Source of the DNA: a virus
DNA: 27,602 bases
Direction: 5' to 3' (one strand)
IMG/VR virus record: IMGVR_UViG_3300009034_000180
Span: 1 to 27,602 of that record
Shown: positions 1 through 27,602 of the stretch, one piece after another
How the letters are laid out: each line of letters starts with the position of its first letter
Position numbering within the stretch: the first letter of the stretch is position 1
Notes under the pieces: model-generated
Told to the model about the DNA's origin: nothing
The model's input: the letters and a program-made list of their open reading frames with translations, nothing else
Database searches by the model: none
Program-made: the position numbers and the translations under genes

Positions 1-110
1 GCTAACCTCGAAGGGGCTAACCTCGAAGGGGCTAACCTCGGAGGGGCTAACCTCAGAGGGGCTTACCTCAGAGGGGCTTACCTCAGAGGGGCTAACCTCG
101 AAGGGGTTAA
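1..110 (+). repeat. Seven tandem 15-bp coding repeats
   Basis: The unit GCTAACCTCGAAGGG is repeated seven times with point variation (AAC/TAC at codon 2, GAA/GGA/AGA at codon 4). The period is exactly 15 bp and the reading frame is preserved, so it is the coding form of a pentapeptide repeat. The near identity of the units at DNA level suggests recent expansion by slippage or unequal exchange. Confidence 0.9.
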
Positions 111-330
111 AGAATATAATATGTCCCACGAGATAGCAATTCAGTTAATGAGAAACCATCTTAAAAAGTTCACTATTAAACAACAAGAAATAGGTAGTAG
201 AATTTTTGTTTTGCAATTCTGTTGGGACGATATTAAAAAGCATTACGGCAAATACATGACCAAAATATTCAAAATCTTGGCCGATCTCGGATGGGATGAA
301 TATTTGAAAAAATGGGAAAAAGTAAAATAA
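1..330 (+). CDS. Pentapeptide-repeat protein, C-terminal part (runs off left edge)
   Basis: Reading from base 1, the first 105 bases encode seven consecutive five-residue units of the form A(N/Y)LxG. The same frame then continues without a stop through the methionine at 121 to the stop at 328-330. The apparent start at 121 is therefore internal, and the gene begins left of the window. Pentapeptide repeats fold as a right-handed quadrilateral beta-helix. In some family members this mimics DNA or binds gyrase, but most phage copies have no known role. The non-repeat tail of about 70 residues is lysine- and aromatic-rich and may be a separate capping or binding domain. The function of this copy is unknown. 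The call of a partial repeat protein is secure because the frame is continuous. Confidence 0.85.
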   Translation, partial: ANLEGANLEGANLGGANLRGAYLRGAYLRGANLEGVKEYNMSHEIAIQLMRNHLKKFTIKQQEIGSRIFVLQFCWDDIKKHYGKYMTKIFKILADLGWDEYLKKWEKVK

Positions 331-374
331 GAACAATGCAACTAACAATCCATCATAACCTAAAGGAGCTTTAA

Positions 375-881
375 ATGCGTAAAATCTATATTGGAATTGA
401 CCCCGGGAAAACCGGAGCCGTGGCCGCCCTTGATCAAGATGGTCATTATATCCTTATGCTTGAGGATTGCCCTGTGTTTAATGTTATGAAGCGCGGCAAA
501 CGAAATACTGAGTTTGACTTTAAAAAAATGAATTCCATGTTAATCAGTTTTTTAGCTTCTGAAAGCGAGGAATATGATTTCATCTTTATCATCGAGAAAG
601 CTCAGCCCTTCAAAAAACAAGGCTTGGTTTCTACTTGTAGCACTTGTCTTGGTTATGGAGCTTGGTTAGGAATATTAGCCGGACTTAGTTATCCCATCGA
701 AATTGTAGCCCCCAAGACTTGGCAAACAGTAATGTTGAAAGATATGGATCGAACCAACACTAAGCTGGCCTCGATAAATAAGGCCAATATGCTATGGCCC
801 GAACTCTATCTCAAGAAAAAAGATCATGGCCAGAGCGATGCACTACTCATAGCTGAGTATGGAAGGAGAACATTTTTTTAA
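375..881 (+). CDS. RuvC-like Holliday junction resolvase (RNase H fold)
   Basis: This 168-aa protein has the layout of phage RuvC-type resolvases. A first beta-strand carries the motif GIDPGKTG with D9, a second carries the acidic residue E74 in FIIEKAQ, and a C-terminal helix carries H151 and D155 in DHGQSDALLIAEYGRR. Together these form the metal-binding acidic cluster that cuts branched DNA. The length is close to bacterial RuvC (about 170 aa). The start is set by AAGGAG upstream of the ATG. It is followed after 15 bases by the annealing-type protein and then the Cas4-like nuclease, which fits a phage recombination/replication module. Its likely substrates are Holliday junctions or other branches formed in replication or before packaging. 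The exact substrate is inferred from the family. Confidence 0.85.
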   Translation: MRKIYIGIDPGKTGAVAALDQDGHYILMLEDCPVFNVMKRGKRNTEFDFKKMNSMLISFLASESEEYDFIFIIEKAQPFKKQGLVSTCSTCLGYGAWLGILAGLSYPIEIVAPKTWQTVMLKDMDRTNTKLASINKANMLWPELYLKKKDHGQSDALLIAEYGRRTFF

Positions 882-896
882 CAAAGGAGGAAACCA

Positions 897-1883
897 ATGG
901 CGGAAGAAAGCAAAATTGAAGTAGGTAAGGATTATGAGGAAATTGTTCATTTGCCTGCTAAGGTAGAGGATTTCTTAGCAATAGCGGAACGGAGGATCAC
1001 TGGATTCGATAAGGTGGTGAAGGTAGCAATACAAGCCACCAATGAGAAAAACTGGACAATATGGACTGATAAGCCCCGCCCGACCTCCGGGGGAGCTTTG
1101 AAGATGGCCCGCCCCTTCGGGGTCAAGATACACTTCCAAGACCCTAAAAAGGTGTGGACGGAAGATGAAGAAAAGCGGTTCTATTTTTATCAAGTGGAAG
1201 GAACCGCGGAACTGCCCGGTGGTTTTGATTCAGTCTTTGCACTTGGCACTTGCTCCGAAAAGGACACCTTCTTCTCAAAGGCTAAGGGCAGGGTATTAAA
1301 ACGGTCCGAAATAGACGAAACCGATATTGTTAAAAAGGCGGTCTCAAACTTTTATGTCAATGCGATCATGGCACTGTTTGGAATGAAGGACATTACCTTA
1401 GAGGAGCTAAAAGAGAACGGCCTTGATACTGATAAAATACAGAGAGTTTCATTCACTGAGGGCAAGAAAGGAGAAAGCACAGTTGAAGAAGGATCTAAGC
1501 GGGATCAGATCAGGAACATGCTTTTAGAAATGAATGACAATGACGAGGGGAAGGCTAAGGACCAGTTGGTTGAATTAACTACCTTCACGGGTAGAGATAA
1601 TAAAACGGTTAGGGGTAAGCAGAGTGTGTCCTTGCTGTCTGATAAGCAAACTCATGTAGTCCATGCCAATGTTGAAAAGATTTATAATGAGTGGAAAAAA
1701 GGGGCCGGGGAAGAGGTAGACGGAAAGGAGGTAGCTCTGAACATTCTCACTGAATCCAAAATAACTGGTGTTATTCCTAAGAACCTAACTAAGGATGAAA
1801 TTAATATCATCATAGATTTAAGAAAAGACAAGGAAGCCTTGCAGAAGGCACTCAACGAGATGAATGAGGGGAGGAAGAAGTGA
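897..1883 (+). CDS. Probable phage recombination protein (annealing-type, unconfirmed)
   Basis: This 328-aa protein begins after a strong AAAGGAGG. The first 170 residues resemble a family often found beside phage PD-(D/E)XK exonucleases. It has a stretch reading WTIWTDKPRPTSGGALKMAR, a following beta-rich part, and a segment with SEIDETDIVKKAVSNFYVNA. Single-strand annealing proteins of phages often have this kind of layout, but I cannot assign it to RecT, Erf or Rad52 by eye. The C-terminal 100 residues are charged and probably a separate helical tail. The stop overlaps the start of the nuclease gene by four bases, so the two are translationally coupled. A SynExo-like exonuclease plus annealer pair is the natural reading, inferred from context. 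Confidence 0.55.
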   Translation: MAEESKIEVGKDYEEIVHLPAKVEDFLAIAERRITGFDKVVKVAIQATNEKNWTIWTDKPRPTSGGALKMARPFGVKIHFQDPKKVWTEDEEKRFYFYQVEGTAELPGGFDSVFALGTCSEKDTFFSKAKGRVLKRSEIDETDIVKKAVSNFYVNAIMALFGMKDITLEELKENGLDTDKIQRVSFTEGKKGESTVEEGSKRDQIRNMLLEMNDNDEGKAKDQLVELTTFTGRDNKTVRGKQSVSLLSDKQTHVVHANVEKIYNEWKKGAGEEVDGKEVALNILTESKITGVIPKNLTKDEINIIIDLRKDKEALQKALNEMNEGRKK

Positions 1884-2818
1884 TTGACATAACAGAGGCC
1901 ATAAATAAAAGCAAAGCTCAGAAAATACAAGCCTGGCCGGTAAACTCTAACCGGGCTTCCGAGATAGGACACCCCTGCCTTAAATACCTTGTTTTATTAA
2001 GAACAAGGTGGCAGGACCGGGCTTTGCATGATGTAGGACTCCAGTATATTTTTGATGATGGTCATGTCCATGAAAAAGCCGTGGTGGACGATGTAACAAA
2101 TGCAGGGTTTGATTTTACTCAGCAACAGAGGCCATACGAACTGAAGGAACAGAAAATAACCGGGCACATAGACGGAAAAATATTACATCAGGATAGCTCC
2201 TTCCCCTGTGAAATAAAATCCATCAATCCCTGGGATTGGGATCGGATACCAAGTTGGCAAGTTGATCCCGAAGGCTGGCGGATGATGTTGGAAGCCAAAA
2301 AGGTATGGCTGAGGAAGTGGCCGTTTCAATTAATGATTTACCTATATATGGACAATACTGAATCCGGTATCATGCTTCTCAAAAATAAACTCAATTCTCA
2401 AGTCAAGCAGTTGGTTATCAATCTTGATTACGAAATTACGGAAGCCCTATTACAAAAAGCCGAACTGGTCAATGACTATGTGGAGAAAAACAAATTACCA
2501 CCTGAGCCGGAATACCAAGACTGGATTTGTGAAGGGTGCTCGTTCCTTCATATCTGTTTGCCTGATATAGATTTAGGTAAGGGCATGGAACTGGAGGACG
2601 ACCCGGAGCTGGAGCAGATGCTTGAAATGCACGAACAGCTAAAACCTAAAGCTAAAGAATGTGATGAGTTGTGGGGAACGATTAAGAAAAAGGTTGAAGG
2701 CAAGGTTGCACTGATAGGTGATTTTCAAGTTGCAGGTAATTGGCGAGAGCGCGCAGGATATACCAAAGAAGTCAAGGCATCTAAGTTCTGGTTTCCAAAG
2801 ATAGTGAGGATAAAATGA
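1880..2818 (+). CDS. Cas4/RecB-like PD-(D/E)XK nuclease with four-cysteine cluster
   Basis: This 312-aa protein carries the full RecB/Cas4-type nuclease signature: H64-E65 in motif I, D98 in GHIDG, E111-x-K113 in CEIKS, and Q140-x3-Y144. One N-terminal cysteine (C33, in GHPCLKY) and a C-terminal trio (C217, C220, C226 in CEGCSFLHIC) give the pattern that holds a 4Fe-4S cluster in Cas4 and AddB nucleases. The expected activity is metal-dependent DNA exonuclease work on duplex ends. The GTG at 1877 is less likely than the ATG at 1880, which overlaps the previous stop. No CRISPR array or cas1/cas2 is present, so a recombination role next to the annealing-type protein and the RuvC-like resolvase is more likely than spacer acquisition. 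The last 70 residues are helical and probably a separate domain. Confidence 0.85.
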   Translation: MIDITEAINKSKAQKIQAWPVNSNRASEIGHPCLKYLVLLRTRWQDRALHDVGLQYIFDDGHVHEKAVVDDVTNAGFDFTQQQRPYELKEQKITGHIDGKILHQDSSFPCEIKSINPWDWDRIPSWQVDPEGWRMMLEAKKVWLRKWPFQLMIYLYMDNTESGIMLLKNKLNSQVKQLVINLDYEITEALLQKAELVNDYVEKNKLPPEPEYQDWICEGCSFLHICLPDIDLGKGMELEDDPELEQMLEMHEQLKPKAKECDELWGTIKKKVEGKVALIGDFQVAGNWRERAGYTKEVKASKFWFPKIVRIK

Positions 2819-3000
2819 CCATTATCTTCTTAACAGACGACCAAGCTGAAAAGCTTGAAATACCCGCACCCTCTATGAAGGTCAAACGATATAGTCTCAG
2901 TCCGGGCAGCGTTGTTTTAGACAATGAGATCTGCACTGAGAGGGAGTTTATTAAACGGCTCGGCAAGACAGCCCTAACCCAACTGGAGGAGGAGGGATGA
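2815..3000 (+). CDS. Small hypothetical protein
   Basis: A 61-aa protein whose ATG overlaps the stop of the nuclease gene (ATGA-type), while its own TGA overlaps the start of the next gene. It is therefore embedded in a tightly coupled operon. It has a short beta-rich start (MTIIFLTDDQAEKLEIP) and an acidic helical end. I see no recognisable motif. Its position between the nuclease and the CxxxCxxC protein suggests an accessory role in the same module, but nothing in the sequence shows it. Confidence 0.7.
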   Translation: MTIIFLTDDQAEKLEIPAPSMKVKRYSLSPGSVVLDNEICTEREFIKRLGKTALTQLEEEG

Positions 3001-3650
3001 ATAAAACTAAAATTGAATGGACTGATTTTACTTGGAAAATCATCACCGGTTGTAAGCATGGCTGTCCTTATTGCTATGTCAAACGGTTCACTAAGGACAT
3101 GACTCCGCAATTTCACCCGGATCGCTTAGAACAACCCTTAAAATTAAAAAAGCCCTCCATGATATTCGTTGCTAATACTGGAGATATGTGGGGAAGCTGG
3201 GTTTCGCAGTGGCAGATTGAAGAAGTTCTGTCAATAATCAAACGATGTCCTCAGCACATATTTCAGTTCCTAACTAAAAATCCGAAGCGATATTTGAGAT
3301 ATGATTGGAGTGATCTGCCGAACGCTTGGCTTGGTGCTACTGTTGAAAGTCAGCATCATATTCACCGAATGTGGGAGATTTTAGTAACCAAAGGTGCTCA
3401 TGTCAAATTTGTATCCTTTGAACCTCTTCACGGATTTATTGACTCTTCTATTGACGATCTTGACTGGGTAATCATTGGTGCCGAGAGCATAGGCCGAGCC
3501 AGCAACCCAAAGGATGTTATCAGTACCCAGAGATGGGCAAAGCCACTTATTGAAAGCGTAAGAAAAGCTAACATTCCCTTATTCCTAAAACCTAACTTGC
3601 AATGGCCAGAAAAAATAAAGGAATTTCCGAAAATTAAGGAGCCACAATGA
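2997..3650 (+). CDS. Phage Gp37/Gp68-family (DUF5131-like) iron-sulfur protein
   Basis: This 217-aa protein starts with IEWTDFTWKIITGCKHGCPYCYVKR, split here as IEWTDFTW followed by the motif C19-x3-C23-x2-C26. That is the radical-SAM-like cluster signature typical of the phage Gp37/Gp68 (DUF5131) family. The family is distantly related to spore photoproduct lyase. The downstream pattern also fits: NTGDMWG, QFLTKNPKR, WLGATVES, VSFEPL and WVIIGAES occur in the expected order. The biochemical role of the family is not established, though DNA repair or nucleic-acid modification has been suggested. The protein is shorter than many members. A GGAGGAGG ribosome site lies just ahead of the ATG, which overlaps the preceding stop. 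Confidence 0.85.
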   Translation: MNKTKIEWTDFTWKIITGCKHGCPYCYVKRFTKDMTPQFHPDRLEQPLKLKKPSMIFVANTGDMWGSWVSQWQIEEVLSIIKRCPQHIFQFLTKNPKRYLRYDWSDLPNAWLGATVESQHHIHRMWEILVTKGAHVKFVSFEPLHGFIDSSIDDLDWVIIGAESIGRASNPKDVISTQRWAKPLIESVRKANIPLFLKPNLQWPEKIKEFPKIKEPQ

Positions 3651-3889
3651 CCAAGCCTGAAGCGGTGAAAGAAAATATCTATAAATCAAAATTTATAGGT
3701 ATATTAATCTCTGGATTAAATGCAATTATTGAAGTTGGGGTGGAAGCCTGCAAAGATTACGAAAACGATAAAACTGATACAAAGAAAAAAGAACACCTTA
3801 TTTATACAAAAGGTTTCATAGACGGTTTTAACAGCTCAATAGATAAATTAATAAAAACTGAAGTAACCCGCTTTCTGGAGGGGAAGTGA
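3647..3889 (+). CDS. Small hypothetical protein
   Basis: An 80-aa protein whose ATG overlaps the previous TGA. It is largely helical, with a weakly hydrophobic N-terminal segment (FIGILISGLNAIIEVG), a lysine/aspartate-rich middle and the ending TRFLEGK. That ending resembles the endings of the small proteins at 4222-4375 (FLKGVE) and 4372-4551 (FLDGLE), so the three may share ancestry or at least a terminal helix. No function can be assigned. Confidence 0.65.
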   Translation: MTKPEAVKENIYKSKFIGILISGLNAIIEVGVEACKDYENDKTDTKKKEHLIYTKGFIDGFNSSIDKLIKTEVTRFLEGK

Positions 3890-3978
3890 TGAAAATATTT
3901 CTTATCGTTGGTATTATAGCTTGTTGTGTGTGGATTGCAATCGGAGCATATATTTTAATTAAGTCTGATGATAATTAA
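3889..3978 (+). CDS. 29-residue single-span membrane peptide
   Basis: The ATG overlaps the preceding TGA (TGATG), after a GGAGGGGAAG ribosome site. The 29-aa product starts MKIFLIVGIIACCVWIAIGA and is almost entirely one hydrophobic span, with a short charged tail KSDDN. It could be a small holin-like, exclusion or membrane-stress peptide. Only its membrane nature is visible. It is too short for default gene finders, but its coupling to the neighbour supports it as real. Confidence 0.6.
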   Translation: MKIFLIVGIIACCVWIAIGAYILIKSDDN

Positions 3979-3994
3979 CCCACCCGGAGGCGAG

Positions 3995-4222
3995 ATGAAG
4001 ACGAAACGGTTGAAAGGAATAGTTTTTGAATATAAAAATAAGGGTTTCCCTATTCAGATAAGATACCCCGATAATTCTGCATATATCCATCTTACTAAAA
4101 AAGAAGCCCTTGCCCTGCTTAGGTTTCTGCTGGAGAATCTGGAATTGAGCCTCAATAAAATTAACTCTTTGGGATACATACTTGATAAAAGGTGGAATGT
4201 ATTGTTAAAGGAGAAGAAGTAA
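3995..4222 (+). CDS. Small hypothetical protein
   Basis: A 75-aa protein. I start it at the ATG at 3995 because CCGGAGG lies just upstream. The in-frame ATG at 3968 is inside the previous gene and has no ribosome site. The protein looks like a compact alpha/beta fold: a beta-rich first half (GIVFEYKNKGFPIQIRYPD) followed by a helix (TKKEALALLRFLLENLE). No family is recognised. Confidence 0.65.
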   Translation: MKTKRLKGIVFEYKNKGFPIQIRYPDNSAYIHLTKKEALALLRFLLENLELSLNKINSLGYILDKRWNVLLKEKK

Positions 4223-4375
4223 TGAATGAAGAAATAGTATTTGTGCTTAATAGAACAGTATTTTAATGGTGACCATTGGTTAATTAAAATAAGTCAATCT
4301 AATTTGAGTTATGTCGCTACAAGATATTTCGATACTTATGCCGAGGTCGACCAATTCCTAAAGGGAGTGGAATGA
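4222..4375 (+). pseudogene. Degraded small gene (interrupted reading frame)
   Basis: From the ATG at 4222 only 14 codons are open. The frame that looks coding starts at the ATG at 4226 but meets TAG after three codons (4235-4237). It then continues with a protein-like stretch, EQYFNGDHWLIKISQSN, and ends FLKGVE with a TGA at 4373-4375. The next gene's ATG overlaps that stop, as in the rest of this operon. Either an early frameshift or nonsense change broke the gene, or translation begins at the TTG at 4241, which has no good ribosome site. The ending resembles that of the following 59-aa protein, so this may be a decaying paralogue. Confidence 0.45.
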
Positions 4376-4551
4376 AAGAATCCGAAGTCTGGCAAGAGGC
4401 TACTAAGATTTGGGAGAAGCGGGGGAAGGTAAAAGGGTTTGATGGGATTTGTATCATGGAAACGGATAGTGGCAACTGGATAATAGATATTAAAACCAGT
4501 TATTTTTCTTTAACAACCCAAGTCCGCCGCTTCCTTGACGGGCTGGAGTGA
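4372..4551 (+). CDS. Small hypothetical protein (59 aa)
   Basis: The ATG overlaps the preceding TGA, after AAAGGGAGTGGA. The product has an N-terminal helix (SEVWQEATKIWEKRGK) and then a beta-rich part with ETDSGNWIIDIKTSYFS, ending FLDGLE. The second half is similar in pattern to the broken reading frame just upstream, suggesting a tandem duplication. No function is evident. Confidence 0.65.
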   Translation: MKESEVWQEATKIWEKRGKVKGFDGICIMETDSGNWIIDIKTSYFSLTTQVRRFLDGLE

Positions 4552-4554
4552 GAG

Positions 4555-4815
4555 ATGAATATAGTTATATTAATAGCTAAATTACTATTCATATTATTTT
4601 ATGTTAGGTATAAATGTTTATTATGTCATGGATGGGGAGTTGTATTAGGTTGTTATAATGATGGTCATCTTAAACAACATGATGATGGTAGTATTGAAAT
4701 AGTTCCATTTTGGACTTACGAAAGAAGCATACCTGAAACTTGCTGTAATTGTCATGGAAAAGGGTATGTAACGATAGAGCGAAAATTACCAATACCTGAA
4801 TATAATATTCCATAA
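4555..4815 (+). CDS. Membrane-anchored protein with DnaJ-type zinc motifs
   Basis: This 86-aa protein has an N-terminal hydrophobic segment (IVILIAKLLFILFYV) followed by two CxxCxGxG-like motifs, CLLCHGWG and CNCHGKGY. They are separated by about 45 residues, as in the zinc-binding centre of DnaJ-type co-chaperones. The J domain and substrate domains are absent. A membrane-tethered zinc-knuckle protein is the plain reading. It could bind a host chaperone or nucleic acid, but this is not shown. The start is preceded only by GGAGTGAGAG, a moderate site overlapping the end of the previous gene. Confidence 0.65.
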   Translation: MNIVILIAKLLFILFYVRYKCLLCHGWGVVLGCYNDGHLKQHDDGSIEIVPFWTYERSIPETCCNCHGKGYVTIERKLPIPEYNIP

Positions 4816-4841
4816 CCAGACAAGCTGGAGTAGGAGGAGTG

Positions 4842-5087
4842 ATGGATAAGAGAAAAATCTATTTAATTTGGGATAAAGAACTAAAGAGACCCTATCCCGC
4901 AACTTTATATAATGGAGAGTCTGTAATACCAATGACCTATTACAGAAAAAAGCAAGCACAGGAATTCATAAGTTCTTGGCCAACAGTGGATACCAGAAAG
5001 ACATTTAAAATAATCACAATCAAGATTGAGGATACCCCATGCCCTGCACCGAATGTGAATACTATCGAATCTACTACGAACCCTTAG
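4842..5087 (+). CDS. Small hypothetical protein
   Basis: An 81-aa protein. The ATG at 4842 is chosen over the adjacent GTG at 4839 because it has better spacing from TAGGAGGAG. It starts RKIYLIWDKELKRPYPATL and has a QAQEFISSW helix. This is the sort of small alpha/beta protein common in phage accessory operons, and I cannot name a family. Its 3' end overlaps the Cys-rich gene starting at 5039 by 49 bases in another frame, showing strong compaction. Confidence 0.6.
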   Translation: MDKRKIYLIWDKELKRPYPATLYNGESVIPMTYYRKKQAQEFISSWPTVDTRKTFKIITIKIEDTPCPAPNVNTIESTTNP

Positions 5088-5182
5088 AACACTTCGGCAC
5101 AAAGTGTTGGAAACCAGAACCCGATTGTAGCTTAGGGAGAAACCCGGAGGAGTGCGAGGAGGAGGAATGTGAAGAAGCATAA
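5039..5182 (+). CDS. Cys-rich acidic small protein (47 aa)
   Basis: An ATG at 5039 opens a 47-aa frame, MPCTECEYYRIYYEPLEHF and onward, with six cysteines (C3, C6, C23, C30, C39, C44) and a very acidic end (EECEEEECEEA). The CxxC plus later cysteines suggest a zinc-binding knuckle. It overlaps the previous gene by 49 bases and the next by 14. No strong ribosome site precedes it, so it may depend on re-initiation. Confidence 0.5.
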   Translation: MPCTECEYYRIYYEPLEHFGTKCWKPEPDCSLGRNPEECEEEECEEA

Positions 5183-5324
5183 GTGGACTTACTATTCAAC
5201 AAGAAGTGGAATAATAAGATTATACTGGTGTAAAATCTGTGGAACATTAAAAATAGATAATTGGTTAAGTGGTAATGTAACATATCGCAAGCCTAAACAA
5301 TTAACAGAAAGGAGTCTCAAATGA
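5169..5324 (+). CDS. Small CxxC protein, GTG start (51 aa)
   Basis: A GTG at 5169, preceded by GAGGAGGA, opens 51 codons to the TGA at 5322-5324, which overlaps the ATG of the next gene. The product contains KHKWTYYSTRSG and LYWCKICGTLK, a pattern familiar from tiny phage proteins with a single CxxC knuckle. The family has no known role. The start on GTG and the short length hide it from default gene calls. Confidence 0.6.
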   Translation: MKKHKWTYYSTRSGIIRLYWCKICGTLKIDNWLSGNVTYRKPKQLTERSLK

Positions 5325-5752
5325 AAGCATTGAAACAAGCAAGTGTGGTGCTAACAGTCATTGCCCTGCTATTCCTAATAGTGGGAGTAGTGAGGGCTGA
5401 GGAGGACACTATCGGGCCAGTTAGAATGGGACCAATGTTAACTACTCAATTTATAAGGATGCGATTTAACCCAATGCAAACATCCTTTATGAGTGGTGCG
5501 TTAGGTGGTGGTTTCTTTGCTGAATATCAGACCAAGAAACCTACAGCCTTTAAACCAAGAGGAGAAATATTTGTATTAGCTTCTTCAAGAGCGGAAAGCA
5601 AGGAAGTGGATATTGAGATAGGTATTGGAGGCTCAATCTTCTCAATCGGTGAATTGCAATTAGGTGCATTGTGGGTAATCTATAACCCTGATGAGAATGA
5701 GTTTTCATTAGGAATTGGGGGTAGCCTGGCTCTTTGGAGAAAGGATTTATAG
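5321..5752 (+). CDS. Exported beta-rich protein with signal peptide
   Basis: This 143-aa protein has a clear Sec signal peptide: MKALKQ, then a hydrophobic core ASVVLTVIALLFLIVGVV, then the cleavage-like site RAEE. The mature part is rich in alternating hydrophobic strands and glycines (GGGFFAEYQ, EIGIGGSIFSIGELQLGALW, FSLGIGGSLALW), as in small outer-membrane or periplasmic beta structures. A ribosome site, GAAAGGAG, precedes it. An exported accessory protein on the early strand may change the host envelope, for example in superinfection exclusion. That role is inferred only. Confidence 0.65.
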   Translation: MKALKQASVVLTVIALLFLIVGVVRAEEDTIGPVRMGPMLTTQFIRMRFNPMQTSFMSGALGGGFFAEYQTKKPTAFKPRGEIFVLASSRAESKEVDIEIGIGGSIFSIGELQLGALWVIYNPDENEFSLGIGGSLALWRKDL

Positions 5753-5779
5753 GCATCAGTCTATGTTTACGAGAGGGAG

Positions 5780-5905
5780 TAAGTGGTTGGGGTTGGCTGT
5801 AGTTAAGACCAGTATCCGGTCAACCTCTTAGGGCTCCCGGCGGTAACATACAAACAACCGAGCCTTTTCATGTTACAAACAGGCGAGGGGAGGCTTCCGG
5901 GAGCC
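5780..5905 (+). ncRNA. Candidate structured leader RNA with kissing hairpins
   Basis: Between the exported-protein gene and the MazG gene lies a compact set of perfect helices. Helix A is 5780-5789 with 5821-5830 (10 pairs, one U-U mismatch). Helix B is 5832-5840 with 5897-5905 (9 GC-rich pairs, GGCTCCCGG/CCGGGAGCC). Helix B encloses two small hairpins, 5841-5844/5857-5860 and 5862-5865/5881-5884. Their loops can pair with each other (AACAT 5845-5849 with ATGTT 5870-5874), and each pairing segment is followed by the same hexamer ACAAAC. The ribosome site AAAGGAG of the next gene is seven bases past helix B. The layout recalls loop-loop riboswitches, but no known class is recognised. Confidence 0.6.
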
Positions 5906-5923
5906 AGGTTTAAAAGGAGAATA

Positions 5924-6253
5924 ATGCTGATGAGTAGTGATACTGAAAGATTAAATGCTCACAAATATTTTAAGGCTTTGCAGAAGGATATACATAATAA
6001 CGCTAAAGCAAAAGGCTTTTATAATGATACTCGGTCTATACCTGAGCTATTATGTCTTATTCATTCTGAGGTATCAGAGGCATTAGAGGCTTACAGAAAA
6101 GATGATGATAAAAATCTTAGAGAGGAGCTTGCTGATATAGCAATCCGGGTAATGGATGCCAGTGAATATTTAAACATAGATTTGTTTTTGGAAATAGTCT
6201 GCAAGCACGCTGTTAATAAGGAAAGATCATATAAACATGGCAAAAAATGTTAG
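5924..6253 (+). CDS. MazG-like nucleotide pyrophosphohydrolase
   Basis: This 109-aa protein has the MazG/dUTPase-2 alpha-helical signature: an ExxE pair in HSEVSEALEA and a second cluster in LREELADIAIRVMD (EExxD). The acidic residues coordinate Mg2+ for cleavage of an NTP to NMP and pyrophosphate. The ATG at 5924 is chosen because AAAGGAG lies just upstream. The longer frame from 5870 would start inside the structured leader and translate RNA helices. Phage MazG proteins may clean the nucleotide pool or lower ppGpp-type alarmones; which substrate this one uses cannot be told. The structured leader directly upstream suggests post-transcriptional control. Confidence 0.8.
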   Translation: MLMSSDTERLNAHKYFKALQKDIHNNAKAKGFYNDTRSIPELLCLIHSEVSEALEAYRKDDDKNLREELADIAIRVMDASEYLNIDLFLEIVCKHAVNKERSYKHGKKC

Positions 6254-6312
6254 CGGCGTGTGGCGGTTAAACAACAAGCATAGGGGGGCCAGGTTTGAAA
6301 GGAGGTGATGTT

Positions 6313-6507
6313 ATGAGTGGAGCTATTTGTGGCGGGATTATAAGTCAATCTATGTTGATAAAAGCAATGAAAAAAGATGTCTACTCATGTATGATGTCTT
6401 TTGTCTTAGCAGATGATAAATATAAATTGTATATCAAATATAGTAAAGAAGGTAATAAGAAAAAAGCTAAAGAAATATTTGATAATTATGCTGTTTCACA
6501 GATTTAA
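6313..6507 (+). CDS. Small hypothetical protein (64 aa)
   Basis: The start at 6313 follows AAAGGAGGTGATG, a very strong ribosome site. Upstream in-frame codons read through that site. The product starts with SGAICGGIISQSMLIKAMKK and ends in a lysine-rich helix. No family is recognised. The 23 bases ahead of it (GCCAGGTTTGAAAGGAGG) repeat the leader ahead of the MazG gene. Confidence 0.6.
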   Translation: MSGAICGGIISQSMLIKAMKKDVYSCMMSFVLADDKYKLYIKYSKEGNKKKAKEIFDNYAVSQI

Positions 6508-6522
6508 AGAGGGAGGGTGAAG

Positions 6523-6711
6523 ATGGAAATAAAAGAAATGAGCAATCGAACCTTACTTATAGAATATATCCTCGGAGGCGAATCACCTAATATTTGTGAA
6601 CAGGTAAGAGAACTCAGGAAAAGGAAGGTTAATATAGATAAAGTTTTAACAGAAGTCCACAAGATAATTGAGAAATATACTAAGGAGGACAAGCAGAGGG
6701 AGCCAGTTTAA
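6523..6711 (+). CDS. Small helical protein (62 aa)
   Basis: The ATG at 6523 sits six bases past GAGGGAGG; the GTG at 6517 is too close to that site. The product is charged and helical (VRELRKRKVNIDKVLTEVHK) and ends REPV. It may be a small regulator or adaptor, but nothing specific can be seen. Confidence 0.6.
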   Translation: MEIKEMSNRTLLIEYILGGESPNICEQVRELRKRKVNIDKVLTEVHKIIEKYTKEDKQREPV

Positions 6712-6725
6712 AGAGGGAGGTGAAG

Positions 6726-6851
6726 ATGGTAAATTTGCCGCTATTTGTATTTGCGTGGATTGTTCTTATGGTATTTGTAATAGGATTTATTTTAGGTTGG
6801 TTGTGTGGTGAGAAATTAGAAGTTAAGAACAAGGAGAACAAGCATGGATAG
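6726..6851 (+). CDS. 41-residue single-span membrane protein
   Basis: An ATG eight bases past GAGGGAGG opens 41 codons. Residues 5-27 form one strong membrane span (PLFVFAWIVLMVFVIGFIL), followed by a charged tail (GEKLEVKNKENKHG). The TAG overlaps the next gene's start region by eight bases. It is a probable small inner-membrane peptide of unknown role. The good ribosome site and coupling make it credible. Confidence 0.65.
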   Translation: MVNLPLFVFAWIVLMVFVIGFILGWLCGEKLEVKNKENKHG

Positions 6852-7179
6852 GAAGGAAGCGATTGAAGTAGTTGAATCTGAGATATCTTATTGGGAAGGC
6901 ACCATTGATGAAGAAAAGCACGGTGGCAATGTTTCTGATGTTGCAGAGAATGAGTTAGAAGGAATTAAAGTTCTTCTCTCCACCGCCAAGCTGGTTGAGA
7001 AAGCGGTGGGGAAGGTAAGAGAAGAGATAGACAGACTTGAAAAGATGGACCCTAATATTTTAAAAGATGCACGATTTTCTCGAAGAATTAATAACAGACT
7101 TGATGACCCGCAAGGGTATGGTGGTGCAGAATTATTAACTCTTAGATGGATATGTGACCTGCTAACCGAGGGGGAGTGA
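6844..7179 (+). CDS. Coiled-coil accessory protein, paralogue 1
   Basis: A 111-aa acidic helical protein with long heptad-like stretches (AVGKVREEIDRLEKMD), ending DLLTEGE. It shares its core GKVREEID(R/K)L(E/D)K and its ending LLTEGE with the next protein, so the two are a tandem duplication. The 3' DNA CTGCTAACCGAGGGGGAGTG is also shared. AAGGAGAACAAGC supplies the ribosome site. The function is unknown. Confidence 0.65.
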   Translation: MDRKEAIEVVESEISYWEGTIDEEKHGGNVSDVAENELEGIKVLLSTAKLVEKAVGKVREEIDRLEKMDPNILKDARFSRRINNRLDDPQGYGGAELLTLRWICDLLTEGE

Positions 7180-7493
7180 TGAAACTGGAAAAGGCGATTG
7201 AGATAATAGAAAAATTACAAGAACCTATTGAGACTACTGAACCGTTAGAAGGAACTGGTTTGAGTTATCCTATAAGAGTTCCGCCTGAAGAAGTTTGCCT
7301 TGGCGAGCAAGAACATGAAGCACTTGAATTAGCAAGGTTTAATCTTAAGCGGATGAAGGATGTGGTGGGGAAGGTAAGAGAAGAAATAGACAAACTTGAT
7401 AAGTTAGAACAACAGGGGACCTTAACTGCTGAACAATACATGGTTAGGACAGACCTCAAATGGTTTCTCACCCTGCTAACCGAGGGGGAGTGA
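7179..7493 (+). CDS. Coiled-coil accessory protein, paralogue 2
   Basis: A 104-aa protein starting at the ATG that overlaps the previous TGA. It begins KLEKAIEIIEKLQEP and shares the motif VVGKVREEIDKLDKLE and the ending LLTEGE with paralogue 1. Its first residues also resemble those of the 130-aa protein at 7644 (ELEKAIELA), so a three-member family is likely. Identity is highest at the ends, which may be kept alike by gene conversion. The function is unknown. Confidence 0.65.
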   Translation: MKLEKAIEIIEKLQEPIETTEPLEGTGLSYPIRVPPEEVCLGEQEHEALELARFNLKRMKDVVGKVREEIDKLDKLEQQGTLTAEQYMVRTDLKWFLTLLTEGE

Positions 7494-7672
7494 TGGAGCT
7501 ATATCATTATGATGAAAATAATATTCCCTGTATTTGCAGACCTGAGCCAGCAAAAACTAAAGTAGGTATTAAATTTTATTGTTTCCTTTGTAAAAGATAT
7601 GTAAAACCCGACAAGAAGCACAAGTTACATTTAAGGAGGCCCAATGAGCAAGGAACTGGAAAAGGCGATTGA
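7493..7672 (+). CDS. Small zinc-ribbon protein (59 aa)
   Basis: The start is the ATG at 7493, which overlaps the previous TGA after GAGGGGGAG; the longer frame from 7460 lacks a site. The product has CICRPEP and YCFLCKRYVK, a C-x-C plus C-x2-C arrangement of a small zinc ribbon, then a basic tail (DKKHKLHLRR). It overlaps the next gene by 29 bases. It could bind nucleic acid, but this is only suggested by the cysteines and the charge. Confidence 0.6.
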   Translation: MELYHYDENNIPCICRPEPAKTKVGIKFYCFLCKRYVKPDKKHKLHLRRPNEQGTGKGD

Positions 7673-8036
7673 ACTGGCAAAATATGAATATAATTTACTT
7701 AGAGAAGTTGCTAATAAAACTGGGTTTGACAATGTTGAAAATAGTGCCGAAGCCCTCCGCCTCGTGATTGAGGGGGCGAAAGAACTGATTAAATTACAAA
7801 AGGATATTGACGAAGGGGTGCTGGTGGTGGAGGGGTTAGGAACTTCACCCATCCTCTCCTTTCTCCAGAAGGTGAGGGAGGAGTGTAAGAAACAAGAATA
7901 TTGGGATGAGGAACTTGAAGGATGGATGTGTCCTAATAACTGCCCTCACTATTATAGTATTTGCCTTCATGCTCCGACTAATTGGACAGACGAACAACTA
8001 ACCACCTTCATCGAGAAGGTGGAGGGAGGGGGGTGA
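7644..8036 (+). CDS. Coiled-coil accessory protein with Cys cluster, paralogue 3
   Basis: A 130-aa protein that begins SKELEKAIELAKYEYNLL, like the start of paralogue 2, and has an internal LQKVREECKKQE like their VREEID core. It adds a C-terminal part with GWMCPNNCPHYYSICLHAP, where C-x3-C and a later cysteine and histidine may bind a metal. The ribosome site AAGGAGG precedes it. It is a likely diverged third member of the local family, of unknown function. Confidence 0.6.
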   Translation: MSKELEKAIELAKYEYNLLREVANKTGFDNVENSAEALRLVIEGAKELIKLQKDIDEGVLVVEGLGTSPILSFLQKVREECKKQEYWDEELEGWMCPNNCPHYYSICLHAPTNWTDEQLTTFIEKVEGGG

Positions 8037-8039
8037 ATT

Positions 8040-8225
8040 ATGATTAAAGTAGAGTGTTTTTGTTGTCTTCAAGAATTAGATAAACAAGGAGCTATTTTAC
8101 TGAGCCCTCCTAATAAATACAGCGAAGTAGATAAATATCATTTGTGTTGGGCTTGTTATCGGAAAGTGATGGAAGGAATATCGGATATTAAACATAACAT
8201 TAAGAAAGGAGGTAATCATGCCTGA
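8040..8225 (+). CDS. Small double-CxxC protein (61 aa)
   Basis: The product has CFCC near the start and CWAC at about residue 36, the spacing of a treble-clef or zinc-ribbon knuckle, and a basic end. GGGGGGTGA ahead of the ATG is a plausible ribosome site. It overlaps the next gene by eight bases. This is the fourth or fifth tiny cysteine-knuckle protein in this arm, which suggests a functional theme, but no specific role can be given. Confidence 0.6.
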   Translation: MIKVECFCCLQELDKQGAILLSPPNKYSEVDKYHLCWACYRKVMEGISDIKHNIKKGGNHA

Positions 8226-8409
8226 AAAAACCAATGGCTGGAGAAAGGTGGTCATCTTTTTGGTTTCCGAAGTGACGGTGCTTCTAATGACGCTGTTTGG
8301 AGGATTATCAGCAGAGACGGCGGCTGATGTAATCAAATACATCGCTTTAGGCTTCTTCGCTGGTAACGGGATTGAACACTTGGGGAAGCTGATTAATATC
8401 GTCAAGTAG
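8218..8409 (+). CDS. Small membrane protein, holin-like
   Basis: A 63-aa protein with a strong AAAGGAGG site. It has two hydrophobic segments, VVIFLVSEVTVLLMTLFGG and VIKYIALGFFAGNGI, separated by a short turn with acidic residues, and a charged N-terminus. This topology fits a class II holin, but small accessory membrane proteins can look the same. The recognisable lysin is on the opposite strand at 11764-12183 beside another holin-like gene, so this one may have a different timing or role. Confidence 0.55.
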   Translation: MPEKTNGWRKVVIFLVSEVTVLLMTLFGGLSAETAADVIKYIALGFFAGNGIEHLGKLINIVK

Positions 8410-8410
8410 G

Positions 8411-8590
8411 CTTTCCATCCTCACCCAGGGATGGAACCTCCCGAAAATGAGTAAACGCTTGGATACCAAGAAGGTTGCTTATTTCCTCCTGGCCCGGTGG
8501 GATAGGGAGTGTATAGCTGAGGGGTAGCCGGGCCAACTGAATTACTCAGGGCTGGTTGTAGGGGACTTGTCTCCGCCAGCCCTGGGGGAT
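8411..8590 (+). ncRNA. Candidate structured RNA with nested GC-rich stems
   Basis: This stretch has no credible gene but holds a dense set of long perfect stems. They are 8413-8420/8429-8436 (TTCCATCC, 8 bp), an enclosing stem 8448-8454/8542-8548 (TGAGTAA, 7 bp), inner hairpins 8458-8462/8466-8470 and 8490-8497/8528-8535 (TGGCCCGG, 8 bp), and 8549-8555/8576-8582 (GGGCTGG, extendable to 9 bp). The last is capped by 8561-8565/8570-8574 with a CTTG tetraloop. CTCC at 8486-8489 could pair with GGAG at 8506-8509 inside a loop as a pseudoknot. The stems are far more GC-rich than their surroundings. The class is not recognised. Confidence 0.6.
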
Positions 8591-8608
8591 TGAATTTGTA
8601 ATTACTAT

Positions 8609-8659
8609 AAAAGCACAGGGAGTTCCTATTAATATTGCATATATCTACTCCCCGCTTTT
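8609..8659 (+). repeat. Covarying hairpin repeat R1
   Basis: Outer stem AAAGC (8610-8614) pairs with GCTTT (8654-8658). An internal loop has ACA on the 5' side and a single C (8653) on the 3' side. Inner stem GGGAG (8618-8622) pairs with CTCCC (8648-8652). The terminal loop starts TTCCTATTAAT and ends CTA, with a small AT mini-stem inside. Confidence 0.75.
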
Positions 8660-8667
8660 TAAAATTC

Positions 8668-8722
8668 GAGGCATAAGAAGTTCCTATTAATTTGACTTGA
8701 AATCAAAATTACTTCTCGCCTC
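8668..8722 (+). repeat. Covarying hairpin repeat R2
   Basis: Outer stem GAGGC (8668-8672) pairs with GCCTC (8718-8722). The internal loop is ATA opposite C8717. Inner stem AGAAG (8676-8680) pairs with CTTCT (8712-8716). The loop starts TTCCTATTAAT, contains a mini-stem TTTGA/TCAAA, and ends TTA. Compared with R1 and R3, both strands of the stems change together. Confidence 0.75.
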
Positions 8723-8750
8723 ATTTATTTAGAAAGTTATAAAGGTTTAA

Positions 8751-8799
8751 TAAGGCAAAGGAAGTTCCTATAAAAATTTGCCAATTACTTCCCGCCTTA
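8751..8799 (+). repeat. Covarying hairpin repeat R3
   Basis: Outer stem TAAGGC (8751-8756) pairs with GCCTTA (8794-8799). The internal loop is AAA opposite C8793. Inner stem GGAAG (8760-8764) pairs with CTTCC (8788-8792). The loop starts TTCCTATAAAAA and ends TTA. It lies seven bases ahead of the AAAGGAGG site of the 659-aa gene. Confidence 0.75.
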
Positions 8800-8819
8800 A
8801 TTTATAAAGGAGGTTCAAG

Positions 8820-10799
8820 ATGAAATCGATGGTAAGGTTGTTCAAAGCGGTTGAGATAAAATCAAAGAAAAAAAAGAATCCGAGTAAGGAGCTGATGAAG
8901 GAAACTATAAAAAGAGGATTCATCTTTTCTTCGGAAGTAGCTTATAATTATACAGAGCAGGAACTAAGAAAATTAATTAAAATCATAGAAGAAGAGGTCG
9001 GCCTAACTGCCGAGAAAATGAATCAGTCTTTTCATAAGTCTTGGCAGAAAATTAAGGAGGCGGATTTAGAACAGTTGGTAGTTGAACAAATAGCACATTA
9101 TTTAACTACTTATGGGAAAGAACAGCCTAAAGAATATCTAATAGAAAAAGAGGAGCAATGGGGAGTAGATAATCTGGCAGAGAAAATAATCGAATTGCCT
9201 GACTTTGAATCGAATAAAATCCAAAATGAAAACTATATCTATATCCCAAAGGAGGCATTGAATATACCGGATATTGAGATAGATAGGATTCAGCTTACAG
9301 TCATCAAGGGTTATACGAAAAAAGAATTAAAAGAAAAGTTGCTATCATTGCTTCAATCAGGGATAGCCCTCGGAGAAGAGACTATAAATGATGTTGTTGA
9401 TATTGCCACTCATGTTGGGATAGACGAAGAAGATATAGATAATATAAAAAATAAAGAGGTAAAGATAGCTCTTTACGATTACCTAAAACTGTTCCCGGAA
9501 AACCCCATCGAGTTTTTAAGATATGTTATTTATAAATGCACAGGCAAAACACTTCTAATCAAAGATAAGGCTACTATAGAGGGAATCAAGGAGCCTGAAG
9601 GTTCAAGTGTTCTTCCTTTGTTTAAGAAATATAAAAAGAAGCACGGATTGGAAAACTTAGCTCAGATATTTTTAAGGTTCAAGCCTCTTTTCCTTGCCTT
9701 CAAAGCCGATAGAACAATGAGTCCTACCATAAATAAAATAAGGAGGTTTGCTAAAACACATCATAAGCCAATGGGAGAGGATTATCTTAATGAGGTTACT
9801 GCTAAGATTAAGAAAGGGGAAAGGATAGAAAAGAATAAACTGGAGGAAGAGTTAAGCAGAGTAAATACATTTAGAAAAATAAGATTGGCTTATGCTTTGA
9901 AATTTAGAACGAAAGATGTTGATTCAATCCTTTATAGGATAAGGAACGGAAAGGGATATGCAACGGATTTTAGTTTTGAGAAAAAAGCTATGGCGAAAAA
10001 GATATTGGATGTTGTTATGGATTCGATAGTTGAGGATATGAAAGCGAATATCAAGGGCAAGAAAATCTATATCCCTGAGTATATAACTTACACGCTACCC
10101 GCAACAGAGAAGCAGTTTACTGGTGATTTTCCTTCCGGGAGTTATGTCTCAATACCGAAGGATATGATTGTTGGTATTCATTGGGAAAATGTAGATGGAA
10201 ATATGATCGACCTGGATTTGTCTATGGTAAATGATGAAATGAAAATCGGATGGGATTCTGTATATAGAACAGAAGATAGAAATATTTTATTTTCCGGGGA
10301 CATAACAAACGCCCCAAAGCCGAAAGGAGCAACCGAGTTATTCTATATCAGAAAGCAGATTATGAGCTCATATATCCTTTTTGTGAATTATTATAATTAT
10401 GACGATGATGTGGAAGTTCCCTTCAAGATAATTGTAGCAAAAGAGCAAGCAAGGAATTTTAAAGAGAATTATATGGTTAACCCAAACAATGTGATGTCTA
10501 TTGCTAAAACAAAGATTGACCAAAAGCAAAAACTGTTAGGGCTATTGGTAACGACAACTAATGAATGTAGGTTTTATTTTGCGGAAACTTATCTTGGCAG
10601 GTCAATAACTTCTTCAAATTCAGTATTTGTTAAGAATAGCCTTGAATATCTTTTTGGTTTTTATAGGAATACTATTGATTTGAATAGTCTGTTAATAAAA
10701 GCGGGAGGTAATTTAGTAGCAAATAAGGATAAGTGTAATATAGATTTATCCCCTGAAAGTCTGGAAAAGGATAAGATTATAAATCTAATAAAACCATGA
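8820..10799 (+). CDS. Large protein of unknown family with C-terminal TerD-like domain
   Basis: This 659-aa protein has a strong AAAGGAGG site. The N-terminus is basic (KSKKKKNPSKE, residues 14-24), and residues 25-415 are mostly helical, with conserved-looking stretches such as NTFRKIRLAYALKFRTKDVD (349-368) and a helix-rich solenoid appearance. Residues about 430-545 are beta-rich and match the TerD pattern by eye: DLDLSM (464-469), FSGDIT (491-496) and YILFVNYYNYDDD (518-530), resembling the DLDAS, TGDN and strand motifs of TerD calcium-binding domains. A further 110 residues follow. No signal peptide or membrane span is visible. It sits directly behind three structured repeats, and its stop overlaps the winged-helix gene by four bases. 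RNA binding to those repeats is an inference. Stress or defence roles known for TerD systems are another possibility. Confidence 0.7.
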   Translation: MKSMVRLFKAVEIKSKKKKNPSKELMKETIKRGFIFSSEVAYNYTEQELRKLIKIIEEEVGLTAEKMNQSFHKSWQKIKEADLEQLVVEQIAHYLTTYGKEQPKEYLIEKEEQWGVDNLAEKIIELPDFESNKIQNENYIYIPKEALNIPDIEIDRIQLTVIKGYTKKELKEKLLSLLQSGIALGEETINDVVDIATHVGIDEEDIDNIKNKEVKIALYDYLKLFPENPIEFLRYVIYKCTGKTLLIKDKATIEGIKEPEGSSVLPLFKKYKKKHGLENLAQIFLRFKPLFLAFKADRTMSPTINKIRRFAKTHHKPMGEDYLNEVTAKIKKGERIEKNKLEEELSRVNTFRKIRLAYALKFRTKDVDSILYRIRNGKGYATDFSFEKKAMAKKILDVVMDSIVEDMKANIKGKKIYIPEYITYTLPATEKQFTGDFPSGSYVSIPKDMIVGIHWENVDGNMIDLDLSMVNDEMKIGWDSVYRTEDRNILFSGDITNAPKPKGATELFYIRKQIMSSYILFVNYYNYDDDVEVPFKIIVAKEQARNFKENYMVNPNNVMSIAKTKIDQKQKLLGLLVTTTNECRFYFAETYLGRSITSSNSVFVKNSLEYLFGFYRNTIDLNSLLIKAGGNLVANKDKCNIDLSPESLEKDKIINLIKP

Positions 10800-11170
10800 C
10801 TTGGTTTCTAAAAGAAAGATTTAGTAGGGAGGAGCGAATCGTCTTTGATGAGATAGATAATCATCAAGGCCGGGAATCCGCTATCTCTGTGCCTATCCTG
10901 ACAAGGTGTGTGCAGATCCGATTGAATGGGGATTATATCTCTGAGGTTAAAGTTAGGAAAATCGTTAGGGCCCTTATCGTAAAACATGGGATGCCGATTG
11001 GATCGGCCACTCGATTCCCATCCGGCTATTATATCATAACCGATGCCGAGGAGCTAAAAGAAGTGGTGAGATCTCTCAGGAGTAGGGGATTGAATATATT
11101 AAAAAGAGCGTCAAAAATAGAGAGTGCCGGCAGAAGGAATTTTACAGGGCAGTTGAGATTGGAGGTATAG
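10796..11170 (+). CDS. Winged-helix DNA-binding protein
   Basis: This 124-aa protein has a helix-turn-helix segment at about residues 28-62 (ISVPILTRCVQIRLNGD, then SEVKVRKIVRALIVKHG). A wing follows with PIGSATRFPSGYYIITDAEE, and then a helical tail with LRSRGLNILKRA. This layout is common in small phage replication or regulatory proteins, where the wing reads GYYI(I/L). The ATG overlaps the stop of the large gene (ATGA), so the two are co-translated. A palindromic operator with a TATAAT box lies 50-70 bases downstream and is a natural candidate target, though binding is not shown. Confidence 0.7.
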   Translation: MTWFLKERFSREERIVFDEIDNHQGRESAISVPILTRCVQIRLNGDYISEVKVRKIVRALIVKHGMPIGSATRFPSGYYIITDAEELKEVVRSLRSRGLNILKRASKIESAGRRNFTGQLRLEV

Positions 11171-11221
11171 GGTGAAAAACGGGTTAAATATGAGTCTGAG
11201 AGGTAGGGTAAAAGTAGCCTT

Positions 11222-11241
11222 TATAATGCGTTAACGCATTA
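11222..11241 (+). promoter_or_regulatory. Perfect 18-bp palindrome overlapping a TATAAT box
   Basis: TAATGCGTTAACGCATTA at 11224-11241 is a perfect inverted repeat. The hexamer TATAAT at 11222-11227 overlaps its left arm. No good -35 hexamer is seen at the usual distance, so a promoter here would need an activator or be weak. The overlap fits operator control of the small genes that start at 11292. A hairpin terminator is unlikely because no T-run follows. Confidence 0.5.
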
Positions 11242-11291
11242 ATTAGCTCGGTTCCCCTCACCAGGCGAACCCTAAATCATAGAGAGGTATC

Positions 11292-11510
11292 ATGACCCCT
11301 AAAAAGGCTAAATCGAATATCCAATGTTTTGGCCCGAACTGCGATAAAATGGTAGAGCAAAATCGCCCCTGGTCTAAATTCCACTGTGATAAATGCAAGG
11401 GTAAATATCATATATATAAGAATACCCTTATCGGGGTAATAAGTTTATTCAGTAAACCTGCCGCCCTGGATATGCTGGAGAATCTGAGGAGGAGAGTTGA
11501 GAGGAGTTAG
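11292..11510 (+). CDS. Small zinc-finger-like protein (72 aa)
   Basis: The product begins MTPKKAKSNIQCFGPNCDK and has cysteines in C-x4-C and, about 20 residues later, CDKCKGK (C-x2-C), a plausible single zinc site. The tail is helical and basic (MLENLRRRVERS). AGAGAGGTATC ahead of the ATG is a weak ribosome site. It lies just downstream of the palindrome and TATAAT box and may be the first gene under their control. A nucleic-acid-binding role is suggested by the zinc site but not shown. Confidence 0.6.
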   Translation: MTPKKAKSNIQCFGPNCDKMVEQNRPWSKFHCDKCKGKYHIYKNTLIGVISLFSKPAALDMLENLRRRVERS

Positions 11511-11542
11511 CTCAGGGGGTATTGTTTTAGGAAGGAGGCAAA

Positions 11543-11752
11543 ATGGAGAATATAGTTTTTGGAACTCATGAAGATGGATTGGAAGGTGCTATTAAGGAAG
11601 ATATTTATCGTAGAATATTAACAGGTCATTTTTATACTGTTATTGCTCTTATAGTAATGGGAACAAAAAGGGCAATAGAAATTAAGCCATTGAATTTTGA
11701 GATAGGTAATAATTATAGAGAGGCAACAACAATATTAAAAATAATGAAATAA
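11543..11752 (+). CDS. Small hypothetical protein (69 aa)
   Basis: A clear GAAGGAGG site precedes the ATG. The product starts ENIVFGTHEDGLEGAIKED, has a hydrophobic middle (FYTVIALIVMG) and a mixed end. No motif is recognised. It is the last + strand gene and ends 11 bp from the stop of the convergent lysin gene, with no clear terminator between them. Confidence 0.6.
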   Translation: MENIVFGTHEDGLEGAIKEDIYRRILTGHFYTVIALIVMGTKRAIEIKPLNFEIGNNYREATTILKIMK

Positions 11753-11763
11753 TTATAAAGTTA

Positions 11764-12183
11764 TTACCTAAACGGATCTACATACCCTATAATCCGTCTA
11801 TCCCTCTTGATAGGTCTTAGCTTAATGAAGGCATTATATTTGATAGCAGTCAATCGGTCATTTACTTTTGACCCGCCCCCACTTGCCCCCATTGCCAGCC
11901 ATCTATTTATACAGAACTCTACATGAGTAATTTCTTCTTTACCGTAAAATACCAAGCAACCGGATCGGGGCTTATCCACTTTAGGAAACATATTGAATAA
12001 GTCCTTAGCTCTGCAATCGAATTTCCGAGGAAGTCGGCCAACCGATTTAAGCAATTCAATTATTAAGCCTGAGCAATCGAAGCCAGCGATAGGATCGTCC
12101 CCTCCCCAGGAGTAAGGTAAATCCAAAAGAGTCCATGCCCTTTTAATAGCTATTCTACGCATGAGGAAGGGAGGTAGATTCAT
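11764..12183 (-). CDS. NlpC/P60 peptidoglycan hydrolase (probable endolysin or tail lysin)
   Basis: This 139-aa protein shows the NlpC/P60 papain-like core: catalytic C37 in AGFDCSGL, histidine H87 in ITHVEFC, and the glycine-rich strand after it. The family cuts gamma-D-Glu-diaminopimelate bonds in peptidoglycan stems. It has no signal peptide or cell-wall-binding repeat, so export would need the neighbouring holin-like protein, or it could act as a tail-associated lysin. Its ATG overlaps the stop of the holin-like gene (ATGA). As the last gene of the - strand virion operon, an endolysin role is the simpler reading. Confidence 0.8.
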   Translation of the reverse strand: MNLPPFLMRRIAIKRAWTLLDLPYSWGGDDPIAGFDCSGLIIELLKSVGRLPRKFDCRAKDLFNMFPKVDKPRSGCLVFYGKEEITHVEFCINRWLAMGASGGGSKVNDRLTAIKYNAFIKLRPIKRDRRIIGYVDPFR

Positions 12184-12395
12184 TCCAAGCCTCCGAACTT
12201 AATACCAATTATTGTCAAGACTCCTCCCGTTATACCACCGAGAAACGATTTACTTTTATCAAACCAATTCTTATGTTCAAGGGCATAAATTCTCTGTTCA
12301 AGATTATTCAGATTTTGGTAGATGGTATAATTCTGGTCGGCTTGAGGCATTGATTTGAAAGCTTCTTTGCCGATAACCATATGAGCATCTTTCAT
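12180..12395 (-). CDS. Holin-like protein with C-terminal membrane span
   Basis: A 71-aa protein with a helical, coiled-coil-like first two-thirds (NLNNLEQRIYALEHKNW) and one C-terminal hydrophobic span (GGITGGVLTIIGIKFGG). This matches the XhlA/hemolysin-type small phage membrane proteins that assist lysis. It is directly upstream of the NlpC/P60 gene and overlaps both neighbours by a few bases, which supports a lysis cassette. True pore formation is not shown. Confidence 0.65.
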   Translation of the reverse strand: MKDAHMVIGKEAFKSMPQADQNYTIYQNLNNLEQRIYALEHKNWFDKSKSFLGGITGGVLTIIGIKFGGLE

Positions 12396-12718
12396 TATCT
12401 CTCTATCGCTATTGATAAAACCAAAACGTTATCTATCTTTAGATCTCCACTTATAGGCAACTCTTGATAGTTAAGTTTTCCCGCTAATAAATCTAACCAG
12501 ACTTGCTCAGTGATTGTAACTATACATTGAGCATTGTCTGAAGCCCCTCCCTTAACTGTTGGGGGCTTAGTGCTTAAATCAACAGTCCACGATCCGCCGT
12601 TATCCCCTACGATATTAAACTGATAAATAATATTTACAGCATTATACCTTCGGGAATCCCTTGTAACCCCTTCTAATATTCCCTTTTCAAATCCGTCTTT
12701 TATTTTTCTATCTATCAT
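12395..12718 (-). CDS. SCP2-like lipid-binding-domain protein
   Basis: This 107-aa protein fits the SCP2 sterol-carrier pattern. A strand pair FNIVGDNGGSWTVDLSTK leads into TVKGG, then a strand CIVTITEQVWLDLLAGKL, then SGDLKIDNVLVLSIAI, as in the G(D/K)LKI(x)G(D/N) signature. The SCP2 fold makes a hydrophobic tunnel for lipids. It is unusual in a phage, and its location between tail genes and the lysis cassette is striking. The domain could bind host lipid during entry or lysis, or be a structural re-use of the fold. The call rests on pattern by eye. Confidence 0.65.
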   Translation of the reverse strand: MIDRKIKDGFEKGILEGVTRDSRRYNAVNIIYQFNIVGDNGGSWTVDLSTKPPTVKGGASDNAQCIVTITEQVWLDLLAGKLNYQELPISGDLKIDNVLVLSIAIER

Positions 12719-12719
12719 T

Positions 12720-13106
12720 TTATTTTACCGAGTTGATTATGAAAAATAAACCTTCGATATTCTGTGCGAGCCGGAAACACATACACATAAACTTATCTGT
12801 AAAATATTTTCCCCTTGTTAATTCTGCCTTTTTATCAAGTATATCAACATTGAATTGAGAGCATATATTCCCGGCTTCTACTTTTAGTTCTTCCCCTTCA
12901 ATTTCATTATTTTTTAACTGGATAAGCAAATCTGGATATTCTAAAAATACACTATCTTCAATAGACAAGATAGCTTTCTTTTTATCATCGCTATATTCTA
13001 CACCGTAAATTATTCCGGGCGGAATAATAGCAGGCTTAATACTCTGCGAAATATCACCATCTATTTCTTGGTCTTCAATTACAGTATCCACTATAAAGCG
13101 TTTCAT
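12720..13106 (-). CDS. Hypothetical protein, possibly tail-associated
   Basis: A 128-aa protein with no recognised family. It has short strands in the middle (IIYGVEYSDDKKKAILSIE) and hydrophobic stretches near the end (MCMCFRLAQNIEGLFFIINS). Its ATG overlaps the stop of the tail-tip gene (TAATG), and one base separates it from the SCP2-like gene, so it is in the same transcript. A structural or chaperone role in tail assembly is possible from position only. Confidence 0.6.
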   Translation of the reverse strand: MKRFIVDTVIEDQEIDGDISQSIKPAIIPPGIIYGVEYSDDKKKAILSIEDSVFLEYPDLLIQLKNNEIEGEELKVEAGNICSQFNVDILDKKAELTRGKYFTDKFMCMCFRLAQNIEGLFFIINSVK

Positions 13107-14842
13107 TATGCTCCCTTATCCGGGTTGAAATTGCTAATAATTATATTATCAAGGATGGCATCACCACTTGCTTTAGGTTGAGCTATCTGAAATCCTGCTA
13201 TATCCCCTAATGAAGTTTGTATAGTCATGCAATTAACTTTTGCTGTATTCATATCATCAATAAATATACCCCATTTCTGTGTGCCGAAATCTATCCTGCA
13301 TTTTATTTCCTCACCTTTATCTGGATCGAAAGTAACTCCTGTGGATACCCAGGCTGCACCATTCCTTGCATATATGTATCCATTGTTCTGATAATATACT
13401 AAATAAGATTGAATGCTAAAATTTTGATTTGCTATCCGAGTAAGTGGCCCATCTGTTCCTGTTGTTACTTTACATATATTATGCTTAACCCATTGTATAG
13501 AATCCGCCGATGTCTCTATTACATTTCTTTGAATTACACAACCAGAGCTTGCATCAGGACTGAGCAAAACTTCATTGCCTGCGAATATTACGGCAGCACG
13601 CACAACACCATTGATATAACCGGATGGGTTCATATCGTGCCAGCTATCAAGCTCATGTAATGGATCACTCATAGTGGAATAAAAAGGATTAAAAGAAGTT
13701 GAATACTTAGCAATTCTATCTTCAAATAAATCTAATTTAGTTCTGCCCTTATCCGGTTTTATATCTATTCCCTCAACTCTAAAAGCTTCATTGTTTAAGG
13801 AAGCAACTGCAAGAGATACATACACTCGGTCATTCATCTGATGTCTATATCCCATCATACCAACTTCTATTTCTAAATGTTTTAGTGGTCTGCTATATTT
13901 CCCTAAAAAATCCGAAACAAATGCTATGCCTCCAGCCCGATAAGCCACTCCCAAGTCAGGCCATATTAAAAACATTTGAGACTTGCCTTCGGTGTGATCA
14001 AAATATTTTTCATGTCCTCCGTAGGTGCTATAACTCTTACTATCAACTTCTGATAAATAACTGGGAGAAAATAGCAATTCAACTTTATTAACCATTCTAT
14101 CGGTTTCAATTTCCAATTTAGGCAAGGGGAATATTTGTTCTTCGGTATAAGTCGCTGCACTGGCTGTAATGCTCATTATCGAAGGATATATTTTATTTTC
14201 TTCTACTGAAAATATAGTATTCGTCAATTCCTTTATTCTATCCATTAATTTTAATATTGATTCTCCCTTTGAAGAACCCCTTAATTGATAACTTCTCGAT
14301 CCGCATTCATTTTTCCATGATGCCCACGCTGCACAATTAACGATTGTGCCAAAGGCTTCGGTGCTATGTGAATTGATCATTGCTGCAAACATTTCCGCTG
14401 GATTAAGGCAATATGTTCCCACATAATGAAGACCTATACATTCTTGGCTTGTGCCTATTATTTGCTTCTTTAGCCTTTCAATAGTATCCTGAAACTTTAT
14501 ACTACATTCAACTCCTTTATATGAGACATCTATTAAATTGCCTTCGTATAATGTAATTAAATCCTCACTACCCACACCATCTGAAAATCCTAATTTCACC
14601 CTTCCGGGATAATTATAAATATAAGTTTCCGGTGTGTTTAATATCACATTATATTCCTGTAAATGATTAGCTAAGCCTATTGTCATATCGCCTGCGGATA
14701 GTTTATCTACCCGCCTTTTTATTGTGGGATATTTAAGCACATGATCGGAATGATCGGTATTGCTTATAATAAATCGCACCGCCGGACTGGACGGTATAGT
14801 CTTTTGGCATTCGTTATTGAATAGGGAAGTTACAGATAGCAT
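13106..14842 (-). CDS. Tail tip/baseplate hub protein with lectin-like C-terminus
   Basis: This 578-aa protein follows the distal tail gene in the order used by siphoviruses for the tail-tip/hub protein. Residues 1-350 are mixed beta and helical, with GNLIDVSYKGVECSIKFQDT as in hub proteins that describe 'segment definitions'. The last 180 residues are beta-rich (QSYLVYYQNNGYIYARNG, KWGIFIDDMNTAKVN), as in concanavalin/LamG-like sugar-binding domains. It may contact the host surface. No clear ribosome site precedes the ATG; the upstream bases are A-rich, so translation may be coupled to the small membrane gene that ends four bases before it. Confidence 0.6.
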   Translation of the reverse strand: MLSVTSLFNNECQKTIPSSPAVRFIISNTDHSDHVLKYPTIKRRVDKLSAGDMTIGLANHLQEYNVILNTPETYIYNYPGRVKLGFSDGVGSEDLITLYEGNLIDVSYKGVECSIKFQDTIERLKKQIIGTSQECIGLHYVGTYCLNPAEMFAAMINSHSTEAFGTIVNCAAWASWKNECGSRSYQLRGSSKGESILKLMDRIKELTNTIFSVEENKIYPSIMSITASAATYTEEQIFPLPKLEIETDRMVNKVELLFSPSYLSEVDSKSYSTYGGHEKYFDHTEGKSQMFLIWPDLGVAYRAGGIAFVSDFLGKYSRPLKHLEIEVGMMGYRHQMNDRVYVSLAVASLNNEAFRVEGIDIKPDKGRTKLDLFEDRIAKYSTSFNPFYSTMSDPLHELDSWHDMNPSGYINGVVRAAVIFAGNEVLLSPDASSGCVIQRNVIETSADSIQWVKHNICKVTTGTDGPLTRIANQNFSIQSYLVYYQNNGYIYARNGAAWVSTGVTFDPDKGEEIKCRIDFGTQKWGIFIDDMNTAKVNCMTIQTSLGDIAGFQIAQPKASGDAILDNIIISNFNPDKGA

Positions 14843-14846
14843 TTTA

Positions 14847-15065
14847 TTATTTTTGACTTGTATAAATCAGAAGGCCACCGAGAAGAAAATAAAAACCAAG
14901 CAATGTAAATGCCTGTGGTTTACTTATTTTCATCTGGCATTCTTTAAGGGTTAACCCGTTATGAATGCAATTAGATGGATTCTCCTCATTAACAATTTCT
15001 TCACCATAAGCTATACTTGCCGTTAAGATAATAACGGCCACACAAAGACTGATGACTTTCTTCAT
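14847..15065 (-). CDS. Small exported membrane protein inserted between tail genes
   Basis: A 72-aa protein with a canonical signal peptide (MKKVISLCVAVIILTASIAYG, split at the AYG-EE cleavage site) and a second hydrophobic segment near the C-terminus (FTLLGFYFLLGGLLIYTS). Between them are two cysteines (C33, C43) that could form a disulfide in the periplasm. AGGGGG precedes the start. Such proteins are not structural tail parts; superinfection exclusion or a lysis accessory role such as a spanin-like part is possible. It is a likely moron gene. Confidence 0.65.
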   Translation of the reverse strand: MKKVISLCVAVIILTASIAYGEEIVNEENPSNCIHNGLTLKECQMKISKPQAFTLLGFYFLLGGLLIYTSQK

Positions 15066-15076
15066 TGCTACCCCCT

Positions 15077-15865
15077 TTATAAGGTTTCTAATATTAAATC
15101 GCCCCGAAACTTTTGCAAGAAATAAGGCTTTTGATATTTATCGAAAGGTGATGTTTTATTCATCAGCTTTACTATGTAATAACTACTTGGAAAAGCCGTG
15201 TGATCCTCATCATAAAAATATAATATTCTCTGACTTTCCCACCAACTGTTAACTAAAGACCTATCATAAGAGTTGACAAAACTAACAGGCACTTCCCAAC
15301 GATTCCATTTCGCAAACTGATAGGAATAGAGAGTGCCGTTTAATGTTCTTTTCTCGGAACGATTAACCTTATCTTGTAATTCAAAATCATATTCAGGTTT
15401 TATTTCAACATAAGGTTCTACCCGGCAGACATCGAGAAAATAAGTATCACCGCTATTAGTGGCGAATACCCTAATGCCTAACGAATTTTGCATACATGGG
15501 AAAGTAGTATTAACAGTTATCCATCCTGCATCAACCGTTGAGGAATATATTACCGTAGATCCAGCTATGCCGTCAGCGGAAATCATAATATAACCCGACA
15601 TAACATAAGCTTCAACAAGGAACCTTACATTTTGTCCCGAAACAACACTATCAATAACACTTGAACTGTCCACTCTAATTAAAGCACCATTTAAACCCGC
15701 CAGGGCTTGAAATTTCTGACTATAATCCCCACGCCTTATATAAGCAGGGGAGGTGTTTCTTGTTGGTGTGCCTGAATTTTGTAAATACCCATTACATAAT
15801 CCACTGGTATATGTGCCACTCAAATAATGATTTGAATTAACCGGGCTCGCTAATGATATTGGCAT
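15077..15865 (-). CDS. Distal-tail-like protein with carbohydrate-binding-type N-terminus
   Basis: A 262-aa protein between the tape measure and the tail-tip genes, where siphoviruses encode the distal tail protein. Residues 1-150 are beta-sandwich-like, with aromatic and serine/threonine patches (SPAYIRRGDYSQKFQALAG). Residues 155-262 read like the Dit body, with YSYQFAKWNRWEVPVSFVN and VNSWWESQRILYFYDEDHTA. The module order and C-terminal pattern support Dit. The N-terminal jelly-roll-like part could bind glycan. The ATG has AGGATAT ahead of it as a weak ribosome site. Confidence 0.65.
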   Translation of the reverse strand: MPISLASPVNSNHYLSGTYTSGLCNGYLQNSGTPTRNTSPAYIRRGDYSQKFQALAGLNGALIRVDSSSVIDSVVSGQNVRFLVEAYVMSGYIMISADGIAGSTVIYSSTVDAGWITVNTTFPCMQNSLGIRVFATNSGDTYFLDVCRVEPYVEIKPEYDFELQDKVNRSEKRTLNGTLYSYQFAKWNRWEVPVSFVNSYDRSLVNSWWESQRILYFYDEDHTAFPSSYYIVKLMNKTSPFDKYQKPYFLQKFRGDLILETL

Positions 15866-15873
15866 AATATCCT

Positions 15874-17481
15874 CTACGAAGTAACTGTTATTCCCCGGCG
15901 AGCTAATCTATCTAATCCGGGAAGTAATTGCTTTTCTAACATATCATCAATTTCGCTGTCTGTCATTTCAGACATTTTATCGGCAGTTGCAACATTTATT
16001 TCGCCTCTAAAAACAAGGGCTCCCCCTACTCCCCGATCCCTATCCGTTAATGGCACGATGGCTTCCGGGCCAGCCTCACCTGCAAGCACTAATGTAGGTG
16101 CAGTAACGATACCGCCCTTTGCCATTTTTTGAGCCGAAATAATTGCTACTTCCGCAGCACCTTTAGCAGCTATTATAGCAGCAAGGGGTATGTTAGGTAA
16201 TACTTGTGTTACCGCTTTTGCAGTATTTATTATTGCCGAAGCAAGGGCGATAGCCTTTCCCTTTATTCCCGCTGCCCTCATCATTGTAATACTAAGATCA
16301 AAGGAAGCGGATACGATTGCCTGCCTCTCAATCTCAGCTTGCTTACTGGTTTCAATCGCTTCCCGCTTTCTCTTTTCAGCAAGCTCAGTCATTAATGCCC
16401 TATTTTCTTCTATCTCAGCCTGTGCCTCGGCGGTTTCCCAAGATGCTTCTAATACTGCCTGTTGATTATTTATCAGGGTTTCGGCAGCATTGGTAGATTC
16501 CGCTGCTGTGTTTCTGAGTTTTTCAGTAAGCCCGTCTATTGCTTCTTGTATTTTCCCAACTGCCTCAATCGGTTTGTCCACTTCCGCAAGGGCTTGGTAT
16601 GCTCCCTCTATATCTCCCTTAGCAACTCTTATCACAACCAATACACGATAGAAAGCATCTTTTAGAAAATCTATTGCGGGCAATGATTTGTTAATCGCTT
16701 CAAGTAAATTCACCATCGCATCTTTTACCCATTCAAGGATCTCTTCTCTATTATCTTCTATTGCCTCACCTAACTTTTCAAATATTTCCTTTGCACCTCT
16801 TATGCCTGCAATAACAACTGTATTTCTGGTAATAAGTGAACCGAACTTTTCAAATGTATCCCCGACAGTATTGCTTAGTTGTGCCATTTGCCCGGAATAG
16901 TTGTTAACCATTGCCTGAGCAGATCCCCCAAATTTCTTTTGTATCTCGGCAAGAACAGCATTAAACTTTTCGCCTTTTGGAATATTCTCATCAATCCTGA
17001 TACCATACCGGGAAAGCATTGAAGGCATCTCAGCACCTTTTGCCACTAACATTGCTGCCTGCTCAATAGTCATACCAAGAGCTGAGGCAAAGTCTGCCGA
17101 GGCCATCGTTGCTTTGTCAAGCCCCTCCCCCCTTAAATTACCCAACTGCATTAACAATGCCTGAGCCTGCAATGTAGCCTCATCGCCGAACTTAGTTACC
17201 TTTTGCAGACCGGAGGCATATTGAGTTAAATGGCGATAGTTCTCCTGAGTAGCCATACCTGTGGATCGTAGAGCAGCCGCAAGCTTTAACTCGGCATTCT
17301 CTTGAACCTGAGCTAATCTAACACCTTTTACCATCGCCGCTGTTAAGGCAGCAATAGCAGCAGCAGCGGCAACAGCAGCGACCTTCAAGCCGACTTTTAG
17401 TGTATTACCGATTTTATTAATAGCTGCCGAGGCTTGATCCTTAGCACTGATTATAATTTCTACTGCATTTTTCGCCGCCAT
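15874..17481 (-). CDS. Tape measure protein
   Basis: About 535 aa, rich in alanine and helices. It has an N-terminal region with a hydrophobic segment (VAAVAAAAAIAALTAAM), a typical tape-measure head (GLQKVTKFGDEATLQAQALL, MTIEQAAMLVAKG, AMVNNYSGQMAQLSNTVGD), a second hydrophobic stretch, and the usual end GGIVTAPTLVLAGEAGPEAI. It sets tail length and helps DNA pass into the host. At this size the tail should be short for a siphovirus, perhaps about 80 nm by the usual 0.15 nm per residue. I start it at the internal ATG at 17481, which follows AGAGGAG; the frame is open to 17502, overlapping the chaperone gene. Confidence 0.85.
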   Translation of the reverse strand: MAAKNAVEIIISAKDQASAAINKIGNTLKVGLKVAAVAAAAAIAALTAAMVKGVRLAQVQENAELKLAAALRSTGMATQENYRHLTQYASGLQKVTKFGDEATLQAQALLMQLGNLRGEGLDKATMASADFASALGMTIEQAAMLVAKGAEMPSMLSRYGIRIDENIPKGEKFNAVLAEIQKKFGGSAQAMVNNYSGQMAQLSNTVGDTFEKFGSLITRNTVVIAGIRGAKEIFEKLGEAIEDNREEILEWVKDAMVNLLEAINKSLPAIDFLKDAFYRVLVVIRVAKGDIEGAYQALAEVDKPIEAVGKIQEAIDGLTEKLRNTAAESTNAAETLINNQQAVLEASWETAEAQAEIEENRALMTELAEKRKREAIETSKQAEIERQAIVSASFDLSITMMRAAGIKGKAIALASAIINTAKAVTQVLPNIPLAAIIAAKGAAEVAIISAQKMAKGGIVTAPTLVLAGEAGPEAIVPLTDRDRGVGGALVFRGEINVATADKMSEMTDSEIDDMLEKQLLPGLDRLARRGITVTS

Positions 17482-17720
17482 TCTCTTAACTCCTCTAAGC
17501 ATACATTTATAGTTTCAATTAATTTATTAGGCTGGTCAAAAAGACCGCCGGGCTTGGGATACATAATTAATCTATATTCCATTATATAAGCTGGTTTGCC
17601 TTGACTATTAACGGTGGGTTGAGAATACCAAGCAGAGCATAAACGACTGATTTTGATAAGCTGGCCTATGGCGGGGTCAACGGGGTGCTTGGTTAGGAAA
17701 TTCCAGACACCCCTTCTAAG
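17460..17720 (-). CDS. Tail assembly chaperone frameshift extension (T part)
   Basis: This -1 frame is entered by ribosomal slippage at 17720-17726 and gives 86 more residues after residue 123 of the G-like protein, for a fusion of about 209 aa. The extension reads LRRGVWNFLTKHPVDPAIG and continues to EWRRKMQ. It has no convincing start of its own. A GT-type fusion in small amounts is needed for tail-tube assembly along the tape measure in lambda-like phages, and the gene sits exactly between the tail tube and the tape measure, as expected. Confidence 0.8.
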   Translation of the reverse strand, partial: LRRGVWNFLTKHPVDPAIGQLIKISRLCSAWYSQPTVNSQGKPAYIMEYRLIMYPKPGGLFDQPNKLIETINVCLEELREWRRKMQ

Positions 17721-17726
17721 TTTTTT
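17682..17726 (-). promoter_or_regulatory. Programmed -1 ribosomal frameshift site
   Basis: The - strand reads GAA AAA AAC in the zero frame, so the heptamer A_AAA_AAC (17720-17726) is in phase. Six bases downstream a stem GGGGTG (17708-17713) pairs with CACCCC (17682-17687), with a second small stem GGAA/TTCC in its loop. Slippery site, spacer and stem match the canonical arrangement. Confidence 0.85.
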
Positions 17727-18088
17727 TCGTCTTCCTCGGATAGATAAGATATAGTGAATAATTGATTTACAACTTCCATTACCAGCAATACACACTTATT
17801 TATCCCCGCCGCTTCCTCTGCATTTACCTCCTTACCGTTAATGAAAAGGTTTTTTAACTCAACATATTGATTCTTAAATACCGGCACACAAACCCGTTTG
17901 TAAAACTCATTAGCCTTGCCTTTTTTTAACTTCCTATTCTCATCACACAACTCCTCATAGATAGGCTCCACATCATGGATTAGCTCAACTGATAGGCTTG
18001 TCAATTTAGTCTTAATCTGCTTTTCAGGCGGTAACTTATCATTCCCTTTCCATGTAGGGATATACTCTTGCTGAGTGGATAAATCCAT
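17693..18088 (-). CDS. Tail assembly chaperone (G-like)
   Basis: A 131-aa helical protein lying between the tail tube and the tape measure. It starts MDLSTQQEYIPTWKGNDKLP and contains a charged middle (EELCDENRKLKKGKANEFYK). Its last eight codons lie past a slippery heptamer that shifts part of the ribosomes into the -1 frame and adds the T part. The role by position and frameshift is to hold the tape measure while tail-tube subunits polymerise. AAAGGGGG precedes the start. Confidence 0.8.
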   Translation of the reverse strand: MDLSTQQEYIPTWKGNDKLPPEKQIKTKLTSLSVELIHDVEPIYEELCDENRKLKKGKANEFYKRVCVPVFKNQYVELKNLFINGKEVNAEEAAGINKCVLLVMEVVNQLFTISYLSEEDEKNLEGVSGIS

Positions 18089-18101
18089 AAAGCCCCCTTT
18101 G

Positions 18102-19061
18102 TTAATAAGCCACTCTTGTATTTACCAGACTTACCTTAATAGCGTAGTTAGAGCTTTCATCATATACACCACGATTTGTAAATCCTACCTTGATTACTCC
18201 GGGGCCAGCTATTGCAGGCGGATATGTCTCATAGCGGACTTTAGGAATATCAAAAAGTAGTGTATTGTAACTGACAACCGATGAACTAAAGTTAAGTAGT
18301 AACCGCCTTTCAGTCCCGGCAATATAATCAAGATAAGATGACTGTGTTTCAAACACCATTGACCCAGTAACTCTAACCATAATATACCCAGTTCTGACAA
18401 ACCGCCCTATCCGCTTTGTGGCATTCAGATTCGCTTGACCTTCGATCTGATTGTCTATCGTGATTGTCATCTCATCAATATGGGAATGCGGGGTTGTGGC
18501 TATTGTTACTGATCCTTGACTCCAGAACCAGGGATCAAGCTTGGCAAATGTAGGAGTCGGTTCAGCCCTAAGTGAAGAGGTTTTAAACATCATACCCGCA
18601 GTAACTTTTAACATCTGCCCACCAACGATATTAAACTCCAGCCTGTTAACTACCCCATCCGTCAATTCCCAGGTGCTACCTAATCCCCTGTGCATAAGCC
18701 CTGTAATTGCGGGTAATGGTTCGTTGGCATTCCAATCAGAACCTTGCGGGATAAAATCATGGGTAGTGCAGGAATCGGCAGTATAAGTTGAAGTATTTAT
18801 CCCACAAACGGCTTTGAGGAAATGTCCGATTCCTAAAGGATGCACCTCCATTGCTACATCCCCGGCAGTCTGTTCAAGACCGACTTGACTGGGAGGCTCC
18901 CCTAACCGCCTTCTAATACCCTCCTCCATAAGCTGTTCAACTGTTGTAGTAATGCTCTCAGATATGAAAGGGAAAAATTCAGCACTTGCTTGTGCCGAAG
19001 CCCCATAACTACTCTGATGAGCTAACCCAAAAAATCCAAGTATACCATATCCAGTTCCCAT
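18102..19061 (-). CDS. Major tail (tube) protein
   Basis: A 319-aa beta-rich protein located just upstream of the frameshifted chaperones, the usual place of the tube gene. The start MGTGYGILGFFGLAHQSSYG and later QVGLEQTAGDVAMEVHPLGI fit the siphovirus tail-tube pattern in which a modified 'G-x-ET-x3-D' strand meets a long linker. The C-terminal half (QIEGQANLNATKRIGRF, TGSMVFETQSSYLDYIAG) has the repeat-of-strands look of the tube fold. The ribosome site AAAGGAGG lies within the end of the 53-aa gene upstream. Confidence 0.7.
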   Translation of the reverse strand: MGTGYGILGFFGLAHQSSYGASAQASAEFFPFISESITTTVEQLMEEGIRRRLGEPPSQVGLEQTAGDVAMEVHPLGIGHFLKAVCGINTSTYTADSCTTHDFIPQGSDWNANEPLPAITGLMHRGLGSTWELTDGVVNRLEFNIVGGQMLKVTAGMMFKTSSLRAEPTPTFAKLDPWFWSQGSVTIATTPHSHIDEMTITIDNQIEGQANLNATKRIGRFVRTGYIMVRVTGSMVFETQSSYLDYIAGTERRLLLNFSSSVVSYNTLLFDIPKVRYETYPPAIAGPGVIKVGFTNRGVYDESSNYAIKVSLVNTRVAY

Positions 19062-19063
19062 AA

Positions 19064-19225
19064 CTATTTACCTCCTTTTTTCTTTTTATCTTTAAACTTA
19101 GCTTGCTTTTGCTCAACAAGCTTATCGGCAAACTCAGTTGTAACTACTATTAGCTTGCCCCTTTCCACATTACCGACGTCAGGATTCCATCCCGATTCAC
19201 CAATCCATATTACCTCAATATACAT
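19064..19225 (-). CDS. 53-residue protein between tail-completion and tube genes
   Basis: An ATG at 19225, preceded by AAAGGAGGACAG, opens 53 codons. The product starts YIEVIWIGESGWNPDVGNVE and ends in a lysine run (KFKDKKKKGGK). Short proteins with a beta pattern of the type 'W(N)P-x-G-x3-G-x3-V' and 'FADKLVEQ' are common near phage tail genes. Their role is unknown. It overlaps the preceding gene by 16 bases and contains the ribosome site of the tube gene. It is easily missed because of its size. Confidence 0.7.
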   Translation of the reverse strand: MYIEVIWIGESGWNPDVGNVERGKLIVVTTEFADKLVEQKQAKFKDKKKKGGK

Positions 19226-19698
19226 TCTGTCCTCCTTTGTAATTTTCTATCCTTTCTAAAATCATCCGGGCTTAATTCTTTCTGCCTACTGTAATGTCCG
19301 ATAAGTATTTCCCCTAATCCCTCATTACCAATTTCCGCAATGGCTTCCTTGACACCCTCACTGGCTAATAGTTTTTTCATAAACTCGGCAAGTTCCGGTT
19401 TCCCTCTTGCCCTATAACTACTTATCCATTCGCTAATCCTTTTATCTTCATTCAATATCCTGATTAGGAAATAATCCAATTCCTGATTATTAGCATCAAT
19501 TATAATATTAGCGACTTTCAGTAATATCGGCAAGGGCATATCCTTGAGTATGTCAAATAACCTCGGCAAGTAATCATCATTTTTATAATTACCCCAACAT
19601 ATCTTTACATCATATATAAAACTACATAGCTTATCTATTTCAATATAATTTATTTTCCTTACTTCATCAGCAATATGTTTTATATCTATCAAGCTCAT
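19210..19698 (-). CDS. Hypothetical helical protein in tail module
   Basis: A 162-aa, mainly helical protein. Its start overlaps the stop of the tail-terminator-like gene. It contains YLPRLFDILKDMPLPILLKV and IAEIGNEGLGEILIGHYSRQ. No family is recognised; position in the completion/terminator region suggests a role in joining head and tail or in chaperoning. Its end overlaps the 53-aa gene. Confidence 0.6.
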   Translation of the reverse strand: MSLIDIKHIADEVRKINYIEIDKLCSFIYDVKICWGNYKNDDYLPRLFDILKDMPLPILLKVANIIIDANNQELDYFLIRILNEDKRISEWISSYRARGKPELAEFMKKLLASEGVKEAIAEIGNEGLGEILIGHYSRQKELSPDDFRKDRKLQRRTECILR

Positions 19699-20132
19699 TA
19701 TATCGTTGCATCATATTCAAGTTCTACAATTACACTACCGCCTGCTAAGTAATTAACTCCTTCCCGACCGCTTTCAAATTCACCACCTAATAATCGCAAA
19801 CCGTATTGACCGATTCCCTTCGCTGCCCTCTGTTCCATTATAGCTATCTCGGTATTGCCTATTAAATCGTCTCTATGCTCAAAGGCCAACTGCTTATCAA
19901 GATTACACTCCCAACACCAAAGCTCGATCCTTATTGTATATCGTTGTATCGTGCCTGCGGCAATCGGCTGTGTTTCAAATGGCTCTCTACCTGTTAAATA
20001 TATTCCCACTAAGGGACATTGTTCGGCAGCTATATTCTCAGGCTCAATCTCAACTGTAACAGTGCTACCGAGTCCAGTCTCCAGCCCTGTTTTTATAAGC
20101 TGTTCTAAATAATAGTAATCTATCCTTGCCAT
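19698..20132 (-). CDS. Tail completion/terminator-like protein (Mu gp37-like)
   Basis: A 144-aa alpha/beta protein after the morphogenesis protein gene. It starts MARIDYYYLEQLIKTGLETG, has a middle with IRIELWCWECN, and ends in a strand-rich part, GGSVIVELEYDATI. This order (connector, gpG-like, gp37-like, tube) matches Mu-like head-tail modules, in which the protein caps the tail or joins it to the head. Its ATG overlaps the upstream stop. The call is by order and general pattern. Confidence 0.55.
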   Translation of the reverse strand: MARIDYYYLEQLIKTGLETGLGSTVTVEIEPENIAAEQCPLVGIYLTGREPFETQPIAAGTIQRYTIRIELWCWECNLDKQLAFEHRDDLIGNTEIAIMEQRAAKGIGQYGLRLLGGEFESGREGVNYLAGGSVIVELEYDATI

Positions 20133-20692
20133 TATTTAATCGCCTCTTTTACGAATCCATCAGCTACTTGTATTGACATCATCAAGGCTAAATTCTTTGA
20201 GGGCAACATCGGCCTTTTTACTAATCCAGGATGGGTAACACCTCTTGAAAATATTGCCTTCCCCTTTTCTCCTTTACTGCCTGCACCTTTTGCAAGATGA
20301 GATCTCTCGGCAGGATTTACACCAAATAAAAGAACTTTCTTTTTTACAGGAACTATCTGATAACCTTTAGTGCCGAACTCATGGTATTTAGCAATCTCTA
20401 ACGGCGATCCTATCTTTACACTTCGCCCCCCTACTTGATAAGCATAGCTTTGTTTTAGTTTCCCGGTATCCTGTAATATCTTAGATGACTTTTTCCGCCT
20501 CGCTTGAATGGTTAGCTTACTAAGCTCCTTCCATTTATTTTCTTTACCCTCGGCCTTGAAATTATCATCAACGAATTTTAATATCTTAATTCCAATTCTT
20601 TTATAAAGCACCTTATGATTAGATACCTTTTTCTGTATCTGCCGGAAGCTCCTTGCTAATTCGTCTGTGCCTTTAACATCAATATCAAGCAT
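20132..20692 (-). CDS. Phage virion morphogenesis protein (Mu gpG / HK97 gp10-like)
   Basis: A basic protein of about 186 aa. Features seen are LARSFRQIQKKV, KWKELSKLTIQARRKK, an ILQDTGKLKQSYAYQVGGRS core, and AKYHEFGTKG. The DTG-x-L-x2-S and Y-H-x-(F/G)-G motifs are hallmarks of the virion morphogenesis/tail-completion family. It helps join head and tail. I start it at the ATG at 20692, which overlaps the radical SAM stop after GGGGTGG. A start at 20707 is possible and would add five residues. Confidence 0.85.
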   Translation of the reverse strand: MLDIDVKGTDELARSFRQIQKKVSNHKVLYKRIGIKILKFVDDNFKAEGKENKWKELSKLTIQARRKKSSKILQDTGKLKQSYAYQVGGRSVKIGSPLEIAKYHEFGTKGYQIVPVKKKVLLFGVNPAERSHLAKGAGSKGEKGKAIFSRGVTHPGLVKRPMLPSKNLALMMSIQVADGFVKEAIK

Positions 20693-21419
20693 GAACCACC
20701 CCGACATTAGGCATAATTATCTTATTCTCTTGCATCCTCTCAGGTATAATATGATGACAGGTTGCACATAATTTAAAAGGCTTCAATCTCATTTTAAACA
20801 TATCTTGATATACATTGCCTACTATCCCATAACCGAAGGCATCAAGGCAACAGGTTGTTATATCACCATTAGACATAATCATCACCTCACCCCGGCCAAG
20901 CCAGGGGCAGTTCATTTCATAATCTACATTATCAGTCCAGTTTATTTGCCCCGCCCAATTATTAGGATAAACGGCATAATCAATATTCCAATTAAACTTG
21001 ATATGTGCCTTTCTGAATATTTTTACTGTCTTTGCTGTTGACTTAGCATCATGTGCAGTAATATCAATACTTGTTATCCCCGCATCTCTACAAGCTATTG
21101 CCAAGTCCTCAGTCATCAATTTTCCATTAGTGTTAAAATGCAAGATACCCGGATTCGGGAATACTTCACGAGCCATTCTTATCATCCGGGGTAAGGCCGG
21201 ATTCATAGTAGGCTCACCAATGCCAAATAAATTCAACTGCTCTAACTGAGTTCCCTGTTCAACCAACTTATCCAACCAATACAAAGTCCTTTCATATATA
21301 TCCAATGTCATCAAACCAACATCCCTGTAATTGCCTTGAACCTGATTAGGGCAATAAGGACACTTGTTATTACACAAGCTGGATAGTTCTATGTTGGTAA
21401 TAGAGGTTATTGGTTGCAT
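20685..21419 (-). CDS. Radical SAM enzyme with SPASM-like C-terminus
   Basis: This 244-aa protein has the radical SAM signature C16-x3-C20-x2-C23 (CNNKCPYC), followed by GIGEPTMNP (a GxGEP-like strand 2 motif), FNTNGKLM and IDITAHD. Its C-terminal part has further cysteines, CPWLGRG, ITTCCLDAFG and LCATCHH, as in SPASM/twitch domains that bind a second iron-sulfur cluster and usually modify peptides. It sits between connector genes in the virion operon, directly after a small Cys-containing protein. A peptide substrate, possibly that small protein or a virion protein, is an inference. Confidence 0.85.
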   Translation of the reverse strand: MQPITSITNIELSSLCNNKCPYCPNQVQGNYRDVGLMTLDIYERTLYWLDKLVEQGTQLEQLNLFGIGEPTMNPALPRMIRMAREVFPNPGILHFNTNGKLMTEDLAIACRDAGITSIDITAHDAKSTAKTVKIFRKAHIKFNWNIDYAVYPNNWAGQINWTDNVDYEMNCPWLGRGEVMIMSNGDITTCCLDAFGYGIVGNVYQDMFKMRLKPFKLCATCHHIIPERMQENKIIMPNVGVVHA

Positions 21420-21739
21420 TATTCAATAACAGTGATTTGTATTCCTTCGTCTTCTACGGGATCGAGCCGATAAACAAAATCTTGATGACCCCTCATTCCC
21501 AATTCATTACCACAAAAATTACAGCCACCATTATAAAGTTTATCTTTTATCGTCTCAACTTCTTTTTTACTTAATATGCCAACACCTTCCCTTGACACAT
21601 TAATAGCTGTCTCAGTCTTATGAAATTCGTTTCGCAGCGTTATTACCTTTCCGCCCTTCCCTGTCATTGCCACAATCTCATCTTTCGACTCACTCTTAAC
21701 CTTCTTTTCTGTTTTTGGTTTTCTACCTCTTAATCTCAT
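21419..21739 (-). CDS. Small basic protein with CxxC motif, beside radical SAM gene
   Basis: A 106-aa protein with a lysine-rich start (MRLRGRKPKTEKKVKSESK), a middle helix (LSKKEVETIKDKLYNGG) and a CNFCGNELGMRGH motif that could bind zinc or be a site for modification. It ends in an acidic tail. The start follows AGGAGG. The stop overlaps the ATG of the radical SAM gene by one base. A substrate or partner of the radical SAM enzyme is possible; nothing more is visible. Confidence 0.65.
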   Translation of the reverse strand: MRLRGRKPKTEKKVKSESKDEIVAMTGKGGKVITLRNEFHKTETAINVSREGVGILSKKEVETIKDKLYNGGCNFCGNELGMRGHQDFVYRLDPVEDEGIQITVIE

Positions 21740-21753
21740 TACATCCTCCTTTG

Positions 21754-22236
21754 TTATTCCGCCGTATCTTCTTCATCTTCAAGGCGGTCAGGATCAATCC
21801 TTTGTTCTGTCTCATCTCTATGGTCAAAAGTGGGGGCATAGCCCATCGTATCACTATAAAGCATATTTGCTGGTAAGGCTACTGTATCACCGCTATCAGT
21901 CTTTAATGGTAAATTCCCGCTGACTATTTCAGTCAATACCTCATCTACATTTTCCTTGAATCCGTCTACCCAATCCGATTCCGCTACACCTTGATCAACA
22001 AAAAACCGCCGGGCAATATAATAGACTGACATATCCTCTGCCAAGCTTTGAATTATTGGTATATTGGAAGTAAATGGCAATGGATACACTTTGCCTACCT
22101 TTGCATTTACATAAGTTTCCGCCCTGCCTATGTGATAATAAATATCAGCACTGGTAATATTAGAAGAGTTGATTCTTGTTATTATCTTCATAATATTATC
22201 AACGGTGCAGTATGATACCGGATAAGTTATAGGCAT
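21754..22236 (-). CDS. Head-tail connector protein (Mu gp36-like, DUF1320)
   Basis: A 160-aa protein. It starts with PITYPVSYCTVDNIMKIITR and has HIGRAETYVNAKVGKVYPLP, LAEDMSVYYIARRFF and a long acidic end. This is the pattern of the DUF1320/gp36 family of Mu-like and other phages: an N-terminal helical bundle with (A/E)AYVNAxL-type and YPLPF motifs. The family forms the connector ring between portal and tail. Its position past the capsid genes fits. AAGGGGAATTAA ahead of the ATG is a weak ribosome site. Confidence 0.85.
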   Translation of the reverse strand: MPITYPVSYCTVDNIMKIITRINSSNITSADIYYHIGRAETYVNAKVGKVYPLPFTSNIPIIQSLAEDMSVYYIARRFFVDQGVAESDWVDGFKENVDEVLTEIVSGNLPLKTDSGDTVALPANMLYSDTMGYAPTFDHRDETEQRIDPDRLEDEEDTAE

Positions 22237-22246
22237 TTAATTCCCC

Positions 22247-25132
22247 TTAAACATATTTCCCCATCCAGGGGTTACTCATGTCATTAATCAAAGCATTCGT
22301 AAAAGCCTTAATATCATCTGGATTTAAAAACCTTGCCTCTAAAAAGTTATTAGAAGGATCGGGGTTATCCGGTTTTATATCCATTGCTATTTTTGCCTTG
22401 ATACCCAGGCCGAGAAAGCCTACGGCTTCCGAGTAATAAGGCAACCCGTCAATCATCCATCTGATATTACAACCATTGCCAAGAAATTCTTTTCTATAAA
22501 GGTTAATAGCATTATGGCATATCCCGGCTATTTCCTCAGTCATTTGACCTCTATTAGCTTGTAATTTATAGCGGGCAAGGTGAGCCCAATCCCTAACCAT
22601 TAAGAATTTGCCAAGCACCCTATCGGGATATTTTTCTCTATCCCTAATCATAAGATGGAAGTTTCTATGAAATCTTTTTATCCGCCCCTCCTCGGTAAAA
22701 TAACCATCGTGAGCAATCTCTACATCACCTAATAGAGTAACATCACCAACGCTTTTATTTAATCCTATTTCAGGGTGTTCATGAACAACACCGAAAAACT
22801 TAATGCTTTTATTGTTTCTAAATAATCTAACAGGCAGATCGGGCGGAAAGGCATTAGGGGGATTTGTAGAGAAATGATGTTGCCGGATTGCATAGCCATT
22901 AAATATATTTTCCCTCAGATATTTATCAATATGGTTTGTTCTCAATAACTCCTCATCGGCATCAATCCATAATATCCAGTCCATTTGGGCAGATTTAATA
23001 CTATTATTCCGGGCTTCGTCAAACCCTACCTCTACGGGACTCAGCCCATCAATAACCATGTCTGCATATCCCTTTAATATTTCTCTGGTGCTATCAGTAG
23101 AATTATCATCAGCAACGATAATCTCATCGGCAATCCAATCAACACTTTTTAAGCACCGCCTCAACATATCCTCGCCATTTTTGACTATCATACAAACTGA
23201 TATTGTTTGCCTCGGATTCTGCACATACAATTTACGATCCATATCAATAGGTTTTGCAGGTTCACCACCTTCCTGCCATGTGTAAAAATACCACCCCAAC
23301 GCTACACCATCTAAATCGGAAATCGAACCAGGAATAATCATCTTTTGGAAATTAGGCTTATGGCCGAACATTCCTTTTATATCCCAATTCTCAAGTTCCC
23401 ATATATGCTCCCTTTTGCTGTCCTTTCTATATGTGAACATTTCCCAAGTCCCCATCGGAGTCGTTACCAAAATAATCCCTCCGGGTTTTAACCATTTCTC
23501 GGCAGCATCGGCAAGCTTCCAGGGTTCCGGGGTATGTTCAAGCACTTCCATTAGTAAAACTAAATCATAGCAAGGATGTGGATACTTCTCTGTTAATATA
23601 TCCGCTACCCTTACTGTATATCTATCTTTGGAATATTTATCTTTTAAAACTTTCAAGGAACTGTTAACCATAGAAGGCGATATATCAAAGCCATCTACAT
23701 GATACTTTTCGTCAAGGTCAAGGATAGCTCCGATATATTCCCCCTGAGCACAACCGATGTCAAGAATGTTTTTAACTTTAGGATGCCCCTCAAGCCACCT
23801 TTTAACGGCAGGCCAACGGGGAGGGTTCGGAGGGCGGAGGGTATCACCAACTTCGCCAAGATATTTCTTAGCTGCTATTTCCTCATTCTCGATATATTTA
23901 TAATCATAAACGAAGGGCCATTGATTTCTTAGCCGCTTTGATAGCCTACCCTTTCTAATATCATTGGTTTTTTCCAACGAAGCTTTCGCAGCTATAATAT
24001 CACTTCGTCTTGTAAAATGATAAGCAAGTCTGACTTTATCCTTAGTTGCATTTTCAAAATATTCATCAAACAATTTTGACCATTCCTGCCCTAAAGATTC
24101 AAGGCCAAATAATTTAGATCGTTCATACCCGGCCGCAGAGTTCTCCTTCCATTTATCCTCATTTGTCAATAGCTCTAATGATTCAGTAATGAACCTACCC
24201 TGATATTCAGAACCCCGTGCATCATCTTCCCAAATTAACTTCCCTGCCTGATTGCCAAGAGTTTCCGGGAGGGCAGCCCGGAATGACCCTACCATCGGCA
24301 AACCGACTGCCATGCACTCCATCGCAGTAATACAAGATATTTCCTCAAAATCGGAAGGGTATAAATAAAGCATTGATGTCCGGTAGTGTTCGTATAAATC
24401 TTCTTTTCTCAATGCTCCCAGGTGAACAACCTTATCACCAAGTCCCGCAATCAAGTTATCTATCTTGTTATATAACCCTGCTAAATGCTGAACCCTGTTA
24501 TCATATCCAGCTAAATACAATTTCAAATTAGGTAGTTTTTCCAAAAGGCGGGGGAAGGTCTTTTCAAGAACTATATCCATGCCTCTCTCCGGCCTGGCAG
24601 TATAAATAACTTTGTTTCTATCCCTCTGTTCTAATGGCCGGGGAGCAGGTAAAAGGTATCGGTCAATGCCATTCCTTGTTACTTTAAATGCTTCATCGGG
24701 CAGTTTATATACTTCCTTATATTGGTCTTTCATAAACTCACTCAATACCCATACTTGATCTACATTCCATAATGTTCCCCGGACAAGAGGGGTGAATCTA
24801 TTAAGAGCAAGGTCATGTGACCAGAGTATATGAAGCTTTGAGTTTATTCGGAAACTAAACGCCTGCGGATCTCGCTGCACTATTGTTATATCATGTGGGG
24901 TATAAATAGCCCATTCAGGAAAGCGGGAAACATTAAGATATTGAACACCGTTATAATCGCCTTCTCTTTCGCAATTAGAAAAGACGATTACTTCATGTCC
25001 CTGTTGTTTAAGGGTGCGAGCCATTTGAAGCCCTATTGTTTCAGAGCCTCCGAGATCCTTAGTCTCAAGTGTAGAACCGTCAAACGGCATACCATTAATG
25101 TAAAAGGCGATGCTGTATTTGTAGTGCTTCAT
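22247..25132 (-). CDS. Fusion protein: GT4 glycosyltransferase - methyltransferase - GT2 glycosyltransferase
   Basis: This 961-aa protein has three enzyme parts. Residues 1-370 are a GT-B/GT4 glycosyltransferase, with LGGSETIGLQMA (27-38), TRNGIDRYLLP, IYTARPERGMD and the EExxxxxxME-like segment at 263-272. Residues about 405-620 are a class I SAM methyltransferase, with LDIGCAQGEY (457-466), FDISPSMV and LLMEVLEHTPEP. Residues 642 to about 830 are a GT-A/GT2 glycosyltransferase, with SVCMIVKNGEDMLRRCLKSV, VADDNSTD and the DxD WIDADEE (724-726). It has no signal peptide. It lies between the major capsid and connector genes, behind an RNA element that ends the capsid transcript. A role in glycan building on virion or host is plausible but unproven. 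Confidence 0.9.
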   Translation of the reverse strand: MKHYKYSIAFYINGMPFDGSTLETKDLGGSETIGLQMARTLKQQGHEVIVFSNCEREGDYNGVQYLNVSRFPEWAIYTPHDITIVQRDPQAFSFRINSKLHILWSHDLALNRFTPLVRGTLWNVDQVWVLSEFMKDQYKEVYKLPDEAFKVTRNGIDRYLLPAPRPLEQRDRNKVIYTARPERGMDIVLEKTFPRLLEKLPNLKLYLAGYDNRVQHLAGLYNKIDNLIAGLGDKVVHLGALRKEDLYEHYRTSMLYLYPSDFEEISCITAMECMAVGLPMVGSFRAALPETLGNQAGKLIWEDDARGSEYQGRFITESLELLTNEDKWKENSAAGYERSKLFGLESLGQEWSKLFDEYFENATKDKVRLAYHFTRRSDIIAAKASLEKTNDIRKGRLSKRLRNQWPFVYDYKYIENEEIAAKKYLGEVGDTLRPPNPPRWPAVKRWLEGHPKVKNILDIGCAQGEYIGAILDLDEKYHVDGFDISPSMVNSSLKVLKDKYSKDRYTVRVADILTEKYPHPCYDLVLLMEVLEHTPEPWKLADAAEKWLKPGGIILVTTPMGTWEMFTYRKDSKREHIWELENWDIKGMFGHKPNFQKMIIPGSISDLDGVALGWYFYTWQEGGEPAKPIDMDRKLYVQNPRQTISVCMIVKNGEDMLRRCLKSVDWIADEIIVADDNSTDSTREILKGYADMVIDGLSPVEVGFDEARNNSIKSAQMDWILWIDADEELLRTNHIDKYLRENIFNGYAIRQHHFSTNPPNAFPPDLPVRLFRNNKSIKFFGVVHEHPEIGLNKSVGDVTLLGDVEIAHDGYFTEEGRIKRFHRNFHLMIRDREKYPDRVLGKFLMVRDWAHLARYKLQANRGQMTEEIAGICHNAINLYRKEFLGNGCNIRWMIDGLPYYSEAVGFLGLGIKAKIAMDIKPDNPDPSNNFLEARFLNPDDIKAFTNALINDMSNPWMGKYV

Positions 25133-25149
25133 AAATTCCTTTAGAAGTT

Positions 25150-25224
25150 GGGGCTACTAATAAAAAGGCTTATATCCAGCGGGGGCTACTCCTCTTGGAA
25201 TATAAGCCTGTAAAAGTAGCCCCC
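25150..25224 (-). terminator. Terminator/attenuator with competing pairings
   Basis: On the - strand the order is GGGGGCTACT (25215-25224), AGGCTTATAT (25200-25209), AGTAGCCCCC (25181-25190), ATATAAGCCT (25166-25175) followed by TTTTTA, then AGTAGCCCC (25150-25158). The AGGCTTATAT/ATATAAGCCT hairpin with its T-run is a classical intrinsic terminator. The leading GGGGGCTACT can pair either with the copy in that hairpin's loop (a pseudoknot) or with the copy after the T-run (a closing stem). It lies between the major capsid stop and the glycosyltransferase start. Confidence 0.75.
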
Positions 25225-25241
25225 ATAATATAGCATGACAA

Positions 25242-26195
25242 TTAGAAAGTATTCAGGATTGCATAAATGCAATCTGTCGCAACTATCTTTTCGTCCTGAT
25301 ATGTGCCTACCCTAACTGACCGGGCGTATATCTTTCCGTCTTCCATCCATCTTGCAGTAAACGCAGCGGGTAATTTGGGCGACTTCCATCGAAAGGTAAT
25401 TCCGGCGGTTGCAGTCGGAATACCTGGGCCTTTCGGTTTCTCAGTATGAGCAATAATGCAATGATGCGACCAGACATGGCTCATAGCGTCTGCCAACTTT
25501 TCTGAGCCGGTATTCTTGATCATCGAGCCCACAAGATACTTCTCTACACCGAAAAGGTCGGCAAGTGCGTTAGTCATGTTGGCCTGAGTGGTTCGTTGCA
25601 CATACTTAATGCTGTTCTTAATCTGAGGGTGTTGTATTAACTGAGTATGAACAGGATAGCCAACTACAATGACATTGGCTTTCTTGCCTGTGTTTTGCTG
25701 AATAAAGGTCTTCCCGGTCTCTATATCACTGATAGGGTCTGAGTCGCCTTCTGCGGCACGGCCAGACCATAGAGAAGCCGGAGCAGTTACATAACTCCCG
25801 CAATTCGTGCCGGAAGTTACTGCACGGGCAACCCTATCCTCAGCGTCCAGCAATAACAATCCCTTAACCAACTCGGCATGACTAACAGTCAGATTAAAAG
25901 CATCATCAGCGTTGTCCATATCCTCCCAGGATATATCACTCTGCAATTCGTAGTTATCGGCGAAATACCCGGCTGAGGAGGTGGCAAAGTCAATCTTGTT
26001 AGGCTCGGTCTTAGGAGCCCTCGCAGTTTCCGGTATCCTAAAGAAATCCCCTTTATCTATTTTATAGAATAGATCGCTTTGCTTTTTTACGGGCAAAACG
26101 GGGAATAACTCTTCGTAGATAGAGCCCTCAACAAGATAACCCACCAGTAAGTTACTGATAGCCTTATCTATATGAAAATCTCTTCCTTCTCCCAT
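25242..26195 (-). CDS. Major capsid protein
   Basis: A 317-aa protein with the feel of an HK97-fold major capsid protein of Mu-like or related phages. It has an N-terminal DKAISNLLVGYLVEGSIYEE, the P-domain-like SWEDMDNADDAFNLTVSHAE, and a C-terminal TFRWKSPKLPAAFTARWMED. The stretch VIVVGYPVHTQLIQHPQIKN is typical of capsid proteins of this group. It lies between the cement gene and a terminator-like RNA element, so it should be the most abundant product of this operon. AAGGAGGAT precedes the ATG. Confidence 0.85.
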   Translation of the reverse strand: MGEGRDFHIDKAISNLLVGYLVEGSIYEELFPVLPVKKQSDLFYKIDKGDFFRIPETARAPKTEPNKIDFATSSAGYFADNYELQSDISWEDMDNADDAFNLTVSHAELVKGLLLLDAEDRVARAVTSGTNCGSYVTAPASLWSGRAAEGDSDPISDIETGKTFIQQNTGKKANVIVVGYPVHTQLIQHPQIKNSIKYVQRTTQANMTNALADLFGVEKYLVGSMIKNTGSEKLADAMSHVWSHHCIIAHTEKPKGPGIPTATAGITFRWKSPKLPAAFTARWMEDGKIYARSVRVGTYQDEKIVATDCIYAILNTF

Positions 26196-26230
26196 TTTAC
26201 TATCCTCCTTTTATATTGCTGATGTAATAA

Positions 26231-26629
26231 TTACACTACATCAGAATTAACAACAGTAAATGCTCTCTGAAGTCCACCTGAGAATAGTTCGGCTTCGAAT
26301 ATACCTCCAGATGCGACGGCTCCGCAGGCTCTACCCTTGAGGATAGTCCCGGAAGTAACGACTTCTGCCGCAGCAGATGCGTTATTGGTTATTAAGGCAT
26401 TTGCCGTGATAGTTCCGCCAGCATATACCTTTGATATACCAGCAAACTTTACACGGGCGTGTTCACCGCTTTTTGGTTTGTTCTGTAATACCCCTGCTGT
26501 TATTGCGGTAGTAGCGGAAGCCTGATGGAAGGTATGTTCAGTTCGTTCTTCAACGAAATGATATTGCTTACCACTCAGATCGTCACCAGCCTCACCACTA
26601 CGGTATAGTCCTTCAACATACTGTGACAT
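26231..26629 (-). CDS. Capsid cement/decoration protein (DUF2190-like)
   Basis: A 132-aa beta-rich protein rich in alanine, glycine and threonine (ATTAITAGVLQNKPKSGEHA, GGTITANALITNNASAAAEV, GTILKGRACGAVASGGIFEA). This is the pattern of the DUF2190 cement proteins that bind the outside of the capsid at three-fold positions and strengthen it. It sits between the scaffold and the capsid gene, the standard order. The start follows GAGGAGGATTA. Confidence 0.8.
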   Translation of the reverse strand: MSQYVEGLYRSGEAGDDLSGKQYHFVEERTEHTFHQASATTAITAGVLQNKPKSGEHARVKFAGISKVYAGGTITANALITNNASAAAEVVTSGTILKGRACGAVASGGIFEAELFSGGLQRAFTVVNSDVV

Positions 26630-26661
26630 GATTAATCCTCCTCTTTGAAATCGTTATAAGA

Positions 26662-27186
26662 TTATTCCGATTCCGGTCTTGCATAATCCTTGAAGAGTTC
26701 GGGCTTGGTCATTTGTAGAAAGGCAACCGCATCGGCGTAAGTCTTGTCATCATTCTCCTTCATGTAGAGTGCTACTTCCTCATCAAGACCTATTGCCCCT
26801 TCACCTTTGTGAGTAGCATCGCTGGTTGACAGTTCCCGGAGTATCCCGGACAGCCCGGCTCTCTTTTCAAAGAGTTTCTGAAAGGCCTGGATCGGGGTTA
26901 GTTCCTCTTTCTCCAGTGATAGCTTTTTCACATCCTCATTACCGCTATCAAGGGTTTCCATAAGGAACTCAACAATCGGCTTCTCCACCGGGGCTATCTT
27001 GATGTCATCACCAGTGCTATACTTCTCCAGCCAAGTATCCCGTTTTTCCTTCCGCACCGCCTCTTCCTTCTTAGCCATTTCAGCCTTAAAGGATTCCGTC
27101 TCCTTGTCTTTCTCTTCAACAGTTTTTTCCAACTCGGCATTTTTAGCCTTTAGATCTTCCATTTCCTTTTTTTGCTCTTCATTCAT
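26662..27186 (-). CDS. Scaffolding protein from internal in-frame start
   Basis: Within the protease-scaffold frame, an ATG at 27186 is preceded by AGGAGG with eight bases between. The 174-aa product begins MNEEQKKEMEDLKAKNAELE and contains only the coiled coil and C-terminal helices. Phages such as lambda (C/Nu3) and Mu (I/Z) make a separate scaffold this way. The strong internal site makes the same likely here. Confidence 0.7.
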   Translation of the reverse strand: MNEEQKKEMEDLKAKNAELEKTVEEKDKETESFKAEMAKKEEAVRKEKRDTWLEKYSTGDDIKIAPVEKPIVEFLMETLDSGNEDVKKLSLEKEELTPIQAFQKLFEKRAGLSGILRELSTSDATHKGEGAIGLDEEVALYMKENDDKTYADAVAFLQMTKPELFKDYARPESE

Positions 27187-27602
27187 TGTATTGTCCTCCT
27201 CAGTATTTTTTGTTTGTTTACTACTTTCGGCAGGCCAAGTGCCTTCGGCTTCGTGATGTAGCCAAGCACATAGAGCCTTAGCATCCGTTATGCCGGACTT
27301 GCCTTCAAGGGTGCTAACGCAACTTGTAAAACTACCCCCTACCCCTGACCATATAGCGGAAGGGTCGGCAAGCTGATTCTCTTTTAACTTTCCAAGTTTA
27401 CCTGCTTTAACTAAAGCCCTTAGAGCATCTAATGACGCTTTAATATTAATCTTAGCAGAATAATCTTTTTCCGGTTCATAGTCCTCTACTGAATAAGCCC
27501 TTAGTTCCCCACCTTCGCCTGGCAGGGAATACATTGCTGAAATATCTTTCAGTGTATCAACGGCGGGTAATTTATCACCGAGAAAGGCAACGGCGGTTAA
27601 TA
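26662..27602 (-). CDS. Head maturation protease-scaffold fusion, partial (Mu gpI-like)
   Basis: The frame is open from the window's right edge through the methionine at 27534 and on to the stop at 26662, so the gene begins outside. The edge part reads LTAVAFLGDKLPAVDTLKDI, which matches the segment near the end of the protease domain in Mu gpI-like proteins. A cysteine/tryptophan region follows (CVSTLEG, ALCAWLHHEAEG), then a long coiled coil (EELKKK-type, 117-165) and a helical C-terminus, as in scaffolds. The protease cuts scaffold and itself during head maturation. The catalytic residues would be outside the window. Confidence 0.75.
   Translation of the reverse strand, partial: LTAVAFLGDKLPAVDTLKDISAMYSLPGEGGELRAYSVEDYEPEKDYSAKINIKASLDALRALVKAGKLGKLKENQLADPSAIWSGVGGSFTSCVSTLEGKSGITDAKALCAWLHHEAEGTWPAESSKQTKNTEEDNTMNEEQKKEMEDLKAKNAELEKTVEEKDKETESFKAEMAKKEEAVRKEKRDTWLEKYSTGDDIKIAPVEKPIVEFLMETLDSGNEDVKKLSLEKEELTPIQAFQKLFEKRAGLSGILRELSTSDATHKGEGAIGLDEEVALYMKENDDKTYADAVAFLQMTKPELFKDYARPESE

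Follow-up and report, generated by a model that had tools for sequence, protein, structure and literature searches.

Does the structured RNA found ahead of a large viral gene form a system with the product of that gene? The question was raised by an earlier note on the window analysed here, a stretch of 27,602 nucleotides from a virus (IMG/VR record IMGVR_UViG_3300009034_000180), which had pointed to structured RNA repeats in front of an ORF for a large, unfamiliar 659-aa protein (P0001). The results supported its reading of the locus as an RNA-protein system; binding of the RNA by the protein is predicted.

The hairpin locus

The region ahead of the gene (8405-8825) is structured, its fold being better than those of 100 out of 100 shuffled sequences (z -3.10), but the 400 bases originally assigned to it proved too generous, since the related hairpins span about 190 bases and the rest is less related upstream sequence. 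Three hairpins of one model lie here on the same strand as P0001 (table 1), and the third ends just 5' of the ribosome-binding site. They share an outer stem ending in GC, an ANA bulge, a 6-bp inner stem (NNNAGU/ACUNNN), UCCUAU at the start of the loop, a single C, and GC. Over 27 nt the copies share 74-81% identity with the reference copy, and they are spaced at 58 and 84. A scan of the whole record with this pattern returned three sites, all of them the window hairpins, and a reversed control pattern returned none.

Two GC-rich hairpins lie 5' of the trio, one of which is stable (8540-8600), while the fold of the other (8484-8540, z 0.05) is at chance level; neither was matched by R1, the covariance model derived from the hairpins. 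In Rfam, nothing in the window reached the gathering score, and only chance-level matches were obtained for the hairpin region at E<=10.

Table 1. Features of the hairpin locus and the adjoining gene in the window.
Feature	Position	Strand	Description	Support
Upstream GC-rich hairpin	8544..8592	+	separate from the trio, no R1 match	fold z -4.45 (8540-8600)
Hairpin 1	8609..8659	+	outer stem AAAAGC/GCUUUU, inner stem GGGAGU/ACUCCC, loop UCCUAUUAAUAUUGCAUAUAUCU	R1 58.6 bits, fold z -3.29
Hairpin 2	8667..8723	+	outer stem GAGGC/GCCUC, inner stem AGAAGU/ACUUCU	R1 59.4 bits, fold z -3.68
Hairpin 3	8751..8799	+	outer stem UAAGGC/GCCUUA, inner stem GGAAGU/ACUUCC, loop with UUGCCAA	R1 60.8 bits, fold z -3.24
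Likely ribosome-binding site	8804..8815	+	AAGGAGG, after hairpin 3 and ahead of the start codon	sequence reading
P0001, 659-aa protein	8820..10799	+	helical N-terminal part and TerD-fold C-terminal part	
N-terminal helical region	8820..10115	+	residues 1-432	conserved motifs in family alignment A6, model pLDDT 88.4
TerD-like domain	10149..10637	+	residues ~444-606, conserved DLDLS, GW and SGDxTNA	VIA-align vs 3ibz, 2kxt

Model R1 was built from the 66 hairpins of alignment A3, and because the script that chose them demanded a paired inner stem, the first pair counts were biased towards structure. The pairing test was redone on 235 matches chosen by sequence alone, in 196 of which the inner variable pairs were complete, against a mean of 58 when re-dealt. 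Across the hairpin family the stem is constant and covarying, and the loop is variable. R1 yielded 366 matches from 164 sources, every one of them on the gene strand.

The protein

Searches of Rfam, Pfam, PHROGs, PADLOC, NCBIfam and PDB sequences gave no family above cut-off for P0001 or the window RNA, and the protein belongs to an undescribed family with members in phages, bacteria and archaea. A single-protein search with P0001 across viral contigs found no relatives; these were recovered first by the hairpin pattern and then by a family alignment search, and were taken from two listings as the best 80 of 178 and the best 80 of 203.

The basic N-terminus noted previously is visible in the sequence, and the predicted structure (pLDDT 93) is consistent with the helical, solenoid-like body that had been proposed. 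The N-terminal region carries the conserved motifs SFHKSW, RFKPLFLAFK, FRKIRLAYAL and RIRNGK, and structure comparisons of its model gave no clear known fold. With Foldseek against the PDB, neither the whole P0001 model nor the N-terminal part had any match at E<=0.001. The TerD-like domain was confirmed by alignment of the model to solved structures (Z 12.4 to 3ibz and 10.4 to 2kxt). Among 11 family members searched against Pfam there was no TerD row at E<=1; NCBIfam RING_SCO0854 matched seven of the 11, in P0001 through the TerD part (29.6 bits vs a cut-off of 600). In PADLOC, P0001 was unmatched and one of the 11 members weakly matched SspC (E 1.2e-4).

Linkage of RNA and protein

Whether hairpins of the same model precede homologues of the protein, a check proposed in the earlier note, could be followed in relatives whose upstream DNA extends to 400 nt or more: hairpins were found in 146 of 152 loci and, in three further relatives, the same core occurred inside a tRNA body (149 of 152), counts that are not of independent events because near-duplicates are present (e.g. 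L039/L040, L139/L141 and L073/L077) and 32 genome loci are from one genus. The loci with 400 nt upstream and neither RNA form were L090, L100 and L134. Among 78 Chryseobacterium genomes, 49 had both protein and hairpin, one had the protein only (a remnant), none had the hairpin only and 28 had neither (Fisher 2e-20, a statistic that ignores phylogeny). Nor were the hairpins found mainly beside unrelated genes, as whole-genome R1 scans of bacterial genomes gave matches at E<=0.01 in six genomes, all at the protein locus.

Six of the 17 stretches carrying the hairpin pattern (L006, L009, L010, L011, L013 and L020) are in records without the protein; L009 and L013 are also without the stem, and the other four records, of 10-74 kb, may be fragments. 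Distant relatives of the protein were found by fold and by profile in Campylobacter phage CP21 and Lactobacillus phage LpeD, and since neither has a convincing R1 match (best E 0.099), the link to the RNA is shown for the nearer family only.

tRNA mimicry

The loop of hairpin 2 (UUGA-CUUGAAA-UCAA, 8692-8706) resembles the anticodon arm of tRNA-Ser(UGA), and the minimum-energy fold of this hairpin pairs the loop in a register shifted from that of an anticodon arm. For loop statistics, 276 covariance-model matches, consisting of the best 150 of 181 (75 of 84 sources) and all 126 of a further set (72 sources), were reduced at 85% likeness to 196 loops. A genuine tRNA anticodon heptamer closed by at least 3 bp was present in 25 of these, compared with 4.7 in shuffles; an exact heptamer with 3 bp was absent from most (171/196). 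Matches of 13, 14 and 15 nt to tRNAs occurred in 10, 7 and 5 loops, respectively, all in sense and none in antisense, and the shuffled value for 14-mers was 0.2. Judged from sequence, the loops of a subset mimic tRNA in the sense direction, as anticodon arms, T-arms or permuted bodies. Among the 30 loci listed for Chryseobacterium and its kin, only 10 have a hairpin 3 with a tRNA-Lys-like loop (CUUUUAA) and at least 4 bp.

In 53 tRNA-bodied RNAs, from 49 of 173 sources and all on the gene strand, the core takes the place of the anticodon loop; reversed controls gave none. One of these scores 50.6 bits under the Rfam tRNA model. Permuted tRNA pieces were found inside the hairpin loops of L037 and L136. 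Both the tRNA-bodied forms and the permuted pieces belong to relatives and are absent from the window itself.

Genomic context and alternative explanations

The autoregulated gene offered as an alternative in the earlier note would make the hairpins a cis-acting mRNA leader through which the protein regulates its own expression. Such a leader would fit the 325 of 366 R1 matches located at most 600 nt upstream of the protein gene, and the position of the last window hairpin. It is disfavoured, and we consider it unlikely, because hairpins also occur downstream of the gene (24 matches) and in distant tRNA arrays: one in Phass-1, about 10 kb from the protein gene, contains three, and in other phages copies lie between tRNA genes at tens of kb or more. 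A simple cis leader is therefore insufficient, and such a function needs no tRNA mimicry. Hairpins and tRNA-bodied forms within phage tRNA arrays may be co-transcribed with them.

In Chryseobacterium, a gene for an RtcB-type RNA ligase lies upstream in 32 of 32 loci, and RlaP is a neighbour in 26 of 32. Beyond this genus RtcB was found in only four loci (tblastn), and no common partner or dominant RNA-repair family emerged when 101 of the 197 neighbour ORFs at 48 such genome loci were scanned against Pfam. As the Pfam name of RtcB is tRNA-splicing ligase, and the core sits in the anticodon loops of tRNA bodies, the core could be an intron-like or mobile insertion that the system excises and RtcB seals. 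This is quite unlikely given that stand-alone hairpins without a tRNA body are the majority of copies, that removal of the stem from the tRNA-bodied RNAs inspected leaves loops of more than 7 nt, and that the permuted tRNA pieces misfit an intron. Guide RNAs are usually built from a constant handle plus a variable loop, as are the hairpins here, and pairing with tRNAs or phage RNA could direct the protein; this is very unlikely in view of the sense-only matches of the loops to tRNAs, for which reason antisense guides against tRNA targets were dropped. A same-strand RNA array 5' of a single gene is likewise the layout of a type III toxin-antitoxin pair such as ToxIN, in which RNA repeats neutralise a toxic nuclease. 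That reading is highly improbable: P0001 matches neither ToxN nor any other nuclease family in Pfam, nor a solved structure by profile, and the copies are hairpins varying in loop and spacing rather than near-identical repeats, unlike the RNA of ToxIN.

A probable ribonucleoprotein system resembling Ro-Y RNA particles

Ro-Y RNA particles help cells to deal with damaged RNA, and Ro and YrlA tether RNA-repair or decay enzymes. We regard it as probable that the present locus encodes a comparable ribonucleoprotein system, made of a solenoid-plus-TerD protein and small RNAs that display tRNA mimics, with a part in tRNA damage or repair. This reading draws on the genetic linkage, the constancy and covariation of the stem, the sense tRNA mimicry of a subset, the placement in tRNA arrays and the RtcB and RlaP neighbours in Chryseobacterium; protein-stem binding and the role of the mimics in tRNA damage are predictions. 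Against it stand the majority of loops that have no tRNA heptamer, the shifted register of hairpin 2, the minority of tRNA-Lys-like loops in hairpin 3, the few RtcB neighbours and the absence of a dominant RNA-repair family outside Chryseobacterium, and the absence of sequence relation to TROVE. The protein would hold the RNAs by their constant element (two short stems, the ANA/C internal loop and UCCUAU), and the far end of each shows a variable piece, often tRNA-derived, from a lone anticodon arm or T-arm up to an entire tRNA body. Some RNAs are permuted in order, with the tRNA body bearing the putative binding stem instead of an anticodon loop. The mimics may act as decoys that occupy anticodon nucleases, or, like Ro and YrlA, may tether enzymes of RNA repair or decay.

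The system looks like an independent counterpart of Ro-Y RNA particles. Both have a single protein with one or several small RNAs, both occur in phages (a TROVE protein has matches in 340 phage records, many of which carry a Ro-like annotation), and in some bacteria both adjoin RtcB. The basal stem and tRNA-like module of YrlA also have parallels here, in the RNAs of relatives and not in those of the window. The Salmonella rsr and Y RNA genes are reported to be part of the rtcBA operon and the tRNA-like domain of YrlA is suggested to compete for anticodon nucleases (PMC7790460), and YrlA is described as resembling the D, T and acceptor arms of tRNA (PMC8394870).

There are also differences, in keeping with the original statement that neither Ro with Y RNA nor type III antitoxins match. 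The RNA differs from YrlA in its core, in having several copies at a locus and in its anticodon-arm loops, and the C-terminal domain is vWA in Ro and TerD-fold in the present family. In hhalign, family alignments A6 and A2 gave a probability of 0.6% against the TROVE profile A8; that profile by itself retrieved Rsr and Ro60 from the PDB (E<1e-169). The N-terminal model aligned to Ro60 (9nf8) with Z 4.8 and rmsd 4.6 over 90 residues, at rank 12 and tied with unrelated rows. No TROVE chain stood out in this comparison, and absence from the list carries no weight against a TROVE-like fold.

More tentatively, and with somewhat less than an even chance, this could be a second, independently evolved particle of the Ro/Y kind, whose RNAs, through their differing tRNA pieces, would divert anticodon nucleases as decoys or bait and offer tRNA repair a platform on which to dock. 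Phages would thereby keep translation alive under tRNA-cleaving defences, and bacteria such as Chryseobacterium would pair the system with RtcB and RlaP. If so, the hairpins would represent an undescribed, widespread class of noncoding RNA with its own protein, displaying tRNA parts on a protein-bound stem; the candidate class extends from phages to several bacterial phyla and to archaeal assemblies. Phage and host would gain a means to blunt tRNA-cleaving immunity. It has long been an open question why Ro/Y particles mimic tRNA and adjoin RtcB, and for this a comparison case would be available. The constant stem and the cultivable Chryseobacterium species make the system directly testable.

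Two further likenesses concern the parts of the system. The C-terminal domain of P0001 shares its fold with the TerD/tellurite-resistance family, from which it differs in lacking a Pfam TerD match, in its fusion to a large helical region and in its link to an RNA. The tRNA-bodied forms found within phage tRNA arrays differ from the tRNAs around them in having no usable anticodon loop and in being tied to one protein gene.

Hairpins and protein at the window locus

The window, a complete IMG/VR virus record of 27.6 kb, carries phage genes, including one for the major head protein. The earlier note had placed a structured region ahead of the gene for the 659-aa protein P0001, and this was confirmed, the fold of that region beating 100 of 100 shuffles. 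Inside it lie three hairpins of one common design, whose pattern matches nowhere else in the record: an outer stem with a GC end, an ANA bulge facing a single C, and an inner stem of 6 bp (NNNAGU/ACUNNN), followed by UCCUAU and a variable loop.

A further hairpin, GC-rich and very stable (z -4.45), lies 5' of the three; it has an outer stem, an asymmetric bulge and an inner stem, and did not match R1, the covariance model of the hairpins. The ORF overlapping the P0001 stop belongs to PHROG 2113 (unknown function), with a weak, sub-threshold match to TMV coat protein, and is possibly a co-translated partner. A separate 961-aa protein showed glycosyltransferase, methyltransferase and second glycosyltransferase matches along a single chain.

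Coordinates of features in the window and in fetched loci (L numbers)
Source	Feature	Positions	Strand	Basis
Window	Structured region	8405-8825		fold
Window	GC-rich hairpin	8540-8600		fold
Window	Hairpin 1	8609-8659	+	
Window	Hairpin 2	8667-8723	+	
Window	Hairpin 3	8751-8799	+	
Window	P0001 gene, 659 aa	8820-10799	+	ORF call
Window	ORF, PHROG 2113	10796-11170		
Window	961-aa protein	22247-25132	-	
L192	Lactobacillus phage LpeD, distant P0001 relative	1114-3354	-	fold
L193	Campylobacter phage CP21, distant P0001 relative	781-2160	-	fold
L141	tRNA-bodied RNA	4502-4610		Rfam, 50.6 bits
L119	Marinicella, three tandem tRNA-bodied RNAs	4559-4972		
L206	Hairpin beside tRNA gene	2976-3066		
L209	Hairpin beside tRNA gene	2956-3015		

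Linkage of hairpin and protein

Each of the two, hairpin and protein, predicts the other. A pattern of the conserved letters only, run across the IMG/VR collection, matched 17 stretches, with stems forming in 15; a P0001 relative was encoded in the fetched DNA of nine and, for one further stretch, in its 424-kb record. Conversely, a search with an alignment of 11 members of the protein family picked up 178 relatives among virus contigs and 203 among genome contigs, and the loci of the best 80 of each were analysed. A strict motif scan of these 160 loci gave 151 matches on the gene strand, one on the opposite strand and none in two reversed controls. With R1 at E<=0.1, 211 matches from 84 sources and 155 from 80 sources were obtained, all 366 on the gene strand; 325 lay no more than 600 nt upstream of the gene, 15 farther upstream, 24 downstream and two at an ambiguous start. 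Matches occurred at 76 of the best 80 viral loci and 74 of the best 80 genome loci. The check proposed earlier, whether such hairpins precede relatives of P0001, thus came out positive, with an R1 match in 146 of the 152 loci having at least 400 nt upstream; either RNA form (the hairpin or the tRNA-bodied form described below) was present in 149 of these. In phages LpeD and CP21 the relatives are distant (about 14% identity by fold) and their loci have no convincing hairpins of the R1 design; these proteins may have a different RNA partner.

Among 78 genomes of the genus of Chryseobacterium gregarium, counted per genome and ignoring phylogeny, the protein was found in 50 and the hairpin in 49, all within those 50. 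The sole protein-only genome (G200) holds a 107-position remnant, and no hairpin was found in the 28 protein-less genomes when the best first-look candidates of each genome were scored. In three genomes (G198, G200 and G228) the protein gene is broken or a remnant; hairpins are kept in two and there are none in the most decayed.

The hairpin stem is constrained as RNA. Across 66 hairpins, both-sided changes occurred in 7 of 12 pairs, with a covariation score of 0.546 against 0.181 when shuffled. Because these hairpins had been picked partly by pairing, the test was redone on 235 matches picked by sequence only: all three free inner pairs formed in 196 of them, compared with a mean of 58 and a maximum of 72 with partners re-dealt, and outer pairs formed in 90% compared with 66%.

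The protein and its neighbours

The AlphaFold2 model of P0001 (99 aligned sequences) had a pLDDT of 93 and a pTM of 0.91. Residues from about 444 to 606 form a TerD fold (Z 12.4 to 3ibz), bearing out the TerD-like domain of the earlier note, and structure searches gave no clear match for the N-terminal 432 residues. The end of the N-terminal region bears some resemblance to the last TROVE helices, and VIA-align also sets Ro60 there, but weakly (Z 4.8). Comparison with the TROVE profile, validated on Ro60, revealed no relationship, and P0001 is therefore not called a TROVE protein. A paper on jumbo phages (PMC7824862) deals with TROVE and TerD separately.

In C. gregarium, RtcB lies directly upstream (Pfam E 2.6e-34), and RlaP, Sir2, R2K ATP-grasp and Thg1 lie downstream. 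All 32 Chryseobacterium loci have RtcB upstream on the same strand, with its match ending 207-773 nt ahead of the gene, and 26 of the 32 have RlaP. Outside the genus, RtcB relatives were found at four loci only, and 101 neighbours from non-Chryseobacterium genomes had no family in common. The link to RNA repair is thus firm within Chryseobacterium and suggestive outside it.

tRNA-like features of the RNAs

The loop statistics use 196 dissimilar loops selected out of 276 model matches. An anticodon-like 7-nt loop closed by at least 3 bp was found in 43 (17.5 in dinucleotide shuffles). In 25 the loop, likewise closed, was identical to the anticodon heptamer of an actual tRNA encoded in the fetched loci (4.7 in shuffles, with 11 the highest of 200). 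In a comparison with 352 tRNAs, 10, 7 and 5 loops shared words of 13, 14 and 15 bases in sense with some tRNA (0.8, 0.2 and 0.07 in shuffles); in antisense there were none. T-arms occur within loops of L057, L110, L155 and L136, an anticodon arm with a variable-arm-like hairpin in L094, and T-arm, acceptor and D-arm in permuted order in L037 and L136. Since the majority of loops had no tRNA match, mimicry is shown for a subset; plain stable hairpins capped by CUUCGG or GAAA-type loops were also enriched.

Rfam calls tRNAs of about 110 nt adjoining some hairpins, such as that of L141. As read, their acceptor, D and T arms are those of a normal tRNA, and a permuted hairpin core occupies the anticodon loop in the order UACUNNNCGC, short loop, then GC-ANA-NNNAGUUCCUAU. 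Scanning 173 sources for RNAs of this build gave 53 in 49 of them, every one on the gene strand, and none in reversed controls. The holders are phages, Chryseobacterium and assemblies labelled Desulfobacterales, Anaerolineae and Gammaproteobacteria; L114, L117 and L119 had no R1 match, yet carry tRNA-bodied RNAs. The tandem RNAs of Marinicella have GCC or GCCA at the acceptor end and might be acted on by enzymes that process tRNA ends.

Proposed mode of action

The RNA-protein system is real and widespread, and is absent from every family library tried. No description of the pair was found in the literature searched, with preprints and most subscription papers outside its scope. It is related to Ro/Y RNPs in design, not by detectable descent; tests of descent failed for protein and RNA alike. 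According to two papers (PMC7790460; PMC8394870), Rsr and YrlA of Salmonella are located in the rtcBA operon, and the tRNA-like domain of YrlA was proposed as a possible anticodon-nuclease competitor.

The system's mode of action is most likely that of a Ro/Y particle. The protein would grip the constant stem and present a tRNA-like end and, by analogy with Rsr and YrlA, the displayed tRNA pieces could either occupy nucleases that cleave tRNA or act as tethers for enzymes of repair or decay. A decoy role best matches the several different anticodon arms found within each family; tethering, or the recruitment of tRNA enzymes, would suit a whole tRNA body.

Placement in tRNA arrays argues for RNAs acting in trans. 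Synechococcus phages S-CRM01 and S-CBWM1 have both the gene and the hairpins inside tRNA arrays; Phass-1 has three hairpins in the gaps between tRNA genes, about 10 kb away from its protein gene. Four further virus records have hairpins beside tRNA genes or in the gaps between them; in G002, G009 and G015 the protein gene is far off, and in G004 it was not found in the record. G002 has one more hairpin (L208) with no tRNA gene near.

The hairpins of L206 and L209 are 0-5 nt from the adjoining tRNA gene, which suggests processing by tRNA-end enzymes.

What the first reader, a model, noticed from the sequence alone, without database searches (positions are those of the whole stretch)
8609..8799. 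Three tandem hairpins with compensatory base changes
Three copies share one architecture: 5-bp outer stem, 3x1 internal loop (ANA opposite a single C), 5-bp inner stem, and a loop starting TTCCTAT(T/A)AA and ending (T/C)TA. Outer stems are AAAGC/GCTTT, GAGGC/GCCTC and AAGGC/GCCTT. Inner stems are GGGAG/CTCCC, AGAAG/CTTCT and GGAAG/CTTCC. Four base-pair columns change on both strands together, while the internal loop and loop start stay fixed. That is selection for structure, most likely in RNA. The fixed asymmetric loop with a lone C looks like a protein recognition site. I do not know a described RNA class with this form.
Basis: seen in the sequence. Interest (0 to 1): 0.85.

Follow-up and report, generated by a model that had tools for sequence, protein, structure and literature searches.

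The report
Phage hairpin RNAs displaying tRNA pieces
The three hairpins belong to a widespread, previously uncatalogued family of small phage RNAs that sit beside one uncharacterised Ro60-like/TerD protein and hold out pieces of tRNA in their loops, so they look like a phage counterpart of Ro–Y RNA particles that may manipulate or decoy host factors acting on tRNA.

Summary
A covariance model finds exactly three copies in the window (56-65 bits). Tandem copies lie beside homologues of the adjacent 659-aa ORF in at least 71 of 84 non-redundant loci, on the gene's strand. Searching with the RNA's 5' arm alone gave ten new contigs: the six with a confirmed hairpin encode the protein, the other four have neither. 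Pairing and covariation are strong even when pairing is not used for selection. Some copies lie 10-150 kb from the gene, so this is not only a 5'UTR switch. No Rfam, Pfam, PHROG or NCBIfam family covers RNA or protein.

The variable loop is the surprise. Many short loops are tRNA anticodon-arm mimics; window copy 2 is Ser(UGA)-like. Six long loops in four genomes are complete circularly permuted tRNAs opened at the anticodon loop, the topology of bacterial Y RNA (YrlA); Rfam's YrlA model matches five of them (E 2e-7 to 2e-5, below its cut-off).

The protein is predicted confidently (pLDDT 92): helical N-domain plus TerD-fold C-domain, with a weak whole-chain match to Ro60. Best reading: a phage Ro/Y-like RNP displaying tRNA parts. 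Binding is inferred; the purpose (decoy or tether) is open.

The parts
8610..8658 (+). Hairpin copy 1: outer stem 8610-8614/8654-8658, ACA 8615-8617 opposite C8653, inner stem 8618-8622/8648-8652, loop 8623-8647 (UUCCUAUUAA...UCUA)
   Evidence: CM 55.8 bits, E 2e-15; z -3.2
8668..8722 (+). Hairpin copy 2: outer GAGGC/GCCTC, ATA x C, inner AGAAG/CTTCT; loop holds UUUGA-CUUGAAA-UCAAA, a tRNA-Ser(UGA)-like anticodon arm
   Evidence: 64.6 bits, E 2.9e-18; shares ACTTGAAATC with tRNA-Ser(tga) anticodon arms; z -3.9
8752..8798 (+). Hairpin copy 3: outer AAGGC/GCCTT, AAA x C, inner GGAAG/CTTCC; loop contains UUGCCAA, which resembles a Gly(GCC) anticodon loop (by eye only)
   Evidence: 59 bits, E 1.8e-16; z -3.9
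8820..10799 (+). Partner gene, 659 aa: predicted helical N-domain (about 1-430) and TerD-fold C-domain (about 435-605); inferred RNA-binding partner. Starts 21 nt after hairpin 3
   Evidence: pLDDT 91.8; TerD Z 11.5; Ro60 Z 5.5 whole chain

Best explanation
The hairpins are small non-coding RNAs that form a ribonucleoprotein with the 659-aa protein encoded next to them. The constant part (two-part stem of 5 and 5-6 bp, ANA x C internal loop, UUCCU at the loop start and UA at its end) is the protein-binding handle. The variable loop is a display module that presents pieces of tRNA: anticodon arms, T-arm/acceptor minihelices, or a whole tRNA body permuted so that the handle replaces the anticodon loop. 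This works like Ro60-Y RNA (handle bound by a HEAT-type ring, tRNA-mimic module free to engage other factors). The most likely use is to engage host proteins that bind or cut tRNA, as decoys or tethers, during infection. Shown here: the RNA family, covariation, linkage to the protein, tRNA content of a subset of loops, predicted TerD fold. Inferred: binding, transcription, and what the displayed tRNA parts recruit or titrate.
For: RNA structure. Family and linkage: hairpins in 71 of 84 loci within 1.5 kb, 155 upstream and 14 downstream, further loci by CM, in phage-like contigs of bacterial assemblies; reciprocal test 6/6 versus 0/4 (120, 123, 124). Copies remote from the gene, so trans-acting: Phass-1 about 10 kb, G013, G015 and G016 about 38-155 kb. 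tRNA content: rotated loops called tRNA by ARAGORN for 6 loops in 4 genomes, 0 for shuffles and 0 unrotated; Rfam YrlA model matches L089 (two), L068, L017 and L002 loops at E 2e-7 to 2e-5, three of them over 1-114/114, while a run of seven ordinary tRNAs reaches only 18.6 bits, E 0.64; 7-nt-loop hairpins enriched with T33 61% vs 30% and C32 37% vs 15%; 10-mers shared with tRNA anticodon arms in 18 loops vs 4.6 shuffled, 2 reverse-complement. L033 2160-2275 is a normal-order tRNA with the handle inserted in the anticodon loop. Setting: homologues sit in tRNA arrays in many phages. Protein: AF2 pLDDT 91.8; TerD Z 11.5, Ro60 9nf8 Z 5.5 over 283 residues, 27-658 vs 5-526. YrlA is a circularly permuted tRNA mimic (PMC11472068) whose basal stem binds Rsr (PMC8394870).
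Against: No direct evidence of transcription or binding. Ro60 similarity is weak: Foldseek finds nothing below E 0.001, Z 5.5 is in the range of common arrangements, the N-domain alone does not reproduce it well, and TROVE profiles show no sequence similarity. YrlA scores are about half its gathering cut-off. Many short loops show no recognisable tRNA element; window copies 1 and 3 are only suggestive. The closest copy ends a median 26 nt before the start codon, which also fits cis regulation.
Confidence: 0.7

Rival explanations
1. Anti-defence decoy (a sharper version of the best explanation): the displayed anticodon arms and tRNA bodies are baits that soak up or mislead host tRNA-targeting nucleases activated on infection, complementing the phage tRNA arrays found beside many copies.
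For: Loops mimic the parts that anticodon nucleases recognise; several anticodons are represented; neighbours are tRNA arrays; phage tRNAs are known or proposed to counter tRNA-cleaving defences (PMC10264068, PMC11555353).
Against: Permuted-tRNA members lack an anticodon loop altogether, so they would not bait anticodon nucleases; no functional data; no defence genes identified next to the array; many phages with the system have no tRNAs in the flanks held.
Confidence: 0.35
2. Cis-regulatory 5' UTR element: the protein (or a ribosomal/host protein) binds the hairpins in its own leader to autoregulate translation or mRNA stability.
For: Most copies lie directly upstream; the closest one ends a median 26 nt before the start codon; same strand as the gene.
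Against: Copies also lie downstream of the gene and 10-150 kb away; up to seven copies with different loops; loops carry tRNA bodies, which autoregulation does not need; the outer stem ends at 5-6 bp as for a discrete RNA.
Confidence: 0.15
3. tRNA maturation element: the hairpin is a processing or ligation signal that circularises or splices permuted tRNAs, the protein being a phage tRNA-processing factor.
For: Permuted tRNAs joined at the anticodon loop resemble permuted tRNA genes known elsewhere; L033 has a tRNA interrupted at the anticodon loop (114).
Against: Most loops (125 of 175 are 20-39 nt) hold no tRNA body to mature; the anticodon stem of L068 copy 5808 looks decayed; no nuclease or ligase domain recognised in the protein.
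Confidence: 0.07
4. DNA-level repeat (recombination site, origin or protein-binding DNA element) rather than RNA.
For: Tandem copies in intergenic DNA.
Against: Strict one-strand orientation, G-U pairs tolerated, asymmetric internal loop fixed, tRNA modules in sense orientation only.
Confidence: 0.03

Closest known systems
YrlA / bacterial Y RNA (Rfam RF02553)
   Same: Closed basal stem made by the 5' and 3' ends; long-loop members enclose a circularly permuted tRNA-like module; encoded next to their presumed partner protein
   Different: Score about half the gathering cut-off; window copies do not match; most members have 20-40 nt loops with anticodon arms or no tRNA part; occur in tandem arrays of up to seven
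Ro60 / Rsr (TROVE, PF05731)
   Same: Similar overall plan, helical N-domain then C-terminal domain; weak whole-chain structural match (9nf8 Z 5.5, 283 residues); linked to Y-like RNAs
   Different: No TROVE sequence signal; C-terminal domain has a TerD fold instead of vWA
TerD domain proteins (3ibz, 2kxt)
   Same: C-terminal residues 435-605 fold as TerD (Z about 10-11.5), with a DLDLS...SGD...E motif that recalls the Ca-binding region (motif assignment by eye and general knowledge)
   Different: Fused to a large helical domain; no Pfam TerD hit; linked to RNA rather than to ter operons
Phage tRNA arrays countering tRNA-targeting defence (PMC10264068, PMC11555353)
   Same: Found in the same genomic places; share tRNA parts
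   Different: These RNAs are unlikely to serve in translation: they are anticodon arms alone or tRNA bodies without an anticodon loop

Membership tests
Y RNA / YrlA (RF02553) | Score at or above the Rfam gathering threshold (69 bits) | tested here: not met
   Best 39.2 bits; window copies give no YrlA match
Y RNA / YrlA (RF02553) | Circularly permuted tRNA-like module closed by a basal stem | tested here: met
   Met for 6 long-loop copies in 4 genomes, not for the window copies
Y RNA / YrlA (RF02553) | Basal stem bound by Ro60/Rsr | not testable with these tools
   Binding needs an experiment; only gene linkage is shown
Ro60 / TROVE (PF05731) | TROVE domain detectable by sequence | tested here: not met
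   No Pfam hit in 65 homologues; profile-profile probability 0.3-0.4%
Ro60 / TROVE (PF05731) | HEAT-repeat ring fold | tested here: inconclusive
   Ro60 Z 5.5 over 283 residues, rmsd 5.2; Foldseek none; N-domain alone Z 4.7 over 75 residues
Ro60 / TROVE (PF05731) | C-terminal von Willebrand A domain | tested here: not met
   C-terminal domain matches TerD with Z 10-11.5 instead
TerD | TerD beta-sandwich fold | tested here: met
   3ibz Z 11.5, rmsd 2.9 over 143 residues, on a predicted model; sequence models do not detect it
tRNA / permuted tRNA gene | Recognisable tRNA in native gene order | tested here: not met
   No unrotated loop is called tRNA; L033 2160-2275 is a separate special case
Any Rfam 15 family (window copies) | Match at gathering score | tested here: not met

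The most novel reading that the evidence does not exclude
A previously unrecognised class of phage RNP in which one Ro60-like/TerD protein carries a library of handle-tagged tRNA fragments and permuted tRNAs as decoys or baits against host tRNA-directed defences, evolved independently of, or as a distant branch of, Ro-Y RNPs.
Probability: 0.35. Interest if true: 0.93.

Novelty: new variant of a known kind. Interest (0 to 1): 0.85.

Why it matters
It gives a widespread hypothetical phage protein an RNA partner and a testable role, shows that phages from cyanophages to gut phages carry arrays of tRNA-part mimics, and offers a natural experiment on what Ro-Y-like particles are for, a question long open. 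If the decoy reading is right it is a new counter-defence strategy beside phage tRNA arrays.

Tried and rejected
Pfam, PHROGs and NCBIfam on the partner and on 65 homologues: nothing convincing; the weak NCBIfam hit to the MXAN_6230/SCO0854 family covers only the TerD part. PDB sequence searches: nothing. Single-protein scan of viral contigs found no relatives; the four-sequence profile found 102, of which 80 were kept. Plasmids: none. Conserved neighbours: none beyond scattered endonuclease-like, methylase-like and slipin-like genes in 5-7 loci (names by eye). Campylobacter phage CP21 weak RNA hit rejected: it lies inside a structural-region gene. Loop complementarity to tRNA (guide RNA idea) rejected: matches to anticodon arms are in sense orientation, reverse complement at or below shuffle level. 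The first scan required pairing, so covariation was re-measured without that requirement; alignment A4 (51) was chosen partly on pairing, so its 94% is inflated. The six Rfam matches to the window array up to E 10 are chance. An Rfam Plastid-ycf2 match is antisense to ordinary tRNAs and irrelevant.

Full report
OBSERVATION. The three hairpins exist exactly as described and each folds better than every shuffle. A covariance model built from 65 related copies finds these three and nothing else in the window.

FAMILY. The hairpins end 21 nt before a 659-aa ORF (8820-10799) without any recognised domain. tblastn in named phages finds homologues in Synechococcus phages S-CRM01 and S-CBWM1 and gut phage Phass-1 at 26-31% identity; all sit among or near tRNA or tmRNA genes and all carry the same hairpin nearby. 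A profile scan of IMG/VR gave 80 loci. A scan anchored on UUCCU, ANA and the 3' UAC....C, without requiring the variable pairs to pair, finds 163 copies on the gene strand and 5 on the other; pairing of 84-91% exceeds every shuffle. On alignment A4, 218 cells show changes on both sides against 66 in shuffles, and sliding the partner by one to three bases drops pairing from 94% to 37-54% (A4 was partly chosen on pairing). Strict hairpins lie within 1.5 kb of the gene in 71 of 84 non-redundant loci, 155 upstream and 14 downstream; the CM adds further loci. Eight contigs in bacterial assemblies carry the protein, and six of these carry hairpins.

RECIPROCAL TEST. The 5' arm alone as a DNA pattern gave ten contigs not yet held. 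The CM confirms hairpins in six; those six, and only those, encode the protein.

TRANS, NOT ONLY CIS. In Phass-1, G013, G015 and G016 CM hits lie about 10 to 155 kb from the protein gene. So the RNAs can be independent genes.

LOOPS. The loop is constant only at UUCCU and at its final UA (the scan itself required TTCC and a final A). Short loops: hairpins with 7-nt loops are enriched (z about 4), with T at position 33 in 61% against 30% in shuffles and C at 32 in 37% against 15%, the signature of anticodon arms. Eighteen loops share a 10-mer with anticodon arms of tRNAs in the same set of loci, against 4.6 in shuffles and 2 for the reverse complement; these include Lys(UUU), Ser(UGA), Asn(GUU), Pro(UGG) and Tyr(GUA). 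Window copy 2 is one (UUUGA-CUUGAAA-UCAAA). Long loops: six in four genomes become ARAGORN tRNAs when the halves are swapped and a generic anticodon loop is inserted, never when shuffled or unrotated. They are whole tRNA bodies, closed at the acceptor stem and opened at the anticodon loop, where the hairpin handle takes over. Rfam's YrlA model is the best match for five of these loops: L089 39.2 and 33.4 bits, L017 39.0, L002 35.9, L068 33.1, three of them over the full model, while a run of seven ordinary tRNAs gives only 18.6 bits. All are below the gathering score of 69. In L033 the same composite occurs opened elsewhere: a normal-order tRNA whose anticodon loop is replaced by the handle.

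PROTEIN. AlphaFold2 with 64 sequences gives pLDDT 91.8. Residues 435-605 have the TerD fold (Z up to 11.5). The only match spanning nearly the whole chain is Ro60 (9nf8, Z 5.5, 283 residues, rmsd 5.2, 27-658 against 5-526; 9nep Z 4.7). That Z alone is weak: Foldseek finds nothing significant, the N-domain alone gives Ro60 only Z 4.7 over 75 residues, and TROVE profiles do not align. Its weight comes from agreement with the independent RNA evidence, since YrlA is a circularly permuted tRNA mimic (PMC11472068) whose basal stem binds Rsr and whose tRNA-like domain binds PNPase (PMC8394870).

MECHANISM. Shown: an RNA family under structural selection, tied to one protein family, whose loops often carry tRNA parts. 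Inferred: the protein binds the handle (about 0.8); the RNP displays tRNA parts to other factors (about 0.7); these serve as decoys for host tRNA-directed enzymes (about 0.35) or as tethers or gates as in Ro-Y-PNPase (about 0.3). Permuted bodies without an anticodon loop argue against anticodon nucleases as the only target.

COMPARISON AND NOVELTY. It works like a Ro-Y RNP, but fails the sequence tests for both Ro60 and YrlA and has TerD in place of vWA, so I do not file it as a member. A jumbo-phage survey notes genuine TROVE proteins in a few phages (PMC7824862); this is a different family. Literature searches found no description of these RNAs, within the open-access papers held; a description in a subscription journal or preprint cannot be excluded.

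Noticed in passing
L100 (Lactobacillus phage LpeD, MF787246) minus strand 4400-4220: The distant homologue LpeD_166 (746 aa) has two tandem two-part hairpins directly upstream with a different shared loop start (UACUUCUA), suggesting that RNA and protein diverge together.
   Followed up: partly
L033 2160-2275: A normal-order tRNA with encoded CCA whose anticodon loop is replaced by the hairpin handle in permuted order.
   Followed up: partly
L036 6807-7730 and L070 7014-7659: The partner gene is split by insertions that encode homing-endonuclease-like proteins (by eye), probably introns or similar elements.
   Followed up: no
window 8405-8600: The intergenic stretch before the array is G+C-rich and folds into four stable hairpins (-79 kcal/mol, z -2.4); no Rfam or phage match. 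It may be a further structured RNA.
   Followed up: partly
L004 5500-5970: In gut phage Phass-1 a run of about six such hairpins lies immediately before a phage tmRNA gene.
   Followed up: partly
L051 222 and L002 2250-2320: Other loop types: D-arm plus Pro(UGG)-like anticodon arm, and a T-arm/acceptor minihelix.
   Followed up: no
window 2997-3650 and 20685-21419: Two radical-SAM type genes (DUF5131 and radical SAM/SPASM) in a small phage contig.
   Followed up: no
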